Source of the DNA: Halorarum salinum
Lineage (GTDB): Archaea; Halobacteriota; Halobacteria; Halobacteriales; Haloferacaceae
Assembly (NCBI RefSeq): GCF_013402875.1
Contig: NZ_CP058579.1
Location: 3,844,001 to 3,908,000, forward strand
Reading direction: 5' to 3'
DNA: 64,000 bases
Shown here: one piece after another, positions 1 to 64,000 of the stretch
Layout: every line of letters starts with the position of its first letter
Position numbering within the stretch: the stretch's first letter is position 1
Notes under the pieces: generated by a model
Seen by the model: only the letters and a program-made list of their open reading frames with translations
The model's database searches: none
What the model was told of the DNA's origin: nothing
Program-made: the position numbers and the translations under genes

Positions 1-338
1 GCACTTGATTGAATCACTCCCTCGTTCCATCCGGCCCGGAACCGGAGTTCTGTTGGAGGTACCCGAGTGCGTATCCTCCAGAACGGATACGCACTCTCAG
101 TTACAAGGGCTTTTGCGAATACCAGGCCAGTGTTTAACGAATAGATGAACAGAGTCACTCCAAACGAGAGGATAATTGATGGAATCGATGGAACTCCGAG
201 AGTTCTGGCGACCCAATTAACGATCAGTCCGAGAGCAGCAGAAAGCGCAGCATCTGAGAGGTTTAGCAAGTCAAGGTGAGTGCCGAACGTTACATATTGA
301 CGTCGAGTTTCGTCAAGACCCTGTCTTCCCATTCTCAT
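1..338 (-). CDS. Partial unknown membrane protein, runs off the left edge
   Basis: The minus strand has an open frame with no stop from an ATG at 338 (second ATG at 332) to the window edge, about 112 codons. After a short polar N-terminus (residues 1-25) it reads as one or two hydrophobic stretches rich in Leu, Ile, Val and Ala (about residues 30-75), then a basic and aromatic segment, so a membrane protein is likely. The start overlaps the end of the upstream gene by about 26 bases, which suggests translational coupling. Base composition is far more A+T-rich than the rest of the window. I do not recognise the family; the gene being real is inferred from the long hydrophobic frame and the overlap. 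Confidence 0.5.
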   Translation of the reverse strand, partial: MRMGRQGLDETRRQYVTFGTHLDLLNLSDAALSAALGLIVNWVARTLGVPSIPSIILSFGVTLFIYSLNTGLVFAKALVTESAYPFWRIRTRVPPTELRFRAGWNEGVIQSS

Positions 339-579
339 CCATGCTCGTTTCTCCCCACTCCGTCGCGTCACTCTCGTCTCGGTGATTAACATATATCTCG
401 CACAAATCGTCCCTGAAGGACAATAACGTCTCATCGCCAAATATGGAATCGAGTTGTGCCTGGGCCTTCTCTATCTCGGATTTGAATAGGCCACTGACCG
501 GCATTGAGGCACGATTGTATGTCCGTTGGTTTAAGTTTCGTCCAGTTACTCCCCAAACAGATACAATCTCGACATCCAT
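313..579 (-). CDS. Unknown small acidic protein in an A+T-rich island
   Basis: This is an 88-codon frame from the ATG at 579. The same frame extends to another ATG at 648, but that start would lie only 14 bases from the divergent rio2 start and leave no room for two promoters. A TATA-like stretch near 606-612 is well placed for a start at 579. The product is mixed polar with an acidic C-terminus and has no motif I recognise. It overlaps the start of the partial membrane protein gene, so the two probably form one transcript. Codon use is unlike all genes to its right, a sign of transfer. Confidence 0.5.
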   Translation of the reverse strand: MDVEIVSVWGVTGRNLNQRTYNRASMPVSGLFKSEIEKAQAQLDSIFGDETLLSFRDDLCEIYVNHRDESDATEWGETSMDENGKTGS

Positions 580-662
580 CAGATGTCGACCAAGCACTAG
601 ATTCGATAACTGATGCTTTCGTGACCGACCGCTTTTACCGCGTCCCACGCCTCGTGTAACAC
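580..662. promoter_or_regulatory. Probable divergent promoter region, unknown gene / rio2
   Basis: On the plus strand a T-rich element (about 621-628) lies about 35 bases before the rio2 ATG. On the minus strand a TATA-like stretch near 606-612 lies about 30 bases before the ATG at 579. Both positions fit archaeal promoters. The sequence composition changes abruptly here, so this is also the border between the A+T-rich island and the typical chromosome. Confidence 0.35.
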
Positions 663-1580
663 ATGGTCGAGAACGTCGCGGGGGTGATGGCCGAACTCGA
701 ACCCGAGGACTTCTACCTCCTCTCGGGCGTCGAGCAGGGGATGCGCTTCTCCGAGTGGGTGAACCGCGAGAAGCTCCCCGAGTACGCGAACCTCACCGAC
801 GAGGAGGTCGAGTACCGGGTCGACCGGTGTTCCGACCGCGGGCTGATCCGGCGCAAGACGATCCAGTACGAGGGGTACCAGCTCACCTTCCGGGGGTACG
901 ACGCGCTCGCGCTGCACACGTTCGCCGAGCGGGACACCGTCCTCGGCGTGGGCGCCCCCCTCGGCGTCGGCAAGGAGTCGGACGTGTACGAGGTGGAGTC
1001 GTACCGGCCGTTCGCGCTGAAGTTCCACCGCGAGGGGTACACCAACTTCCGCGAGGTGAGCAAGGGACGCGACTACACCGCAGACCGCCAGCACGTCTCC
1101 TGGCAGTACACCGCCCGGAAGGCCGCCGAGCGCGAGTACGGCGCGCTGGAGGACCTCTACCCCGACGTCTCGGTTCCCCGCCCCGTCGATCACAACCGCC
1201 ACGCCATCGTGATGGAGAAGCTCCCGGGGCCGGAGCTCGCGGACGCGAAGCTCCGGTCGGAACAGGTGGTCGGCGTCCTCGATCTGGTCCTCCGCGAGGT
1301 CGCGGCCGCCCACCGGGTCGGCTACGTCCACGCCGACATGAGCGAGTACAACGTCGCCGTGAGCGAGGACGGCGTCGTCGTGTTCGACTGGCCCCAGTCG
1401 GTCGGGACCGACCACGAGAACGCCGACGAACTGCTCGCGCGCGACGTGGCGAACCTGATCGGCTACTTCCGCCGGAAGTACCCGCGGGAGACGCCCGAGG
1501 TCGACGCGGACGCCGTCGCCGACGCTATTGCCGGCGGCGAGTTCGAGTCCGTGCGGACGTTCGGCGAGGCGGAGCAGTAA
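663..1580 (+). CDS. rio2: RIO2-type serine/threonine protein kinase
   Basis: An atypical protein kinase of the RIO2 family, which in Archaea and eukaryotes acts in the cytosol in late maturation of the small ribosomal subunit. The first ~90 residues match the RIO2-specific winged-helix domain. Then come the nucleotide loop GVGKES (101-106), the invariant Lys at about 120, the catalytic H-x-D-x(4)-N (D225, N230) and the metal-binding D242 in the segment DWPQ. The length (305 aa) is normal. The ATG at 663 follows a TATA-like element by about 35 bases. It lies just inside the normal-composition chromosome, next to ribosomal gene rpl15e, which suits a ribosome biogenesis role. Confidence 0.93.
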   Translation: MVENVAGVMAELEPEDFYLLSGVEQGMRFSEWVNREKLPEYANLTDEEVEYRVDRCSDRGLIRRKTIQYEGYQLTFRGYDALALHTFAERDTVLGVGAPLGVGKESDVYEVESYRPFALKFHREGYTNFREVSKGRDYTADRQHVSWQYTARKAAEREYGALEDLYPDVSVPRPVDHNRHAIVMEKLPGPELADAKLRSEQVVGVLDLVLREVAAAHRVGYVHADMSEYNVAVSEDGVVVFDWPQSVGTDHENADELLARDVANLIGYFRRKYPRETPEVDADAVADAIAGGEFESVRTFGEAEQ

Positions 1581-1625
1581 CGGGTTTCCTCAACAGTTTT
1601 CCCGCAGTCGGACGTGTCCGGACGC

Positions 1626-1946
1626 ATGAACGAGTCCCTCGCGGCGCTGTTCCTCCTCGCCGCCCTCCTCTCGCCCGCGCTCGTGAGTCGTCGGCCCGGT
1701 GTGCTCGGCCGGGCCGGCGCGGCGACCGCCGGAACCCTCGCGCTCGCGTACGGCGGCCGGGAGGTGCTCCGCGCGCTCGGCGGCGGCCACTACTGCTGCT
1801 CGCACGGCTACTACGCGGCCGCCGGCGTCGTCCTCGCCTTCGCCGGGTGGATCGCCCTGCTGCCGGCCCTGGGGGTCGTCGAGCCGCCGCGTCCGCCCGG
1901 CGAGCGGGGCGCCCCGTCCGCCACGAACCGTCCGGACGAGCCCTGA
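1626..1946 (+). CDS. Small membrane protein of unknown function
   Basis: A 106-residue protein with an N-terminal hydrophobic segment (about 3-20), a second near 30-45, and a third (about 60-85) after a Cys-Cys pair and several aromatic residues, so probably three membrane spans. The C-terminal 20 residues are Pro-, Arg- and Asp-rich and likely cytosolic. I chose the ATG at 1626; a GTG twelve bases upstream is in frame but would add only four polar residues. It follows rio2 by 45 bases and may be cotranscribed. Family not recognised. Confidence 0.65.
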   Translation: MNESLAALFLLAALLSPALVSRRPGVLGRAGAATAGTLALAYGGREVLRALGGGHYCCSHGYYAAAGVVLAFAGWIALLPALGVVEPPRPPGERGAPSATNRPDEP

Positions 1947-2105
1947 GCCGACGGCGCTTCGAAGTCCTTAACAGCGACCCCGCGGTACTACCGCCAACTC
2001 GCTGGCAGGTGGGCCGCCAGCGGGCACCCGGTTCGCCGGGACGAAATGTGGGTTCCGCGGCCGTCGGCCGCGCACGCCTGAATCGCAAGCGCCCGCAGAA
2101 CACCC

Positions 2106-2696
2106 ATGGCACGAAGCTTCTACTCCCACATCAAGGAGGCCTGGAAGGACCAGGACGACGGAAAGCTGGCGGAACTGCAGTGGCAGCGGAAACAGGAGTG
2201 GCGGCGCGAACCCGCCATCGTCCGCGTCGACCGCCCGACGCGCCTGGACAAGGCGCGCGAACTCGGCTACAAGGCCAAGCAGGGCATCGTCGTGACCCGC
2301 GTCTCGGTCCGCAAGGGCGGGGCGCGCAAGCGCCGCCACAAGGCCGGCCGCCGCTCGAAGCGGCAGGGCGTCAACCGCATCGGCCGCCGGAAGTCCATCC
2401 AGCGCATCGGCGAGGAACGCGTCTCGCGGAAGTACCCGAACCTCCGCGTGCTCGCCTCCTACCCGGTGGGCCAGGACGGCTCCCGGAAGTGGTTCGAGGC
2501 GATCCTCGTCGACCCAGAGCACCCGGCCATCCAGTCGGACGACGACCTGAACTGGATCTGCGACGACTCCCAGAAGGGCCGCGCGTTCCGCGGGCTGACG
2601 AACGCCGGCACGAAGAACCGCGGCCTCAACAACCGCGGCAAGGGCGCCGAGAAGACCCGGCCGTCCGTCTCGCGCGGCGACCGCGGCGGGAAGTAG
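2106..2696 (+). CDS. rpl15e: 50S ribosomal protein L15e
   Basis: A component of the large ribosomal subunit found only in Archaea and eukaryotes. The 196-residue product matches L15e along its length: the N-terminal MARSFYSHIKEAW, the basic central region rich in Arg and Lys (about 70-105), and the Gly/Lys-rich C-terminus. Length is as expected. It stands alone between a small membrane protein gene and a convergent acidic-protein gene. A T-rich element about 130 bases upstream suggests a longer leader than most genes here. Confidence 0.97.
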   Translation: MARSFYSHIKEAWKDQDDGKLAELQWQRKQEWRREPAIVRVDRPTRLDKARELGYKAKQGIVVTRVSVRKGGARKRRHKAGRRSKRQGVNRIGRRKSIQRIGEERVSRKYPNLRVLASYPVGQDGSRKWFEAILVDPEHPAIQSDDDLNWICDDSQKGRAFRGLTNAGTKNRGLNNRGKGAEKTRPSVSRGDRGGK

Positions 2697-2844
2697 GCCG
2701 TCCGGCGTCCGCGGTTCCCGTTTCTCCGAGCGCAACATCCAGTAGCGCGCTCTGCAGTCCACGTCACTCGACTTTGAAAGGTGACACCTCGACGCCGTGG
2801 CCGCACGGGCCGTTCGCCCGGCGGCCGGCCCGCGACCCGCGGTC

Positions 2845-3183
2845 TCAGCCACCGATATCCGCGTCGAACTCCTCCCGGGAGAGTTCCTCCAAGAGGTCTT
2901 TCACGTTCCCCTCGGTGTCGTCGTCGAGGTCGTCGACGGCCTCGACGCTGTGAGCCCCGCCGTGTGCGGCCTGGAGGGCGTTCTCGTTGAGGTTCCCGTC
3001 GGGGCCGACGACCGGCAGTTTGAGGTCGGTGAAGTCGTCCGGGGGAAACCCGGACGACGAGAGCAGGAAGCGGTCGTCGATCTCCGAGAGGTCGTCGGTA
3101 TCGAAGTCCTCTGCCTGCGGGGCGTCCCACCCCTCCGCCGTCGTCCCCGAATACTCGGGTTCGTGGAGTTCGTACTCGGTCAT
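2845..3183 (-). CDS. Acidic haloarchaeal protein of unknown function
   Basis: A very acidic 112-residue product (Asp and Glu dominate both halves), soluble, with no membrane segment. The C-terminal half contains a pattern of Asp-Gly, Asn and Ala residues followed by an acidic helix that faintly resembles small C-terminal domains of DUF6582 type, but I would not assign it. It is convergent with rpl15e and separated by about 150 bases. ATG start at 3183. The acidic composition and codon use fit a native haloarchaeal gene. Confidence 0.6.
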   Translation of the reverse strand: MTEYELHEPEYSGTTAEGWDAPQAEDFDTDDLSEIDDRFLLSSSGFPPDDFTDLKLPVVGPDGNLNENALQAAHGGAHSVEAVDDLDDDTEGNVKDLLEELSREEFDADIGG

Positions 3184-3285
3184 GGGCCAGCACCGGATTA
3201 CCGAACGTCACGGTGAAGAACGCTACGGCGGAACTCCTCCGGGCAGTGCACCGGCGCCCCCGTTCCGGGTTCGGTCCCCGGGGGC

Positions 3286-3882
3286 TCAGTACTCGCCCAG
3301 CCGCGACTGCCCGCCGCCGGACTCCCCGACGCCGGCCAACTCGGCCGCCCGCAGGATCGTTGATTCGAACGTCTCCTCCTGGCTCCGGTCGTACAGCGTC
3401 GCCGCCGGGTGAACCGACACCAGCAGCCTGATCGCCGTCCCGCCGACGCGGGCGTCGAACACCTCCCCCGCCTCTGAGGTCACTGCGACCGACCGGTCCA
3501 GCAAGTGCTCCGATGGAACCTTCCCGAGCGTGACGACCAGTTCGGGGTCGAGTCGGTCGAGTTCCTCGGCGAGGTACCCCTTGCAGTTCGCCAGTTCCTC
3601 GACGTGCGGGTCGCGGTTCTCGGGGGGCCGACAGCGGATGCAGTTCGTGATTCGGACGTCCGCACGGGTGAGCCCGGCGTCCCGGAGGGCGTCGTCGAGC
3701 ACGGTCCCCGAGCGGCCGACGAACGGTTCGCCGAGTTCGTCCTCGGTCGCGCCCGGCGCCTCGCCGACGAACACGAGGTCCGCGTCCGTCGGGCCGCCGC
3801 CGTTGACGATCCGAGAGCGCGACTCGACGAGCGCCGGACAGCGCGTACACTCGTTCACGCAGAGGTCGTCGTCGAGCTCCAT
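3286..3882 (-). CDS. udg4: Uracil-DNA glycosylase, family 4 (Fe-S type)
   Basis: Removes uracil from DNA as the first step of base excision repair. Family-4 features are all visible: an iron-sulfur ligand set C12, C15, C84 and C100, motif GEAPG at 40-44, the FVGRSG segment (54-59), and the HP-containing second motif near 158 that grips the DNA. The length of 198 residues is typical. It sits just downstream of a DUF99 gene on the same strand (25 bases between), and the pair is likely cotranscribed. DUF99 is not known to act in repair, so the link is positional only. Confidence 0.93.
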   Translation of the reverse strand: MELDDDLCVNECTRCPALVESRSRIVNGGGPTDADLVFVGEAPGATEDELGEPFVGRSGTVLDDALRDAGLTRADVRITNCIRCRPPENRDPHVEELANCKGYLAEELDRLDPELVVTLGKVPSEHLLDRSVAVTSEAGEVFDARVGGTAIRLLVSVHPAATLYDRSQEETFESTILRAAELAGVGESGGGQSRLGEY

Positions 3883-3907
3883 GGGGGGAACGCGGGTCGG
3901 CGGGGAA

Positions 3908-4534
3908 TTAGGTCTCCCGGTCGTCGTCGACCCCGTCCGCGCCGTCGGCGTCGGGGCCGCGGAACGAGCGCCCGGCCCGCGCCGCGATGCGTGCGACGCG
4001 GAGCGGCTCCGGTCGACGCTCCCCGTCGGGGGTGAGCGCGCGGACGACCGCCGTCGCCTCGTCGTCGTCGACGCCGACGGCGCGGACCCAGGTGTCCGTC
4101 CCGTCGACCCGGACGCGATCCGGCTGTCGTTCGTACGTCCCGAGCCGTTCCTCGAGCGCCGCGCCCGAGAACTGCTCGCCGAGCGCCGAGGCGAGCCCGG
4201 GACTCGCCTCGAAGGAGACCGAGAGCACGGGACGCTCGACCGCCTCGTGGACCCGATGGAGGTCGAGAACGTTGAACCACGCCGGCGCGACGCCCGCCGT
4301 GAGGAGGTACTGGACGTCCTCGCGGCCGAGCGTCCCGACGCAGTCGAGGACGGCGTCGGTGTAGTCGGTGCCCCCGACGGTGCAGGTCGAAAACGAGAGC
4401 CCGTCGAAGACGCGGTCCGCGCGGACGAGCGCCCCGGCGACGATGCCGGACGCGGCGTCCTCGGTCGCGGCCGTCGATGCGACCCCGGGGGGTGTAGAGA
4501 CCGCGATTCCGAGCGTCCGCGCGCCGGACTTCAC
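3908..4534 (-). CDS. DUF99 family protein (UPF0215)
   Basis: A 208-residue archaeal DUF99 protein, recognised by its N-terminal LGIAVS stretch, a central segment with Gly-Val-Ala-Pro and a conserved Asn/Asp-Leu, and the segment VLSVSFEASPG. Biochemical function is unknown; the fold is thought to be related to endonuclease-V-like proteins, which is family knowledge and not visible here. It starts with GTG at 4534, separated by a single base from the upstream DUF5786 stop, which is strong evidence for translational coupling. The C-terminal ~20 residues are a low-complexity Asp-rich tail. Confidence 0.85.
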   Translation of the reverse strand: MKSGARTLGIAVSTPPGVASTAATEDAASGIVAGALVRADRVFDGLSFSTCTVGGTDYTDAVLDCVGTLGREDVQYLLTAGVAPAWFNVLDLHRVHEAVERPVLSVSFEASPGLASALGEQFSGAALEERLGTYERQPDRVRVDGTDTWVRAVGVDDDEATAVVRALTPDGERRPEPLRVARIAARAGRSFRGPDADGADGVDDDRET

Positions 4535-4535
4535 G

Positions 4536-4709
4536 TCAGTCGTCCTTTATGTCCGAGAGCCTGTCGAGGAGTTCGTCGTTCGACGCGCCGATCTCGAACT
4601 CGACGCTTCCCTCGTGGTCCGCCTCGCCGGTCGAAACCGTCTCGTCGTCGAGGTCCGCGTCGACGTCCTGGTTCTCCTGTTCGGACTCGTCGTAGCTTCC
4701 GAAACCCAT
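4536..4709 (-). CDS. DUF5786-type small acidic protein
   Basis: A 57-residue very acidic protein starting MGFGSYDESEQ and ending in a short amphipathic segment with Glu-Leu-Leu-Asp. Small haloarchaeal proteins of this type are widely conserved next to other genes and have no known function. The ATG at 4709 is fixed by conservation of that N-terminus. Its stop lies one base before the DUF99 start, so the two are probably one operon together with the uracil-DNA glycosylase. Confidence 0.8.
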   Translation of the reverse strand: MGFGSYDESEQENQDVDADLDDETVSTGEADHEGSVEFEIGASNDELLDRLSDIKDD

Positions 4710-4919
4710 ACGGGTACGAATAAGGGGTACGGAGGGAAAAATCCCGTGGTCGAGCCGGCCGAAACCGCCCCGAACGCGCGATATACGGGCTCTCGCTGGC
4801 GTTTTCTGAACTGAGGCCGGACGCTGGCAACCGCCGCGGGAGCCGGCGTACCCACGTCTTCCGGAGTCGTTCCCACGCCTTCCGGGGGTGTTTTTCACCC
4901 GCGGGCCCCAGGGCCGGGT

Positions 4920-5543
4920 ATGGACGTCGTGAACGTGACCGCGGACGCGGAGGAGTTCACCTGCAACGCGTACTTCCTCGACGGGGAGGTCCCCGCGCTC
5001 GTGGACGCGGGGACGATGCCGGGCGTCGTGGACGTGCTCCGGGAGCACACCGACGAACTGGACCGCCTCGTGCTCACCCACCAGCACCACGACCACGTCG
5101 GGGAACTCGACGCCGTGCTCGACGCCTTCGACCCGGAGCTGTACGCCTACGCCGATCACCCCCGCCGCGACCACGCGCTCGAACCCGACGACGAGGTCGA
5201 CCTCGGCGACGAGACGTTCGAGGCCGTGTACACGCCGGGCCACGCGGGCGATCACCTCTCGTTCGTCGGCCAGTCGGCGCTGTTCTCGGGCGACGTGGTC
5301 GTCTACAACGACGCCGCCTTCGAGGACGGCTCGTTCGGCCGGACGGACATGCCGGGCCAGTCGCGCGAGCGGCTCGTCGAGAGCCTGTACGACCTCCTCG
5401 AGCACCTGCCCGACACGGTCACCTCGATGTACCCGGGCCACGGCGACCAGTTCCACGCGAGCGACGACGAGTCGGTGCGGGACGTGATCGACCGCGCGCT
5501 CTCGCGGGCCGAGCGACGGGAGCCGAAGTACCCCGAGGGGTGA
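4920..5543 (+). CDS. Metallo-beta-lactamase fold hydrolase
   Basis: A 207-residue single-domain MBL-fold enzyme. The dinuclear metal motif THQHHDHVG (about 53-61), the second His in TPGHAGDH (about 110), the bridging Asp in FSGDVV and the last His in YPGHGD (about 175) are all present. This set matches glyoxalase-II-like thiolester hydrolases more than true lactamases. Substrate unknown. A T-rich element centred about 28 bases before the ATG suggests a leaderless transcript. It stands divergent from the DUF5786-DUF99-udg4 group. Confidence 0.88.
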   Translation: MDVVNVTADAEEFTCNAYFLDGEVPALVDAGTMPGVVDVLREHTDELDRLVLTHQHHDHVGELDAVLDAFDPELYAYADHPRRDHALEPDDEVDLGDETFEAVYTPGHAGDHLSFVGQSALFSGDVVVYNDAAFEDGSFGRTDMPGQSRERLVESLYDLLEHLPDTVTSMYPGHGDQFHASDDESVRDVIDRALSRAERREPKYPEG

Positions 5544-5654
5544 GTCGAGGGGATCGGGTCCCGTTCGACCGACGACGCGGTGGCTCGTCCCTGAGAACTG
5601 ATCGGGTGGCCGACCGCCACGCGGGAGATCGGCCGAGAAGCTGATCGGGCGGCG

Positions 5655-5804
5655 TTATGCGGTCCGGGGTTCCTTCGCCTTGGGCCGGAGTCGGGAGTAG
5701 CCGCACTTTCGGCAGCGGTCGGCACGTTCCGAGTTACGGGCGTTACACCGCATACAGATCATCTTGTTCAGGGTGCGGCGTTCGGCCGCGTCGAAACTCG
5801 CCAT
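5655..5804 (-). CDS. rpl40e: 50S ribosomal protein L40e
   Basis: A 49-residue zinc-ribbon ribosomal protein. The four cysteines C17, C20, C31 and C34 form the expected CxxC-x10-CxxC, flanked by basic residues, and the N-terminus [20 protein letters not shown] is characteristic. The start at 5804 is fixed by the known family N-terminus. It lies upstream of a repeat-rich intergenic region and shares the strand with the thioredoxin gene beyond it. Confidence 0.96.
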
Positions 5805-5920
5805 GGTAGAGTGGAGTGGGCGGACCCGTGTTAACGGTTCCGAGTCGAAGCTCCTCGGTACGGTTTCGCGAGAATCGACTTGCTTGGCCGTGGACCAGCC
5901 GTTCCTCGAGGGTGCAGTCC

Positions 5921-6160
5921 GGCACGAAAGTCCCGCCCCGGGGACGGTCGGCCAGCCATCGCGGTGGCTCCCCGCCCCTCCCCGGCGGGCGCGGCCTCGC
6001 TCCCTCGCGACGCTCGGTCGCTCGCCGTGCGCCCGCCGCATCCCTCCGACCGTCGGCCGGCGAACGCCCCGCTGGACTACCGACGGCGTCTGCGAGCGGT
6101 AGTCGGGCTTCCCCCTTCGTTCGGCCGGAAAGCCGGCCGGGCGGGAAGAGGGGGACGCGA
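5921..6160. repeat. Composite intergenic repeat, copy 1 of 2
   Basis: The 429-base gap between rpl40e and the thioredoxin gene holds no credible gene. The block 5941-6108 matches 57351-57518 base for base in length and at roughly 85-90 percent of positions by eye. Homology continues to the right through a hairpin (GGCCGG-AAAG-CCGGCC, 6123-6138). A weak inverted copy of the GGGCGGGACT box of the other repeat family lies at about 5931-5945. No coding content; role unknown. Confidence 0.75.
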
Positions 6161-6233
6161 TCGTCACTGCGGTAGCCGCGGCGCTGACCGAACCGACACC
6201 GACGAAAACGGCGAACCCGAATCCCCGAGCGAA

Positions 6234-6500
6234 TCAGGCGCCCGCGGACGCCAGCGCCTCCTCGATGTCCTCGCGCTGGGTGACGCCGACGAACCGCTCG
6301 ACGACGCCGTCGTCGTTCTCGACCACGACCGTGGGCAGCGAACGGACCTGGTACTGGTTGGCGATCTCCTGCTCCTCCTCCACGTCGACCTTCTCGAAAC
6401 TCACGTCGGGGTAGTCCTCCAGCAGTTCCTCCAGGATCGGGTCCTGCGTCTTGCACGGGCCACACCAGTCCGCGTGGAAATCCTTCAGTCGGACGGTCAT
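6234..6500 (-). CDS. trxA: Thioredoxin
   Basis: A compact 88-residue thioredoxin-fold protein with the classical active site WCGPC (12-16) and the cis-proline loop in RSLPTVVV. It reduces protein disulfides in the cytosol. It is shorter than bacterial thioredoxin because the N-terminal strand is trimmed, which is common in haloarchaeal versions. No signal peptide. ATG at 6500. The next genes to its right are on the opposite strand, so it has its own promoter in the 6501-6640 gap. Confidence 0.92.
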
Positions 6501-6639
6501 TTACGGCCGAGGATTGCGCCGGCCGGCGCATAAGGGTTACTCACCTCGCCAGGTTCACCGATTGCCGTCCCGAGCGGCGAGCGGGGCGGCGGCCCGACGA
6601 GTCGAAAGGCTTAGGCAAGACACCCGCGTCGCTCCGGAC

Positions 6640-6801
6640 ATGAGCAGCGGACAGAACAGCGGCGGGCTCATGTCCAGCGCGGGGCTCGTCCGCTACTTCG
6701 ACGCCGAGGACCGCAACGCCATCCGTATCGACCCGAAGACGGTCGTCGCCTTCGGCGTCCTCTTCGGCGTCATGATCATCCTCCTCAACTTCGCGTACTG
6801 A
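6640..6801 (+). CDS. secG: Preprotein translocase subunit SecG (Sec61-beta)
   Basis: A 53-residue tail-anchored membrane protein and the small subunit of the archaeal SecYEG channel. The polar Gly/Ser-rich N-terminus is followed by the conserved segment around RIDPKTVV and one transmembrane helix to the C-terminus (about 35-52). Start ATG at 6640 gives the family-typical [19 protein letters not shown]-type element lies about 28 bases upstream. Confidence 0.93.
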
Positions 6802-6872
6802 CTCGCGTCCCGACTCGCCGGTCGGGCCCGCACAACGACACCTTTTCCCCGGTCTCGCGCCGACCTGCTACC

Positions 6873-7529
6873 ATGAGAGCCGGCGTCATCGCCGTCCAGG
6901 GAGACGTCTCCGAGCACGCCGACGCGGTTCGACGCGCCGCCGCGAGCCACGGGATCGACGCCGAGATCGTCGAGATCCGTGAGGCGGGGGCCGTCCCGGA
7001 CTGCGACGTGCTCCTCCTGCCGGGGGGTGAATCGACCACCATCTCTCGGCTGCTCCGCGAGGAGGGCATCGACGAGGAACTGAAACGGCACGTCCGCGAC
7101 GGGAAGCCGGTGCTCGCGACCTGCGCGGGGCTGATCGTCGCCTCGCGCGACGCGAGGGACGAGCGCGTCGACACCCTCGACCTGCTGGACGTGACCGTCG
7201 ACCGCAACGCGTTCGGCCGGCAGGCCGACTCCTTCGAGGCACCCCTCGACGTGACCGGACTCGAGGAGCCGTTCCCGGCGGTGTTCATCCGCGCGCCCGT
7301 CATCGACGGCGAGGCGCTCCGCGCCTCGAACGCGAACGCGGAGGGCGTGAGCGGCGGGCACGTCGAGGTGCTGGCCGAATGGAACGGCGACCCGGTCGCG
7401 GTGAAGCAGGGGCCGGTCGTCGGCACCTCGTTCCACCCCGAACTCACCGACGACGCCCGCATCCACGACCTGGCGTTCTTCGCGCAGGAGCACGCCGGGG
7501 CCGACGCGAACGTCGAGGTGGCCGAATGA
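6873..7529 (+). CDS. pdxT: Pyridoxal 5'-phosphate synthase glutaminase subunit PdxT
   Basis: The class-I glutaminase half of the DXP-independent PLP synthase; it passes ammonia to PdxS, which is not in this window. Visible: the oxyanion loop LPGGEST (49-55), nucleophile Cys84 in TCAGL, and the His188/Glu190 pair in FHPEL. 218 residues, slightly longer than usual because of an acidic tail. A T-rich element centred about 28 bases before the ATG fits a leaderless mRNA. Its stop overlaps the hisE start (ATGA). Confidence 0.95.
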   Translation: MRAGVIAVQGDVSEHADAVRRAAASHGIDAEIVEIREAGAVPDCDVLLLPGGESTTISRLLREEGIDEELKRHVRDGKPVLATCAGLIVASRDARDERVDTLDLLDVTVDRNAFGRQADSFEAPLDVTGLEEPFPAVFIRAPVIDGEALRASNANAEGVSGGHVEVLAEWNGDPVAVKQGPVVGTSFHPELTDDARIHDLAFFAQEHAGADANVEVAE

Positions 7530-7861
7530 GCGACGCGTCCGAACGGGTCGGGGCGGAGACCGACGACGGCTCCGAGATCGACGCCGTCCTCGCGGAACTG
7601 TTCGCGACCATCGAGTCGCGCGGGGAGGAACTCCCGGATGGGTCGTACACGGCCTCGCTGTTCACCCACGAGAAGGGGGAAAACGAGGTGCTCGAGAAGC
7701 TGGGCGAGGAGACCACGGAGGCCATCCTCGCGGCGAAGGACGACGACGACGAGGAGCTGCTCCACGAGAGCGCCGACCTGGTCTATCACCTCCTGGTGCT
7801 GCTCGCGATGAAGGACCTCGACGTCGACGACCTCGGGACGGAGCTACGGGACCGGTTCTGA
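7526..7861 (+). CDS. hisE: Phosphoribosyl-ATP pyrophosphatase HisE
   Basis: Second step of histidine synthesis: hydrolysis of PR-ATP to PR-AMP. The 111-residue protein has the all-alpha NTP pyrophosphohydrolase pattern with EKLGEETTE and the ESADLVYHLLVLL helix, whose Glu and Asp residues bind magnesium. The ATG at 7526 overlaps the pdxT stop by four bases (ATGA), so the two are translationally coupled. hisH follows about 80 bases later with its own promoter-like element. The N-terminal 20 residues are an acidic extension. Confidence 0.93.
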   Translation: MSDASERVGAETDDGSEIDAVLAELFATIESRGEELPDGSYTASLFTHEKGENEVLEKLGEETTEAILAAKDDDDEELLHESADLVYHLLVLLAMKDLDVDDLGTELRDRF

Positions 7862-7943
7862 ACGTGTCCGTGACGGGACGTTCGGCCGCCGAAGCCGTGC
7901 CGCGAGGAACGACTACTTATCCGCCCGCCGAGTACGCCCCCTC

Positions 7944-8582
7944 ATGAGTGGTCGAGCCGACATCGTGCTCGTGGACTACGGGCTGGGGAACCTCCGGAGC
8001 GCCACGCGCGGGCTGGAGCGAGCCGGCGCCGACGTGACGATCTCCGAGGACCCGGGGACGTTCGCGGCCGCCGACGGGGTCGTCCTCCCCGGGGTGGGCG
8101 CCTTCCGGGAGGGGATGGAGAACGCCGGGCCCTACCGCGACGCGCTGGTCGAACACGCCGAGGCGGGCCGCCCGCTGTTCGGCATCTGCCTCGGGATGCA
8201 GATGCTCCTCACCACGAGCGAGGAGGCCGAGCGTGCGGGCCAGGGCGACGTGGAGGGGCTCGACCTGATCCCCGGGACGAACGTCCGCTTCCGGGACGTC
8301 GAGACGGTGCCCCACATGGGCTGGAACGATCTCCGGCTCGAGCGCGACCACCCGGTCGTCGGCGGCGTCGACGGGGAGTACGCCTACTTCGTCCACTCCT
8401 ACTACGCGGAACCCGATACCCCGGACGCCGTGGTTGCGTCCTGCGAGTACGGCAGCCGGTTCCCGGCCGTCGTTGCGAACGAGGCGGGGAACGTCTTCGG
8501 CACGCAGTTCCACCCCGAGAAGAGCGGCGAAACCGGGCTCCGCATCCTCCGCAACTTCGTCGACTACTGCGCGGAGCAGTAG
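7944..8582 (+). CDS. hisH: Imidazole glycerol phosphate synthase glutaminase subunit HisH
   Basis: Provides ammonia from glutamine to HisF for ring closure in histidine synthesis. The catalytic triad is complete: Cys82 in GICLGMQ, His190 and Glu192 in FHPEKS; the DYGLGN start is typical. 212 residues, normal. The sequence ACTTATCC centred 27 bases before the ATG is a good leaderless promoter. With hisE just upstream this is a partial histidine cluster; the other his genes are not in the window. Confidence 0.96.
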   Translation: MSGRADIVLVDYGLGNLRSATRGLERAGADVTISEDPGTFAAADGVVLPGVGAFREGMENAGPYRDALVEHAEAGRPLFGICLGMQMLLTTSEEAERAGQGDVEGLDLIPGTNVRFRDVETVPHMGWNDLRLERDHPVVGGVDGEYAYFVHSYYAEPDTPDAVVASCEYGSRFPAVVANEAGNVFGTQFHPEKSGETGLRILRNFVDYCAEQ

Positions 8583-8639
8583 CTGACGGCGGGCTGTCAC
8601 ACCGGGGCGCTTATCCGCGGTCCGGGCAGAGCGGTGGGC

Positions 8640-9461
8640 ATGCAGGCAGTCACTCTCGGGCCGGCCGGGACCTACTCCCACCGTGCCGCCCGGGCCGTCG
8701 CCGACGGCGTGAGCTTCCGCGAGTCGGTCACGGCCATCGTCGAAGCGGTCGCCGACGGGGAGGCCGAACGGGGCGTCGTCCCGATCGAGAACAGCATCGA
8801 GGGGAGCGTCTCCGAGAGCCTCGACGCGCTCGCCGAGTCGGACGTCGCGGTCGTCCGCGAGGTCGTCACCCCGATCCGGCACGGGCTGCTCGCCCAGTCG
8901 GAGGAGTTCTCCGTGGTCGCGTCCCACTCGCAGGCACTCGCCCAGTGTCGCGACTACCTGGAGCGGGAGTACCCCGACGTCGACCAGGAGGCGGTCGCCT
9001 CGACCGCGCGCGGCGTCGAACGGGCGCGCGAGGACCCGTCGGTGGCGGGCATCGGCCACCCGGCGACCGCCGAACCCGAGGGGGAGGGACGGACCCTGCG
9101 GGTGCTCGCGGAGGACATCCAGGACCAGTCGTCGAACGCGACCAGGTTCCTCGTCGTCGCGCCCGAATCGGAGCGCTCGGACGGCGGCGGGAAGACGTCG
9201 GTGGTGGTGTACCCGGGCACGAACTACCCCGGGCTGCTGCTGGAACTGCTGGAGGCGTTCGCCGACCGTGACATCAACCTCACCCGCATCGAGTCGCGAC
9301 CCAGCGGCAACAGGCTCGGCGATTACCTCTTTCACGTCGACTTCGAGGCGGGACTCTACGAGCCGCGCACCGAGGCGGCGCTCGCCGACGTGGAGGAGCT
9401 GGCGGCGAACGGGTGGGTCAAGGTCCTCGGCTCGTACGACACCCAGCACGTCGTCGAGTGA
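8640..9461 (+). CDS. pheA: Prephenate dehydratase
   Basis: Converts prephenate to phenylpyruvate in phenylalanine synthesis. Residues 1-175 form the dehydratase domain with the diagnostic TRF motif in SSNATRFLVV and the segment PIENSIEGSV. Residues ~185-265 form the ACT regulatory domain (GLLLELLEAF, then the ESRPSG phenylalanine-binding motif), so feedback inhibition by Phe is expected. 273 residues from the ATG at 8640; an in-frame GTG six bases earlier is less likely because CTTATCC lies 28 bases before the ATG. Confidence 0.96.
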   Translation: MQAVTLGPAGTYSHRAARAVADGVSFRESVTAIVEAVADGEAERGVVPIENSIEGSVSESLDALAESDVAVVREVVTPIRHGLLAQSEEFSVVASHSQALAQCRDYLEREYPDVDQEAVASTARGVERAREDPSVAGIGHPATAEPEGEGRTLRVLAEDIQDQSSNATRFLVVAPESERSDGGGKTSVVVYPGTNYPGLLLELLEAFADRDINLTRIESRPSGNRLGDYLFHVDFEAGLYEPRTEAALADVEELAANGWVKVLGSYDTQHVVE

Positions 9462-9695
9462 GCCGGTCACCCCGAAGCGAAGCGACGGCTGTCCGGTGGT
9501 TGGCGAGCAGGCGACCCCCGCGCCGCCGGCGCACCGTCGGATCGCACGATCGCGTTCCGGCACGCCGCGAACCTCACGTCACGGGGCGCCTGGTTCGTCA
9601 TCCGGTTCGAACGTTGGTCCGGTGAGGACGGGGTCGCGGAATCCGTCCCGTAACTGGCGACAAGATTCAAGAGGAATCGCGCTCCAGATACGTGT

Positions 9696-10133
9696 ATGCC
9701 ACCCAGGAGCCCCTTCGACGACATCGAGAGCGTGTTCGACCGGATGAATCGGGAGCTCGAGCAGCTCGGGCAGCAGCTCGAGGGCGAGTTCGGCGGCACC
9801 GTCGACGTCGACGTCTCCGAGACCGACGACGCGGTCGTCGTGGTCGCGGACCTCCCCGGGTTCAGCTCCGACGAGATCGACGTGAACGTCGCCGATCGGG
9901 ATCTCACGCTCTCGGCCGACCGCGAGGAGAGCGAGGAGGAGAACGAGGAGGGCGACGGCCGACGGTACCACCGCCGCGAGCGTAGTCGACGGAGCACGAC
10001 CCGGAGGATTCGCCTCCCGGCCGACGTGCTCGAACGCGAGGCGGACGCCGAGTACAGGAACGGCGTGCTCACCGTCACCCTCCCCAAGGCGTCGCCCGAC
10101 GAGACCGACGGGACCCACATCGACGTGGAGTAG
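9696..10133 (+). CDS. hsp20: Hsp20/alpha-crystallin small heat-shock protein (first copy)
   Basis: An ATP-independent holdase chaperone of the cytosol. The 145-residue protein has an N-terminal amphipathic arm (FDDIESVFDRMNREL), a central alpha-crystallin domain beginning VVVVADLPGF, an acidic and arginine-rich insertion at about 75-105, and the signature YRNGVLTVTLPK near the C-terminus. A paralogue of the same layout follows 143 bases downstream. The two differ most in the acidic linker. The 234-base gap upstream holds nothing recognisable besides the promoter region. Confidence 0.93.
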   Translation: MPPRSPFDDIESVFDRMNRELEQLGQQLEGEFGGTVDVDVSETDDAVVVVADLPGFSSDEIDVNVADRDLTLSADREESEEENEEGDGRRYHRRERSRRSTTRRIRLPADVLEREADAEYRNGVLTVTLPKASPDETDGTHIDVE

Positions 10134-10219
10134 CTTCCGAACGCCGGATCCGGCACTCGACGGCGACGCCACTGCCAGTGTTTTTCACTATCGTCGGGGA
10201 AACCGTGCGATCGGCTATC

Positions 10220-10242
10220 AACCGTACAGCTACGGTTAATAT
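10220..10242 (+). promoter_or_regulatory. Promoter of the second hsp20 with inverted repeat
   Basis: A perfect 7-bp inverted repeat, AACCGTA-CAGC-TACGGTT (10220-10237), runs straight into the TATA-like TTAATAT (10236-10242). It thus covers the place of the BRE in archaeal promoters. A factor bound here would compete with TFB/TBP, so this is a candidate heat-shock or stress operator. The ATG lies about 38 bases past the TATA centre. Nothing similar is visible before the first hsp20. Confidence 0.5.
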
Positions 10243-10276
10243 CTCGGAGATCCTCTAACCCATCGGTGAAACGACG

Positions 10277-10723
10277 ATGACTCGCATGACCCCCTTCGAC
10301 GACGTGAACCGAATGTTCGACCGGATGTCCCGCCAGTTCGACGAGACCTGGGGCGGCTTCGACGCGATGGCGCGCGGGGACGGCCCCGACGTCGACCTCG
10401 CCGAGTACCACGACGAACTCGTCGTGGTCGCCGACCTCCCGGGGTTCGACCGCGACGACATCGACCTGACGGTCCGCGGTGACGTGCTCACCATCAGCGC
10501 CGACCGATCGGCGGACTCCACGGAGCAGGACCAGGAGGGCGAGGAGGGCGCCTGGGTCCGCCGCGAGCGCCGCTCGGAGTCCGTCCGCCGGCGCATCCGC
10601 CTCCCCGACGAGGTGCGCGAGGACGAGGCGAGCGCGACCTACACGAACGGCGTGCTCACCGTCACCCTCCCCAAGGTCCACGCCGACGACGAGGGCGAGG
10701 ACCACCACATCGACGTGAACTGA
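10277..10723 (+). CDS. hsp20: Hsp20/alpha-crystallin small heat-shock protein (second copy)
   Basis: A paralogue of the preceding gene, 148 residues: N-terminal arm (FDDVNRMFDRMSRQF), alpha-crystallin domain beginning VVVADLPGFDR, an acidic Glu/Gln stretch at about 78-92 and the signature YTNGVLTVTLPK. The ATG at 10277 is chosen; another ATG three codons later is possible. It has its own promoter with an inverted repeat, so it may be regulated separately from the first copy. A hairpin with a T-run follows the stop. Confidence 0.93.
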   Translation: MTRMTPFDDVNRMFDRMSRQFDETWGGFDAMARGDGPDVDLAEYHDELVVVADLPGFDRDDIDLTVRGDVLTISADRSADSTEQDQEGEEGAWVRRERRSESVRRRIRLPDEVREDEASATYTNGVLTVTLPKVHADDEGEDHHIDVN

Positions 10724-10778
10724 GCGCGGTCGCCCCCGACTGAGCCCGGTCGGCCCCGTGGGACCCCGCCCACGGGTC

Positions 10779-10803
10779 CCGAGAGGTTCCGTTCTCGGTT
10801 TTT
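10779..10803 (+). terminator. Intrinsic-type terminator after hsp20
   Basis: The stem CCGAGA/TCTCGG with an 8-base loop is followed directly by five T residues (10799-10803), placed 55 bases after the hsp20 stop. A second inverted repeat, GGGACCC-N7-GGGTCCC (10760-10780), precedes it. The site lies between convergent hsp20 and leuS and may serve both. Confidence 0.5.
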
Positions 10804-10832
10804 CGTACCGTTCCCGCCCACCCGCCGACCCG

Positions 10833-13586
10833 TCACTCCGCGATGTCGATGGCCGGACGGCCGGGTTCGGCCTTCCGGGCCACGTCGTCGGCGGCGTCCT
10901 CCGCACGCAGGACGCGGACCGGGGCGTCGAACTCGCGCTCGACGAGCCAGGCGGCCTCCTCCAGCGCCTCGTGCTCGCGCTCGGGCGCCAGCGCCGGACG
11001 CAACGCCTCGCGCTCCGCCTGCAGGTCCTGCCCGTAGGACGCGGCCGCGTCGCCCTGCTCGCGGATCTCCTCGACCCCCATCAGCTCCGAGATGAGGTTC
11101 GGGGCGTCGCTCTCCATCGCCAGTTCGAGCGCGCGGTGCTTCCACTCGGGCGCGACGACCACGTCGATTCGCTCGGGGTCCTCGATGCCCGCCACGTCGA
11201 CGATCTGTCGGACGTCCTCACGGGTGTTCTCGACCAGGCGCCGGCGCTCGTCCGCGGCCGAGGCGTCACCCGCCGGTTCGGGCCACTCGGCCTCGAGGAC
11301 GAAGCCGTCGCCGCCGAGTTCGTCGTACAGTTCCTCGGCGATGTGGGGGGCGACCGGGGCCAGCAGCCGGACGGCCGTCTCCAGCCCGTTCCGGACGGTC
11401 CAGGGGTGGACGTCCCCGTCCCGTTCGTCGGCGTACTCGCGGTAGGTCCGGAGCGTGCGAACCAGCCCTTGCGTCTCGCGCAGGGCGGTGTTGAACGTCA
11501 GGTCGTCGTACTCGTCGGTGGCGACCGCGACGGTCGCGTCGGCCTCGCTGCGGACGTAGGCGGCGGCCGCATCGTCGGCGGTCGCCGCGCCGCCCGAGCC
11601 GTCCACCTCGTCGACGAACCAGTCGACCAGTTCGGCCAGCCGGGTCAGGAAGCGGTACGTGGAGCGGACGCCCTCCTCGGACCAGTCGAAGTCGCGCTCG
11701 GGCTGGGCGGCCTGCATCATGAACAGCCGGGCGGTGTCGGCGCCGTACTCCTCGACGATGCGCTGGGGCGAGACGACGTTGCCCTTCGACTTCGACATCT
11801 TCTCGCCCTCGAGCTGGACCATCCCCTGGGCGAGCAGGTTCGTGAACGGCTCGCGGTGCTCCAGCATGTCCAGATCCGCGACGACCTTCGTGACGAACCG
11901 CGAGTACAGCAGGTGCATCACGGCGTGCTCGATGCCGCCGACGTACTGGTCGACGGGCATCCAGTCGTTCGCCCGGTCGACGTCGAACGGCGCCGTCTCC
12001 AGGTCCGGTGAGACGTAGCGCAGGAAGTACCACGAGGAGTCGACGAACGTGTCCATCGTGTCCGTCTCGCGGACCGCCGGGCCGCCACACTCCGGGCAGT
12101 CGACGTGCTTCCACTCCTCGGCGGCGTCCAGCGGGTTCCCGGTCGTGTTGACGAACTCGGGCAGTTCGATCGGCAGGTCGTCCTCGGGCACCAGCACCGG
12201 GCCGCAGTCCTCGCAGTGGACGACCGGGATGGGCGTCCCCCAGTAGCGCTGCCGGGAGATGCCCCAGTCGCGCAGGCGGTACTGGGTGTGGAACTCGGCC
12301 GACTCGATGTCGGCGGTCAGCCGCTCACGCGCCTCGGCGGAGGACAGGCCCCCGTACTCGCCGCTGTTCACCAGGACGCCGTCGTCGGTGAAGGCGGCCT
12401 CGCTCACGTCTGGTTCCGGGGGCTCCTCGTCGTCCCCTTCCGCGTCGTCCCGGCCGGGCTCGTCCGGTTCGGGCGCGACGACCGGGACGATGTCGACGCC
12501 CATCTTCGAGGCGAACGCGTGGTCGCGGTCGTCGTGGCCGGGGACTCCCATCAGCGCCCCCGTCCCGACGTCCGAGAGGACGAAGTCCGCGACGAACACC
12601 GGGACCTCCTGGCCGGTCGCGGGGTTCGTGGCGGTCAGGTCGGTCCGGACTCCGTTCGGTTCGTCGCCCTCGGGGTCGGCCTCCTCCTCGACGAACCGGC
12701 GGACGTCGTCGTCCTGTGCGACCAGCTCCTCCGAGATGGGGTGGTCGGGCGCCAGCGCGAAGAACGTCGCGCCGAAGATCGTGTCCAGGCGGGTCGTGAA
12801 CGCCTCGACGGGGCCGTACACCCGCGGCTCGCTCCGCTCCCCGCGTCCGTCCGAGGCGCTTCGCGCCTCGCCGATCGTGAACGAGACGCGCGAGCCCTCC
12901 TGCCGGCCGATCCAGTTGCGCTGCATCTGCCGGACGCTGTCGGGCCAGCCCTCCAGGTCGTCGATGTCCGCGAGCAGTTCGTCGGCGTACTCGGTGATCT
13001 TCAGGAACCACTGCTCCAGTTCGCGCTGCTCTACGGGGGTGCCACAGCGCCAGCACAGTTCGGCCTCGCCCTCGACCTGTTCGTCGGCCAGCACCGTCTC
13101 ACAGTTGGGACACCAGTTGACCTCCGCGGCCTCGCGCTCGACGAGGCCCTCGTCGTGGAACTCGCGGAACAGCCACTGGTTCCAGCGGTAGTACTCGGGC
13201 GTGCAGGTGGTGACCTCGCGGTCCCAGTCGTAGCCGAACCCCATCGACTCCATCTGGCCCCGCATCGTGTCGATGCACTCGAACGTCCAGTCGCGGGGGT
13301 TCGTGTCGCGCTCCTTGGCGGCGTTCTCGGCGGGCAGGCCGAACGCGTCCCACCCCATCGGGTGGAGCACCTCGTCGCCGCGCATCCGGCGGTAGCGGGC
13401 GTACGCGTCCGTGATGGTGTAGTTCCGGACGTGGCCCATGTGGAGCTGTCCTGACGGGTACGGGTACATCCCCAGGACGTAGGTGGGGTCCTCGGCCTCG
13501 TCCGGCGTCCGGTACGCGTCGGCGTCGTCCCACGCCGCCTGCCAGCGTCGCTCGACCGCGGCGTGGTCGTATCCCTCCTCGGACAT
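10833..13586 (-). CDS. leuS: Leucyl-tRNA synthetase, bacterial type
   Basis: Charges tRNA-Leu. A class-I synthetase with HMGH at 49-52 and KMSKS at about 596-600. The N-terminal half (PYPSGQLHMGHVRNYTI, then GWDAFGLPAE, WCPNCETVLA, QRNWIGR) follows the bacterial LeuRS pattern rather than the archaeal/eukaryotic one, a known ancient replacement in halophiles. An acidic insertion (about 375-395) in the editing region is a halophilic feature. I chose the ATG at 13586 (MSEEGYDHAAVERRW), 917 residues; an in-frame ATG at 13619 would add a basic 11-residue leader. Convergent with hsp20. Confidence 0.95.
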   Translation of the reverse strand: MSEEGYDHAAVERRWQAAWDDADAYRTPDEAEDPTYVLGMYPYPSGQLHMGHVRNYTITDAYARYRRMRGDEVLHPMGWDAFGLPAENAAKERDTNPRDWTFECIDTMRGQMESMGFGYDWDREVTTCTPEYYRWNQWLFREFHDEGLVEREAAEVNWCPNCETVLADEQVEGEAELCWRCGTPVEQRELEQWFLKITEYADELLADIDDLEGWPDSVRQMQRNWIGRQEGSRVSFTIGEARSASDGRGERSEPRVYGPVEAFTTRLDTIFGATFFALAPDHPISEELVAQDDDVRRFVEEEADPEGDEPNGVRTDLTATNPATGQEVPVFVADFVLSDVGTGALMGVPGHDDRDHAFASKMGVDIVPVVAPEPDEPGRDDAEGDDEEPPEPDVSEAAFTDDGVLVNSGEYGGLSSAEARERLTADIESAEFHTQYRLRDWGISRQRYWGTPIPVVHCEDCGPVLVPEDDLPIELPEFVNTTGNPLDAAEEWKHVDCPECGGPAVRETDTMDTFVDSSWYFLRYVSPDLETAPFDVDRANDWMPVDQYVGGIEHAVMHLLYSRFVTKVVADLDMLEHREPFTNLLAQGMVQLEGEKMSKSKGNVVSPQRIVEEYGADTARLFMMQAAQPERDFDWSEEGVRSTYRFLTRLAELVDWFVDEVDGSGGAATADDAAAAYVRSEADATVAVATDEYDDLTFNTALRETQGLVRTLRTYREYADERDGDVHPWTVRNGLETAVRLLAPVAPHIAEELYDELGGDGFVLEAEWPEPAGDASAADERRRLVENTREDVRQIVDVAGIEDPERIDVVVAPEWKHRALELAMESDAPNLISELMGVEEIREQGDAAASYGQDLQAEREALRPALAPEREHEALEEAAWLVEREFDAPVRVLRAEDAADDVARKAEPGRPAIDIAE

Positions 13587-14163
13587 TCTCTTGGCATCAC
13601 GTCGTCGGCTTCGGCCCATATCCCTTTCCATCGAACTGGAGGGATTCGGCGGCGTCCCCGCGCGGAGCGGGTGGGTTTCGACGAGGCCGCCGGGCGGTCG
13701 ACGGACCGACGCCCGTCCTACCAGGTCACGAGGTGATCGACCGACCGCGGTGGCGCGCGCGAGCAACGCGTGCGAGGGACGAGAAGCACAGCGGGAGTGA
13801 CCGGAGGGAACGAACGCGAGCATCGCAGGAGGCTGGGGAGGACGAGGTGCGGTGCGGTCGGGCGGGACTGAAAGGGGCCGCGGCTGTCGGCTCGGGAGAC
13901 CGTGCCTGCGCTCCTCGACTCGCTTCACTCGTCTGCGGTGCTTGTCGGGTCCGCCAGCGCCGACAGCCGCGGGGGCTTTCGGGAACTCTGGCGCGACGAC
14001 CGGCCCGACCACCGAGCCGACAGCCGCAGGGGCTTTCGAGGACTCCGTCACGACGATCGACCCTGTCACGACGACCGACCGAACCAGCCAGTCGGCAGCC
14101 GCGGACGCCCTCGACGACGAACCCCACGGAGCCTTTTTCGCCGAGTAACCCCACTAGAGGGGC
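13587..14163. other. Intergenic region between leuS and a small membrane protein gene
   Basis: A 577-base gap between divergent genes. No gene is visible. Most of it (13772-14040, continuing weakly to ~14110) is a copy of the structured repeat family described separately. The last ~35 bases hold a T-rich promoter element (GCCTTTTTCG, about 14131-14140) 28 bases before the downstream ATG. Confidence 0.7.
13772..14040 (+). repeat. Structured intergenic element, copy A
   Basis: Plus-orientation copy. It starts at GCGAGGGACGAG (13772), has the left box GACTGAAAGGGGCC (13866-13879), the left stem GCGGCTGTCGGC (13880-13891), a 67-base spacer, the right stem GCCGACAGCCGC (13959-13970; 12 of 12 complementary) and the right box GGGGGCTTTC (13971-13980). 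The right stem plus box is repeated 57 bases later (14016-14040), and a decayed third right arm occurs near 14091-14102. No coding content. Confidence 0.8.
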
Positions 14164-14382
14164 ATGAGCGAGTCCGCCGAGTCCGACGAGCCCGGCGTGC
14201 TGAAGCGGACCTACCGGACGGTGACGCCGGGCTACCGGGGCCGCGAGGACGTCGAGATGAACGCGATCGGGTGGGGGATCCTCCTCGGCCTCGTGCTCAT
14301 CCTCATCCCGCTGCTGCCGTTCATCGTCATCGTCTGGTTCGTCGGGAAGGTGCTGGAGGCAGTCACCCCCAGCGGGGAGTAG
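14164..14382 (+). CDS. Small single-span membrane protein
   Basis: A 72-residue haloarchaeal protein with a polar N-terminus containing a conserved-looking RTVTPGYRGREDVEMNAIGW segment and one long hydrophobic helix (about 37-62) with a short polar tail. It resembles the DUF7535 type of small membrane proteins, from memory. Function unknown. A T-rich element 28 bases before the ATG suggests leaderless transcription. It is convergent with the alanine dehydrogenase gene, with 67 bases between the stops. Confidence 0.7.
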   Translation: MSESAESDEPGVLKRTYRTVTPGYRGREDVEMNAIGWGILLGLVLILIPLLPFIVIVWFVGKVLEAVTPSGE

Positions 14383-14449
14383 CGTCGCCGTTTGCCCGCC
14401 GGGGGCGGGGGCCCCTCGCCGAACGCCGACCACGGATCGGCTCGAACGC

Positions 14450-15442
14450 TCAGTCCGCCAGGCCGAGCAGGTCGAACGGGTAGCCGTTGTCCCGCTCGTT
14501 CGCGTGCTCGTAGACGACGTGGGCGGCCGCGACGTCCTGGATCGCCAGCCCGGTCGAGTCGAACACCGTGACGCCGTCCGAGTCGGTCCGGCCCGCCTTC
14601 TCCCCGACGACGATCTCGCCGAGCGCGCCGTAGATGTCGTCGTCGCCGAGAACGCCCGCCGTGTACGGGACGTTGATCTCGCCCGAGTGGGTCGTCTGTG
14701 CGTGGTCGTCGATGACCAGTTTGGCGTCGAGCAGCAGGTCGTCCGCGAGTTCGTGTTTCCCCTCCGCGTCGGCGCCCATCGCGTTGACGTGGGTGTGCTC
14801 GCCCACCGCGTCGCGGGGGACGATGGGGTCCTCGACGGGCGTCACCGTCGAGAGCACGTCACAGGATGCCGCCTCGGCGATGGAGCCCGCGCGCACGTCG
14901 AACCGACCCTCGAAGGCGTCGACGAACCGGGCGACGCGCTCCTCGTCGAGGTCGGAGACGACGACCGTCTCGACGTCCCGAACCGTGGCGATGGCCTCCA
15001 GTTGCGTGTACGCCTGGGCGCCGGCGCCGACGATGCCGAGCGAGGTGGCGTCCGCAATCGCGAGGTGGTCGGTGGCGACGGCGGCGGCCGCGCCCGTGCG
15101 CTTCATCGTCAGTTCGGTCCCGTCGAGGATGGCGAGCGGGAACGCGTTGCTGGGGTCCGAGTAGATCATCGTTCCCATCACCGTCGGGAGGTCGTACTCC
15201 TCCTCGTTGTCGGTGTGGACGTTCACCCACTTCACGCCCGCGGCGTCCCAGTCGCCCGCGTCGAGGTAGGCCGGCATCGATCGGAAGTCCCCGTTGTACT
15301 GCGGGAGGTCGATGTAGGACTTGGGCGGCATCTGGGCGTCCCCGCGCTCGTAGGCGGCGAACGCCTCCTCGATGGCCGGCACGAGCTCCGCCATCTCGGC
15401 GTTCTCGTGGACCTCGGCGCCGTTGAGCAGCAGCGTCTCCAT
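14450..15442 (-). CDS. Alanine dehydrogenase / ornithine cyclodeaminase family enzyme
   Basis: An NAD-dependent enzyme of the OCD/mu-crystallin family. The central Rossmann motif LGIVGAGAQA (about 135-144), the substrate Lys in KWVNVHTDN and MKRTGAAAAVATDHLA segments, and the GADAEGKHEL loop are present. Archaeal members act mainly as alanine dehydrogenases (L-alanine to pyruvate plus ammonia), so that role is more likely than ornithine deamination, but the substrate is inferred. 330 residues, normal. A perfect palindrome lies between the TATA-like element and the start codon (see operator entry). Confidence 0.85.
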   Translation of the reverse strand: METLLLNGAEVHENAEMAELVPAIEEAFAAYERGDAQMPPKSYIDLPQYNGDFRSMPAYLDAGDWDAAGVKWVNVHTDNEEEYDLPTVMGTMIYSDPSNAFPLAILDGTELTMKRTGAAAAVATDHLAIADATSLGIVGAGAQAYTQLEAIATVRDVETVVVSDLDEERVARFVDAFEGRFDVRAGSIAEAASCDVLSTVTPVEDPIVPRDAVGEHTHVNAMGADAEGKHELADDLLLDAKLVIDDHAQTTHSGEINVPYTAGVLGDDDIYGALGEIVVGEKAGRTDSDGVTVFDSTGLAIQDVAAAHVVYEHANERDNGYPFDLLGLAD

Positions 15443-15443
15443 G

Positions 15444-15460
15444 CGCGCAAAATTTGCGCG
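15444..15460 (-). promoter_or_regulatory. Palindromic operator at the alanine dehydrogenase start
   Basis: On the coding strand CGCGCAAATTTTGCGCG ends one base before the ATG: 8-bp perfect arms around a single base. A TATA-like TTCTAATCC lies just upstream (about 15464-15473), about 27 bases before the ATG, so the palindrome fills the space between TATA and a leaderless start, a classical repressor position. The same sequence with one change lies before the M32 carboxypeptidase. Confidence 0.65.
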
Positions 15461-15743
15461 GCGGGATTAGAACCCTCCGATAGCGCCCGCGACCGAGCGG
15501 GCGACGCGTGGGACGCGGAGCCGCCCCCGCCGTGACGGCCGTCGAGCCCTCGTCCTGACCGTCGTGACCGCGCACGGGTCCCGGTTCGGCCGGCCCGCCC
15601 ACCGGGACTACGTCCGCACGGACTCCACCCGAGTCCGGCGATTAACTCGCCTTAATCGGGCTGACCGGGCGCCGAATCCGTCCGAATTCCGGTACGGCGT
15701 CTCCACCCCCCATTACCCTCCGGTCGGAAGCGGCGGGTGTAGC

Positions 15744-16061
15744 ATGACACCGAAGAAGTTCGTCGCAGTCGCGCTCGCAGCACTGCTCGTGACCGCCGGC
15801 GCGGCCGCCGCGGCCGCACCCGGTAACGGATCCGGAAACGGCACGGACGACGCCGGGAACGGCGACGGGGCACGGGGGCCGCCGAGCGACCTCCCCGGAC
15901 CGGTGCCCGACTTCATCTCGGGCGTCCACGACGCGATCGACTCGTTCCTCGACGGCGACCTGACCGGCTCGCTCGGCGAGGCCGTCCCGGGCATCGCGGG
16001 CGGGGGGAACGGCGACGAGGGTGACGCGAACGCCGACGCCGACGACGGCGCCGAGGCGTGA
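15744..16061 (+). CDS. Secreted acidic Gly/Asn-rich protein
   Basis: A 105-residue product with a clear Sec-type signal peptide: MTPKKF, then a hydrophobic Ala/Val/Leu core to about residue 20 and an Ala-rich cleavage region. The mature part has Gly/Asn/Asp repeats (GNGSGNGTDDAGNGDG), a short ordered stretch with Phe-Ile-Ser and Phe-Leu (about 58-75), and an acidic tail. No family recognised; extracellular or cell-surface location is inferred. ATG at 15744 gives the signal peptide at the N-terminus. Confidence 0.7.
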   Translation: MTPKKFVAVALAALLVTAGAAAAAAPGNGSGNGTDDAGNGDGARGPPSDLPGPVPDFISGVHDAIDSFLDGDLTGSLGEAVPGIAGGGNGDEGDANADADDGAEA

Positions 16062-16350
16062 GGCGACCGTTGACGGCGGCTCGCTGAACTGACCGCAGAC
16101 CGGATCTTCCGACCGCGCCCGTCCGACCGTTCCATTCCCGTCGTTCGACCGATTCCAGTTGCTATCGGTCGACCGGTTCCGGTCGCCGTCGGCCATCCGC
16201 TTCGACGGTCACGGTCCGACCCCTTCCGACTACTACGCTCCCTGGGCAGCATCGCTGTCGGACTCGCGGGCCGCGAAAGAAGGTTCGAGCGTTCGGGAGA
16301 CGGTGCGACGGAGTCGGCGGTCGGTGTGGGTGGCGTGTCTCGGTCGACGC
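16062..16350. other. Intergenic, low-complexity, no gene seen
   Basis: Lies between convergent genes. It contains loose imperfect repeats of TCGACCG/GGTTCCGG-type words (about 16140-16200). I see no gene, promoter or clean terminator. Confidence 0.4.
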
Positions 16351-18021
16351 TTACATCGCGCCGCCCATGCCACCCATGCCGCCCATGCCGCCCATGCCGC
16401 CGCCGGGGGCACCGCCCTCGTCGCCGTCGCCCTCGGTGGAGAGGTCGCCGGCTGCGATGATGTCGTCGATCTTGAGGACCAGGTTCGCCGCCTCGGTGGC
16501 CGAGGAGAGCGCCTGCTCCTTCGAGTGGGCCGGCTCGACGACGCCCGCCTCGAACGTGTCAACGACGTCGCCCGAGAACACGTTCAGGCCGGCGTTCGGG
16601 TCGCCGCCCTCGTGGGCCGCGCGGAGGTCGACCAGCGTGTCGATGGAGTCGAGCCCGGCGTTCTCGGCGAGCACGCGCGGGACGAGTTCGAGCGCGTCGG
16701 CGAACGCCTCGACCGCGAGCTGCTCGCGGCCCTCGACGGAGTCGGCGTAGTCGCGGAGCCGAGAGGCGAGTTCGACCTCGATGGCGCCGCCGCCGGGGAG
16801 CACGCGGCCGTCCGAGACCGTGGTCGCGACGACGTCGAGCGCGTCCTGAACGCCGCGCTCGAGTTCGTCGACGACGTGGTCCGTGGAGCCGCGCAGGAGG
16901 AGCGTGACGCCGTGGGCCTCGTCGCCGCCCTCGACGTAGAACAGTTCGTCCTCGTCGTCACGGGCGACCGAGCCGTGGCCGAGGTCGTCGGCGGTCGCCG
17001 ACTCGACGTCGGAGACGATGGCGGCGTCGAGGATGTTCTGGAGGAAGCCCAGGTCGGACTTCTTCACGCGTCGGGCCGCGAGGATGCCCTCCTTCGCGAG
17101 GTAGTGCTGGGCCATGTCGTCGATGCCCTTCTGGCAGAAGACGACGTTCGCGCCGGTCGCCTTGATGGCCTCGACCTTCGCGCGGAGCTGCTCCTCCTCT
17201 TGGTCGAGGAACTGCTGGAGCTGGTCCGGGTTCTCGATGTTGACGGAGGTGTCGACGTCGGCCTCCTCGACCTCGATCGGGTCGTTCAGCAGGAGCACCT
17301 TCGCGTCCTCGACGCCCGTGGGCATGTCGTCGTGGACGGGGTCCTTGTCGACGACCGCGCCCTGTAGGAGTTCGGACTCGCCGGCCGAGCGGCCGGTCTG
17401 GGTCTCGATCTCGACGTTCTCCAGGTCGACGACGTGGCTGCCGTCGTCCGCCTCGACGGTGACCTGCTGGACCGCGCGGTAGATGAGGTCGGCGAGGACC
17501 TCCTTCTCCAGCTCCGCGCCCTTGCCGGTCATCGACGTCTCGGCGACCTTCTTGATGCGCTCCTCGTCGTCGTGGTCGACGTGCTCCGCGATGTCGTCGA
17601 CCTCGGCGCGGGCCTGCTCGCTCGCGAGGTGGAAGCCCTTGATGATCGCCGTCGGGTGGATCTCCTGCTCGATGAGGTCCTCGGCGTTCTTGAGGAGTTC
17701 GCCCGCGATGGCGACGGCGGTCGTCGTCCCGTCGCCGGCCTCGTCCTCCTGGGTCTCGGCGACCTCGATGATCATCTCGGCGGTCGGGTTGTCGATGTCC
17801 ATCGTCGTCAGGATGGTGACGCCGTCGTTCGTGATGGTGACGTCGCCCATCGAGTCGACGAGCATCTTGTCCATGCCCTTCGGGCCGAGCGTCGAGCGCA
17901 CGGCCTCCGCGACGGCGCGCGCCGCCGAGATGTTGTACTCCTGAGCGTCCTTGTCCTTCACCCGCTGGGAGTCCTCGCCCATGATGATCATGGGCTGACC
18001 CTGCATTCGTCGCTGACTCAT
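16351..18021 (-). CDS. thsA: Thermosome subunit (group II chaperonin)
   Basis: A subunit of the two-ring ATP-driven protein-folding chaperonin. Visible: [12 protein letters not shown] (44-54), the ATP-site motif GDGTT (96-100), [11 protein letters not shown] in the C-terminal equatorial domain, and the flexible tail of repeated Gly-Gly-Met typical of haloarchaeal subunits. 556 residues, normal. The ATG at 18021 is preceded by a strong GGAGGTGA and a near-consensus TATA box. Other thermosome subunits are expected elsewhere in the genome. Confidence 0.97.
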
Positions 18022-18332
18022 GGTCACCTCCGAATGAGGTTGTGATTCTATATAAAACTTTGGTTGCCGTCCGACGGCGTGGCGCTCGGGCCGATCGGAT
18101 CGAACGAGCGAAAGCGGAAGACTCGGACGGGGCGTTATGTGCTAATCTGTACCACACCGTTCGGGCCGACGGCCGGCGAACGACGAGCGAGCGCCTCCTT
18201 TAAGTGCGAGCGGACGACGGCGGGAGCGGCGGACCCGGCGGACGGACCGTACCCGGCGGACGGACCGCTCGCCGGACGGATCGTCCGCTGAACGGCCGGT
18301 CCACGTCGGACGTTCCGCCCGCCGGAGGGGCC
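18022..18332. other. Intergenic region upstream of the thermosome gene
   Basis: Holds the thermosome promoter at its left end. The middle (18070-18200) shows nothing recognisable. The right end (18233-18290) has two exact-length 18-base tandem units (ACCCGGCGGACGGACCGT and a near copy) plus a decayed third, continuing the repetitive character of the neighbouring gene end. Confidence 0.5.
18024..18057 (-). promoter_or_regulatory. Thermosome promoter and Shine-Dalgarno site
   Basis: Read on the minus strand: TTTTATATA (18049-18057) is the best TATA box in the window, preceded by a purine-rich BRE-like stretch, with GGAGGTGA (18024-18031) just before the ATG at 18021. The predicted start site near 18027 would leave only a few leader bases, so the Shine-Dalgarno sequence would be used only if transcription starts slightly upstream. 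Confidence 0.7.
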
Positions 18333-18815
18333 CTACTCGTCGGACGCGCCCCGCCCCGGTCCGCCGGACACGTTCCGCCCCGGGGCGCCGGACGCGTCCC
18401 GCTCCGATCCGCCGGACGCGTCCCGTCCGTCGACTGCCCCCTTCCAGTGGATGCGGACCGTTCCGACCGCGAACGCGTCGGTCGTGTCGGTGTCACGCTG
18501 GATGGCGACGGTGTTCGTCCCCTCGACGAGCGAGGTCCCGGTGAGCGAGTCCGCCCAGTACTGCCACCCGTCGTTCGGCGGGATGTCGAACCCCGAGAGG
18601 GAGTCCCCGTTGACGAGGATCTCGTGTCCGTACTCGGCGACGTCGAACGCCTGAACCCCGACGAACGGGTCCAGCGGCTCGTCGGTCGCCACCTCGAACT
18701 CGAACTCGTCGGTCCGGTCGCCGGCGTCCCGTGCCCAGTCGAGGTCGAGTCCCCGACCCGACGGCGCGAGCTGGGCGCCGACGTAGACGGTGGCGTAGTT
18801 CGCGTGCGTCCGCAT
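18333..18815 (-). CDS. Conserved haloarchaeal protein with repetitive tail
   Basis: A 160-residue protein starting MRTHANYATVYVGAQL. The first ~130 residues have the look of a beta-sandwich: alternating strands, a SGFDIPPNDGWQYW segment, and a final strand FAVGTVRIHWK. I know similar haloarchaeal proteins of unknown function (DUF7383-like, from memory). The last ~28 residues are an 8-residue repeat of pattern [DN]-x-S-G-x-P-G-R, encoded by a 24-base tandem repeat that ends just before the stop. ATG at 18815. Confidence 0.7.
   Translation of the reverse strand: MRTHANYATVYVGAQLAPSGRGLDLDWARDAGDRTDEFEFEVATDEPLDPFVGVQAFDVAEYGHEILVNGDSLSGFDIPPNDGWQYWADSLTGTSLVEGTNTVAIQRDTDTTDAFAVGTVRIHWKGAVDGRDASGGSERDASGAPGRNVSGGPGRGASDE
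18338..18426. repeat. 24-base tandem repeat in a gene 3' end
   Basis: Three full 24-base units (18338-18361, 18362-18385, 18386-18409) and a partial fourth, each built on CGCCGGACGCGTCCCG. They encode the 8-residue repeats at the C-terminus of the gene on the minus strand. Unit number is likely to vary between strains. Confidence 0.75.
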
Positions 18816-18864
18816 CGGTGTACCCTTCGGGGCGACGGATGAAAAGAACAGCCGTTCGTTCGGC

Positions 18865-19038
18865 TCAGTCGTCGAGCGCTTCCGCGGCCGACAGCAGCTC
18901 CGACTCCAGCTCCGCGGGCGGATACTCGGGCTCGTCCTCGGCGTCGATCGTCTCGAGCTCGCGCCGGTTGAGCTGCCGTTCCAGTTGCTCGCGCTTCTTG
19001 CGGCCCTGACGCTCGCGCCCACGTTTCGTGTCTGGCAT
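18865..19038 (-). CDS. Small basic/coiled-coil haloarchaeal protein
   Basis: A 57-residue protein: MPDTKRGRERQGRKKREQLE is strongly basic and is followed by a helical, acidic second half. The charge split suggests binding to nucleic acid or another protein, but no family function is known to me. ATG at 19038. It sits between uvrA (divergent) and the repetitive-tail gene, 49 bases upstream of the latter, and may be cotranscribed with it. Confidence 0.65.
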   Translation of the reverse strand: MPDTKRGRERQGRKKREQLERQLNRRELETIDAEDEPEYPPAELESELLSAAEALDD

Positions 19039-19246
19039 TGACAACCGTGCCAACGCAACCCACAGTTAAGAACCTTTCCGCTCGGCCGGGTCGTCCCCGA
19101 ACGCACCTGTCCGGTCGGCACCCGCCGTGGCCGGACCGACTCCCCACCGTGGTCGCCCGCGCGGCCCGCCCGACCGCGATTCCCGGGTCGCCCCGGGCGC
19201 CGTCGCGTCGACGGACTCGGACCCCCTCCGGCAGCCATGACGCGCC

Positions 19247-19278
19247 GGTTAAGTGTCTCGACCCCCTGCATCGTCGTA
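19247..19278 (+). promoter_or_regulatory. Promoter of the uvrA transcript
   Basis: GGTTAAGTG (19247-19255) has its centre 28 bases before an ATG at 19279, the spacing of a leaderless start. The ATG does not open uvrA but an 18-codon frame that overlaps it. Nothing else promoter-like is closer to the uvrA GTG. Confidence 0.45.
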
Positions 19279-19334
19279 ATGACCGAACGGGTGTCGAGCA
19301 CCCGCGACGCGGTGCTCCGACGGGGTGGTCGGTA

Positions 19335-19335
<1 letters not shown>
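19279..19335 (+). CDS. Putative 18-codon upstream frame coupled to uvrA
   Basis: The ATG at 19279 opens an 18-residue frame (MTERVSSTRDAVLRRGGR). Its stop TAG (19333-19335) shares a base with the GTG start of uvrA (TAGTG). Position relative to the promoter fits a leaderless start. Ribosomes finishing this peptide would be placed on the uvrA start, so it may act as a coupling leader. It could also be chance; no homology is claimed. Confidence 0.35.
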
Positions 19336-22304
<2,969 letters not shown>

Positions 22305-22342
22305 GCGAAACCGGTTTCCCCCGGGTTTCGAGTCCCACGTCC

Positions 22343-22735
22343 ATGCCCGCACGACGGCTCGGCGACCTCGCGTACGCCCTCGCCGGCTGGTTCCTCCTCG
22401 CGCTCGCGCCCGCCGCGGGGGTGATCGAACTGCTCTCGCTCGGCGCCGTCGGCACCGGGCCGGCGTTCGTGCTCGCCGCGCTCGTCGCGGCCCCGCTCGC
22501 GGCGTTCCACTGGCTGGGTCGCCGGTCGGTGGGCCCGCTCGGCGCGATGTTCTTCTGGGCGGTGGCGCTGTCGGTCACCGCCGGCCTGCCGCTCGCGTTC
22601 CTCCTCGACAGGTTCGCTGTCGGGGGCGGGCTCGGCGCCCCGGCGGTGCGGCTCGCGTTTCTCGCGGTCGTGTACGCCGGCGCGTACGTCGTCGGCGTCC
22701 GGCGACGGTCCGACGGGTTCGCGGTCCGGCCGTGA
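22343..22735 (+). CDS. Membrane protein of unknown function
   Basis: A 130-residue hydrophobic protein with about four membrane spans (approx. 10-30, 38-55, 62-85, 100-120), short loops with Arg residues and a basic C-terminus. It starts at ATG 22343, 38 bases after the uvrA stop, and may ride on the uvrA transcript. I do not recognise the family. Composition is that of a native haloarchaeal gene. Confidence 0.65.
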   Translation: MPARRLGDLAYALAGWFLLALAPAAGVIELLSLGAVGTGPAFVLAALVAAPLAAFHWLGRRSVGPLGAMFFWAVALSVTAGLPLAFLLDRFAVGGGLGAPAVRLAFLAVVYAGAYVVGVRRRSDGFAVRP

Positions 22736-22799
22736 GCGGCCGACCACCTCCCCCCGAGTCGACGCGAGGCTTTTGTGACTGTCACGCACAGTTCCACGC

Positions 22800-23810
22800 A
22801 TGGTCACCGCCTACGCCGCCATGCGCGACCGCTTCCTCGCGGCCGACCCCGACGCGGGGACGACCGTCTCGACGGCCCTCGACGGCCGGTCGCTGGAGTG
22901 CGTCGCCGTCCACCCCGACCGGTCCGAACGCGTCTTCGTCGGCACCTTCGAGTCCGGCCTCCGCCGGTCGACCGACGGGGGACGGTCCTTCGAGCGCGTC
23001 GACGACTTCCCCCACGACGCCGTGATGTCGGCCGCCGTCTCCCCGCACGACCCGGAGGTCGTGTGGGCCGGCACGGAGCCCTCGCGGGTGTACCGCTCCG
23101 CGGACGGCGGCGATTCGTGGACCCACCTCGACGGCCTCGTCGACCTCCCGTCGAGCGACGACTGGTCGTTCCCGCCCCGACCCCACACCCACCACGTCCG
23201 CTGGCTCGAACCCGACCCCGCGGACCCCGACCGCTGGTACGTCGCCATCGAGGCGGGGGCGCTCGTCCGGACCCGCGACGGCGGCGCGACGTGGGAGGAC
23301 CGCGTGCCGGGCTCCCGGATCGACAACCACTCGCTCGTCACCCACGCCGACGCCCCGGGGCGGGCCTGGGTCGCCGCCGGCGACGGCTACGCCGAGACCG
23401 ACGACGGGGGCGACGGCTGGCGACACCCCCAGAGGGGGCTCGACAGGACCTACTGCTGGAGCGTCGCCGTCGACGAGCCGGCCGAGGACGGCGCGAATCG
23501 CGTTCTGGTCTCGGCCGCGCGCGGCGCGTACGAGGCCCACAGGGCCGAGCGCGCCGAGACGTACGTGTACCGCCGCGAGGGTGACGGCGACTGGGAACGG
23601 CTCGACGACCGAGGACTCCCGCTCGGGAAGGGCGTCACGCGGCCGGTGCTCGCACGGTCCCCCTCGGACCGACCGGGCAGGTTCTACGCCCTGTCGAACC
23701 GCGGGCTGTTCCGGACGGCCGACGCGGGCGACTCGTGGGACGCCGTCGGCGTCGACTGGCCCGACCGCTTCGCCGACCAGACGGCCCGCGGGCTGGCGGT
23801 AGTTCCCTAG
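22800..23810 (+). CDS. BNR/Asp-box beta-propeller protein
   Basis: A 336-residue protein built of repeated blades of sialidase or VPS10 type. Asp-box motifs of form S-x-D-x-G-x-x-F/W recur: STDGGRSFE (~58), SADGGDSWT (~100), TRDGGATWE (~157), ETDDGGDGW (~200) and TADAGDSWD (~312). There is no signal peptide, so it is probably cytosolic. Such propellers are often annotated as glycosyl hydrolase-like but no catalytic residues can be named. CTTTTGTG 28 bases before the ATG is a plausible promoter. Confidence 0.8.
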   Translation: MVTAYAAMRDRFLAADPDAGTTVSTALDGRSLECVAVHPDRSERVFVGTFESGLRRSTDGGRSFERVDDFPHDAVMSAAVSPHDPEVVWAGTEPSRVYRSADGGDSWTHLDGLVDLPSSDDWSFPPRPHTHHVRWLEPDPADPDRWYVAIEAGALVRTRDGGATWEDRVPGSRIDNHSLVTHADAPGRAWVAAGDGYAETDDGGDGWRHPQRGLDRTYCWSVAVDEPAEDGANRVLVSAARGAYEAHRAERAETYVYRREGDGDWERLDDRGLPLGKGVTRPVLARSPSDRPGRFYALSNRGLFRTADAGDSWDAVGVDWPDRFADQTARGLAVVP

Positions 23811-24060
23811 ACTACGGCCGACTCGCTCCCGGTTCACCCCGGCGGACGCTCCCACGGTTTCAAGGCACGGAACGGGACCATCGTCGTCGATGACGTAGCC
23901 GGCGACCGGACGGCGTGGAGCGGGTGCGCGACGCGTCGCCGTCCGGAGGGGAGCGTCGCCCGCACGCCACGACCCGGGGTCCGAACCGACGGTGGCACGT
24001 CGGACCGGGACCCGTCCCGCGAACCACGAGACATATCTCCCTCCGCGCACAGCCGGAAGT

Positions 24061-25140
24061 ATGTACGATTTCGTCGTGGTCGGCGTCGGCCCGGCGGGGG
24101 CGCGGTTCGCCCGGCGCGCGGCCGAGTCGCGATACGACGTGCTCGCGCTGGAGAAGGGCGAGGTCGGGACGCCCCTCGCCTGCTCGGGCCACGTCTCCAC
24201 GGACGTCTGGAACTACGTTCCCGAGGGGGCGCGGGAGGACCTGTTCCAGAACCGCGTCTACGGCGCGGAGTTCCACGTCGGCGGCCCCGACGGGGACGGC
24301 TACCGGTTCTACAAGCGCGAGGAGGTGTCGAACGTCATCGACCGCGTCGAACTCGACCGGACGCTCGCGGACGCCGCCCGGGAGGCCGGCGCGGACGTGC
24401 GGGAGGGCCACACCGTCACGAGCGTGGAGGAGCGGGCCGGCCACGTCGCCGTCACCGCCAGCGTCGGCGGCGCCGAGCGCACCTTCGAGGCCCGGATGGT
24501 CGTCGGCGCCGACGGCCCGGTCTCCCGGGTCCGCCGGGGGCTCGGCCTCCCGGAGCCGGACGAGACGCTCCACGGGGTGCTCGCGTTCGACGAGGAGCCG
24601 GACGGCGGCGACTACGTCTCGGTCCACCTCACCGCGCCGCGCTTCTTCGCCTGGCGCATCCCCCGCGGCGACGCCGGCGTCGAGTACGGCCTCGCCGCGC
24701 CGCCGGGCCACGAGGTGAACGAGCTGTTCGACGAGCTCACGGACGCCTACGACGTGGAGACGGACCACTTCTGTTCGGGCGCCATCCCCATCGGCCCGCC
24801 CGAGCGGACGACCGCCACACGGGGGTTCCTGATCGGCGACGCCGCCGCCCAGACGAAGCCGTTCACCGGCGGCGGCATCCTCTACGGGATGCGCGCGGCC
24901 GACGTCGCCGCCGACGTGGTCGACCCCGAGGACCCCACGACGCTCCCGCGCTACGAGGAGGCGTGGCGCGACGAGCTGGAACGTGAGATCCGGTTCGGCC
25001 ACTGGATCCGACGGGCCTACTCGCTGCCGGAGCCGGTCCAACGTGCGGGGCTGTGGGCGCTCTCGGGAGAGATCGGCGTCCACATGGACGAGCCGAGTTC
25101 GTTCTTCTCGCGCGAGCACCTTCGAAAGTTGTTCTCCTGA
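24061..25140 (+). CDS. Geranylgeranyl reductase family FAD protein
   Basis: An FAD-dependent reductase that hydrogenates isoprenoid chains, most likely digeranylgeranylglycerophospholipid or a related lipid. Features: N-terminal dinucleotide motif VGVGPAGARFA (7-17), the PLACSGHVS segment (about 38-46) typical of the family's substrate region, VGADGPVSRVRR (~150), and GFLIGDAAAQTKPFTGGGI (~257), the second FAD motif. 359 residues from ATG 24061. Haloarchaea have several paralogues, so the exact lipid substrate is not certain. Confidence 0.88.
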   Translation: MYDFVVVGVGPAGARFARRAAESRYDVLALEKGEVGTPLACSGHVSTDVWNYVPEGAREDLFQNRVYGAEFHVGGPDGDGYRFYKREEVSNVIDRVELDRTLADAAREAGADVREGHTVTSVEERAGHVAVTASVGGAERTFEARMVVGADGPVSRVRRGLGLPEPDETLHGVLAFDEEPDGGDYVSVHLTAPRFFAWRIPRGDAGVEYGLAAPPGHEVNELFDELTDAYDVETDHFCSGAIPIGPPERTTATRGFLIGDAAAQTKPFTGGGILYGMRAADVAADVVDPEDPTTLPRYEEAWRDELEREIRFGHWIRRAYSLPEPVQRAGLWALSGEIGVHMDEPSSFFSREHLRKLFS

Positions 25141-25205
25141 GGGGGCATGGAATCGTTCGTCCCTTCGGTGTCGACGGTGTGACGGCCACAGTCGGCGAGA
25201 AGTCC

Positions 25206-25400
25206 CCGGAAGCCCCCGCTCGCTGACCGAGCCCCGACGACGCAAGCACTGGAGCCGAGGGAGCGAAGTCGTTCGAAACGGCGAAGCCGTTTCGTGATGA
25301 CGAGAGGCGCGAAGCGCCTCTCGAACCACGACCGAGGTGAAGCGCGCAGCGAGCGGCCCCTTCCACTCCCACCCGGAAGTCAGTCGGGGTCGTCCCTCGC
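25206..25400 (-). repeat. Structured intergenic element, copy E
   Basis: Minus-orientation copy between convergent genes. Read on the minus strand it starts with GCGAGGGACGA (25390-25400), lacks most of the 5' module, and has a diverged left box (AGTGGAAGGGGCC), stem CAGCGAGC/GCTCGCTG (25347-25354 with 25218-25225) and right box GGGGGCTTCC. The spacer carries two perfect hairpins: CGAAACGGC-GAA-GCCGTTTCG (25274-25294) and CGAGAGGCGC-GAA-GCGCCTCTCG (25301-25323). Confidence 0.75.
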
Positions 25401-25426
25401 CGGAGAATCGGCTTCGTCGCCGGCGG

Positions 25427-26530
25427 TCACTCGGGGTACGTCGGGAGCCGGGCCGAGTCTGCGCTTCCCTCGACGAAGGGGAGGTCGACGCGTTCTGCGG
25501 CCACCTCGTCGCCGCCGACGCGGACGGTCAGGTTGCTTCCGTCGGAATCGAAGTCGACGAACGCGAGCGCGACGGGGGCGTCGAGCGTCGGCGACTCGAC
25601 GGCGCGGGTCACCTCGCCGACCGCGGCGTCGCCGTCGAACACCGCGGCGCCGGAGTCGGGGAGCTCCTCGGGCCGAAGCCCGACCAGCCGACGGCTCGGC
25701 CGGCCGCGGTTCTCCACCTTCGAGACGACCTCCTGGCCGACGAAACAGCCCTTCTCGTAGTCCACGGCGTTCCGGAGGCCGACGACGTTCGGGAGTCTGC
25801 CCTCGAGCTCGGACTCGAACTGCGGCGTTCCGGCTTCGAGGGTGAGCGCGTCCCAGGTCCGGTAGCCGAACGGCGCGGCGTTCAACCCCCGCGTCAGGAG
25901 GGTGTCGAACACGTCCTCGGCGTCGGCGGCCGCACAGATCACCTCGTACCCCTCCTCGCCGAGCGGCGCGTCCGCCGCGACGACGGTGACGCCGATGTCC
26001 TCCTCGGGACCGCCGTCGATTCGCCCGCGAACGAACGAGAGCGCGGGTTCCGGCGCGCCGGCACCGTTCAGCACGGAGGCGACCTTCTCAGTGGCGTTGT
26101 GGCCGTGGACGCCGAACACGCCGAACTCGTCGCTCGCGTCCCGGAGTTCGACGTCGTCGATGAACACCTTCCCCGACCAGTCCTCGACGAGTGGCCCCGC
26201 CCGGTCCGGCGGCGTGAAAAGCAGGAGCCGCTCGCCGGCGTTGTAGACGTACATGTCCGTCTCGACGGCGCCCTGCGGGTCGAGCAGCAGCGCGTACGTC
26301 CCCTCGCCGTCGGTCGTCGGCACGCGGTTCGAGACCGCGTTGTCGACGAAGTCGACGCGGTCGTCGCCCTCGACGACCACGACGCCGTACCCCATCTCGA
26401 TCGCCCCGACGCCGTTTCGTACGGCCCGCGCCGCACTGTCCGGGCGCCCGTAGTGGGCGACGACCTCCCGGCCGCCGCGCTCCTCGAACGTCGCGCCGTG
26501 GTCCTCGTGGACGTCAGCGACCAGACTCAT
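25427..26530 (-). CDS. ygfZ: YgfZ/GcvT-type folate-binding protein
   Basis: A 367-residue protein of the aminomethyltransferase (GcvT) fold. The motif KGCFVGQEVVSK (about 264-275) is the signature K-G-C-x-x-G-Q-E of YgfZ/CAF17 proteins, which use folate in assembly or repair of 4Fe-4S enzymes; true GcvT lacks this Cys. Two domains are seen: a GcvT N-domain (1-~250) and a small C-terminal barrel beginning RLVGLRPEE. It is convergent with the geranylgeranyl reductase gene, with repeat copy E between the stops. Confidence 0.87.
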   Translation of the reverse strand: MSLVADVHEDHGATFEERGGREVVAHYGRPDSAARAVRNGVGAIEMGYGVVVVEGDDRVDFVDNAVSNRVPTTDGEGTYALLLDPQGAVETDMYVYNAGERLLLFTPPDRAGPLVEDWSGKVFIDDVELRDASDEFGVFGVHGHNATEKVASVLNGAGAPEPALSFVRGRIDGGPEEDIGVTVVAADAPLGEEGYEVICAAADAEDVFDTLLTRGLNAAPFGYRTWDALTLEAGTPQFESELEGRLPNVVGLRNAVDYEKGCFVGQEVVSKVENRGRPSRRLVGLRPEELPDSGAAVFDGDAAVGEVTRAVESPTLDAPVALAFVDFDSDGSNLTVRVGGDEVAAERVDLPFVEGSADSARLPTYPE

Positions 26531-26620
26531 GGCCCCGCGTACGGCCCCGGCATCAAAAGGCCCCCCGGTCGACCGGCGACCGGCGACCGGCGACGTCGCG
26601 GTGACGGTCGACCGACGAGA

Positions 26621-26920
26621 TCACAGCCCGAACCGGTCCCTGATCGTGTCGAGGAGCCCCGCGTCGTCGTCCGGAACCTCGCCCGGGTCGGGGACCACCC
26701 TGTCCTCGGGGAAGATCCTGACGCGTTCGCCGTCGTCGTTCACCTCGATGAGCCCGTCGTCCTTCAGGGTCGCGAGCGCGCCCTCCAGTTCGTCGATGCC
26801 GGCGTCCACGCCCGAGCGGAGTTCGAGGACGGTCATTCCCTCGTCGGCCCTTGCGACGAGCGCGTCGAGGACGGCGACCTCCACGTCCGCACGGTCGCGG
26901 AACTCCGACCGCGCCTTCAT
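26621..26920 (-). CDS. Small winged-helix-like protein (DUF6432 type)
   Basis: A 99-residue acidic protein. Residues 10-70 read as a winged helix: VAVLDALVARADEGMTVLEL, then a recognition-like helix (DELEGALATLKDDGLI) and a wing (DGERVRIFPE). This could bind DNA, but no partner is known. The assignment to DUF6432 is from memory. ATG at 26920; divergent from the zinc-finger protein gene starting at 27027, so both promoters lie within the 106 bases between. Confidence 0.7.
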   Translation of the reverse strand: MKARSEFRDRADVEVAVLDALVARADEGMTVLELRSGVDAGIDELEGALATLKDDGLIEVNDDGERVRIFPEDRVVPDPGEVPDDDAGLLDTIRDRFGL

Positions 26921-27026
26921 ACGCGGGGTATCGGCGGGCGCCGGTTTACGTGTACCGGCGTCACCGTCTGTCGGGCGTCAGACGGTGAGGGAACCCTTTT
27001 GTCCACGAAGCCGGTGTTGGTCGGTA

Positions 27027-28313
27027 ATGGGACTCAGGTGCCTGCTCGGTCACGACTTCACGGAGCCGACGGCCGAGCGAGAGCGCGAGGAACGGGGGGA
27101 CGAGGTCGTCGTCACCATCAGGGAGGTGAAGGAGTGCCGACGCTGCGGGGAGACGCAGGTGATCACCGAGAACACGGAGGTCACGTCCGTCGACCGGCCG
27201 GCCGACCGGGGCCGGAGCGGAGCGGAGCCGAACACGGGGTTGTTCTCGGGGGAACCCGACGCGGGCGGCGCCGGCACGAGCGACTTCGACGCGGGCGGCC
27301 GGTCCGGCGTGCGCGTCGACGAGGCCGAGGCCACCGACATCGACGAGGGGTTCGACCACCCGCACGGGGATCCGGAGGACGTGGACCCGTCGATCGAGAA
27401 CGACGCCGAGATCATCAGGGAGGGTCCCTCCGACGCCCCGGAGGAACCGTCCGGCGCCCCGTCCGGGGAACCCGACGTCGGGTCCCGAGCGCGTGACGCC
27501 CACGACGAGGAGGGGGCCGAACGGGCCGCCGAGTCGACGGTCGCGGACGCCGAACCCGCCGGGAACCCCGAGCGCGGCCACGGGGAGTGGCCCGACGCCG
27601 ACCGCAAGGACGCGGCGGGTGCGGACGAGGAGGCGACCGGCTCTCGCGGCGGGTGGCCCGACCCGGACGGAGCCGACCGCACCGCTCGCGACGGGGCCGT
27701 CGACAGCGAGGGGTCCGCGGCCAGCGAGGCCCGCACCGGGGTCGTCTCCGGCGACGAACGGGACGGGGCCGGCGGAACGGCCGCGACCGGGGACGAGGAC
27801 GTCGAGTTCATCGACGCCGACGGACGGGACGACGCGGACGGACCGGGCGCCTGGCCCGACCAGACGGGCGAGGACGAGGGATTCGACGCCGAGGTGGGAA
27901 CCGGCGGGTCGGACGGGGACGTCACCGTCGACGGGAACCTCACCCCCCGGGTGAACCCCGACGCCGACCCGGGGGAGGACGTCGAGTTCATCGAGGCGGA
28001 GTCCTCGAACGCCTCGACCAGGGAGTCCCGGCCGTCGCCCGGCGTCTCGCCGACCGGGGGTTCGGACGACCCGTCGAGTTCGGCCACCTCGCCGACCGGG
28101 CCGGCCAGGAACGGAACGTCCAGCGGCGGCGCGGCGGACCGCTCCTCACGGAGCCACGAGGTCGAGTTGACCACGACCGTGGGGGACCGCGAGACGGAGT
28201 ACGTCTGCCCGAAGTGTGGCGCGCGCGAGCGCGTCGGCGCCTCCTCCATGCGGGCGGGCGACATCTGCCCCGAGTGCAAGCGGGGCTACATCGAGGAGCG
28301 GGAACTGGAGTAG
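27027..28313 (+). CDS. Haloarchaeal protein with terminal zinc fingers and acidic disordered middle
   Basis: A 428-residue protein in three parts. The N-terminus (1-55) is a treble-clef-like module with Cys4, His9 and CRRCG. Residues ~60-370 are a long Asp/Glu/Gly/Ser low-complexity linker that must be disordered, including three acidic VEFI-D/E-A motifs. The C-terminus has a zinc ribbon CPKCG-x(16)-CPEC. Similar proteins are annotated as DUF7093 in haloarchaea, from memory. Function unknown; ribosome or RNA association is possible but unsupported. Confidence 0.7.
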   Translation: MGLRCLLGHDFTEPTAEREREERGDEVVVTIREVKECRRCGETQVITENTEVTSVDRPADRGRSGAEPNTGLFSGEPDAGGAGTSDFDAGGRSGVRVDEAEATDIDEGFDHPHGDPEDVDPSIENDAEIIREGPSDAPEEPSGAPSGEPDVGSRARDAHDEEGAERAAESTVADAEPAGNPERGHGEWPDADRKDAAGADEEATGSRGGWPDPDGADRTARDGAVDSEGSAASEARTGVVSGDERDGAGGTAATGDEDVEFIDADGRDDADGPGAWPDQTGEDEGFDAEVGTGGSDGDVTVDGNLTPRVNPDADPGEDVEFIEAESSNASTRESRPSPGVSPTGGSDDPSSSATSPTGPARNGTSSGGAADRSSRSHEVELTTTVGDRETEYVCPKCGARERVGASSMRAGDICPECKRGYIEERELE

Positions 28314-28548
28314 CTCCCCGGTCACCCCCAGCGAAGTTCCAAATCCAGTTCTCCAACGTCCCGTCCTCCGGTCGGTTCCGTTCTCAGTCCGGTCCTTCCG
28401 CTCTGCCCGCCCCGTCGCTCCGTGCATCCCCGTTCCGGTCCAGTTCGTTCACGTCGGACTCGCCACCCCGGAGCGTGCGACGGGTGCACACGGGACGCCC
28501 GTCACGTCTGACGAAACTCGTTTAGGGACCCCTGCCGAACGGGTGGCC

Positions 28549-28932
28549 ATGAAGCAGTACAAGATGCGCCGCGGAGAGCACCTCGAGGACCGGATGCCGG
28601 ACCTGAAGGGCGAGATCGAGGAGCGGTTCGGGCCGGTCTCCGGCACCGAGGAGCACGACGGCCACGAACTGTACGTCGTCGAGGAGCCCGACAACCCCGT
28701 CTTCGATCGGATCCTCGCCGGTGCAGCCTCCTACTCCGGCAAGAAGGACAAGCTCGCGGTCCACTTCGAGGAGCGACCGGCCGAGGAGGTCATCGCGGAG
28801 GGGAACGCCGACGCCGCTGCCGACGCCGTGGACGCCAAGAACTCCTTCCTGCTCGACGCCACGGGCCGGGACGCGAAGTCGCGCCGCGAGTCGCTGAAAC
28901 GCGAGGTCGAGGACGACGCGCCCGACTACTGA
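28549..28932 (+). CDS. DUF5611 family protein
   Basis: A 127-residue archaeal protein starting MKQYKMRRGEHLEDRMPDL, characteristic of a small family (DUF5611, from memory) of unknown function. Pattern: basic N-terminal strand, amphipathic helix, a beta region with HELYVVEEPDNPVFDRIL, and a charged C-terminal helix. Soluble, no metal motif. The ATG at 28549 follows a TTTAGG element at about 24 bases. Confidence 0.75.
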   Translation: MKQYKMRRGEHLEDRMPDLKGEIEERFGPVSGTEEHDGHELYVVEEPDNPVFDRILAGAASYSGKKDKLAVHFEERPAEEVIAEGNADAAADAVDAKNSFLLDATGRDAKSRRESLKREVEDDAPDY

Positions 28933-29354
28933 TTCTGGGCTCGTGTGGCCATTCAGTACCGGAGAGTCGGTAGCGACTGCACGACCTGCTCGTTAGCCCC
29001 GGAAGCCTCCGCCGCTCCCGACCCGTGGATCGATTCGGGTATCGTGGTGCGGTTCCCGAAGCCCCTGCGGCTGTCGACTCGGTAGACTGCTGCGCTCCTC
29101 GCTCCCTCCGGTCGCTGCGGTGCTTGGCGGTCCGTTCCTTCGCCGACCCACTGGAGAGCACGCTCTCCCGAGTTCAGGGCGCACGCGCCCGTGAAAGCCG
29201 CAGCCCCTTTCAGTCCGGCCCGGACCGCACCTCGCCCTCCCGTACCTCGGAGCACCCTCCTCGGAAACTCACCCCCGCTCGCAGGCTCGCTCGCGTGACC
29301 GAGGCGCGGCCGCAGTTCGCCACGACCCGTCGTCCCGACCGTAGTAACCCGGAA
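28933..29354. other. Intergenic between convergent DUF5611 and SDR genes
   Basis: No gene visible. Positions 29053 to about 29280 are copy D of the structured element in minus orientation. The flanks (28933-29050, 29281-29354) show nothing recognisable. Confidence 0.6.
29053..29280 (-). repeat. Structured intergenic element, copy D
   Basis: On the minus strand: left box GACTGAAAGGGGCT (29202-29215), outer stem AGCCGC/GCGGCT (29196-29201 with 29067-29072; weaker pairing beyond) and right box AGGGGCTTCGGG (29055-29066). The spacer has two hairpins: GGGCGC-AC-GCGCCC (29177-29190, extended by TTCA/TGAA) and GGAGAG-CACG-CTCTCC (29153-29168). Part of the 5' module (GGAGGGCGAGGTGCGGTCC-like) is recognisable to about 29245. 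Confidence 0.75.
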
Positions 29355-30089
29355 TCAGAGCCGCTCCGGCAGATACCCCCCGTCGACCTCCACGTTCTCG
29401 CCCGAGACGTACCCCGACTCCTCCAGCAGGAAGAAGGAGAGCACGTTCACCAGGTCCTCGACGGACGCCCACCGGCCCCGGGGGGCGTCCTCGGGGAACG
29501 CGTCGGAGGTCTCGACCACGTACGGCGAGACGGCGTTCACGGTGACCCCGTCGTCCTGGGTGTCGGCCGCGAGCATGCGCGTGAACATCAGCACGCCCGT
29601 CTTGGCGATGAAGTAGGGCGCGTTCTTCGGGTGGACCATCGACTTCCCGCTGCCGGCGTAGCCCACGTTGACGATGCGCCCCCACCCCCTCTCGCGCATC
29701 CCCGGCAGCGCGCGCTTCGAGCAGAGGTACGTCCCGTTGACGTTCGTGTGGAGGACGGTCTGCCACGTCTCGAACGGGATGTCCGCCCAGTGTTCCGGCG
29801 CGAACGCGCCGACGTTGTTCACGAGCACGTCGACGCCGCCGAGTTCGGACTCGACGTCCGCGAACAGGCCCTCCACCGCGTCCGGGTCGGTCACGTCCCC
29901 CTGGACCGTCGTCGCCGCGACGCCGCGCTCGCGGGCCTCCTCGGCCGTCGCCTCCGCCTCCGCGCCGCTCGTCCGGTAGTGGACCGCCACGTCGGCGCCG
30001 TACTCCGCGCACGCGAGCAGGAAGCCGCGGCCGATCCCCGTCGCGCTGCCGGTGACGAGGGCGGTCCGCCCGGTCAGGTCCGGTTCCAT
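29355..30089 (-). CDS. Short-chain dehydrogenase/reductase
   Basis: A 244-residue NAD(P)-binding SDR of the FabG-like classical type. Cofactor motif TGSATGIG (13-20), NNVG (91-94) and the active-site Y159-x3-K163 are present. The catalytic Ser expected about 15 residues before the Tyr is not there: the aligned segment reads NVGYAGS, placing Tyr144 at that point with a Ser three residues later. Some SDR subfamilies share this form, so activity is possible but altered. Substrate unknown; convergent with the DUF5611 gene. Confidence 0.85.
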   Translation of the reverse strand: MEPDLTGRTALVTGSATGIGRGFLLACAEYGADVAVHYRTSGAEAEATAEEARERGVAATTVQGDVTDPDAVEGLFADVESELGGVDVLVNNVGAFAPEHWADIPFETWQTVLHTNVNGTYLCSKRALPGMRERGWGRIVNVGYAGSGKSMVHPKNAPYFIAKTGVLMFTRMLAADTQDDGVTVNAVSPYVVETSDAFPEDAPRGRWASVEDLVNVLSFFLLEESGYVSGENVEVDGGYLPERL

Positions 30090-30168
30090 GCCCGTCCGCT
30101 CGCCCGCCGCCGACTAAACGCTGCCCACCGTCGCTACCCTTTTGATACAGGGGTCCAAGTCGCCGCGT

Positions 30169-30609
30169 ATGCCTATCGAAACCGTGCTGCTCGCGGTCGG
30201 TCGCGACGATGACGCTCGGATGAAACGAATGGTCGAGGCCGCCGTCGACCTGGCCGCCTCGGCGGACGCCCGAGTCATCGTGGCTCACGCCTTCCCAACG
30301 CAGGGATCCGTGGACGACGCGCTGGGCCGGCTCGACATCACCGGTGGATCGCCCGACGACGTGACCCGTCGCCTGGAGAGCGTCCGCGTCGCGCGGTCCG
30401 AACTCGAGGCGGCTGAGGTGAACTTCGAGATCCGTGGCCTCGTCGGCGACCCCGGCAGCGCCATCTCGGACCTGGCCGGCGAGGTCGGCGCCGACCGCGT
30501 CATCGTCGGCGGCCGGAAGCGCTCCCCCACCGGGAAGGCCGTCTTCGGCAGCACGGCCCAGGAGATCCTCCTGTCCGCGCCGTGCCCCGTCACGTTCGTG
30601 CGCGAGTGA
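30169..30609 (+). CDS. Universal stress protein (UspA family)
   Basis: A 146-residue single-domain USP. The N-terminal strand ETVLLAVGRDDD, the central VGDPGSAI and the ATP-binding pattern G-x2-G-x9-G-S/T (around GGRKRSPTGKAVFGS, residues ~112-126) mark an ATP-binding member. The TTTTGATA element (30139-30146) has its centre 26 bases before the ATG, a clean leaderless promoter. It is divergent from the SDR gene. Confidence 0.93.
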   Translation: MPIETVLLAVGRDDDARMKRMVEAAVDLAASADARVIVAHAFPTQGSVDDALGRLDITGGSPDDVTRRLESVRVARSELEAAEVNFEIRGLVGDPGSAISDLAGEVGADRVIVGGRKRSPTGKAVFGSTAQEILLSAPCPVTFVRE

Positions 30610-30773
30610 GTACTCGCTGGCTTCCTCGGAGGCTGGACGCCCGAGAGCGTCCCCGTCCCGTTCCGCGGCCCGGCACCGTCTGGGTTCGAACGCCCATCAG
30701 TTCGCCCGAATATTCACTCGCGGACGGGTGAGAAACGGCACCGTTACGTATCGCGGCGGTCACCGTACGAGTG

Positions 30774-31742
30774 ATGGCTTCGTACGTCGGCGTCGACCTC
30801 GGCGCGACGAACGTCCGCGCGGTGGTCGGCGACGAGGAGGCTCGAGTTCTGGGCCGGGCGAAACTTCCGACGCCCGACGGCCCCACCGGCATCGCGATCA
30901 CCGAGGCGGTCCTCGACGTGACCCGGGGCGCGTGCGCCGACGCCGGCGTCGACCCGAAGACCGTGCAAGCGGCCGCCGTCGCCTCGTTCGGGCCGTTCGA
31001 CCTCGCCGAGGGGGTCGTCGACAACCCGGCGAACTTCCCGGACACGGTCGGGCGCATCCCCCTCACGGGCCCGCTCTCCAACCTGCTCGGCACCGACGAG
31101 GTGCACCTCCACAACGACACCGCCGCGGGCGTCATCGGCGAGCGCTTCCACAGCGAGCGGAACCCCGACGACATGGTGTATCTCACCATCTCCTCGGGCA
31201 TCGGGACCGGGGTCTGCGTCGACGGCAACGTCCTCTCGGGGTGGGACGGCAACGCCGGCGAGTTCGGCCACGTCGTCGTCGACCCCGACGGCGCGATGAC
31301 GTGCGGGTGCGGCCGGGAGGGCCACTGGGAGGCGTACTGCTCGGGCGAGAACGTCCCCCGGTACGCCCGCCACCTGTTCGGGACGACCGACACCCCCACG
31401 GACCTCCCCGTGAACGCCGACGGCTTCGACGCCGCCGACGTGTTCGGCGCACACGGCTCGGACCCCCTCGCGGACCTCGTCGTCGAACGCGTCCAGCGGT
31501 GGAACGTGCTGGGCGTGGCGAACATCGTCCACGCGTACGCGCCGCTCGTCGTCATCGTCGGCGGCGCGGTCGCGATCCACAACCCGGAACTCGTCGTCGA
31601 CCACCTGAACGAGCGGCTCGCCCCGGAGGTGTTCACCAACGTCCCGGAGGTCCGGCTCACCGAACTCGGCGACGACGTGGTCGTGAAGGGCGCGCTCGCC
31701 TCCGCGCTCACCGACGGCACCGGCGACCGGAGCCGGCTGTAA
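30774..31742 (+). CDS. ROK family sugar kinase (glucokinase-like)
   Basis: A 322-residue ROK kinase, probably phosphorylating glucose or another hexose with ATP. Features: phosphate loop GVDLGATNVRA (6-16), HNDTAAGVIGER, GIGTGVCVDGNVLSG, the GEFGHVVVDP segment, and the metal motif CGCGREGHWEAY in which the third Cys of usual ROK proteins is a His. The ATG at 30774 is preferred over a GTG three bases upstream. It could also be a sugar-specific regulator-type ROK, but there is no HTH domain. Confidence 0.87.
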   Translation: MASYVGVDLGATNVRAVVGDEEARVLGRAKLPTPDGPTGIAITEAVLDVTRGACADAGVDPKTVQAAAVASFGPFDLAEGVVDNPANFPDTVGRIPLTGPLSNLLGTDEVHLHNDTAAGVIGERFHSERNPDDMVYLTISSGIGTGVCVDGNVLSGWDGNAGEFGHVVVDPDGAMTCGCGREGHWEAYCSGENVPRYARHLFGTTDTPTDLPVNADGFDAADVFGAHGSDPLADLVVERVQRWNVLGVANIVHAYAPLVVIVGGAVAIHNPELVVDHLNERLAPEVFTNVPEVRLTELGDDVVVKGALASALTDGTGDRSRL

Positions 31743-31798
31743 CCGGCCGGCGCGTTCGACTCCGCCACGTCTATGCCCGCCCGCCCCGCAACTGGGGT

Positions 31799-33304
31799 AT
31801 GCGACGACGCGACGCGCTCCGCGCGGGCGGGGCCCTCCTCGGGGCGGGACTGCTCCCCGGCCGCGCGGTCGCGGACGCCGCCGGCGTGGCGGGCTCCGAC
31901 GCGACCGGCGTCGGGGACTCCGACGTGGTCGGTTCCGACGGCTACGAGCCGATCGGCCGGCTCGACCTCGAGGGGACCAAGGAGGCCGTCGTCGGGCCCG
32001 ACGGCGAGGCGGCGTACCTGGCGCTGACGAACGGCTACGCGACGGTCGACCTCTCGGACCCGTCGAATCCGGCCGTCCTCGCCGAGCGCCGCGGGCTCCG
32101 GGAGGACGCCGAGGCCGGCGCGCTGCGGCAGGTGTACGACGTGAAACACGACGACGACACGCTCGCGGTCGTCGGCCCGGCGAACCCGGGCGTCGAGGGG
32201 TCGTCCGGCGCGCTGCTGGTCGACGTCTCCGATCCCGGCGCCCCCGGGGAGCGGGCGTTCTTCGGGACCGACTACCCCATCCACAACTGCTTTCTCGACG
32301 GCTCGACGCTGTATCTCACGGGGAACGGGGCCGGCGGAAACCCGCTCGTCGTCGTCGATGTCGGCGGCGGGGAGCCGACCGAACTGGCGCGCTGGTCGCT
32401 CACCGACCACGAGGCGGCCTGGCGGGACGTCGCCCCCGGCCTCCGGGTGCTCCACGACGTGTGGGTGAACGACGGCCTCGCCGCGCTCGTGTACTGGGAC
32501 GCCGGGACGTACCTGCTCGACGTGAGCGACCCCGCCGCGCCCGAACACGTCGGAACGGTCCCCGCCGGCGACCCCGCGGAACTCGCGGACCCGCCGGCCC
32601 GCGAAGCGCTCCTCCCGCCGGGGAACCACCACTACGCCGCCACCGACCCCGCGAACGACCTGCTCGCGATCGGGATGGAGTCGTGGGGCGCGCTCGTCGA
32701 CGAGGACGGGGAGTACGAGGGCGGGCCCAGCGGCGTGGAGCTGTACGACGTCTCCGACCCGAGCGAGCCCGAACTCCTGTCCGCCGTCGCGTCCCCGGAG
32801 TCGCCCGACCCGACCTACTCGGGCGTCTGGACCACCGCGCACAACCTCGAGTTCCGCGACGGGACGCTGTACACGTCCTGGTACCAGGGCGGCGTGAAGC
32901 GACACGACCTGACCGACCCGACCGACCCGGTCGAGGAGACGTGGTGGGTCGACCCCGACGAGACGAGCTTCTGGACCGCGCGGACGGCCGTCCCGGACGA
33001 GTTCTTCGTCGCCTCCTCGATGGACATCGGGGAGACGACGGCCGGACTGTGGACGTTCCCGGACGAACCCGGCGTCGGCGGGAACCCGGACGCGCTCGCC
33101 GAGGGTGGCTCGACCGACGCGCCGGGCGCGACCGGAACGTCGACGGCGACGTCCTCGCCGACGACCGCGACCCCGCCGCCGGCCGCGACGCCGACGGCGA
33201 CGTCGACCGGGAGCCCCACCGAGACGGCCGGATCGGGCTTCGGCGCGCTCGCGACGCTGGGTGGGGCGAGCCTGGCACTCCTGCGGGCGCTCGGCGGGCG
33301 TTAG
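31799..33304 (+). CDS. Exported LVIVD-repeat propeller protein
   Basis: A 501-residue cell-surface or secreted protein. The N-terminus [17 protein letters not shown] is a Tat signal peptide, the usual export route in haloarchaea. The body has repeated LVIVD-type blades ([40 protein letters not shown]), predicted to form a beta-propeller. Residues ~440-480 are a Thr/Pro/Ala linker, followed by [19 protein letters not shown] and a final GGR, resembling a degenerate PGF-CTERM sorting tail. Ligand unknown. Confidence 0.82.
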
Positions 33305-33386
33305 GAACCCTGACACACTTTCCTTCGGGGAACTCCGGATCGGTCGAACCGCAAGCTTTCAAGGCTCCGACCCCTACGAGGAGGTA

Positions 33387-33707
33387 ATGAACGACCTCGC
33401 CGAGCGCGTGGAGGAGTGGATGGTCGGGCAGATGCCGATCATCCGGATGCACGGCGGCACGAGCGTCGTGCGCGAGGCCGACCCCGAGGAGGGGCTGGTC
33501 GTCGTCGAACTCGGAGGGACGTGTTCGGGCTGTGGCATTTCCGACGTCACGGCCCAGAACATCAAACGCGACCTCATCATGGACGTCGAGGAGGTCGAGG
33601 ACGTGCAGGTGAAGGTGCCGGACACGGGCGACATGGGCGCGAGCACGGTCGAGGGCGGCCGCGGCGGCGAACTCCAGTTCTCGACCGAGTCGTCCGACCA
33701 CTTCTGA
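33387..33707 (+). CDS. NifU C-terminal domain-like protein
   Basis: A 106-residue stand-alone NifU C-terminal (NFU) domain with the cluster-binding motif CSGCG (about 49-53), implying transient Fe-S cluster carriage to target proteins. Acidic residues dominate the N-terminus and the last 20 residues. Unlike most genes here it has a strong Shine-Dalgarno sequence, GAGGAGGT, two bases before the ATG, so it is probably translated from a leadered mRNA. Confidence 0.9.
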
Positions 33708-34185
33708 ACGGGTCGGAACGTCGCGGGGACCGGGTCGCCTGGTCCGCCGCTCGCCCCCCTCCCGGAATTCCGACCGTTCGTCTATCTTTCGTTCGTTTTC
33801 ATAGACGCATGTTCGTGGAAACGGGGATTCGTAATGATACACCTTATACTCGAACGGTGCATCTATGGACAAACTTTATCCGGTGTTCCCTGCCAGTATC
33901 GGTCGCAATGTCCGATGGAAACGAAACGCTCGGTCGGTTCTGGTCCGCCGCTCCGTTCCCGCTGCCAGGGGAGCGTCGCCGGCGCGGGCCGGCCCGGACG
34001 AGAGGAGCGAAACGCCGGAGGTGGTCGACGGGCCGGTGAGCGTCCGAGACACCATCCGGCCCGCCCTGCCGTAGTCGCGGGCCAACCACTACCTGCCTTC
34101 ACCGCTGGAGGCTCCTACGTGTGAGAGCGGTCCGCGCCGCCGCGCGGGCCCACCCGGTCGGTGCCGCCGCCGTCGCTCGGCGACG
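33708..34185. other. Intergenic with an A+T-richer block and possible relic gene
   Basis: The 478-base gap lies between convergent genes. Bases 33775-33930 are clearly A+T-richer than the flanks. Two short frames look partly protein-like: ATG 33908-34039 (43 codons, starting MSDGNETLGRFW) and ATG 33865-34074, whose C-terminal part (PEVVDGPVSVRDTIRP) has typical haloarchaeal composition. A TATA-like CTTTATCC (33872-33879) precedes the first. One small gene broken by a frameshift would explain both; evidence is weak. Confidence 0.3.
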
Positions 34186-36096
34186 TCACGCCGGCACGAC
34201 CGTTATCGTCCGCTTCCTGTCGATCGCGTCCTCGAGTTCCTCGGCGATCGCCGACCCGCGCGACACCTGGATGTCGCCGCCGCGCCCCACCGTCGCCGTG
34301 AACAGGTACTCGCCGTCCGCGCGCACCTCCACCGTCTCGCCGACGTGCTCGTCCATCCGGACGACGACGTGGCGGCTGGTGATCTCGGGCTGGACGACCT
34401 GCCCCTGCGGCTTCGGCGTTCCGCCCGCGGTCCCGGCACCGCCCGCGTCCCCTCCCCGTGCCCCGCCGTCGGCCGCGTCGAAGCCGCTCGCGCCGCCGGA
34501 GTCGGCGGGCCGCTCCGAGTGGGTCCGCACGTCGATGTCGATGCCGAGCCTGTTCTCGATGTCGGAAATGCGGCCGCCGCCCTTCCCGATGACGTAGCTG
34601 ATGTCGTCCTCGTCCACGTAGACGATCGCCTCGTTCTGTCCCCGGAGTTCGACCTCGACGTGCCCGCGGGCGACCGACCGGATCTCCCGCTCGATCTCCT
34701 GTTTCGCGATGCGGCCGACGCCCGTCTCGGGCTCGTCCTCCTCGTCGCCGAGCGGGACGGTGACGACCTGCCGGTTGAACGTGTAGATCTCGAAGGCGGG
34801 GACGCCGGTCTCGAAGTCGACGACCTGGATGACCGGACGCGCGAGGTCCTCGGCGGTGAGCCCCGACGGCACCTTCACCTCCGTCGTCACGTCGTAGACG
34901 GTGTCCACCTCCCCGGCCTCGATGAAGACGACGGTGTCGACCACCTGCGGGATCATCCCGAGTTCGACGCGGCCGACGAGCCGCTGGAGCGCGTCGATGG
35001 CGCGGGTCGCGTGGGTCACCCCGACCAGGCCGACCCCGGCGAGCCGCATGTCCGCGAACACCTCGAAGTCGTGGGTCTTGCGGACCTCGTCGTAGATGGT
35101 GTAGTCCGGACGCACGAGCAGGAGCGAGTCGGCCGTCTTGGCCATGTCGCCGCCGAGCGCGGTGTACTGGGTGATCTCCTCGGACACCTGCAGGTCGCGC
35201 GGCTTCTCCATCGTCTTCACCGCGTAGTCGTTCTCGTTCAGGAACTCCGCGACCGCCTGCGCGAACGTCGACTTGCCGGCGCCGGGCGCGCCCGCGATGA
35301 GCACGCCGCGCTGGCGCTCGAGGAAGCGCTCGCGCAGTTCGTCCGCGAACTCGTAGTCGTCGAGCGTCGTCTTCGCGACCGGCCGGACCGCCGTGATCTC
35401 GATGGCGTCCGAGAACGGCGGCCGGGCGACCGCGACCCGGTAGTTGCGGTACTGGACGATGGTCATCCCGGGCTCGGAGAGCTCGATGAACCCCTGGGGG
35501 GACGCGCGGGCCGTCGCCTCCACGTCGTTGGCCCAGTCGGCCATCTGCTCCTCGGAGACGACCTCGTCGTCGATGAAGACGTAGCGCATCTCCCCGATGG
35601 TGCCGCGCTTGGCCTTCGGCCGCGTGCCGGTCTTCAGGTGGACCGACATCGTGTCCTCCGTGAAGAACGACTCGATGGCGAGCCCGTCGTCCTTCCGGCC
35701 GCGTACCTCGGCCTCGACGTACTCGACGTCGAGCCCCGTCGCCTCGCCGGTCTCGGCCTGCACGTAGTCGCTCGTGAGGAGGGTCGCGTCGTGTTCGACC
35801 GCGAGCGCCCTGATGAGCGCGTCGACGTCGCCCTCGCCGGCGCCCTCCTGTTCGGCCGCCGAGGGGCGCCGGCCGACGAACTCGGCCTCGACGGTCCCCT
35901 CCTTCGCGAACTCGGCGAGCCGCTGGAGTTCGGCGATGCCGTCCCAGCCGGTGTCGAGGCCCTCGTTGGCCTGCCGTTCCAGCTCCGCGACGACGGCCTC
36001 GGGGACGAACACCGTCGCTCCCTCGTAGCGACCGTCCTCGACCCGTTCGGACACGCGTCCGTCGACGACGGCGCTGGTGTCCGGTACGACGTTCAT
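34186..36096 (-). CDS. PIN-ATPase-KH protein
   Basis: A 636-residue archaeal protein with a PIN nuclease domain first (VVPDTSAVVDGR with Asp6; later acidic residues around 90-110), a PilT/VirB11-like ATPase core with Walker A GAPGAGKST (~272) and Walker B-like DEVRKTHD (~337), and a KH domain (DISYVIGKGGGRISDIENRLG, ~500-520). A Gly/Ala linker and a TRAM-like final domain (HVGETVEVRADGEY) follow. Known in most archaea, role unsettled; RNA processing or ribosome-linked work is likely. Start ATG 36096. Confidence 0.9.
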   Translation of the reverse strand: MNVVPDTSAVVDGRVSERVEDGRYEGATVFVPEAVVAELERQANEGLDTGWDGIAELQRLAEFAKEGTVEAEFVGRRPSAAEQEGAGEGDVDALIRALAVEHDATLLTSDYVQAETGEATGLDVEYVEAEVRGRKDDGLAIESFFTEDTMSVHLKTGTRPKAKRGTIGEMRYVFIDDEVVSEEQMADWANDVEATARASPQGFIELSEPGMTIVQYRNYRVAVARPPFSDAIEITAVRPVAKTTLDDYEFADELRERFLERQRGVLIAGAPGAGKSTFAQAVAEFLNENDYAVKTMEKPRDLQVSEEITQYTALGGDMAKTADSLLLVRPDYTIYDEVRKTHDFEVFADMRLAGVGLVGVTHATRAIDALQRLVGRVELGMIPQVVDTVVFIEAGEVDTVYDVTTEVKVPSGLTAEDLARPVIQVVDFETGVPAFEIYTFNRQVVTVPLGDEEDEPETGVGRIAKQEIEREIRSVARGHVEVELRGQNEAIVYVDEDDISYVIGKGGGRISDIENRLGIDIDVRTHSERPADSGGASGFDAADGGARGGDAGGAGTAGGTPKPQGQVVQPEITSRHVVVRMDEHVGETVEVRADGEYLFTATVGRGGDIQVSRGSAIAEELEDAIDRKRTITVVPA

Positions 36097-36352
36097 ACGC
36101 CCACTCCGGTCGGCTCACCCATAAAATCCGCGTGTACGGCCGGCGTGAGGGACGCCTCCCCCGTCGGTCGTCGTCGTTGCCCGCGGCTCATCGTCGACGT
36201 CCCCGGCCGTTCCACCCGGGGCCGCAACAGCAAGCAGAACGGTTTGGGCCGTGGAGCCGACCGTGCCGGACGCCGCGGGGAAGCCGCATCGATCCCTCCG
36301 ACCCCTGCATATGGTAGCACGCCACTGATTGACGCAGTCGCCCTCACGGAGA

Positions 36353-36368
36353 ACGGGTGTAACCCGTG
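36353..36368 (+). promoter_or_regulatory. Hairpin over the catalase start codon
   Basis: ACGGGT-GTA-ACCCGT (36353-36367) is a perfect 6-bp inverted repeat whose right arm contains the first two bases of the GTG start codon (36366-36368). It could be an operator, or an mRNA hairpin that limits initiation. No clear TATA box stands at the leaderless distance; CATATGG near 36308-36314 is a weak candidate. Confidence 0.45.
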
Positions 36369-37178
36369 TTCTTTCACGACGACGAACTCCAGTTCGAGGT
36401 CGAGGTCGAGGAACCGAACCCGTACTTCGCGAAGATGCTCCAGCAGGCCATCGGCGGCGCGGAGGGCGAGATGCGCGTCGCGCTCCAGTACATGTTCCAG
36501 GCGTTCGCGGTGCCGGCCGAGAAGCAGGAGTTCCGGCGGCTCCTGATGGAGACCGCCTGCGAGGAGCTCGGACACATCGAGATGCTCGCGACTGCCGTGA
36601 GCAAGAACCTCGCCGGGGCCCCCGAGGAGCTCCGCGAGGAGGCGCGCGAGGACGCGGTCATCGACGCGATGATGAGCGGCGGACAGCCACGGCAGGCGCT
36701 CTCGGCCGGCCTCCACGCGATGCCCGTCGACAGCAACGGGGTCCCGTTCACCGGCGGGTACGTCGTCGCGAGCGGCAACCTCGCGGCGGACATGTACGCC
36801 AACGTGATGGCCGAGTCCACCGGCCGGCTGCTGGCGACGCGCCTCTACGAGTTCACCGACGACCCCGGCATGAAGGACATGCTCGCGTACCTCATCGCGC
36901 GGGACACGATGCACCAGAACCAGTGGCACGCGGCGCTCGAGGACATGGGCGAGCACGTCCCGGTGCCGGCGAGCTTCCCGCAGGAGAAGGAGAACGACGA
37001 CTGGAACTACGCGTTCATGTCCACGTACCGGGAGGAGCGGGAGGACCCCGGGCGGCCGTGGACGGAGGGCACCTCCTTCGACGGGAAGGAGGAGTTCACC
37101 TACAGCCCCGACCAGCCCGGCGGCGGCCCCCCGGACCTCGAGGAGGTAATCGACGAGATGTACAACGAGGTGAACTGA
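36366..37178 (+). CDS. Manganese catalase
   Basis: A non-haem catalase that destroys hydrogen peroxide with a dimanganese centre. Ferritin-like helices carry the ligands: Glu35 (EGEMRVALQYMFQAF), Glu66/Glu67 and His70 (CEELGHIEM), Glu near 150 and His near 182. 270 residues. The start is GTG at 36366 (MFFHDDELQFEVEVEEPNP matches the family N-terminus); no ATG upstream is in frame. The C-terminal ~60 residues are a Gly/Pro-rich tail typical of the family. Confidence 0.92.
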   Translation: MFFHDDELQFEVEVEEPNPYFAKMLQQAIGGAEGEMRVALQYMFQAFAVPAEKQEFRRLLMETACEELGHIEMLATAVSKNLAGAPEELREEAREDAVIDAMMSGGQPRQALSAGLHAMPVDSNGVPFTGGYVVASGNLAADMYANVMAESTGRLLATRLYEFTDDPGMKDMLAYLIARDTMHQNQWHAALEDMGEHVPVPASFPQEKENDDWNYAFMSTYREEREDPGRPWTEGTSFDGKEEFTYSPDQPGGGPPDLEEVIDEMYNEVN

Positions 37179-37265
37179 CGGCGGCGGGCGGGCCGACGGC
37201 GGGTCGCGTCGCTCGCAGGGGCGTCGCGGGCGAAGCCGTCGCGAGCGGGACGGCCCCTCGGCGAC

Positions 37266-37391
37266 TCACTCCTCGTCGTCCTCCGGTTCCCTGTCGTCGG
37301 GGGACTCGTGTTCCGTCTCGGTCCACTCCTCCTCGTCGACGTCCGCCCCTCCGCCGTCGTCGGAGTCGTCGGCCCCGTTTTCGTCGGTCAT
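37266..37391 (-). CDS. Tiny acidic hypothetical protein
   Basis: A 41-residue frame almost entirely made of Asp, Glu and small polar residues, starting MTDENGADD. Composition is typical for short haloarchaeal hypothetical proteins, and the start at 37391 has room for a promoter upstream. There is no motif. It lies between the catalase and the divergent M20 peptidase; it may be real or a chance acidic frame. Confidence 0.4.
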   Translation of the reverse strand: MTDENGADDSDDGGGADVDEEEWTETEHESPDDREPEDDEE

Positions 37392-37500
37392 GCGTCGGGA
37401 CGTTCGCGCGGAACGGGCAAAACCGCGGCGGCCGTCGGCGGGGCCGCGCGCGAACGTCCGCCTCCACGAACGTTTTGTCCCCGCTGACGGATGGGGTGAC

Positions 37501-38634
37501 ATGGACGAACGCAAACTCGCGGACCTCGCCGCCGACCTCGTCTCCGTCCCGAGCCACGAGGACGAGACGGCCGCCGGCGACGCCGTCGAGGACTGGCTCC
37601 GGCACGAGACCGACGCGGCGGTCACCCGCGACGAGCACGGGAACGTCCTCGCCCGCCGCGGGGATCCGACGGCGCCCTCGGTCGCGCTCGTCGGCCACCA
37701 CGACGTCGTCCCGCCGGGCGAACCGCAGGTCGACGGGGAGGGGAACTACGTCGTCGAGGAGCGGGACGGCCGCCTGTACGGCCGCGGGAGCGCCGACATG
37801 AAGGGCGCGGTCGCGGCGTCGATGCTGGCGTTCCGGGACGCCGACCTGGGCGATCGGACGGAACCCGACGGGAGCGGCGCGCCCGCCTGCGAACTCGTCC
37901 TCGCCTCGTTCGTCGGCGAGGAGGTCGGCGGCGTCGGCGCCCGCGGCGCCATCGCGGACGGGTTCGCGCCCGACTACGCGGTCGTCGCGGAGGGGTCGAC
38001 GAACTACTCGAAGGAGGGCGTCACGGACGTCGTCGTCGCACACAAGGGGCGGCGCGCGAGCACGCTCCTCGCGAGCGGGTCGAACGCACACGCCAGCACG
38101 CCCGATCGGGGCGTGAACGCCGTCTACCGCGCCTGCGACGCCGTCGACGTCGTCAGGGGACTCGAGTTCCCCGAGGTCGAGGTGATGGGCGAGTGCGTCC
38201 GCGGGAGCGTCGCCGTCACCGGGATCGACGGCGGGAGCGCCTGGAACGTCGTCCCCGACGAGTGTACGGTCACCGTGGACGAGCGGACGGTTCCCGGCGA
38301 GTACGCCCCCCTCGACCGGACGGAGGAGGTCCCCGGCGTGGAGTGGCGCGTCGAACAGGACCTCCCGCCGATGGCCTGCTCGGACGACGCGTTCGCCGAC
38401 GCGGTGCTGGCGGCCGCGCGGGACGCCCAGGGGGGCGACCCGGAACACGTCTCGAAGCCGCACGCGACCGACGCCGGCTGGCTGGCGGGCGCCGGCACCG
38501 CCTGCGTCGTCTGTGGCGCCTCCGAGCCGGGGGAGGCCCACACCGACACCGAGAGCGTCTCGCTCGACGTGCTCTCGCGGTGTTACCGCATCTATCGGAA
38601 CGTGGCGGAGGGCGCCGGCGGGTTCGTCGGGTGA
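37501..38634 (+). CDS. M20 family metallopeptidase (ArgE/DapE-like)
   Basis: A zinc amidohydrolase of the M20 clan that cleaves an N-acyl amino acid or dipeptide. The first metal motif GHHDVVPPGE (65-74), the second YGRGSADMKG (93-102) and the catalytic EE at 140-141 in FVGEEVGG are present, plus a final HTDTESV segment. 377 residues, with a dimerisation domain in the middle (~170-280). DapE, ArgE and carboxypeptidase-type roles cannot be separated by sequence alone. TTTTGTCC about 28 bases before the ATG suggests a leaderless promoter. Confidence 0.87.
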   Translation: MDERKLADLAADLVSVPSHEDETAAGDAVEDWLRHETDAAVTRDEHGNVLARRGDPTAPSVALVGHHDVVPPGEPQVDGEGNYVVEERDGRLYGRGSADMKGAVAASMLAFRDADLGDRTEPDGSGAPACELVLASFVGEEVGGVGARGAIADGFAPDYAVVAEGSTNYSKEGVTDVVVAHKGRRASTLLASGSNAHASTPDRGVNAVYRACDAVDVVRGLEFPEVEVMGECVRGSVAVTGIDGGSAWNVVPDECTVTVDERTVPGEYAPLDRTEEVPGVEWRVEQDLPPMACSDDAFADAVLAAARDAQGGDPEHVSKPHATDAGWLAGAGTACVVCGASEPGEAHTDTESVSLDVLSRCYRIYRNVAEGAGGFVG

Positions 38635-38750
38635 GCCGCGGGCGACCGTCGCGGAGCCGACGGCGCCGGAGGCCCCTCCGTCGACGCCCCCGCGCGGGAC
38701 CCGTCGTCGTGGACCCCACGTGCCGGGAACGGACGTTTCAAGGCCGCCCC

Positions 38751-38767
38751 CGCGCAAGTTTTGCGCG
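38751..38767 (+). promoter_or_regulatory. Palindromic operator at the M32 carboxypeptidase start
   Basis: CGCGCAAGTTTTGCGCG directly abuts the ATG at 38768: 7-bp arms around three bases. It differs at one base from the palindrome before the alanine dehydrogenase, read on coding strands. ACGTTTCAAGG (about 38734-38743) is in TATA position 28 bases before the ATG, so the palindrome sits between TATA and the leaderless start. Confidence 0.65.
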
Positions 38768-40294
38768 ATGGCAACGGATGCGGCGGCGGCCGAGGAGGCC
38801 GACGCGTACGCGGAGCTGACCGAGCGGCTGGAACGGATCACCGCGGTGCAGGGGGCGAGCGGCGTCCTCGGCTGGGACCAGCAGGTGATGATGCCCTCGG
38901 GCGGGACGCCCGCCCGCTCGAAACAGCTCTCGGTGCTCTCCTCGATGAGCCACGAGATGCTCACTGACGAGCGCACCGGCGAACTGCTCGACGCCTGCGA
39001 GGAACTCGACCTCGACGGGCCGGAGTCGGCCGTGCTCCGAGAGACGCGACGGGAGTACGAGCGCGCCGCGGCGGTCCCGGGCGAACTGGTCGAGGAGATG
39101 TCCAGCACCGCCTCGGAGGCGCTGGCCGCCTGGGAGGAGGCGAAGGCCGAGGACGACTTCGAGGCGTTCGCGCCGTACCTCGAGAGGCACGTCGAACTGA
39201 AGCGGGAGTACGCCGAGCACGTCGACCCGGACCGCGATCCCTACGAGGTGCTGTTCGAGGACTACGAGCCGTGCCTCCCGCTCGAACGGGCAGAGGATAT
39301 CCTGGCCGAGTTGAAGGGGACGCTCGTGCCGATGATCGACGAGATCCGGGCGAGCGACGTGGACGTAACGACCGACGCCTTCGAGGGCACGTTCGACGCG
39401 GACGCCCAGGAGGCGCTCTCGCGGGACGTGCTCTCGACGCTCGGATACGACTGGGAGCACGGGCGCCTCGACGTCTCCAGCCACCCGTTCACCTCCGGCA
39501 ACCAGTTCGACTGTCGCGTGACGACCCGGTTCGACGAGTCCGACCCGCTCGGCGCGCTGATGTCGACGATCCACGAGTTCGGCCACGCGTTCTACAACCT
39601 GGGGCTCCCCCGGGAGCACTACGGGACGCCGCTGGGCGAGTCGCGGGACCTGTCGGTCCACGAGAGCCAGAGCCGCCTCTGGGAGAACCAGGTCGGTCGG
39701 TCGCGGGCGTTCTGGGACCTTGTCCTGCCCGAGGTACGCGAGCGGTTCCCGGACGTCGACGCGTCGGTCGACGAGGCCTACGAGTCGGCGAACCAGGTGT
39801 ACGAGGACAACCCGATCCGCGTCGAGGCGGACGAGCTCACCTACCACCTCCACATCGTCGTCCGGTTCGAGATCGAACGGGCGCTCGTCTCGGGCGACCT
39901 CGACGTCGAGGACGTGCCGGAGGCCTGGAACGACAAGTACGAGGAGTACCTCGGGATCCGGCCCGGGACGGACGCGGAGGGCTGTCTCCAGGACATTCAC
40001 TGGGCCCACGGCAACTTCGGCTACTTCCCGACGTACTCGCTCGGCTCCGTGATGGCTACCCAGCTGTACGACGCCGCGAGCGGGGAGATCGACGATCTGG
40101 ATGGGAAGGTCCGGGAGGGCGAGTTCGCCGACCTGCAGGACTGGCTGCGCGAGAACGTCCACCGCCACGGCGCCCGCTACGAGACGGACGAGCTCGTGGA
40201 GCACGCGACCGGCGAGGAGTTCACGGCCTCGCACTTCCTCGAGTACGTGACCGAGAAGTACGGCGAGCTGTACGACCTCGAGGAGTCGGTCTGA
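38768..40294 (+). CDS. Carboxypeptidase M32
   Basis: A zinc carboxypeptidase (M32, thermostable carboxypeptidase 1 type) that trims amino acids from peptide C-termini in the cytosol. The all-helical 508-residue protein has the HEFGH zinc motif (269-273), the third ligand in HESQSRLWEN (298-307), and conserved segments VLGWDQQVMMPSGG and SHPFTSGNQFDCR. Start ATG 38768 follows an operator-like palindrome shared with the alanine dehydrogenase gene, suggesting coordinated control by amino-acid or peptide supply. Confidence 0.95.
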   Translation: MATDAAAAEEADAYAELTERLERITAVQGASGVLGWDQQVMMPSGGTPARSKQLSVLSSMSHEMLTDERTGELLDACEELDLDGPESAVLRETRREYERAAAVPGELVEEMSSTASEALAAWEEAKAEDDFEAFAPYLERHVELKREYAEHVDPDRDPYEVLFEDYEPCLPLERAEDILAELKGTLVPMIDEIRASDVDVTTDAFEGTFDADAQEALSRDVLSTLGYDWEHGRLDVSSHPFTSGNQFDCRVTTRFDESDPLGALMSTIHEFGHAFYNLGLPREHYGTPLGESRDLSVHESQSRLWENQVGRSRAFWDLVLPEVRERFPDVDASVDEAYESANQVYEDNPIRVEADELTYHLHIVVRFEIERALVSGDLDVEDVPEAWNDKYEEYLGIRPGTDAEGCLQDIHWAHGNFGYFPTYSLGSVMATQLYDAASGEIDDLDGKVREGEFADLQDWLRENVHRHGARYETDELVEHATGEEFTASHFLEYVTEKYGELYDLEESV

Positions 40295-40635
40295 GGCGTC
40301 GGGCCACCTGTAACCGCGGTTTTCGCCGCTTTCTCGGACCGCAACCGCGGGCACGAGCACCGCTACCGTGTCCCCGGGAGCCCCCGTTCCCTCATCGGCC
40401 GGGCCTCGCCGTGCTCCTCGTCGCTCGGCTGACGCCCCGTCGCCTCCGGCGCGCGTTCCGACGGGAGCGCACCGGGCGTCGGGCATGTCGCGACCCCTCG
40501 GGGAACCGACCCCTGGCGGACTCACGAAGGGCGAGGGCTTCGTTCCGTGGTTCCATCGAACCGATCGACGGTGTACGCGACTCATCCGACCCCCTTTTCA
40601 CCGACCCGCACACACCGGAACCCGAACGAACCGAA
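40295..40635 (+). other. Intergenic before the methyltransferase gene
   Basis: A 341-base gap without a visible gene. The last ~40 bases hold a T-rich element (CCCTTTTCACC, about 40597-40607) that may be the methyltransferase promoter. A weak resemblance to the AGCCCCC box of the repeat family at about 40380-40386 is not convincing. Confidence 0.4.
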
Positions 40636-41433
40636 ATGCGCCGATTCACGCCCGAGTACCTCGACCGGACGCGCCGCGGGATGTGGGCCTCCCGCGACGC
40701 GCTCGCCGACCTCGAACTCGACTCGCGGAACCGCGTCCTCGACGTCGGCTGCGGGACGGGCGAACTCACCCGCGTCCTGGCCGAGGAGGCGCCGGACGCG
40801 ACGGTCGTCGGCGTCGACGCCGACCCCGACCTCCTCGGGGTCGCGGCGACGGGGACGGGCCTCGACTTCTGTGCCGGCGACGCGCTCCGGCTCCCGTTCG
40901 CCGACGACGCGTTCGACCTCGTCGCCTGCCAGGCGCTGCTCAGCAACCTCCCCGAACCGGCCGCGGCGGTCCGGGAGTTCGCCCGCGTCTCCGCGGACCT
41001 GGTCGCGGCGATCGAACCCGACAACGCCGACGTGGGCGTCGCCTCGACCGTCGGGACCGAGGCGGACCTGGAGGCGCGCGTCCGGGCGGCGTACATCCGC
41101 GGCGTCGGGACCGACGTCGCGCTCGGCGAGGGAGTACGGCGGACGTTCGCGGCGGCCGGCCTGTCCGACCTCCGGACGCGCCGCTATCACCACGAGAAGC
41201 GCGTCGAGCCGCCCTACTCCGAGGCCGACCTGGCGGGCGCCCGACGGAAGGCCAGCGGCGCCGGCATCGCCGACCACGAGGCGGAACTCCGGAACGAACT
41301 GGCCGCCGACGCGTACGACGACCTCCGGCGCGACTGGCGCGAGATGGGGCGCGAGGTCGTCGAACAGATGGCCGACGGGGAGTACGAGCGGGTCGAGGTC
41401 GTGCCGTTCGACGTGACGGTCGGGCGGGTCTGA
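40636..41433 (+). CDS. Class I SAM-dependent methyltransferase
   Basis: A 265-residue methyltransferase of the UbiE/Methyltransf_11 type. The SAM-binding motif VLDVGCGTGELTRVL (34-48), the acidic residue in VVGVDADPD at the end of the second strand, and the post-I motif GDALRLPFADDAFDLVACQ (~80-98) are clear. The substrate cannot be told. The C-terminal 70 residues are helical and charged. It stands alone, convergent with the next gene. Confidence 0.88.
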   Translation: MRRFTPEYLDRTRRGMWASRDALADLELDSRNRVLDVGCGTGELTRVLAEEAPDATVVGVDADPDLLGVAATGTGLDFCAGDALRLPFADDAFDLVACQALLSNLPEPAAAVREFARVSADLVAAIEPDNADVGVASTVGTEADLEARVRAAYIRGVGTDVALGEGVRRTFAAAGLSDLRTRRYHHEKRVEPPYSEADLAGARRKASGAGIADHEAELRNELAADAYDDLRRDWREMGREVVEQMADGEYERVEVVPFDVTVGRV

Positions 41434-41464
41434 CGGAACCGGTTTTCACGGCCCTGCGACCCGG

Positions 41465-42109
41465 TCAGACGACGTCGCCGCGCACCGTCGGCCCCTCCTG
41501 GCCGTCCCGGTAGGTCCGCACGGCCTCGGCCGCTTCGGTCGCCTTCGGCCCCTCGACGCCGAGCATCTCCAGCGCACCCGAGAGCGTCGGGAACGGGAGC
41601 TCCCCGCCCCTGAGCTTCGCCATCGTCTCCTCGGCGCGGGTGCCGTCGGCCCACAGCTGGACGCCGCGCGGGTCGAGGATCTTCGCGTAGTCCTCGCGGG
41701 CGAGCGCGCCCTTGAGCCGCTGTGTGACGTTCCTGTCGAACGGCGCGTTACACACCTCCAGGTGAACCGGTTCGTCGTCCGGGAGGAGCTGTGCCGCGAG
41801 ACACTTCTCCGGGGCGGCGTGGCCGTTGTCGTTCGCGCGGAGGTGCTCCGGAAACTCGCGGGCCCACTCGGCGGAGACCGACTTCCCGACGCCCTTCACG
41901 CCGTGGGACGCCTCGAACTCGGCCTCCGCGTCCGCGTCGCCGCGCATGTGGAGGTCCTTGGTGACGTACACGTCGAGCCGCTCGATCGGATCGAGCCCGA
42001 GCGCGACGTCGCCGTACACCCAGACCTCCCGGACGGGCACCGGCATCGGGTCGGACTCGACCGCGTCGACGACGGCGTCCACGCGGTCGAGGGCGGCATC
42101 GCGATCCAT
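41465..42109 (-). CDS. Conserved haloarchaeal protein (DUF7095-like)
   Basis: A 214-residue protein with highly regular features: PVREVWVYGDVALGLDPIERLDVYV (about 23-47) resembles the strand-loop-strand with acidic pair of nucleotidyltransferases, followed by VKGVGKSVSAEWAREFP, HAAPEKCLAAQLL, and a C-terminal helical part ending QEGPTVRGDVV. I know similar proteins across haloarchaea (DUF7095, from memory), without known function. The nucleotidyltransferase link is speculation. ATG at 42109. Confidence 0.75.
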   Translation of the reverse strand: MDRDAALDRVDAVVDAVESDPMPVPVREVWVYGDVALGLDPIERLDVYVTKDLHMRGDADAEAEFEASHGVKGVGKSVSAEWAREFPEHLRANDNGHAAPEKCLAAQLLPDDEPVHLEVCNAPFDRNVTQRLKGALAREDYAKILDPRGVQLWADGTRAEETMAKLRGGELPFPTLSGALEMLGVEGPKATEAAEAVRTYRDGQEGPTVRGDVV

Positions 42110-42267
42110 GGCCGTTGCTGGGCGCCCGGGCTGTAAGCGTCTTGCGTCACGTACCGGGACGGACCCGGAATCGGTCCGAGGACGAACCGTCCGGGGACGG
42201 TCGGCCCGAGGAGGGACTCGACCGGAGGGGCCCGACCGGCCCGCGGAGGAGACCCGGCCGACCCTCC

Positions 42268-42732
42268 TCACTCGTCCCGCCGGACGTACACCGTCTTCTC
42301 GATCTCGGCGTGAACCGTGCCGTCGGCGTCGACCAGGTCGACGTCGTACACGCGGTCGCAGGACTCGCCGGGCGCGAGCGAGCGGCTGATCTCGTCGACC
42401 TCCCCGTCGGGGAGGTGGAACTCGGCGTACAGCGTCGAGCGACCTGGTTTGCGGAACTCGATCTCGGCCGCCCGGTCCCAGACGGTGTACCCGTCTCCGA
42501 GCCGTCGCGTCAGGAGCACCACGTACACCGGGTCGACGACGCCGTACATGCTCCCGCCGAAGGTGGTTCCCATGCCGTTTCTCGTCCGCCAGTTCAGGGG
42601 GAGTTTCACGCGGGCGTACGAGAAGTCCGGCGCCAGGTCCGTCACCTTCCCGCCGGTCGACCAGAACGCCGGGAAGTACGAGAGGCCGATCCGATAGAGG
42701 CGTGCGCGGACGGCGGCGAGCGAGGGAACCAT
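42268..42732 (-). CDS. DUF4442 hotdog-fold thioesterase-like protein
   Basis: A 154-residue hotdog-fold protein. The segment VKLPLNWRTRNGMGTTFGGSMYGVVDP (about 43-69) is typical of DUF4442 proteins, which are related to PaaI/YiiD acyl-CoA thioesterases. They often hydrolyse acyl-CoA, but substrate and activity are unproven here. There is no signal peptide. It lies 158 bases downstream of the DUF7095-like gene's start and is divergent from ncsA. Confidence 0.8.
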   Translation of the reverse strand: MVPSLAAVRARLYRIGLSYFPAFWSTGGKVTDLAPDFSYARVKLPLNWRTRNGMGTTFGGSMYGVVDPVYVVLLTRRLGDGYTVWDRAAEIEFRKPGRSTLYAEFHLPDGEVDEISRSLAPGESCDRVYDVDLVDADGTVHAEIEKTVYVRRDE

Positions 42733-42957
42733 ACGTCTTCGTCCGACCGGATCACGATCAGGCTGTTCGTTCCGGTCGCGTCGCTCGGGGGGCGAACAGG
42801 CGGTCCCGTTCGGGGCGACTGGGCACGCCGTCGGACCGCACACCCGCTGCCCGGCGCGCCGCTGGCCTCAGGTCACGGGGGGTGTGGTCCCGTCATCCGC
42901 CTTGAACCCTCGCGCGGGACGAAACCGGTATCCCCGCGCGGTCGGTACCGTCCGGCA

Positions 42958-43923
42958 ATGGATTGTGACAAGTGCGACCGGGAGGCGGTCCACCACGCGG
43001 CCTACTCCGGGGCCCACCTCTGCGGGACGCACCTCCGCGAGTCGGTCGAGAAGCGGGTTCGCCGCCGCGTCCGCGAGGACGGCCTGCTCCCGAGGGACGC
43101 GACCCCGGAGGACCCCGAGCGGTGGGTGATCGGGCTCTCGGGCGGGAAGGACAGCGTCGTCCTCACGCGGATTCTGGACGAGACGTTCGCGGAGGACCCC
43201 CGCGTCGAGATGATCGCGCTCTCCATCCACGAGGGGATCGAGGGGTATCGCGACGAGTCGCTCGCCGCCTGCGAGGAGCTGGTCGAGCGGCTCGACGTGC
43301 GCCACGAGACGGTGACCTACGAGGAGGAACTCGGCGTCCGGATGGACGACGTCGTCCAAGACGACCCGGAGGACATGGCCGCGTGCGCGTACTGCGGGGT
43401 GTTCCGCCGGGACCTGCTGGAGGAGTACGCCGCCGAGTTCGACGCCGACAAACTGCTCACGGGCCACAACCTCGACGACGAGGCCCAGACCGCGCTGATG
43501 AACTTCCTCGAGGGCGACGTGACGCAGGTCGCGAAGCACTTCGACGCGAGCCTCGGTCCGTTCGACGAGCGCCGGGAGTCCGAGCACTTCGTCCCCCGGG
43601 CCAAGCCCCTCCGGGACGTCCCCGAGAAGGAGGTCGCGCTGTACGCTCACCTGCGCGACCTGCCGGCCCACATCACCGAGTGCCCGCACTCGAGCGAGGC
43701 GTACCGCGGCGAGATACGGGAGCTGCTGTTGAAGTTGGAGGAGAACCACCCCGGAACGCGCCACTCCATCATGGCCGGCTACGAGGAACTGTCCGGACTC
43801 GTGGCCGAGGAGTACCGCGGCGAGGGCGGCGCGGACCTCTCGGAGTGCGAGCGGTGCGGGTCGACGACGGTCCGCGACGTCTGTCGGAAGTGCCGGCTCG
43901 TCGAGGCGGTCGAGGCGGTGTAA
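42958..43923 (+). CDS. ncsA: tRNA 2-thiolation protein NcsA/TtuA family
   Basis: Activates U34 (NcsA) or U54 (TtuA) of tRNA for sulfur transfer from an archaeal SAMP-type ubiquitin-like carrier. The N-terminal zinc finger (CDKC, C22 and H25), PP-loop SGGKDS (61-66), the catalytic CAYCG (~142) and the C-terminal zinc finger (CERCGSTTVRDVCRKC) are present; 321 residues. Haloferax NcsA is linked to 2-thiouridine of lysine tRNA. The Cys set also fits an Fe-S-type enzyme. Confidence 0.92.
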   Translation: MDCDKCDREAVHHAAYSGAHLCGTHLRESVEKRVRRRVREDGLLPRDATPEDPERWVIGLSGGKDSVVLTRILDETFAEDPRVEMIALSIHEGIEGYRDESLAACEELVERLDVRHETVTYEEELGVRMDDVVQDDPEDMAACAYCGVFRRDLLEEYAAEFDADKLLTGHNLDDEAQTALMNFLEGDVTQVAKHFDASLGPFDERRESEHFVPRAKPLRDVPEKEVALYAHLRDLPAHITECPHSSEAYRGEIRELLLKLEENHPGTRHSIMAGYEELSGLVAEEYRGEGGADLSECERCGSTTVRDVCRKCRLVEAVEAV

Positions 43924-44140
43924 ACGGGAAACGGGTCGTCGAGCGCGTCGCCGTGGCAGGTTGCCCTCGCACGGAGGTGGCACGTCGGACGCGCCGCTCG
44001 TCGGTCACCGTTCCTTCGAAAGGCGCCCGCCCCGGTTCGGGGACGCGACCGCGAGCCAAGGTAGGCGATCGAACGGGCGTGTCGGCCGCCCGCGGTTCGG
44101 AATCAGCCGTGAACGTGGGTTCGTCCGCCGTTCCCGTCCG

Positions 44141-45334
44141 TCAGCGGATGACGTCGAGGCCGTTGTGCTGCTCGCGCTCCTCGCGGCCGCCGTCGGACTG
44201 CCAGGCGGCCTGGGAACTGCCGTTCGACGCGGCGTTCGTCCCGACGTCGAGGTCGCCGCTCCCGGGGTCCTCGATGCTGGCGCGTGACTTGTCCGCCTGC
44301 TTCTGCGTGCTCGGGCCGAGCACCTGGGCGCTCTGGACGCCCGTCATGATGGCCATCACTCGAACCTTGCCCTTGTACTCGTCCTGGATTCGCGCGCCCC
44401 AGATGACGTTGGCGCTCGCCTCCAGGCGTTCGGTGATGTTGTCGGCGATGCCCTCGGCCTCCTTCAGGGTGAGGTCCGGGCCGCCCGTGATGTGGACCAG
44501 ACCGCCGCTGGCGCCGCGGTAGTCCACGTCGAGCAGCGGGTGGTTCATCGCGTCGTTGACGACCTCCTGGGTCTTGTTCTTGTCCTGGGTCTCGCCGACG
44601 AGCATCACGGCGACGCCGCCCTGGTTCATGATGGTGGACATGTCTGCGTAGTCCAGGTTGATGAGCGAGGGCTGGGTGATCGTCTCCGAGATACCCTTCA
44701 CGGTCTCGGCGATGATCTGGTCCATCACCGAGAACGCCTTGCCGATCGGGAGGTTCGGAACGTAGTCCAGCAGCCGGTTGTTGTCGAGGACGATGATCGA
44801 GTCGGCCTCGTTGCGGAGGTTCTCGAGGCCCTCCTCGGCCTTCACGGTGCGGGCGCGTTCGACGTTGAACGGCGTCGACACCATGCCGACGACGATCGCA
44901 CCCTGCTCCTTGGCGATCTTCGAGACGACCGGCGCCGCGCCGGTGCCCGTCCCGCCGCCCATCCCGGCGGTGACGAACACGAGGTCCGCGTCGCCGAGCA
45001 CCTCCTTGATGGTCCCCTGGGCCATCTCGGTGGCGCGCGAACCCATGCTGGGGTCGCCGCCGGCGCCGAGCCCCTGGGTGAGCGACTTGCCGACGAGGAT
45101 CTTCGTGTCGGCCTCGATCATCTTTAGGTGCTGCTTGTCGGTGTTGATGGCGACGGTCTCCGCGCCCTCGACGCCGATGTTGTACAGCCGGTTGATGGTG
45201 TTGTTGCCGGCCCCGCCCGCGCCGACGATGACGATCCGGGGCTCCCCGAACTCGTCGTCGTCGTCGCCGGTCTCGGACATCTGACGCTTTTCGGCCTCCG
45301 CGTTCTCGAGGGCGTCCTGGACGATGTCCTGCAT
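44141..45334 (-). CDS. ftsZ2: Cell division protein FtsZ2
   Basis: A tubulin-like GTPase that forms the mid-cell ring; in haloarchaea FtsZ2 drives constriction. The GTP signature GGGTGTG (126-132), the [11 protein letters not shown] segment, and the T7-loop region are present, with an acidic N-terminal extension ([19 protein letters not shown]) and a C-terminus ending in GLDVIR. It is assigned to FtsZ2, not FtsZ1, because it directly follows the cdrS regulator, two bases after that stop. 397 residues, normal length. Confidence 0.94.
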
Positions 45335-45336
45335 CG

Positions 45337-45528
45337 TTACACCTTCGCCCAGCTGCGCTTGCTGCGTTCGCGGCGGGTGCGCTCGCCCGAGCCGTCGGTC
45401 TGCTCGTTGAGCATGTCGCGAACCGCCGAGCGGATCGCCTCGCTCCGGTTCGGGAACTCGCCCGTCTCGACCATCTGTTCGACCTCCTCGATCTGCTGTT
45501 TGGGTATCCGTAGTGTCACACGCTCCAT
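45337..45528 (-). CDS. cdrS: Ribbon-helix-helix cell-division regulator CdrS
   Basis: A 63-residue ribbon-helix-helix DNA-binding protein: strand [10 protein letters not shown], helices [12 protein letters not shown] and [14 protein letters not shown]. It matches CdrS, which in Halobacterium and Haloferax controls ftsZ2 and other division genes from this operon position. The two genes are coupled (two-base gap). The promoter region carries repeated GTAAGACG sites, likely targets of CdrS or a partner. The C-terminal 18 residues are a basic tail. Confidence 0.9.
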
Positions 45529-45543
45529 TGTTGCATTCCCCCG

Positions 45544-45691
45544 GTAAGACGGCGAGCACGCGTCCGCGTGCCTCGGATCCGGGGCCGTCCGGGCGGCGTC
45601 CGCCCGGTGTCATCGGCCCGTAAGACGTTCCGTCTTACGCAGCCGTAATCACAGACGGATGTGATATAAATGTACCGGGGAGTGTAAGACG
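45544..45691 (-). promoter_or_regulatory. cdrS-ftsZ2 promoter with repeated GTAAGACG operator
   Basis: The minus strand has TTTATATC (45664-45671) as TATA, predicting a start near 45640. Immediately downstream lies GTAAGACG-TTC-CGTCTTAC (45620-45638), an exact 8-bp inverted repeat. The same 8-mer occurs upstream at 45684-45691 and inside the leader at 45544-45551. The leader is about 110 bases, long for this genome. Spacing fits repression at the start site plus an upstream site. Confidence 0.65.
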
Positions 45692-46429
45692 CTCCTCCGC
45701 GGCGCCGTCCGCCGGTAGGGTCTTCCTACCGGGTCGTTCCGGTCGCGCGCCGGTCCGGGAGCGGCTGCCCCGTCGGACCGGCAGACGCGCGTACGACGGC
45801 CAGCACCCGCGGTTTCGACCGAAACCCGTAGCCCCTGGGCCCGTAATACCGCCCGATGGGCCGATCGTTTCTGACCGTCGTGTCGTCGGCCGTTTACTCG
45901 GGGCCCTCGTTTCAACCCTCCGGCCCGGGCGGTCATCGCATCCGGTTCGTTGGCTCCGTGGGTCGTGGCCCCGGCGTTTACGGCGGCGAACGTACGCCGT
46001 CGCGGAGGATATCACACGACGGTAGCTGACCGAACGGCCGTCGACCGAGTAGCGGTGTACGTTCGCGTACACGTCACGCGCGATGAAGAAGTATACTAGA
46101 GAGTCAGCCGCGTTGACGGTCACGTCGGCGGCGGAGCACTGCGCCGAACGAAAACGGCCGACGCGACGGCGTCGGAAACCCGGCCTCCCGATAAGACGAC
46201 GTGAGGGCCGTGTAAACACGGTCGAGACGGCCGAATATGCGTGTCGGCGAGGTCGCGGGACGTCGTCCGCCGATTCGAACGCGGTGTCGACGCGTCCGGT
46301 GGTACGACGCCGCCCGCCCCGGCGGAACCCACCGTCGGCCGTCCGTCCGACGCCCGTTCCGGTACCCCACGTCAGGGCCCGGCAGTAGCCGGCGAACTGC
46401 CTTTGCGGGTTCCGAACTGAGTCGGCCCC
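45692..46429. other. Long intergenic region between cdrS and a PRC-barrel gene
   Basis: Nearly 740 bases without a credible gene. It contains CCGGTAGG-GTCTT-CCTACCGG (45712-45732), GTGTACG-TTCG-CGTACAC (46055-46072; an RNA copy would form a UUCG-capped hairpin) and CCGTGT-AA-ACACGG (46208-46221). Composition is somewhat less G+C-rich than coding regions. A non-coding RNA, or a large control region for division genes, are both possible; nothing distinguishes them here. Confidence 0.5.
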
Positions 46430-46663
46430 ATGGAGCACTTCACGGAGACGCACGTCGGCATGACGGTCGTCGACCAGCGGGGCGAACCGATCGGGAAGAT
46501 CGCGGGCATCGAGGGGGGCACCGCGCGACTCAAGCCCGGAACGGGCGTCGAGTCCCGGATGGGCGCGTCCGCGGACCCGGAGGTCGACGCGCTGGACGTC
46601 CGCCCCGAACAGGTCGAGGCCGTCACCGACGAGTTCGTCCGCGTGGACCTGGACGACGGGTGA
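46430..46663 (+). CDS. PRC-barrel-like small protein
   Basis: A 77-residue protein with the strand pattern GMTVVDQRGEPIGKIAGIEG (about 10-29) that marks PRC-barrel domains; the rest is a short acidic region ending VTDEFVRVDLDDG. In other proteins the barrel binds RNA or protein surfaces. No partner gene is visible: the next gene is on the opposite strand and upstream is the long non-coding region. ATG at 46430. Confidence 0.7.
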   Translation: MEHFTETHVGMTVVDQRGEPIGKIAGIEGGTARLKPGTGVESRMGASADPEVDALDVRPEQVEAVTDEFVRVDLDDG

Positions 46664-46686
46664 GGCGACCGCGAGGGAACGCCCCG

Positions 46687-47418
46687 TCAGTCCTCAAGGA
46701 ACGCCCGCGTGGCGGCGCGGCACTCGTCGTCGTCGAGCACCGTCCCGAACGAGTCGTGGATGCGCTCCCGTTCCTCCGCCGACGCCAGCCCCGCGGCCGC
46801 CGCCCGCTTCGCCGTCCTCGTCGCCGTCGGCGGCGACTCGGCGATCGACGCGACCAGCCCTTCCACGGCCGATTTGAGTTCCCCGTCCGACACGACCCGG
46901 TTGACCAGTCCCCACTCGCGGGCGCGGTCCGCGTCGATGGGCTCCCCGGTCAGCGCCAGTTCCATGAGCCGCTTCCGACCGACGGTTTCCGCGGCGCGCT
47001 CCATCGCGTACGGCGGGTACGCGCCGATGCTCGTCTCCGGGAGCGCGAACCGGGCGCCCTCGACAGTGACGGCGAGATCGGCCGCGGCGACGAGTTCACA
47101 GCCCCCGCCGTACGCGTGGCCGTTCACGGCGGCGACGACGGGCACGTCCAGCGTCTCGATGCCGAAGAAGGCGTCCGAGAGACAGGCCGCCAGTTTCCCG
47201 ACGTCCGCTTCGGTCTCGACCGCGTCGAGCGCCGCGACGTCGTCGCCGGCGCAGAACGCCTCCCCCGTACCCGTGAGCACCGCGACTCGCGCCTCGGCCT
47301 CGGCCCGTTCGAGCTGCTCGACGAGTTCGCGCCAGTCGGGGACGGTGAGCGCGTTCCGCTTTTCGGGCCTGTCGAGGGTGATCCACGCCGCCTCGTCCGC
47401 CACGTCGTACGAGAGCAT
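46687..47418 (-). CDS. Enoyl-CoA hydratase/isomerase family protein
   Basis: A crotonase-fold protein, 243 residues, probably acting on an acyl-CoA. The oxyanion-hole segments AFCAGDDVAAL (54-64) and NGHAYGGGCELVAAADL (99-115) are conserved. Glu111 is in the region of the first catalytic Glu; the residues PETSIGAYPP around the second acidic position give a possible second Glu. Exact reaction unknown. It is divergent from the M24-type gene, with a bipartite motif copy between. Confidence 0.87.
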   Translation of the reverse strand: MLSYDVADEAAWITLDRPEKRNALTVPDWRELVEQLERAEAEARVAVLTGTGEAFCAGDDVAALDAVETEADVGKLAACLSDAFFGIETLDVPVVAAVNGHAYGGGCELVAAADLAVTVEGARFALPETSIGAYPPYAMERAAETVGRKRLMELALTGEPIDADRAREWGLVNRVVSDGELKSAVEGLVASIAESPPTATRTAKRAAAAGLASAEERERIHDSFGTVLDDDECRAATRAFLED

Positions 47419-47557
47419 GGAGGCCGATTCGCGAAGGAGCCTCAAGGAGGTTGGGAGCGACGGAAACCGGACGACTACGCCGAGGTCGTCCGAGTGGTCG
47501 GGGGAAAACTGGAGGACGAGTCGGAGGTGAGTTGACTCGTTGACACCTCCTCCGAAG

Positions 47558-47588
47558 GAATTTGATATCGCGTCATTCGATTTACCGG
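47558..47588 (-). promoter_or_regulatory. Bipartite motif TTTACCGG / CGCGATATCAAATTC, copy 1
   Basis: On the plus strand GAATTTGATATCGCG (47558-47572), eight bases, then TTTACCGG (47581-47588). The same arrangement with the same spacing occurs at 57646-57676, and a related one at 59582-59608. It lies between the enoyl-CoA hydratase and the creatinase-like gene, so it could control either. Confidence 0.45.
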
Positions 47589-47662
47589 ACCGGTCGATCG
47601 GTCGCCGCAAACGCCCCTCCGCTTCCCCGAACCTTATGCCGCAACGGCCGAATCCGGCAAGT

Positions 47663-48844
47663 ATGGCGACGAAACTCCCCGAATCCGAGTTCGACGGTCG
47701 GCTCACGCACGTGCGCGGCCGCCTCGCGGACACGGACGCCGACGCGGCGACGTGGTTCGGCGCGACCGGCATCGAGTACCTCACGGGCTTTCACCACGTC
47801 CAGACCGAGCGCCCCGTCGTCCTCGCGGTCACCGACGAGCGGGTCGAGATCACCGTCCCGCGACTCGAAGTCGAGCGCGTGGCGTCGAACCCCCGCATCG
47901 ACGACGCCCACCACTACTTCGACTACCCCGGCGGCGCGCCCGTCGAGGTCGCCGCGGGGATGCTCGAGGGGATGGGCGTCGAGTCGGTCGTCTCCGACGC
48001 CGACGGCGCCCCCGGGGTGATGGGGTACGAGGGCCCCGCCCTCTCGGAGTTCGTCGAGGTCGACTCCCAGTCGTGGACGACCCGGATGCGCTGGGAGAAG
48101 ACCGAGGCGGAGGTCGACCTGGTCCGCGAGTCCGCGAAGTGGGCGAACCTCGGCCACCGGTACCTCGCGGAGTACACAGAGGTCGGCGCCCACCCCGCGA
48201 CGGTGAGCCAGCGCGCCTCGACGGAGGCGTCCCGCGCGATGCTGGACGCGCTCGGCGACCGGTACTCGGTGCGGGTCCGGGGGAGCGGTCCGGTCCACGC
48301 GGGCTACATCTCCGGCGAGGAGACCGCGCTCCCGCACGGGCACACGCCGAACGAGACGCTCTCGGAGGGGGACGTGCTCATCACCGGCGCGTCGGCGAAC
48401 GTCGACGGCTACCGCTCCGAACTCGAGCGGACGATGTTCGTCGGCGACTACACCGACGAGCAGGAGCACTACTTCGAACTCATGCTGGAGGCCCAGACCA
48501 TCGCCATCGACGCGCTCGGCCCCGGCGTCCCGATCAGCGACGTGGATCGGGCCGTGTGGGACTACTTCGAGGAGCAGGGCGTGACCGACCTCGCGCGCCA
48601 CCACGTCGGGCACAACATCGGGCTCGACGGGCACGAACCGCCGTACATCGACCGTGGCTGGGGCGAGTACGACCACGTCGACGAGGGCGACGCGCTGATG
48701 GCGCCGGGACAGATTTACACCATCGAACCGGGCCTGTACACCGACGAGGCGGGCTACCGCCACTCGGACACGATCGCCGTCACCGAGACCGGGACCGAGT
48801 GGCTCACCTACTTCCCGCGTGACGTCGACTCGAACGTGATCTGA
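47663..48844 (+). CDS. Creatinase/prolidase (M24) family protein with altered metal ligands
   Basis: A 393-residue pita-bread-fold protein: N-terminal creatinase-type domain (1-~140) and C-terminal M24 domain. Of the five usual metal ligands only His317 (VGHNIG) and Glu355 (IEPG) are seen; the expected Asp, Asp and Glu are Thr241, Glu253 and Ser368 (LITGAS, SELERT, GYRHSDT). The SELERT and GYRHSD words resemble metal-free creatinase. So it is probably not a metallopeptidase; hydrolysis of a creatine-like amidine is possible. ATG 47663 is leaderless-type (CCTTATG about 27 bases upstream). Confidence 0.85.
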   Translation: MATKLPESEFDGRLTHVRGRLADTDADAATWFGATGIEYLTGFHHVQTERPVVLAVTDERVEITVPRLEVERVASNPRIDDAHHYFDYPGGAPVEVAAGMLEGMGVESVVSDADGAPGVMGYEGPALSEFVEVDSQSWTTRMRWEKTEAEVDLVRESAKWANLGHRYLAEYTEVGAHPATVSQRASTEASRAMLDALGDRYSVRVRGSGPVHAGYISGEETALPHGHTPNETLSEGDVLITGASANVDGYRSELERTMFVGDYTDEQEHYFELMLEAQTIAIDALGPGVPISDVDRAVWDYFEEQGVTDLARHHVGHNIGLDGHEPPYIDRGWGEYDHVDEGDALMAPGQIYTIEPGLYTDEAGYRHSDTIAVTETGTEWLTYFPRDVDSNVI

Positions 48845-48865
48845 GCCCCGGTAGGGGGATTCGTG

Positions 48866-49963
48866 ATGACCGGGACACCCATCCTCGACGGCCACACGGA
48901 CGTTCTCCTCGACGTCCACGGGTCCCGCTCGGGCGACCGATCGTTCTCGGAGCGGTCCGCCGAGGGGCACGTCGACCTCGCCCGACTCCGGGAGGGGAAC
49001 GTCGCCGCCGCCTTCTTCGCCTCGTTCGTCCCGACCCCGGACGGCGGTGCCGGAGGGGGCAGCGGCGACACGGGGAACGGAGACGTCAGCGAGGGTGGAG
49101 CGGTCGGACGCGCCGACGAAACCGACGACCGCGAGCCAACCAAACTCCCGAAGCGGGTCGACCACGACGTCGCCCGCCGGGAGACCGGACGGATGCTCGA
49201 CCTCCTCGATCGATGGGCCGACGGGATCGACGGGTTCCGCCTCGTGGGCGACGCGGCCGACCTGGACGCCTGTCTCGCCGGCGACGTCGTCGGGGCCGTG
49301 CCACACCTCGAGGGGGCCGAGGCGATCGCCCCGGACCTGTCGAACCTCGACGCGCTGTACGAGCGTGGCGTCCGCTCGGTGGGGCTCTGCTGGTCCAGGC
49401 CGAACGCGTTCGGGCACGGCGTCCCGCTCGTCCACGACGCCTCGCCGGACATGGGACCGGGGCTGACCGACGCCGGCGAGCGACTCGTGCGGGCCTGCGG
49501 GGAGCGCGGCGTCGTCGTCGACTGTGCGCACCTGAACGCCGCCGGGTTCGGCGACGTCGCCCGCGTCTCGGACGCGCCGCTGGTGGTGAGCCACGGCGCG
49601 GCCCACGCCGTCTCGCCGGCCGCGCGGAACCTCACCGACGACCAGCTCCGCGCGGTCGCCGACTCCGGCGGCGTCGTGGGGCTGACGTTCGCCGTCTCAC
49701 AGCTCCGCCCGGACGGCGAGAACGACCCCGGGACGCCCCTCTCGGTGCTGGTCGACCACCTCGACCACGTCGTCGACGTGATGGGGCCGGAACACGTCGC
49801 GCTCGGCTCGGACCTGGACGGAACGACGGTTCCCGACACCGTCGGCGACGCGTCGGGTCTCCCGCGCGTCCTCGACGCCCTGCGCGACCGGGGGTGGTCC
49901 GAGCGAACCGTCGAGCGGGTGGCACACGGGAACTGGGCTCGCATCCTGCGCGAGACGCTGTAA
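48866..49963 (+). CDS. Membrane dipeptidase (M19, renal dipeptidase family)
   Basis: A zinc dipeptidase of the TIM-barrel amidohydrolase superfamily, 365 residues. The metal motif DGHTDVLLD (8-16), the metal-bridging Glu in VPHLEGAEAI (~145-154), the conserved VSHGAAHAVSP and the terminal ALGSDLDGTT (~312) with its final Asp ligand are all visible. A Gly/Ser-rich, acidic insertion at ~60-90 is unique. It follows the creatinase-like gene by 21 bases, so the two may form an operon for peptide or amide breakdown. Confidence 0.9.
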   Translation: MTGTPILDGHTDVLLDVHGSRSGDRSFSERSAEGHVDLARLREGNVAAAFFASFVPTPDGGAGGGSGDTGNGDVSEGGAVGRADETDDREPTKLPKRVDHDVARRETGRMLDLLDRWADGIDGFRLVGDAADLDACLAGDVVGAVPHLEGAEAIAPDLSNLDALYERGVRSVGLCWSRPNAFGHGVPLVHDASPDMGPGLTDAGERLVRACGERGVVVDCAHLNAAGFGDVARVSDAPLVVSHGAAHAVSPAARNLTDDQLRAVADSGGVVGLTFAVSQLRPDGENDPGTPLSVLVDHLDHVVDVMGPEHVALGSDLDGTTVPDTVGDASGLPRVLDALRDRGWSERTVERVAHGNWARILRETL

Positions 49964-50069
49964 CGGCCGAACGGGACCGACGCCGACGCCGATACGGGGC
50001 GACGGGTCGCCGCACGCCCGACCGACAGCGGTGGCTTCTTGCCGGCGCCGCGCCCAGCCGACAACAGTC

Positions 50070-50708
50070 GTGGCGACCTCCTTCGACATGTTCGGGACGC
50101 TCGTCTCGGTCGAGCGCCCCGCCGACCCGGCCGCCGCCGTCGCCCGCGAGTTACGGGAGCGCGACGTGGCGGTGCCGGACGACTGGGAGGCCGCCTACCG
50201 CGAAGTCCACGTCGACGCCCCCGACGGGGCCGAGATCCCGCTCCCCGCCCACGTGAGCGCCGCGCTCGCCTCCCGCGGCGCGGACGCGCCGGCCAACGCC
50301 GCGCGCCGGGCCGTCGTCGCCGCCTTCGACCCGGAGGTCGCGACGCTGGAGGGCGCCGTCGCGGCCGTCCGGGCGGCCGGCGAGCGCGGCCCGGTCGGAC
50401 TGCTGTCGAACTGCTCGGTCCCCGAACTCGTCGGCCGGACGCTGGTCCGCTCGGGGCTCTCGCGGGACGACTTCGACGCGATCGTCTCCAGCGTCGCCTG
50501 CGGGTGGCGCAAACCGGACGCGCGGGCGTTCGAGACGGTCGCGGACCGACTCGGCGAGCCCGTGGACTCGCTGGTCCACGTCGGCGACGACCCGGCCACG
50601 GACGGCGGCGTCCGCGCGGCCGGGGGGGCGTTCCTCGACGCGTCCGAGCGGCCGCTCCCCGAACTCGCGACCGCGTGGCGGGCGGGCGCGGAGGTGGACG
50701 GGTGCTGA
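50070..50708 (+). CDS. HAD-superfamily phosphatase at the head of the cobalamin operon
   Basis: A HAD hydrolase, 212 residues. Motif I SFDMFGTLV (4-12; Asp6 nucleophile, second position Phe as in haloacid-dehalogenase-like members), motif II LLSNCS (~109), motif III Lys in GWRKPDA, and motif IV GDDPATDG are visible. GTG at 50070 is chosen (a GTG at 50031 is an alternative that adds 13 residues). Leading cbiB-cobS-cobY-cobD-cbiZ, it is a fair candidate for the missing alpha-ribazole or cobalamin-5'-phosphate phosphatase. Confidence 0.85.
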   Translation: MATSFDMFGTLVSVERPADPAAAVARELRERDVAVPDDWEAAYREVHVDAPDGAEIPLPAHVSAALASRGADAPANAARRAVVAAFDPEVATLEGAVAAVRAAGERGPVGLLSNCSVPELVGRTLVRSGLSRDDFDAIVSSVACGWRKPDARAFETVADRLGEPVDSLVHVGDDPATDGGVRAAGGAFLDASERPLPELATAWRAGAEVDGC

Positions 50709-50733
50709 CCGCGGAGGTAGACGCGTGCTGACC
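50688..50733 (+). repeat. 23-base tandem duplication at the HAD-cbiB junction
   Basis: Two adjacent 23-base copies, 50688-50710 and 50711-50733, differ at two positions. Each contains GTGCTGACC, so the HAD stop (TGA, 50706-50708) and a GTG start occur in both. The second GTG (50725) opens cbiB; the first (50702) leads only to a 9-codon frame. Confidence 0.85.
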
Positions 50734-51669
50734 GCCGCGGCAGTCCTCCTGGCTGCGGGGCTCGACGCCCTCCTGGCGGAGCCCCCGTCACGGGTGCACC
50801 CAGTCGCGCTGTTCGGCCGGCTCGTCTCACCCGTGGACCGGGGGTGGACCCGGCCGCGGCTCGCGGGCGTCGCCGCCGCGGCGTTGTTTCCCCTCCTCGC
50901 GGGGGGCGTCGCCTTCGGCGCCGTTCACCTGGCCGCCGGGGTCGAGCCCGTCGCGGGCGCCGTCCTCACGGGGGTGGTCCTGTTCTCGACGTCGAGCCTG
51001 CGGATGCTGCTCGCGGCCGCCCGGCGGACGGTCCGGGAGACGGAGTCGGACCTCGACGCGGCGCGGGAGTCGCTCCCCGCGCTCGCCGGACGGGACGCCG
51101 ACGCGCTGTCCGCGGGACAGGTTCGCTCGGCGGCCGTCGAGTCGCTCGCGGAGAACCTCGCGGACGGGTTCGTCGCGCCGCTCGGGGCGTTCACGCTCGC
51201 GGGCGCCGCCGCCGGCGTCCTCGCCCCCGACCCCGGCGCACCCGGCCTCGTGCTCGCGTCCGCTGCCGCCGCGGCGGCGTGGGTCAAGGCGGTGAACACG
51301 CTCGACTCGATGCTCGGCTACCGGTCGAAGCCGGTCGGCTGGGCGCCCGCCAGGCTCGACGACCTCGTGATGTGGGTTCCCGCGAGGGCCACCGCGCTGC
51401 TCGTCGCGCTCGCGGCCGGGCGGCCGGCCGCGCTCGTCGCCGCTCGCTCGGACGCACGGGCCCCGCCGTCGCCGAACTCGGGCTGGCCGATGGCGACGCT
51501 CGCGCGCGTCCTCGGCGTGCGGCTGGAGAAGCCCGGCGTCTACGTCCTCGCCGGGGGCGACGGCCATCCGACCGCCGCGGACGCGACGCGCGCGCTCGGG
51601 GTGACGGCGTTCGCCGGGATCGCGGCGGTCGCCGTCTCCGTCGGCGTGCTCCTGGAGGTGGCGCTCTGA
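50725..51669 (+). CDS. cbiB: Adenosylcobinamide-phosphate synthase CbiB
   Basis: Integral membrane enzyme that joins adenosylcobyric acid with aminopropanol phosphate. 314 residues with about six hydrophobic segments and the family signature LDALLAEPPSRVHPVALFGR near the N-terminus, then WVKAVNTLDSMLGYRS (about 190-205) and ARLDDLVMWVPAR. Start GTG at 50725, one base-pattern later than a decoy GTG created by a 23-base tandem duplication. cobS follows with an overlapping start (TGATG). Confidence 0.93.
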   Translation: MLTAAAVLLAAGLDALLAEPPSRVHPVALFGRLVSPVDRGWTRPRLAGVAAAALFPLLAGGVAFGAVHLAAGVEPVAGAVLTGVVLFSTSSLRMLLAAARRTVRETESDLDAARESLPALAGRDADALSAGQVRSAAVESLAENLADGFVAPLGAFTLAGAAAGVLAPDPGAPGLVLASAAAAAAWVKAVNTLDSMLGYRSKPVGWAPARLDDLVMWVPARATALLVALAAGRPAALVAARSDARAPPSPNSGWPMATLARVLGVRLEKPGVYVLAGGDGHPTAADATRALGVTAFAGIAAVAVSVGVLLEVAL

Positions 51670-52418
51670 TGGCGAGCGCGCTTCGGGGTGCGGTCTCCTT
51701 CCTCACGCGCCTGCCGGCCGGCGGCGACGGCGACGACTGGGACGCCTTCAGACGGGCGCCCGCGGCGTTCCCGGCGGTGGGGTACCTCGTCGGCGGGCTC
51801 GCGGGGCTGGCGCTCCTCCTCCCGTTCCCGCCGGCCACCGCGGCCGCGGCGTACCTCGTCGCCGTCTACGTCGTCACCGGCCTGCCCCACGCCGACGGCC
51901 TGGCCGACCTCGGGGACGCCGCGGCCGTCCACGGCGACGCCGACCGGCGACGCGAGGTCATGAAGGACTCCGCCACCGGGGTCGGCGGCGCGCTGGCGCT
52001 CGGCTTGGCGCTCCTCGTGCTGGCCCTCGGCGCGTTCGGCGCCGCCGAGATGGGGAGCGAGGTCGCGGCGTTCCGGCTCGTCGTCGCCGCCGAGGTCGGC
52101 GCGAAGGCCGGAACGGCGCTGCTCGTCTGTCTCGGCGACCCCGGTCACGAGGGACTCGGGAGCCGGGTCGTCGGGGAAGCCGGTCCGGTCGACCTCGTGC
52201 TCGTCGCCGCGCTCGCGCTCCCCGCCGCCGTCGCTGGCTTCTCGACGTTCCCGGCGCTGGTCGCCGCGCTGCTTGCCGCTCCCGCGGTCGCGTTGCTCGT
52301 GAAACGGTGGGCGGACCGGCGCCTCGGCGGGGTCACGGGCGACGTGCTCGGCGCCGCGAACGAACTCGGGCGCGCGGCCGCGCTCCACGCGGGGGTGGTG
52401 GCGTGGACGCTGTTCTGA
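51669..52418 (+). CDS. cobS: Cobalamin synthase CobS
   Basis: Adenosylcobinamide-GDP ribazoletransferase: couples activated cobinamide and alpha-ribazole in the membrane. 249 residues, mostly hydrophobic, with the conserved N-terminal FLTRLPAG, the acidic motif HADGLADLGDAAAVHGDADRR (about 74-94) that binds metal, and MKDSATGVGG. The ATG overlaps the cbiB stop (TGATG). It shares a 16-base overlap with cobY downstream. Confidence 0.94.
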   Translation: MASALRGAVSFLTRLPAGGDGDDWDAFRRAPAAFPAVGYLVGGLAGLALLLPFPPATAAAAYLVAVYVVTGLPHADGLADLGDAAAVHGDADRRREVMKDSATGVGGALALGLALLVLALGAFGAAEMGSEVAAFRLVVAAEVGAKAGTALLVCLGDPGHEGLGSRVVGEAGPVDLVLVAALALPAAVAGFSTFPALVAALLAAPAVALLVKRWADRRLGGVTGDVLGAANELGRAAALHAGVVAWTLF

Positions 52419-52969
52419 TGTGCGGCGGGGCGGGTAGCAGGCTGGAACCGGCCGCTGCCGCGGAGAAGCCGCTCGTCCCGGTCGGCGGGGTGCCGATGGT
52501 CGAACGCGTCCGCCGCGCGCTCGCGGCGTCGCGGGTCAAGCGCGTCCACGCCGTCGCCTCCACGCGGACGCCCCGGACCCGGGAGTGGGCCGAATCGGCC
52601 GACTGCGAGGTGATCGACGGAACCGGCGAGGGGTACGTCGCCGACCTCGACCGGGCGCTCGACGCGGTGGGACGGCCGGCGCTCACGGTCGCCGCGGACC
52701 TCCCCCTGCTCGCGCCCGGGACGGTCGACAGGGCCATCGACGGGGCGAACGGCGACTCGCTCGCGATCTGCGTTCCGGCCGACCTGAAGCGAGACCTCGG
52801 CGCAAGCGTGGACACGTCGTTCGAGCACGACGGGCGGGAGCTCGCGCCGTCCGGCCTCAACGTCGTGGGGGAGGGGGAGGACCGCGTCGTGGTCCGGGAC
52901 GACGAGAGGCTCGCCGTGAACGTGAATCGGCCGGGGGACCTCGAACTGGCCCGGGAACTGGCGGAGTGA
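52403..52969 (+). CDS. cobY: Adenosylcobinamide-phosphate guanylyltransferase CobY
   Basis: Archaeal non-orthologous replacement of CobU: transfers GMP from GTP to adenosylcobinamide phosphate. A MobA-like nucleotidyltransferase fold with the N-terminal loop MCGGAGSRL and EKPLVPVGG (6-29), and VAADLPLL (~97-104) as the metal motif. 188 residues from GTG at 52403 (MDAVLMCGG), overlapping cobS by 16 bases; the ATG at 52418 would remove the first strand. Confidence 0.9.
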   Translation: MDAVLMCGGAGSRLEPAAAAEKPLVPVGGVPMVERVRRALAASRVKRVHAVASTRTPRTREWAESADCEVIDGTGEGYVADLDRALDAVGRPALTVAADLPLLAPGTVDRAIDGANGDSLAICVPADLKRDLGASVDTSFEHDGRELAPSGLNVVGEGEDRVVVRDDERLAVNVNRPGDLELARELAE

Positions 52970-53359
52970 TCTCGGTTCGTTTCGCGAGAGGGAACCAGCC
53001 GGTCGGCGCGCGCGACGCGAGCCCCCTCGTGGGGCGAGCGCACGCGCGCGAGGGACGAGCACCGTAGTAGAGTGAGCGAAGCGAACGAAACGAGGAGCGC
53101 AGGAGGCTGGGGAGGGTGAGGTGCGGTCGGGCGGGACTGAAAGGGGCCGCGGCTCTCGACGAACGCGGACGACGCAAGCACCGCAGGAGCGAGGCGGAGC
53201 CGAGCGACGAGGAGCACAGCGAGGCCCTGGAGTCGAGAGCCACGGGGGCTTTCGAGGCGTTCTACCCTCGGGGATAACCGCCATTGCGTTCTGCGCGTTC
53301 CGACCGACTGGCCGACCGAACGACACAAGATTCAGGCCGACCCGCCCCGACGACCCCGT
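52970..53359. other. Intergenic inside the cobalamin cluster
   Basis: A 390-base gap between cobY and cobD that holds copy B of the structured element (53048-53256). The last ~70 bases upstream of cobD include AAGATTC-type T/A-richer DNA (53329-53335) about 28 bases before the ATG, a possible promoter for cobD-cbiZ. No gene. Confidence 0.6.
53048..53256 (+). repeat. Structured intergenic element, copy B
   Basis: Plus orientation: GCGAGGGACGAG at 53048, left box GACTGAAAGGGGCC (53135-53148), left stem GCGGCTCTCGAC (53149-53160), 71-base spacer, right stem GTCGAGAGCCAC (53232-53243; 11 of 12 pair) and right box GGGGGCTTTCGAG (53244-53256). The spacer includes the word GCAAGCACCGCAGGAGCGAG, the reverse of the orientation seen in copy A. 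It splits the cobalamin gene cluster. Confidence 0.85.
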
Positions 53360-54376
53360 ATGCACCCCGACGCGCTCGGGTCGGTCGGCCGCGTCCCCCA
53401 CGGCGGCGAGTCGGACCCGGCCGTGCTCGACTTCAGCGCGAACACGAACCCCGAGCGGCCGCCCGGCGTCGCGGACGTCTACGCCGAGGCGCTCGAGGGC
53501 TCCCGGAGGTATCCGGACGACGACTACCCGGAGTTCCGGGCCGCGGCCGCCGAGTACGTCGGCTGTGACCCCGGGCACGTGATCGCCTCGCCCGGCGGGC
53601 TGGCGGGGATGCGGCTGGCGTTCGAGGCGACGCTGACCGCGGGCGACTCGGCGCTCGTTCCGTACCCCTCGTTCTCCGAGTACGCCCGCGAGGTCCGACT
53701 GCAGGGCGCCGACCCCGAGTTCGTCCCCCACGACGCGATCCTCGGGGCCGACCCGTCGGGCCACGCGCTCGCGGTCGTCTGCACGCCGAACAACCCGACC
53801 GGCGAGGCGGCCGACCCCGAGGCGCTGCGGAGATTCGCACGACGGTGTCGGGAATCGGAGACCGACCTGCTCGTCGACGAGGCGTTCCTCGACTACACGG
53901 GGCTCGCCTCGCTCGCGGGCGAACCGGGCGCCGTCGTCGCCCGCTCGCTGACGAAGGTGTTCGGCCTGCCGGGTCTCAGGGCGGGCTTTCTCGTCGCCGA
54001 GGGCGACCTCCGGGCCCGACTGGCGGCCGCGCGGCCCCCGTGGAACCTGTCGACGCCCGCGGCCCGCGTCGGGGCGCGCTGTCTCCGCGCGACCGACTTC
54101 GTGGGGGAGACGCGCGAGCGGACCGACCGCGAACGCGAACGGCTGCGGACGCGGCTCGAACCGGCGTATGACGTCGCGCCCTCCGACGCGCCGTTCCTGC
54201 TGCTCGACACCCGCGAACGCGACCCGGAGCAGGTGGTCGCACGCGCCCGCGACCGTGGGGTGGCCGTCCGAGACGCGACGACGTTCCGCGGGCTCCGGAA
54301 TCACGTCCGCGTGGCCGTGAAACGCCGCGAGGGGAACGACGAACTCCTTCGGGCGCTCCCGGGGGTAGGACCGTGA
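53360..54376 (+). CDS. cobD: L-threonine-O-3-phosphate decarboxylase CobD
   Basis: A PLP enzyme that makes (R)-1-amino-2-propanol O-2-phosphate, the linker in cobalamin. Fold-type I aminotransferase layout, 338 residues: FSANTNPERPP near the N-terminus (25-35), TPNNPTG (142-148), VDEAFLDY (172-179), and the PLP Lys199 in SLTKVFGLPGLRAGF. It could be histidinol-phosphate aminotransferase by fold, but the cobalamin neighbours favour CobD. Its stop overlaps the cbiZ start (GTGA). Confidence 0.92.
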   Translation: MHPDALGSVGRVPHGGESDPAVLDFSANTNPERPPGVADVYAEALEGSRRYPDDDYPEFRAAAAEYVGCDPGHVIASPGGLAGMRLAFEATLTAGDSALVPYPSFSEYAREVRLQGADPEFVPHDAILGADPSGHALAVVCTPNNPTGEAADPEALRRFARRCRESETDLLVDEAFLDYTGLASLAGEPGAVVARSLTKVFGLPGLRAGFLVAEGDLRARLAAARPPWNLSTPAARVGARCLRATDFVGETRERTDRERERLRTRLEPAYDVAPSDAPFLLLDTRERDPEQVVARARDRGVAVRDATTFRGLRNHVRVAVKRREGNDELLRALPGVGP

Positions 54377-55227
54377 GACGGGACGGCGAATCGGAGGGAT
54401 CGCGGGACGGGCGCGACGACCCCGCGCCGGGCGTCTTCGAGGCGGCCGTGCGCGACGGCGTCTGTCGGCTCCGGCGGCCCGGGACCCGCTGGCTCTCGAC
54501 GGGCGCGAACGGGGGCGAGTCGGTCGCGGACGCTGCGTACAACGTCACCGTTCCCGATGGGTGGCCCGAGACGGACCTGGCGACGTACGTCCGGGAGCGT
54601 CGCGAGCGCGCCGGGTTCCTCGCGGACGGCGCCTCCGACCGAGCGCCGGACCGCGACGGCTTCCGGGCGGACTCTCCGACCCCCGCGCTGCTCACCGGCG
54701 TCGACCAGCGGCACGCCAGACGGGCGCGGTCCGGTCCCGTCGAGGTCGTCGCGACCGCCGGCCTATCGAATCCGGCTTCCCTCCCGGTCGTTGGATTCGG
54801 GACGAATCGAAATAGTACGAGAAAATCGGGAGACGGAGATTCGAATCGGAGAGACGACCCGCGTCTCGGCACGGTGAACGTCGTCGTCGGGGCGGCCCGT
54901 TCGCTCACGCCGGGCGCGCTGGCGAACCTCGTCGCCGTCGCGGCGGAGGCGAAGGCCGCCACGCTGCTGGCGGCTGCGGGGTTCCCGGGGACGACGACCG
55001 ACGCCGTCGTGGCGGGGTGTGATCCCGACGGCGAGCGCGCGGCGTTCTCCGGGAGCGCGACGGTGGTCGGCGACGCCGCCCGGATCTGCGTCAGGGACGC
55101 GGTGCTCGCGTCGCTCGAATCGAGGTACAGCGTCGAGGATCGGAGCGTCCCCGACTCGGTCGCAGACGCGGAGTACGGGACCGTCGCGGACGGGACGGCG
55201 ACCGTGTCGCGACTCACGGAGCAGTGA
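54373..55227 (+). CDS. cbiZ: Adenosylcobinamide amidohydrolase CbiZ
   Basis: Salvages exogenous cobinamides or pseudocobalamins by cutting off aminopropanol to give cobyric acid. The core has LSTGANGGESVADAAYNVTVP, LLTGVDQRHARRA and VVATAGLSNPA, then GTVNVVVGAARSLTPGALANLVAVAAEAKAA and GTTTDAVVAG, all typical. 284 residues; GTG 54373 overlaps cobD. Two oddities: an Asp/Arg-rich loop at ~85-115, and an A+T-rich insertion (54798-54862) coding for a polar Asn/Arg/Ser/Asp loop. Confidence 0.9.
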   Translation: MRRDGESEGSRDGRDDPAPGVFEAAVRDGVCRLRRPGTRWLSTGANGGESVADAAYNVTVPDGWPETDLATYVRERRERAGFLADGASDRAPDRDGFRADSPTPALLTGVDQRHARRARSGPVEVVATAGLSNPASLPVVGFGTNRNSTRKSGDGDSNRRDDPRLGTVNVVVGAARSLTPGALANLVAVAAEAKAATLLAAAGFPGTTTDAVVAGCDPDGERAAFSGSATVVGDAARICVRDAVLASLESRYSVEDRSVPDSVADAEYGTVADGTATVSRLTEQ

Positions 55228-55242
55228 CGGTCGGCCCGAAGA

Positions 55243-57186
55243 TCACGCCCCGGTCACGAAAAAGAGGATGACGGAGACGGCGAGCGAGGAGACGATGACC
55301 GCGAGCGCGAGCGCGCCGCCCATCGACACCGCGGCGTTGGCGTGGCTCGCGAGCGTCTCGGTGCGGTCGTTGCCGAAGACGGTGACCTCTGCGCGTTCGG
55401 TCGCCATGCCGGCCTCGGCGGGTTCGAGGTCGGCCGTCGCCTCCGCCAGGAGGTCGAGCACGAGCGCCTCGAGTTCGTCCGCGTCGATGGCCGCGCCGAC
55501 CTGGTTGTCCGCGTCGACGGTGTTGACGATGTGGGTGTCGGTCGTCATCACCTCGGCCTCGTCGACGCCGTCGGCGAGGAGCGCGTCCACGAGCCTGTCG
55601 CGCAGGCCCGGCTCCATGTTGTTGCCGTCCACGAGCACGTAGGCGGTCCTGTGGGCCTCGCCGCCCGACACCCCCTCGCCCTCCGGCGCTGCCACGTCGG
55701 TGACCATCACCCGGATGCCGAGCGGGCCGACGCCCTGCGTCGGCACCCACTCGGTCCGGTCCCAGGCGACGCCGACGTGGAGATCGCCCGTGGGCGCGGC
55801 AGCGAGCCGGTCGGCGGCGTCCCGGGAGGCGCCGATGAGGTCGAACGATCGGGGCGACCCGGGGGTGACGTGACCGAGGTCGGGGCCCTCCAGGCCGTCG
55901 TTGCAGTTGTGTCCGTCCACGAGCAGCACGTCCCGCAGGCCGCCGGCGCGGGCCTCGGAGGCGGCCGACAGGCCGACGGCGTACTCCACGTCGTCGGCGA
56001 AGCCGGGGGCGAACGTCGAGACGAGCAGCGCCTCGTCGCCGAACGACTGGCCGAGCACCTTCGCCTCGCCGGCGGCGACGCGGACGCCACGGGACGCGTC
56101 GTTCGTGTACTCGAGCCGCTCGAACGCCCGGTCGGCCGCCTCGACGACCGGGTCGACCTCGCGCCCGGTGACGAGGTTGAAGTCGTGGCCAGCGGTGGCG
56201 TGGGGCGGGAACGCCACCCCCTCGGCGTGTTCCGCGATGCGGACCGGGAGGTTGCCGCCCCCGATCTCGCCCATCGGCCCCGGGTGGAGCATCGGCAGCA
56301 CCCAGCGGGCCTTCTCCTCGCCGTCGGGCGTCCGGAACGCGAGGACGGTGACCGGGACGATCGCCTCCTCGCCGAGCTGTTCGAAGAAGTCCTCCAGCTC
56401 ACGGCTCCCCTCCGCGATGTGACCGATGAAGCCGCCGAGGAAGTCGAGCACGGAGACGCCCATCGAGTTCCGCCACGGGCGGTCGACGACGTAGAGGAAC
56501 CCCCAGACGGCGAGCCCGTAGAGCGCGCACGTGGCGCCCAGCAACAGGAAGTGGTTCGGCCCGATGGCCGACAGCGCCTGGGGCGCCTCCTCCGGGCGGG
56601 CGAGATACGGCATGAGGATGGCGTCGAACAGCGGGCCGCCGACCTCGAGGTACAGCAGCGTCCCGCTGTAGACGAACAGCAGCGCCGCGGCGGTGACCGT
56701 CTGGATGCTCGCGGGGACGGCCGCGACGAGCAGCCGCGAGTTCGACACCGCCATGATGACGAGCAGGCGGAGCGCGAACACCGAGGCCAGCGAGACGACG
56801 AGCACGTCGAAGACGAACCCCTGACCCAGCGGCGTGAGGTAGGCGACCGCGCCCGCGACGGTGAGCATCGCGACGATGACGAGTTCACACACCAGCGCGA
56901 GCAGCGACGAGCGATTGTGCGTGAACCGCCCGCCGACGCGGTGGTCGACCCACGTCGTGGCGAAACTGGCGACGACGGTCGGGACGCCGATGAAGAAGAT
57001 GCCCTCCCAGGCGTCCCGGCCGAGGAACAGGACGCCGCGCCAGGTCGTCGCCGCCTCCGGCCGCTGGAAGGCGCCGATCCCGGCGACCGCAGCGAGCAGG
57101 ACGGCGAACGCGACGCTCGTCGACCACGACGGCGCGCGGAAGATGAACCGGGAGAGGCCGGCGAGGTTGCTCTGGGAGGCGGTCAT
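55243..57186 (-). CDS. DUF2070 family membrane protein
   Basis: A 647-residue archaeal membrane protein. The N-terminal ~240 residues have about seven hydrophobic segments; the soluble middle and C-terminal part holds the conserved MLHPGPMGEIGGGNLP (~300-315), DGHNC and DGNNM loops, and a last membrane helix (~620-645). Family DUF2070 has no established role. Its metal-like His/Asp loops hint at an enzyme, as inference. The gene is convergent with cbiZ and its stop is 15 bases from that of cbiZ. Confidence 0.9.
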   Translation of the reverse strand: MTASQSNLAGLSRFIFRAPSWSTSVAFAVLLAAVAGIGAFQRPEAATTWRGVLFLGRDAWEGIFFIGVPTVVASFATTWVDHRVGGRFTHNRSSLLALVCELVIVAMLTVAGAVAYLTPLGQGFVFDVLVVSLASVFALRLLVIMAVSNSRLLVAAVPASIQTVTAAALLFVYSGTLLYLEVGGPLFDAILMPYLARPEEAPQALSAIGPNHFLLLGATCALYGLAVWGFLYVVDRPWRNSMGVSVLDFLGGFIGHIAEGSRELEDFFEQLGEEAIVPVTVLAFRTPDGEEKARWVLPMLHPGPMGEIGGGNLPVRIAEHAEGVAFPPHATAGHDFNLVTGREVDPVVEAADRAFERLEYTNDASRGVRVAAGEAKVLGQSFGDEALLVSTFAPGFADDVEYAVGLSAASEARAGGLRDVLLVDGHNCNDGLEGPDLGHVTPGSPRSFDLIGASRDAADRLAAAPTGDLHVGVAWDRTEWVPTQGVGPLGIRVMVTDVAAPEGEGVSGGEAHRTAYVLVDGNNMEPGLRDRLVDALLADGVDEAEVMTTDTHIVNTVDADNQVGAAIDADELEALVLDLLAEATADLEPAEAGMATERAEVTVFGNDRTETLASHANAAVSMGGALALAVIVSSLAVSVILFFVTGA

Positions 57187-57669
57187 GTCCGGTGGGGTGG
57201 GGTGTCGTCGGGGGCGGCTAAAAAGGGCCGTACTTCGGTCGGGGTTTCTCTAGCGGGTGAGAGGTCGGTTCGGATTTCGGTGCGTCGCTACCGGGACCAC
57301 GATGACGAATGGGTCGAAAGCCTCCAGCGGCCCTTTCGGTCCCGCCCTCTGGGACGGTCGAGCGAGCGTCGCGGTGGCTCCCCGCGCCTCCCCGGCGGGC
57401 GCGGCGTCGCTCCCTCGCGCCGCTCGGTCGCTCGCTGGGCGCCCGCCGCATCCCTCCGACCGTCCACCGGCCGGCGTCACGCCGGACTACCGACGGCGTC
57501 CGCGAGCGGTAGTCGGGCCAGCGCCGCTCGGCCGGGACGCCGGCAGGGTGGGACCGGAAGGGGCTGTGGCCTCCGGTCGCGGGGGTTTCCGGAGCATTCC
57601 GGGTCCACCCGCTGAACAGGAAACGTCGCGCGAACCGACCGCGAAGAATTTGATATCGCGAAATGAAGT
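57187..57669. other. Intergenic between DUF2070 and guaAA
   Basis: No gene visible in 483 bases. It holds the second composite repeat (57311-57597) and, at its right end, the bipartite motif (57646-57676) that overlaps the guaAA stop. The first ~60 bases are the DUF2070 promoter region. Confidence 0.6.
57311..57597. repeat. Composite intergenic repeat, copy 2 of 2
   Basis: It starts with a minimal hairpin form of the GACTGAAAGGGGCC/GGGGGCTTTC boxes in minus orientation (57313-57345: GGGACCGAAAGGGCC with GGAGGCTTTCGACCC), followed by the 168-base block shared with 5941-6108 (57351-57518). It ends with a plus-orientation pair of boxes (GGGACCGGAAGGGGCT at 57550-57565 and GCGGGGGTTTCCGGAG at 57579-57594). 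Thus a family-2 block is flanked by two family-1 box pairs. Confidence 0.7.
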
Positions 57670-57676
57670 TTACCGG
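57646..57676 (-). promoter_or_regulatory. Bipartite motif TTTACCGG / CGCGATATCAAATTC, copy 2
   Basis: GAATTTGATATCGCG (57646-57660), eight bases, TTTACCGG (57669-57676): 23 bases identical to copy 1 with the same spacing. Its right half overlaps the guaAA stop codon, so it may act as a 3' or upstream signal. Role unknown. Confidence 0.45.
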
Positions 57677-58224
57677 CAGATCTCGACGAAGTTCTCGAAC
57701 ACCTCCTGCCCCCGTTCCGTGTGCGAGACTTCGGGGTGCCACTGGACGCCGTAGAGGCCTCGATCCGCGTCGCTCATCGCCTCGACGCCGCAGACGTCGC
57801 TCTCGGCGGTCACGGTGAACCCCTCGGGGACCTCGGCGACCTCGTCGGCGTGGCTCGCCCACGTCCGGACCCCCGGGGCGAGCGACCCGACCAGCGGGTC
57901 CCCGTCGGCGGCGATGGTCACGTCGACGTCGGCGTAGCCGCCGTACTCGCCCGATTCGACCCTGCCGCCGAGCAACTCCGCGATGGCCTGGTGACCGAGA
58001 CAGACGCCGAGAACCGGGACGCCCAGGTCGAGGTACTCCTCCGTGCGTCCGATGCGGTCCATGCTCGGCCCGCCCGAGAGCACGATCCCGTCCGCGTCGA
58101 TCTCCGCGGGCGGAGTGTCGTTGTCGAGGATCTCCGCGTCGACGCCGGCGTCGCGGAGGGCCCGGCCCTCCAGGTGGGTGAACTGTCCGTGGTTGTCGAT
58201 GACCGCGATCCGCGGCTCGCTCAT
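57670..58224 (-). CDS. guaAA: GMP synthase glutaminase subunit (GuaA subunit A)
   Basis: The archaeal split glutaminase of GMP synthase; it supplies ammonia to the separate ATP-pyrophosphatase subunit, which is not in this window. 184 residues with IAVIDNHGQFTHL at the N-terminus, oxyanion LSGGPSMD (49-56), Cys75 in GVCLGHQ, and His163/Glu165 in WHPEVSHTE. ATG at 58224. A bipartite motif overlaps its stop codon. Confidence 0.94.
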   Translation of the reverse strand: MSEPRIAVIDNHGQFTHLEGRALRDAGVDAEILDNDTPPAEIDADGIVLSGGPSMDRIGRTEEYLDLGVPVLGVCLGHQAIAELLGGRVESGEYGGYADVDVTIAADGDPLVGSLAPGVRTWASHADEVAEVPEGFTVTAESDVCGVEAMSDADRGLYGVQWHPEVSHTERGQEVFENFVEICR

Positions 58225-58362
58225 GGCGACCGTAGCGGGGACGCGGTGAAAAGCGGTGCGCTTCGGGTGGGTTTCGCACGCACGCCGCCCGTACCGGCAG
58301 GTTCGGCGGCCGACGGGGAGGCGGTCGACGGGTTCGCGCGGCGGATCGGCGGTCGTCGGGGT

Positions 58363-58806
58363 TCAGAGCTCCGTCGGGTCGAACCGCCGGTTCTCCCCGC
58401 CCCACTCCTCGCGGTCGCGTTCCTCGCGGACGTCGAGGTACACCTCGACGCCGTTGCCGTCCGGGTCGTCGAAGTAGAGCGCGAGCGAGATGCCGTGGTC
58501 GACCGGCGACACGTCGACCTCGCGCGCGCGGAGTCGTTCGTACGCGCCGGCGAGGCTCTCGGCGTCGGCCACCTCCCACGCGGCGTGGTAGAGCCCGACC
58601 GGCCCGTCCGACCCGGTCGACGCCGATCCGGCGTTCGGGACCTCCTGCAGGGCGAGGTCGTGGTGGTGCTCCCCCAGGGTGAGGAACGCGAACCGGCCGA
58701 CGCGTTCGGCGACGGTCAACCCGTCGAGGACGTCCGCGTAGAACTCGATCGCGCGCTCGACGTCCCGGACCTTGAGGTGGACGTGTCCGAGGTGATCGAC
58801 GGTCAT
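58363..58806 (-). CDS. VOC superfamily (glyoxalase/dioxygenase-like) protein
   Basis: A 147-residue single-chain vicinal-oxygen-chelate protein with paired beta-alpha-beta-beta-beta units. The metal ligands expected in glyoxalases or extradiol dioxygenases may be His7 (HLGHVHLKV), His in GLYHAAWEV (~77) and Glu in GNGVEVYLDV (~122). The length fits a single-subunit glyoxalase-like enzyme; substrate unknown. ATG 58806. Confidence 0.87.
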   Translation of the reverse strand: MTVDHLGHVHLKVRDVERAIEFYADVLDGLTVAERVGRFAFLTLGEHHHDLALQEVPNAGSASTGSDGPVGLYHAAWEVADAESLAGAYERLRAREVDVSPVDHGISLALYFDDPDGNGVEVYLDVREERDREEWGGENRRFDPTEL

Positions 58807-58877
58807 GTCGTCGGGCAGGCGCCCGCACCGGAAAGTCGTTTCCCGGTCGGCAACCGGCGGGGCCGGACCGCCCCCGC

Positions 58878-59480
58878 TCAGCCGCCGTCCCGGCGCTCGC
58901 GCGCGGTGGAGAAGCCGTACTCGCCCATCTCCGCGCCGCGGCGGGACTCCCGCTCGGCGATCGCCTCGGGGTCCGGGGACGCGTCGTCTGCGACGCGCGC
59001 GAATCCGTTGTGTACCTTGGCGTGACACCACCGACAGAGCCCGACGGTTATCTCGTGGCCCGGCAACTCGTCGCCGGCCTCGTCGTCGCGGTTCGCGTCG
59101 GATGCCTCGGATCCCGAGTCGGGCCGGCTTCCCGACCTACGAGCGCTCGACGCGACCCGGCTCCCGTACGAGAGGTGGTGTTCCTCGACCAGCGGCCGAC
59201 TCGCGTCGTGGGCCATCCGGACCTCCTCCAGCCCGCACCGGGCGCACTCCTTCCCATCGGTCGTCGACCGGTAGTGTGGACAGTCGGCCCAGTCGGCGTC
59301 CTCGTCCGCGACGAGACACTCGTACCCGTCCGCGCGTCGTTCGGCGGCGAACTCGGGGTCGTCGCCCGCCCGGTCGAGCGCGTAGCGACACCGGCCGTCG
59401 CCGGTGAGGTGGTCGCACGGCCCGGCGTGCTCGTACGGGTCGTCCACGCCGACCGGCGTTCCGTCCGGCGTCCGCTCCAT
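58878..59480 (-). CDS. HNH-like zinc protein
   Basis: A 200-residue acidic protein with many metal-binding residues: CDHLTGDGRCRY (22-33), CPHY (~67), CARCGLEEVRMAHD (~79), and HHLSY (~100) with a later GLCRWCHAKVHNG (~148). The last, with HHLSY, resembles an HNH endonuclease core with CxxC zinc support. Similar haloarchaeal proteins exist (DUF7097-like, from memory). Nuclease activity is inferred only from the motif. ATG 59480. Confidence 0.7.
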   Translation of the reverse strand: MERTPDGTPVGVDDPYEHAGPCDHLTGDGRCRYALDRAGDDPEFAAERRADGYECLVADEDADWADCPHYRSTTDGKECARCGLEEVRMAHDASRPLVEEHHLSYGSRVASSARRSGSRPDSGSEASDANRDDEAGDELPGHEITVGLCRWCHAKVHNGFARVADDASPDPEAIAERESRRGAEMGEYGFSTARERRDGG

Positions 59481-59581
59481 ACGGCCCGTGGTTCGTCCTC
59501 GCGGTTAAGCCCTTCTCGTGGCGTCTCCGGGGGTCCGGTCCCGACACGAGCCCGGCTTCGAGCGTCCGCGAGGCAGTCTTC

Positions 59582-59608
59582 TAAATCGTATTTCGCGATA
59601 GCGAATTC
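59582..59608 (+). promoter_or_regulatory. Bipartite motif TAAA / CGCGATAGCGAATTC, copy 3
   Basis: TAAA (59582-59585), eight bases, CGCGATAGCGAATTC (59594-59608), the same geometry as copies 1 and 2 on their minus strand. It lies about 47 bases before the DUF192 GTG, in the intergenic space shared with the divergent HNH-like gene. TTCGC-GATA-GCGAA forms a small inverted repeat here. Confidence 0.45.
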
Positions 59609-59654
59609 CCGCCGGAACGGAACGGTCAAGTCCCGCGCCCCGGACCGGCAGGGC

Positions 59655-60050
59655 GTGCAGGTCGTCCACCACGCCGAGAGCGAACCCGCCGATTCGGGCG
59701 CCGTCGCCGACGAAACCGCCGGCTCCGGGGACCACCGCGTGCTCGCGGCGAGCGCCGACGCCGCCGACTCGCTCCTCGCGCAGGCCCGCGGGCTGATGTT
59801 CCGGCGATCGATCCCGAACGACTACGCGCTCGTCTTCCGGTTCGACGGCGCCACGTCCCGAAGCCTCCACATGCTGTTCGTCCCGTTCGCCATCGACGCC
59901 CTGTGGCTCGTGGACGGCGAGGTGACGAAGCGGAAACGGCTGCGGCCGTGGGTCGGACTCGGCCGGGGCGAGGCGGACACGATCGTCGAACTGCCCGCCG
60001 GCGCGGCCGACGGCGTTGACGTCGGCGACCGGGTCGAGTTCCGACCCTGA
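59655..60050 (+). CDS. DUF192 family protein
   Basis: A 131-residue protein with the DUF192 core: ARGLMFRRSIPNDYALVFRF (about 43-62), then SLHMLFVPFAIDALWLVDGEVTK and a final TIVELPAGAAD. DUF192 proteins are small beta-rich domains of unknown function; many are exported, but no signal peptide is evident here. GTG at 59655 begins a short acidic N-terminal extension. A copy of the bipartite motif lies upstream. Confidence 0.87.
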   Translation: MQVVHHAESEPADSGAVADETAGSGDHRVLAASADAADSLLAQARGLMFRRSIPNDYALVFRFDGATSRSLHMLFVPFAIDALWLVDGEVTKRKRLRPWVGLGRGEADTIVELPAGAADGVDVGDRVEFRP

Positions 60051-60149
60051 CCGGGGGGCGCCCGTGACGCGGCCGTACCCGATCGAACCGCTTCGATCGA
60101 AACCCGGCCCGAGCGGAGCCCCACCGACCCCGCAGTCGTTCGCCCGTCT

Positions 60150-60162
60150 CGCAATTCTTGCG
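60150..60162. promoter_or_regulatory. CGCAA-TTC-TTGCG inverted repeat upstream of the citramalate synthase gene
   Basis: A perfect 5-bp repeat with a three-base spacer that shares the GCAA-N3-TTGC core with the palindromes at the alanine dehydrogenase and carboxypeptidase starts. It lies about 35 bases upstream of the TATA-like GGTTTATCC (60192-60200), the position of an activator site rather than a repressor. Confidence 0.4.
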
Positions 60163-60231
60163 GGCCCGACAGACCGACCTGTCCGGTCGGCCCGGTTTAT
60201 CCGCCCGCGACCCCGAGGGGGAGCCGAGCAC

Positions 60232-60270
60232 ATGACTCGTGAACGCTTTATTCGGGTGCGGACCCGATAA
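60232..60270 (+). CDS. Putative 12-codon upstream frame overlapping cimA
   Basis: The ATG at 60232 opens a 12-residue frame (MTRERFIRVRTR, stop TAA at 60268-60270) that overlaps the first ~10 codons of the citramalate synthase frame, whose GTG is at 60239. It is the only ATG near the predicted transcript start. It may reduce or tune initiation at the GTG; no regulatory Leu or Ile run is present. Weak evidence. Confidence 0.25.
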   Translation: MTRERFIRVRTR

Positions 60271-61810
60271 CGCTCGATCCCTCGATCCGACCGACGTAAC
60301 GTTCCTCGACACGACGCTGCGCGACGGCGAGCAGATGCCGGGCGTCTCGCTCTCGGCCGACGAGAAGGCCGACGTCGCCCGGGAGCTCGACGCCGCCGGC
60401 GTGGACGTCGTGGAGGCCGGCTCCGCGTGCACCAGCGCCGCCGAGCGCGAGACCATCAGTCGCGTGACCGGCCTCGGGCTCGACGCGACCGTCACCAGCT
60501 TCGCGCGCGGCGTGCGCGCCGACGTCGACCACGCGCTGGACTGCGACGTGGACGGCGTGAACCTCGTCGTCCCCGCCAGCGACCGCCACGTCGAGACGAA
60601 GGTGGGCGCTTCCCGGGAGGCCGTCCTCGAGCGAACCGTCGAACTGGTGGAGTACGCCCGCGAGCACGGACTCTGGGTCGAGGTGCTCGGCGAGGACGGC
60701 TCCAGGGCCGACCTGGAGTTCCTCGACCGGCTCTCGGCGGTCGCGATGGAGGCCGGCGCGGACCGCGTCTGCTACTGCGACACCGTCGGGGCCGCCTCGC
60801 CCGAGCGCACCGCCGAGGTGGTCTCGACGCTCGCGACCCACGGTCCGACCTCGGTCCACACCCACGACGACCTGGGGCTGGCGAACGCGAACGTGCTGGC
60901 CGGGCTGAACGCCGGCGCCGACCTGGTCCACGCCACCGTCAACGGCGTGGGCGAACGCGCCGGCAACGTCGCGCTCGAGGAGGTCGCCGTCGCGCTGGAG
61001 CGCTGCTACGGCGTCGAGACGCTCGACCTGGAACGGCTCTACCGGCTCGCCCGCGGCGTCGCCGACGCCACGGGCGTCCCGCTCGGCGCGAACAAGGCCG
61101 TCGTCGGCGACAACGCGTTCGCCCACGAGAGCGGCATCCACACGGACGGCACGCTGAAGGACGGCCGGATGTACGAGCCGTACCCCCCGGAGACGGTCGG
61201 CCGCGAGCGCCGCCTCGTCCTCGGGAAACACGCCGGACGGGCCGGCGTGAAGGCCGCCCTCTCCGAGCAGGACTTCGACCCCGACGACGACGAACTCGAC
61301 GCGATCGTCGCCCGCGTGAAGGACCTCGGCGACCGGGGCAAGCGCGTGACCGACGCGGACCTCCGCGCCGTCGCGGCGGACGTGCTCGGCCGCGAGCGCG
61401 AGCGCCGGGTCGAACTGCTGTCGCTCTCGGCGACCAGCGGCGCCGACGTGCCGACCGCGAGCGTCCGCCTGCTGGTCGAGGAGGAAGAGCGGACGGCCGC
61501 GGGCACCGGGAGCGGCCCGGTCGACGCGGCGGTCGAGGCGGTCCGCTCGGCGCTCGGCCCCGACGCGAACGCGGCGCTGGAGTCGTACCACGTCGACGCG
61601 GTGACCGGCGGCACCGACGCCGTCGTCGCCGTCGAGGTGACGATGCGCCGGGGCGACCGCACGGCCACGGTGTCGGCCGCGGACGCCGACATCACCCGCG
61701 CCAGCGTCGAGGCCGCCGTCGACGCGCTCGACCGCCTGCTCGCGGAGGAGGCGACCGCCTCGGGGGTGGGCGCGGACGTGGACCCTGAGGAGGAGGTCGA
61801 GGCCGACTGA
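60239..61810 (+). CDS. cimA: (R)-citramalate synthase / 2-isopropylmalate synthase
   Basis: A DRE-TIM enzyme that condenses acetyl-CoA with pyruvate (citramalate, isoleucine path) or ketoisovalerate (isopropylmalate, leucine path). DTTLRDGEQ (24-32), HTHDDLGLANAN (~203-214), NGVGERAGN and the LeuA dimer domain with ESGIHTDGTLKD and LGKHAGR are clear. Residues ~400-510 form the regulatory allosteric domain, so feedback control is expected. Only GTG 60239 gives the family N-terminus. Which substrate it prefers is undecided; leuA is an equal label. 523 aa. Confidence 0.85.
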   Translation: MNALFGCGPDNARSLDPTDVTFLDTTLRDGEQMPGVSLSADEKADVARELDAAGVDVVEAGSACTSAAERETISRVTGLGLDATVTSFARGVRADVDHALDCDVDGVNLVVPASDRHVETKVGASREAVLERTVELVEYAREHGLWVEVLGEDGSRADLEFLDRLSAVAMEAGADRVCYCDTVGAASPERTAEVVSTLATHGPTSVHTHDDLGLANANVLAGLNAGADLVHATVNGVGERAGNVALEEVAVALERCYGVETLDLERLYRLARGVADATGVPLGANKAVVGDNAFAHESGIHTDGTLKDGRMYEPYPPETVGRERRLVLGKHAGRAGVKAALSEQDFDPDDDELDAIVARVKDLGDRGKRVTDADLRAVAADVLGRERERRVELLSLSATSGADVPTASVRLLVEEEERTAAGTGSGPVDAAVEAVRSALGPDANAALESYHVDAVTGGTDAVVAVEVTMRRGDRTATVSAADADITRASVEAAVDALDRLLAEEATASGVGADVDPEEEVEAD

Positions 61811-62265
61811 TCGGGAACCGACCCGACGAAGTCCGGTGAACCGACGGGTCGGCGCGCGGCGGCCGCGCCTCCGTGCGCGGCCGGATCGCGCGAGGGACGA
61901 GCACCGGAGCGAAGTGAGCGAAGCGAACGAAGCGAGGAGCGTAGGAGGCTGGGGAGGGTGAGGCTGCGGTCCGGGCGGGACTGAAAGGGGCCGTGACGCT
62001 CGACGACGTTCACGAGAGCTGCGCTCTCGTGAGCTCACGAGACGCATGGCGTCTCGTGAACGGCGGACCCGTCGAGCACCACGGTGCGAACGAAGTAAGC
62101 GCGAGGAGCGCAGGCGTGGTCCCCCGAGTCGAGCGTCACGGGGGCTTTCGAGGTCGCCGTATTTCGACCATGATGAGGCCGCCCGAGACGGATGCCCTCT
62201 GCTGCCCGGTCCACGGCTCCCTCCACCCCGCACAGATATCACCTCCAACGACGTTGGACCGACCG
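61811..62265. other. Intergenic between cimA and a membrane protein gene
   Basis: A 455-base gap with no credible gene. It holds copy C of the structured element (61890-62152). The last ~40 bases contain CAGATATCACC (about 62232-62242), a possible TATA region 24-30 bases before the downstream ATG. Confidence 0.6.
61890..62152 (+). repeat. Structured intergenic element, copy C (best preserved)
   Basis: Plus orientation: GCGAGGGACGAG (61890-61901), 5' module, left box GACTGAAAGGGGCC (61979-61992), left stem GTGACGCTCGAC (61993-62004), a 123-base spacer, right stem GTCGAGCGTCAC (62128-62139; 12 of 12 pair) and right box GGGGGCTTTCGAG (62140-62152). The spacer has two perfect 10-bp hairpins: TCACGAGAGC-TGC-GCTCTCGTGA (62010-62032) and TCACGAGACG-CATGG-CGTCTCGTGA (62035-62059). 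Confidence 0.85.
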
Positions 62266-62613
62266 ATGCTCACCCTCCGCCGGCGGACGCTCGCGGCCGC
62301 CCTGCTGGCCGGCAAGGGGCTCGACGCCGTCTCGACGGTGGTCGTGCTCTCGCTGTCGGACTCCGTCCGCGAGGCGGTCCCGCTCTCGCGGGCGCTGATG
62401 GCCGCGTTCGGCCCCGTCGGCGGGATGGCCGTCCTCACGGTCGTCACGATGGTCGTGGTCGGCGTCCTCGCCGAGTCGGGCGTGCTCGTGGACCGCCTCG
62501 TCGACGGCGGGACGCCCGACTGGTACGTCCCGGGGCTGCGCGCGACGGTGTATCTCGGCTGTGCGGCCTGGTTCGCGCTCGTCGGCCTCTGGAACCTCTC
62601 GCACCTGCTGTGA
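62266..62613 (+). CDS. Small membrane protein of unknown function
   Basis: A 115-residue protein with three predicted helices (about 8-30, 45-68 and 90-112), a basic N-terminus (MLTLRRRTLA) and an aromatic, polar loop (DGGTPDWYVPG). No signature I recognise. ATG 62266. It stands between the repeat element and the carbonic anhydrase gene, and is about 100 bases upstream of the latter on the same strand. Confidence 0.65.
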   Translation: MLTLRRRTLAAALLAGKGLDAVSTVVVLSLSDSVREAVPLSRALMAAFGPVGGMAVLTVVTMVVVGVLAESGVLVDRLVDGGTPDWYVPGLRATVYLGCAAWFALVGLWNLSHLL

Positions 62614-62713
62614 TCCCCGTCCCCGACGCGGGGCCGGACCGGCCGGACCGCGTCCGGCGGTGAAATCGGTCGGGAGCCACAGGTTCAAGCGGTCCGCCGC
62701 TGCAGGGTGGGCC

Positions 62714-63214
62714 GTGATACGCTCCTTCGACGGGACGACGCCGCGGGTCGCGGAGTCGGCGTACGTGGACGAAGCGGCGGTCGTCGTCGGCGACGTCGTC
62801 CTCGAATCCGGGGCGAGCGTCTGGCCGAACGCGACGCTCCGGGGCGACAGCGGCCGCATCGTCGTCGGCGAGCGGGCGAACGTCCAGGACAACGCCGTGC
62901 TCCACGAGGACGCCGTGCTCGAAGCGGAGGCGACGGTCGGCCACGCCGCGGTCGTCCACGCCGCGACGGTCGGGGAGGGCGCGCTCGTCGGGATGAACGC
63001 CGTCGTGCTGGACGACGCCCGCGTCGGCGAGGAGGCGATCGTGGGTGCCGGGTCGGTCGTCACCGAGGGGACCCGGATCGACCCCCGGACGCTGGCCGTC
63101 GGCACGCCGGCCGAGTCGAAGACGGACCTCGGGGATGCGAAGGCGAGGGCGCCGGCCGAACACTACGCGGGGCTCGGGGCGCGGTACGAGGAGACGTCCG
63201 AGCGGGTCGACTGA
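62714..63214 (+). CDS. Gamma-class carbonic anhydrase family protein
   Basis: A left-handed beta-helix protein made of hexapeptide repeats, with C-terminal helix. The three zinc ligands of the gamma class are His64 (VLHED), His77 and His82 (GHAAVVH), all present. The acidic loop residues of the archaeal Cam enzyme are missing, so it belongs with the CamH/PaaY-like group, whose carbonic anhydrase activity varies. 166 residues; start GTG at 62714. Confidence 0.9.
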   Translation: MIRSFDGTTPRVAESAYVDEAAVVVGDVVLESGASVWPNATLRGDSGRIVVGERANVQDNAVLHEDAVLEAEATVGHAAVVHAATVGEGALVGMNAVVLDDARVGEEAIVGAGSVVTEGTRIDPRTLAVGTPAESKTDLGDAKARAPAEHYAGLGARYEETSERVD

Positions 63215-63264
63215 TCGGGAGCGGAGTTCGGATTTTTAAATAGGAGGGCGCGCTACCCCGGGTC

Positions 63265-63579
63265 GTGTACGAGGTGGAGGTGAAGCCGTCGGCCCGGAAG
63301 GCCAACGGCGCGGTCGGTGGGCTCGTCAACCGCGACGGGATCCGGCACGCGTTCGAGAGCCGAGCGGCCGCCGAAGCCTGGGCGAGCGGGCTCTCCGAGT
63401 CGGGCCGGCGCCCGGTGTGGATCCGGAGCGCCCACCCGACCGACCGGAGCGACGTCGACGGCTACCTCGTGAGCCGCCAGCGGCAGCTGCTCGACCTCGA
63501 GGGCGCCTACGACAAACGCCGGCGACGGCTCCGCGGCGGGTCGAGCGAGCGCGGGACGCTCGCCTCGTACGACCCGTGA
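63265..63579 (+). CDS. Conserved haloarchaeal protein of unknown function
   Basis: A 104-residue protein starting MYEVEVKPSARKANGAVGGLVNRDG, then an Ala/Trp-containing helix, a strand with PVWIRSAHPTD, and a strongly basic C-terminal third (DKRRRRLRGGS). The N-terminal half reads like a small alpha/beta domain. GTG at 63265 is 27 bases past TTTTTAAATA (about 63232-63241), a very good leaderless promoter. Function unknown; the basic tail suggests nucleic acid contact. Confidence 0.65.
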   Translation: MYEVEVKPSARKANGAVGGLVNRDGIRHAFESRAAAEAWASGLSESGRRPVWIRSAHPTDRSDVDGYLVSRQRQLLDLEGAYDKRRRRLRGGSSERGTLASYDP

Positions 63580-63785
63580 GCCGACCCCGCGGCCGGGCCA
63601 CGGGAGCCGTATCGGGCGGGGTCGCCGCGTTCCTGCCGTGGGCCGGCGTCGCCGTCGCGGCCGGCGCCGGACTCCTCCGGCTCGCCGTCTCGCCGGTTCG
63701 GGCCGCCGAGGGGACGCCGTCCGACCGGGCGGATGCGTCGGCGACGGATCGACGGTCGGGGACCGATTCGATCGGACTTCGATCG

Positions 63786-64000
63786 TCACCCGAGCGCGGA
63801 GTCGACGCCCGTCGTCACCGGTCCCTCGAGGCGGTCGGCCAGCGGGTCGAGGTGGCCGTCGCCGACGACGGCGACGACGTCGCCCTCGTGGCGGAGCCGT
63901 CCGAGCCGGTTCGACATGTACGACTCGCGCGCCGTGTCGCGGAAACGGACCGCTCGCGGGGGTTCGAGCGCGTTCAGCACGCCCCTGGCCCGCCGGATCT
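63786..64000 (-). CDS. TraB-like protein, C-terminal fragment cut by the window edge
   Basis: The minus strand frame enters from the right edge in frame and ends at 63786, covering about 71 C-terminal residues. The segment RESYMSNRLGRLRHEGDVVAVVGDGHLD matches the C-terminal pattern of TraB/COG1916 proteins (a YM near a basic helix, then VVAVVG-x-GH). Their role is unknown; bacterial TraB shuts down a pheromone. The start is outside the window. Confidence 0.55.
   Translation of the reverse strand, partial: IRRARGVLNALEPPRAVRFRDTARESYMSNRLGRLRHEGDVVAVVGDGHLDPLADRLEGPVTTGVDSALG

Follow-up and report, generated by a model that had tools for sequence, protein, structure and literature searches.

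Little is understood of how archaea adjust the levels of the FtsZ proteins used in cell division, and the promoter of the cdrS-ftsZ2 operon raises the question of which regulator is responsible. ChIP of CdrL in Halobacterium salinarum found the cdrS-ftsZ2 promoter to be its only reproducible site (Darnell et al. 2020, PMC7439475), whereas CdrS ChIP-seq in Haloferax volcanii identified 18 sites, the cdrS promoter not being among them (Liao et al. 2021, PMC8406309). The window, that is, the whole 64-kb stretch of DNA analyzed here, carries this operon on its minus strand, preceded by a repeated short motif. The relevant features are the following:

44141 to 45334, minus strand: ftsZ2, starting 2 nt after cdrS (TIGR00065 ftsZ match, 401 bits)
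45337 to 45528, minus strand: cdrS, a ribbon-helix-helix (RHH) regulator of 63 aa (NCBIfam NF058555, Pfam RHH_1)
45529 to 46429, no strand assigned: intergenic region, the expected place of cdrL beside cdrS, with neither cdrL nor a recognizable remnant
45544 to 45550, minus strand: leader half-site GTCTTAC near the cdrS start codon, next to a conserved CCGGGGGAAT
45620 to 45638, no strand assigned: central palindrome GTAAGACG-TTC-CGTCTTAC (on the minus strand GTAAGACG-GAA-CGTCTTAC), an exact repeat containing the half-sites GTAAGAC-N5-GTCTTAC
45664 to 45671, minus strand: TATA element ATTTATAT, predicted from sequence
45684 to 45690, minus strand: upstream half-site (GTCTTAC), directly before the BRE/TATA region

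The cdrS product belongs to the CdrS family according to the NF058555 equivalog model (121.5 bits, cut-off 100) and also matches Pfam RHH_1 (32.7 bits). On the minus strand, the elements follow one another in the order half-site (45690-45684), ATTTATAT (45671-45664), palindrome (45638-45620), half-site (45550-45544) followed by CGGGGGAAT, cdrS ATG (45528) and ftsZ2. With the transcription start predicted from TATA spacing only, the central palindrome would fall immediately downstream of it, and the upstream half-site is predicted to fall outside the cdrS transcript. The exact 8-bp inverted repeat, the single GTAAGACG copies at 45544-45551 and 45684-45691 and the position of the TATA element, all described in the initial annotation, were confirmed. 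The cdrS leaders of the window (45529-45620) and its relatives often contain a small GC-rich hairpin whose arms change (GCACGCGGACGCGTGC in the window); the leader half-site comes directly after it and is followed in turn by a conserved GGGGAAT.

By itself, the 8-3-8 inverted repeat is weak evidence and not significant. An exact repeat of this kind appeared in 61 of 2000 shuffles (3%) of the 902-bp intergenic region, and the window contains 12 of them. GTAAGACG occurs four times in the 64-kb window, all within 150 bp upstream of cdrS, where 1.24 copies were expected over the window and 4 of 100 shuffles reached four anywhere in 64 kb. A chance origin is therefore possible for the inverted repeat alone and is excluded by the GTAAGACG cluster together with its conservation; the array is significant because it is conserved across relatives. 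A genome search for the N5 form only found the 19-bp palindrome once when up to two mismatches were allowed, and a text search of the literature for a published GTAAGACG motif returned unrelated papers only.

Conservation was assessed at the cdrS loci of 80 named haloarchaeal records, 30 genomes of the same family and 13 genomes from other families of the order; some of the 30 family genomes are the same organisms as named records, and 109 distinct upstream regions were counted. The palindrome GTAAGAC-N3/4/5-GTCTTAC is found in 109 of 109, its left half as GTAAGAC in 108 and its right half as GTCTTAC in 107. The spacer is N4 in 83 regions, N5 in 25 (including the window) and N3 in one, which places the half-site centers 11, 12 and 10 bp apart, respectively, or about one helical turn; the outer single copies in haloarchaea lack such phasing. 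Where a TATA element was recognized, it starts 31-38 bp before the palindrome (mode 32-34). A leader GTCTTAC is located 18-32 nt before the ATG in 107 of 109 loci, an exact half-site lies upstream of the palindrome in 91 of 109 and GTAAGAC occurs between the palindrome and the start codon in 80 of 109. Per 260 bp, these regions hold 3-5 exact half-sites, whereas the remainder of the same loci predicts 0.044. Repeated, conserved half-sites thus extend from the promoter region to the cdrS start codon, as in an RHH operator array. The repeated RHH-type operator proposed in the initial annotation is accordingly supported as a conserved, operator-like array across relatives, and the absence of the repeat upstream of cdrS in haloarchaea, which would have spoken against it, was not seen. 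Parts of the leader outside the half-sites are also conserved, and selection may therefore have several causes. One haloarchaeal chromosome, CP132292.1, has two very similar cdrS loci (L027 and L029); the second of them, whose cdrL frame is broken, is located close to the end of the record, and the pair may reflect an assembly overlap.

The distribution of CdrL bears directly on the identity of the protein that reads the array. In every named haloarchaeal locus, cdrL is the gene immediately upstream of cdrS, and the same holds for all compared family loci outside the window's genus. Searches with a single sequence and with a profile detected no CdrL, which would have to be encoded in the genome for a CdrL operator to function, in the three genomes of this genus (G000, G102 and G103; at least 99% complete), apart from a spurious weak match in G103 (6.5e-4); with this match included, 142 of 145 high-quality family genomes show a CdrL match. 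A cdrL remnant beside cdrS was sought by tblastn in the genus, which gave matches at chance level only. As the aldo/keto reductase gene that is the next gene beyond cdrL in relatives is still nearby in G102 and G103, cdrL seems to have been removed cleanly. Relocation of cdrL was rejected, as single-protein and profile searches of the three near-complete genomes found none and the RHH_1 proteins recovered are not CdrL. CdrL is also absent genome-wide in G187 and G228; these represent two other families, in which G271 and G244 do encode it. At the cdrS loci of G187, G228 and G177 (L221, L227 and L228), cdrL is not beside cdrS, G177 having been examined at the locus only. These absences qualify the statement that all sequenced Halobacteria encode CdrL (PMC7439475).

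The palindrome is kept in every one of these lineages. Within the window's genus, none of the 28 half-site columns varies among the three genomes, while 51 of the 157 remaining columns do (Fisher p=6e-5), at a tree length of ~0.43 substitutions per 4-fold site in ftsZ2, and the array therefore appears to be under selection without CdrL. In this genus, the array has outlived the only regulator so far shown to bind the promoter.

The sites of the CdrS regulon offer a second line of comparison. In Haloferax, a conserved CGTCGGACAGATGTCTGACG is found upstream of ftsZ1, and a whole-genome search for GTCNGAC-N4-GTCNGAC picks up this site together with another before hisB. ChIP of CdrS in Haloferax volcanii lists both genes as targets (PMC8406309, Table 1), the sites found here being assigned to these targets by gene and not by the published motif logo. 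The published CdrS motif is symmetric, spans ~20 nt and is described with its 10th nucleotide as reference (PMC8406309). Its symmetry is shared with the window array, a putative site of an RHH protein like CdrS, and the two half-sites at ftsZ1 and hisB are 11 bp apart, with the N4 spacing that is also the commonest in the haloarchaeal palindrome (83 of 109). The window array nevertheless differs from this site type, its half-sites being GTCTTAC, one base off, and its spacer N5. Across haloarchaea, the half-site at the cdrS promoter is almost always GTCTTAC, GTCNGAC being the form at ftsZ1 and hisB, which gives the impression that another protein, in place of CdrS or beside it, reads the array. 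The placement differs as well. The Haloferax ChIP sites, which exclude the cdrS promoter, are mostly located 41-110 nt upstream of transcription starts, and those thought to activate ftsZ1 lie upstream of its promoter (PMC8406309), whereas the half-sites in the window surround the promoter and the leader. GTCNGAC-N4-GTCNGAC is commoner than its reversed control, with, for example, 48 compared to 5 occurrences in the window's genome, though this is an imperfect control given that GTC and GAC are common haloarchaeal codons. The Haloferax dacZ promoters, with one good half-site and a weak partner each, are a supportive, not decisive, second check of the motif.

A related array was found outside the haloarchaea. 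In non-haloarchaeal genomes of the same phylum, 27 cdrS loci were identified, all with an FtsZ-like motif downstream, and the interval from the TATA region to the start codon of cdrS contains GTCNGAC-like half-sites, nearly all at exact multiples of 11 bp. In the 22 loci that remained after removal of near-duplicates, 85 GTCNGAC sites were counted compared to 10 in dinucleotide shuffles, with pair distances of 11 (26), 22 (31), 33 (19), 44 (12) and 55 bp (18) and at most one of each in the shuffles; some of these loci are closely related, which keeps the counts from being fully independent. In 26 of these genomes, a profile search detected weak partial matches only and no full CdrL, and CdrL has been reported to be restricted to haloarchaea (PMC7439475). 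Since a phased array is present in relatives that lack a full CdrL, the array beside cdrS probably predates CdrL, and the half-sites of the relatives' arrays look like CdrS sites.

In bacteria, dimers of the RHH proteins Arc, MetJ and NikR occupy short half-sites, repeated at intervals of about one helical turn, in a cooperative manner. Their operators differ from the cdrS array in sequence and in the genes they serve, and the likeness is drawn from general knowledge; still, 7-bp self-palindromic or near-palindromic half-sites about one turn apart would fit cooperative RHH dimers. The placement of sites on both sides of the TATA element, over the predicted start and in the leader would likewise fit a repressor. 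We propose that cdrS-ftsZ2 is controlled by a multi-copy RHH operator with the repeat at its center and that, in the window's genus, negative autoregulation by CdrS is its likeliest function (probability about 0.6), both the bound protein and the repressing outcome being read from sequence. In this mechanism, the four GTCTTAC/GTAAGAC half-sites, which flank the TATA box, cover the predicted start and extend towards the start codon, would be occupied cooperatively by RHH dimers. The bound dimers would then impede the binding or passage of transcription factors or RNA polymerase and create a repressing feedback element. In the window's genus, where CdrL has been lost, CdrS itself would be the likeliest occupant, while CdrL would probably share or dominate the array in most other haloarchaea. 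CdrS autoregulation had been suggested in the initial annotation, a plausible but incomplete reading in which CdrL, a second RHH protein, was not considered. It is favored by the 11-bp-phased arrays of organisms without CdrL and by retention of the array after CdrL loss; the CdrL ChIP result, the missing CdrS ChIP site, the reduction of FtsZ2 only to ~0.7-fold upon CdrS overexpression in Haloferax volcanii and the half-site that is one base off speak against it. The two ChIP data sets are most simply reconciled if CdrL prevails at the site wherever it is present, the main alternative being a third reader.

The array could instead be the operator of CdrL, an RHH and double-zinc-ribbon protein, with CdrS acting only at GTCNGAC sites elsewhere and the array being kept here through another protein or for a secondary reason. 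Apart from the ChIP results, which place CdrL reproducibly at no other site than this promoter in Halobacterium (PMC7439475) and leave the promoter out of the CdrS list, this explanation can draw on the half-site itself, which is GTCTTAC in haloarchaea, mostly with CdrL, compared to GTCNGAC in relatives without it, and on residue 3 of the beta-strand, an invariant K in 18 CdrL sequences compared to R in CdrS. Probable Halobacterium relatives among the compared loci, their genus being inferred from CdrS length, carry the same array at the same promoter, though no motif is reported in the part of PMC7439475 that was available. However, the same array is present without CdrL in the window's genus (three of three genomes), G187 and G228, and in the window's genus it is under apparent purifying selection; this rules out CdrL as the reader in this organism, and we consider an exclusive CdrL operator improbable. 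A third DNA-binding protein, for example another conserved RHH protein of the genome, would reconcile the negative CdrS ChIP with the CdrL-independent retention of the array. The genomes of the genus share four further RHH_1 proteins above the cut-off, one of which carries NKT(V/I)SFRV and a long C-terminal tail, but positive evidence points to none of them and the ancestral array has CdrS-type half-sites adjoining cdrS itself, which leaves such a reader rather unlikely.

The repeats might also act in the mRNA leader, where pairing of GUAAGAC and GUCUUAC would form hairpins that control translation or processing. In its favor are published data that point to post-transcriptional regulation of the operon (PMC8303175), the complementarity of the two leader copies in most haloarchaea and the hairpin into which the palindrome would fold close to the 5' end. 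Such a role is nonetheless very unlikely, because one half-site lies upstream of the TATA element and is not transcribed, the near-invariant arms (108 and 107 of 109) show no covariation, and the leader GTCTTAC is kept in 107 of 109 loci while its GTAAGAC partner is present in only 80. The 11-bp phasing in the relatives also argues against it, and no Rfam family was found for the leader. More tentatively, and with the odds somewhat against it, the array might have a history of operator hand-over. An ancestral CdrS array of 11-bp-phased GTCNGAC sites would have been re-specified to GTCTTAC when CdrL arose, each asymmetric half-site (GTC and TAC) being read by CdrL or by mixed CdrS-CdrL assemblies. 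After the loss of CdrL in at least three haloarchaeal lineages, CdrS, its specificity having widened, or another reader would have maintained the changed array.

Among archaeal systems, aCcr1 of the Sulfolobales is likewise of the RHH type and acts as the repressor of a division gene (PMC7617429, PMC12284271). It belongs to a different archaeal lineage with a different division machinery (Cdv) and is likened here by protein, not by binding site; CdrL matches the aCcr1 NCBIfam model weakly, below the cut-off. The four-site array, its phased version in organisms without CdrL and the natural lineages lacking cdrL make the control of the division operon a directly testable question.

Two further sites were observed in the window's genome. 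A one-mismatch CdrS-type site, GTCGGCCGTCCGTCCGAC, is located at 46334-46351 on the plus strand, 79-96 bp before the small ORF 46430-46663, which is PRC-barrel-like by appearance; among the CdrS ChIP targets of Haloferax is a PRC-domain gene, HVO_1691 (PMC8406309). An exact GTCNGAC-N4-GTCNGAC lies ~170 bp upstream of a CetZ-like tubulin gene (L258, G000:C1:1514015-1514032).

Follow-up and report, generated by a model that had tools for sequence, protein, structure and literature searches.

MITEs are usually viewed as ends without content: short, non-coding and bearing terminal repeats only. That usual description does not predict a conserved, covarying core such as the one described here. The IS6-type elements of archaea stand far from their bacterial counterparts, and one ISfinder entry under IS6 is MITEHarch3 (PMC6807381), which may be related to our core. 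In their likeness to IS6-mobilised haloarchaeal MITEs, cores of other genera lie in units with IS6-type TIRs and 8-bp duplications, whereas the copies in our window (the whole 64-kb stretch of Halorarum salinum DNA analysed) have no TIRs. MITEs, PATEs and small mobile repeats have been described in Haloquadratum walsbyi (PMC3119063). Compared by description, the latter two resemble our element in being short, gene-free, palindromic, multicopy, heterogeneous in sequence and haloarchaeal; PATEs, which like the window copies have no TIRs, are tied to IS605-type elements, whereas the window's genus has no Y1 transposase. This same absence sets our element apart from the REP/BIME repeats that work with RAYT (Y1), which are likewise intergenic hairpins in tens of copies and sometimes inverted pairs; moreover our unit, at ~115 nt, contains several internal loops. 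Short conserved boxes, variable stems and a one-strand fold are shared with integron attC sites, but our cores show no attC end boxes on inspection and are dispersed singly or as head-to-head pairs. We consider the element described below to be, with fair probability, a mobile but non-autonomous piece of DNA that is confined to haloarchaea and has a conserved hairpin as its core.

Copies in the window

The sequence-only reading had listed five structured copies between genes, with compensated stem changes. All five were found in place, every one intergenic, and those at 13866, 53135 and 61979 have exactly the left box, stems and opposite arms ascribed to them, with stem positions 4, 6, 7 and 11 compensated and position 2 running C-G, C-A, T-A. 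The remaining two were correctly located and depart from that pattern, at 25206 by a differing box that amounts to a compensated outer-stem change, and at 29053 by an interruption of the left arm; in the 13866 and 25206 copies the stretch enclosed by the arms runs in the opposite orientation to that of most relatives. The list of five was incomplete, since degenerate copies also lie near two further positions (Table 1).

Table 1. Features of the hairpin element in the 64-kb window
Feature	Coordinates	Strand	Remarks
Left module of 61979 copy	61886..61978	+	GCGCGAGGGACGAG..GAGGAGCG..GGCTGGGGAGG..GGGCGG; common to ~35 of 60 genome copies
Left box GACTGAAAGGGGC	61979..61991	+	65 exact genome copies without last C, 61 with
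P2 left arm CGTGACGCTCGAC	61992..62004	+	perfect complement of 62128-62140; P2 covaries among copies
Interior	62005..62127	+	nested hairpins (GTTCACGAGAGC..GTCTCGTGAAC) and conserved GAGCACCAC..GAGGAGCGCAG motif
P2 right arm GTCGAGCGTCACG	62128..62140	+	
Right box GGGGCTTTCGAGG	62141..62153	+	
Copy A core	13866..13984	+	arms 13879-13891 and 13959-13971; interior inverted; matches covariance model on both strands
Copy B core	25204..25368	-	box variant GAGTGGAAGGGGC/CTTCC; interior inverted with nested hairpin pair
Copy C core	29073..29215	-	inserted hairpin pair splits left arm
Copy D core	53135..53257	+	arms 53148-53160 and 53232-53244, one C-A mismatch; 87 bits (covariance model)
Degenerate head-to-head core pair	57312..57600		complete pair at orthologous site in G002
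Degenerate copy	5936..6108		87% alike to 57346-57518; complete core at orthologous G001 site
Remnant ACGAAGGGCGAGGGCTTCGT	~40505..40550	+	deletion between arms; complete cores here in G001 and G002

In the 61979 copy the left box pairs with the right box via GAAAG/CTTTC, and homology among genome copies typically stops 10-25 bases into the right-box region. The left module is not counted as core because other copies are without it. A structured module of this kind (GTGGCGCG..GCGCGAGGGACGAG..GGCTGGGGAGG) precedes many Haloferacaceae cores, with equivalents of the window's in L062, L064 and L083, and it repeats the core-interior motif GAGCACCGCAG..GAGGAGCGCAG.

Smaller double-hairpin repeats (GTGGTTCGAGAG..CTCTCGTCATCACGAGAG..CTCTCGAACGAC; GTTCACGAGA..TCTCGTGAAC) are nested in cores, their position agreeing among several copies, and have conserved boxes of their own and variable loops (window 62007-62062, 25270-25330 and 29150-29195; further loci L020, L039, L043, L044, L070, L078 and L079). 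Downstream of about half the genome's cores are degenerate right arms (GAGCCGACAGCCGCGGGGGCTTTCGG) with no left boxes, at a period of ~57 bases (for example L004, L010, L018 and window 13985-14041). Elsewhere in the window, 2027-2089 matches the eL15-Euryarchaeota ribosomal protein leader (Rfam, above gathering score).

Copy number, placement and distribution

Exact matches to the 12-base box GACTGAAAGGGG number 65 across the 4.26-Mb genome (28 forward, 37 reverse; none for the reversed control), and all 65 fall outside predicted genes. Neighbouring genes, called approximately by a codon-usage script, were oriented nearly at random: both co-directional with the element in 21 cases, convergent in 15, both opposite in 14 and divergent in 13. 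A gene-orientation argument for an untranslated-region element was ruled out by this lack of bias.

A covariance model gave 52 matches in this genome. Of six Halobacteriales genomes sampled it found cores in five, and the 44 genomes from elsewhere in the phylum yielded none. That is, relatives do hold further copies. The count is roughly 50-70 cores apiece in four genomes: this one (G000), G001 and G002 of the same genus, and G030. Across 84,980 species genomes a scan returned at least 120 stretches and, among the matches listed (80), all were haloarchaeal. Viral contigs and phage records gave zero matches to the core pattern or sequence; haloarchaeal plasmids gave 10 matches, with no annotated repeat beneath any. 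Rfam had nothing at gathering score (best E at a loose threshold 0.32, to unrelated families), and among open-access papers we found none describing the boxes or core, which is not proof of novelty.

Fold and covariation

The core, of ~115 nt, reads GACTGAAAGGGGC - P2 - GAA/GA loop - P3 - YAAGCACC...GAGGAGCGCAGCG - P3' - P2' - GGGGCTTTC, and comprises an outer stem (GAAAG/CTTTC), an invariant GGG/GGG internal loop, the variable P2 of 11-13 bp, further short stems and conserved unpaired motifs. RNAalifold folded 92 cores from many genera into a single long hairpin of 32 pairs, 24 of which show changes on both sides; the unpaired motifs are conserved across many genera as well, and RNA fold z-scores ran from -3.6 to -7.1. 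A second interior type has the same boxes with a different inner fold, variable stems and a conserved CCCTAT..ATATGTC internal motif; it was seen mostly in Halorussus (second-type loci L133, L155, L156, L164, L169, L185 and L218), and at L234 a type-1 and a type-2 core are paired within one MITE.

When 129 cores were placed on the covariance model, 96.8% of cells were paired, with 887 two-sided changes vs. 258 for shuffled cores; none of 500 shuffles matched the real pairing on any measure, and sliding the register by 1-3 columns dropped pairing to 34-44%. As fitting to the model shaped this alignment, the anchored arms give a safer estimate; they were 93% Watson-Crick over 11 positions, for 173 distinct arm pairs and 159 distinct left arms. 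The outer stem, fixed by the exact-box search, also covaries in variants that come from synteny (GAAAG/CTTTC, GGAAG/CTTCC and CGAAG/CTTCG). Pairing independent of sequence, first proposed from the window copies, is thus borne out in far more copies and in relatives, by the covariance model, the shuffles and the orthologous sites described below. The accompanying proposal, that the pairing is under selection, is likely in view of the strand-specific wobble excess and the unpaired motifs conserved across genera; it falls short of proof, since arms could stay matched through template switching or conversion from copy to copy as well.

A fold shared equally by both DNA strands should yield G.T and A.C pairs in equal number. 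On the box strand the anchored arms gave 59 G.T vs. 24 A.C; with related arms collapsed the counts were 41 vs. 23 (P = 0.03), and the model alignment gave 119 vs. 26, two columns supplying nearly half of the 119. From this excess the fold is probably specific to the box strand, with support that is only moderate because related copies are non-independent. DNA folding energies did not separate the two strands.

Orthologous sites and turnover

Among the three congeneric species, 18 core pairs share both flanks. Scoring of 16 of these pairs gave 69 differing arm positions: in 53, matching changes in the two arms keep a Watson-Crick pair in both species, wobble preserves 7, and 9 are broken in one species; part of these differences likely come from conversion between copies, because some are wholesale stem replacements. 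The congeneric species differ in which sites are occupied. Within the window region site B alone is kept in all three, with orthologous cores in the two others; G001 lacks elements at sites A, C, D and E, and G002 has one at E that carries a different stem. The window's genus gave no clean empty/filled site, divergence at the empty sites being too great for junction placement. Deletions between arms produce fused remnants, and 11 of 146 cores carry their interior inverted.

An inversion in G002 relative to window 13638-29365 (L100-L109) has both ends at the intergenic sites of elements A and C. We do not claim that elements drove it, because none remains at those ends in G002.

IS6-type ends in other genera

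Inverted repeats around the core showed no overall excess over mismatched flanks; from this survey a recurrent TIR emerged, the IS6-type GGTAGTGTTCAGATAAG, found in 54 of 195 genomes (control 0). The same TIR bounds 697-bp elements with perfect 8-bp duplications, whose protein is of the IS6 family (NCBIfam, 187 bits vs. a cut-off of 125). In other genera, 26 exact-box cores lie between both TIRs, the duplications agreeing at 6 or more of 8 bases in nine (0.88 expected) and perfectly in three, and MITEs with perfect duplications contain the core with a variant box. TIR-flanked units with the core span about 200-380 bp; those around the 26 exact-box cores, of about 202-305 bp, hold no transposase gene because they are too short for a protein of ~210 aa. 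Among 139 cores of other haloarchaea, an IS6-type 3' end lies near +45 in 24 (at most 1 in controls), and 30 are arranged as head-to-head pairs that share a short palindrome at the centre. The TIR-flanked copies of other genera behave as IS6-type MITEs, and the IS6 link is demonstrated there only.

In the window's genus the IS6 TIR was not found, a weak 3' TIR-like match being present in 3 of 105 copies and homology stopping just past the right box; the window copies, having no IS6 ends, are therefore not filed as IS6 MITEs. IS6 genes are present in G000 and G001, mostly broken. In G002, G021 and G201, despite many cores, there is no recognisable IS6 transposase, so IS6 is not maintaining the cores there. 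Furthermore, an IS6 transposase requires only ends, so that retention of the core fold stays unexplained by IS6. No Y1 transposase (PF01797) occurs in G000, G001, G002 or G030, which rules it out as mobiliser in the window's genus.

Interpretation

The sequence-only reading had offered three identities, a structured RNA, a non-autonomous transposable element or a recombination substrate. The mobile element fits best, on the evidence of the IS6-type ends and 8-bp duplications in other haloarchaea, and the window copies are best read as resident copies of such a hairpin-based non-autonomous mobile DNA element. Units with IS6-type ends would have been spread by an IS6-family transposase acting in trans; copies in the window's genus may descend from such units, having lost their ends, and would now persist, swap sequence and vanish by deletion between the arms. 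The weakest step in this scheme is that the fold would work as a DNA hairpin of the single-stranded box strand and not as a read-through RNA. A related possibility, which we regard as unlikely, is that the core is a self-standing module: the folded single DNA strand would be recognised by a putative haloarchaeal protein, and the boxes and loops would be conserved by that recognition, not by an IS6 transposase, allowing both stem exchange and several unrelated mobile contexts.

Stem swaps, interior inversion and arm slippage are typical accidents of DNA hairpins. All are seen here, whole stems having been swapped among sites (the arm CGGCTGGCTAC occurs at seven places), interiors inverted between the arms and fused remnants left by slippage, as would be expected of a neutral quasi-palindrome whose arms are rewritten by template switching or inter-copy conversion with no selection on the fold. 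We think this unlikely, as it predicts equal G.T and A.C, in conflict with the excess that persisted after related arms were collapsed, and leaves the unpaired motifs conserved over many genera unexplained. The inversions and swaps, together with constant boxes, variable stems, a strand-specific fold and the coincidence of the G002 rearrangement ends with sites A and C, would also suit a recombination substrate that is recognised while folded as single-stranded DNA, as integron attC sites are, or the REP hairpins used by Y1 transposases. Against it stand the lack of Y1 transposase in G000, G001, G002 and G030, at roughly 50-70 cores each, and of attC-type GTTRRRY/RYYYAAC end boxes, none of which was seen by inspection of the core alignment; no cassette array or candidate recombinase was noticed either, and we rate this reading improbable.

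The fold z-scores, strong covariation and G.U excess on one strand would also be expected of a structured RNA, that is, a small RNA or untranslated-region element kept for its RNA fold, and head-to-head pairs would give one sense copy in either reading direction. Nevertheless Rfam gave no match, the position of the element relative to genes is inconsistent, and on informal reading no promoter-like sequence was noticed upstream of the window-copy boxes. Read-through RNA would moreover predict decay of antisense copies, yet intactness was 49 of 79 for copies with a co-directional gene upstream vs. 49 of 70 for the rest (P = 0.39), and 26 of the 35 copies antisense to both neighbours were intact. 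This orientation-independent intactness argues against read-through RNA and favours a DNA-level role or independent transcription; a structured RNA is accordingly disfavoured, and to our mind distinctly improbable.

In the mobile-element reading, what the family offers is a haloarchaea-wide case in which a large, covarying and probably strand-specific hairpin is retained across many genera, even in some genomes without a recognisable transposase. It is one for Rfam, ISfinder and annotators to take up, being currently unlabelled in the matched plasmid records, and the element is a marker for genome rearrangement in Halobacteria. The family makes it possible to test for selection acting on a DNA (or RNA) fold among archaeal repeats.
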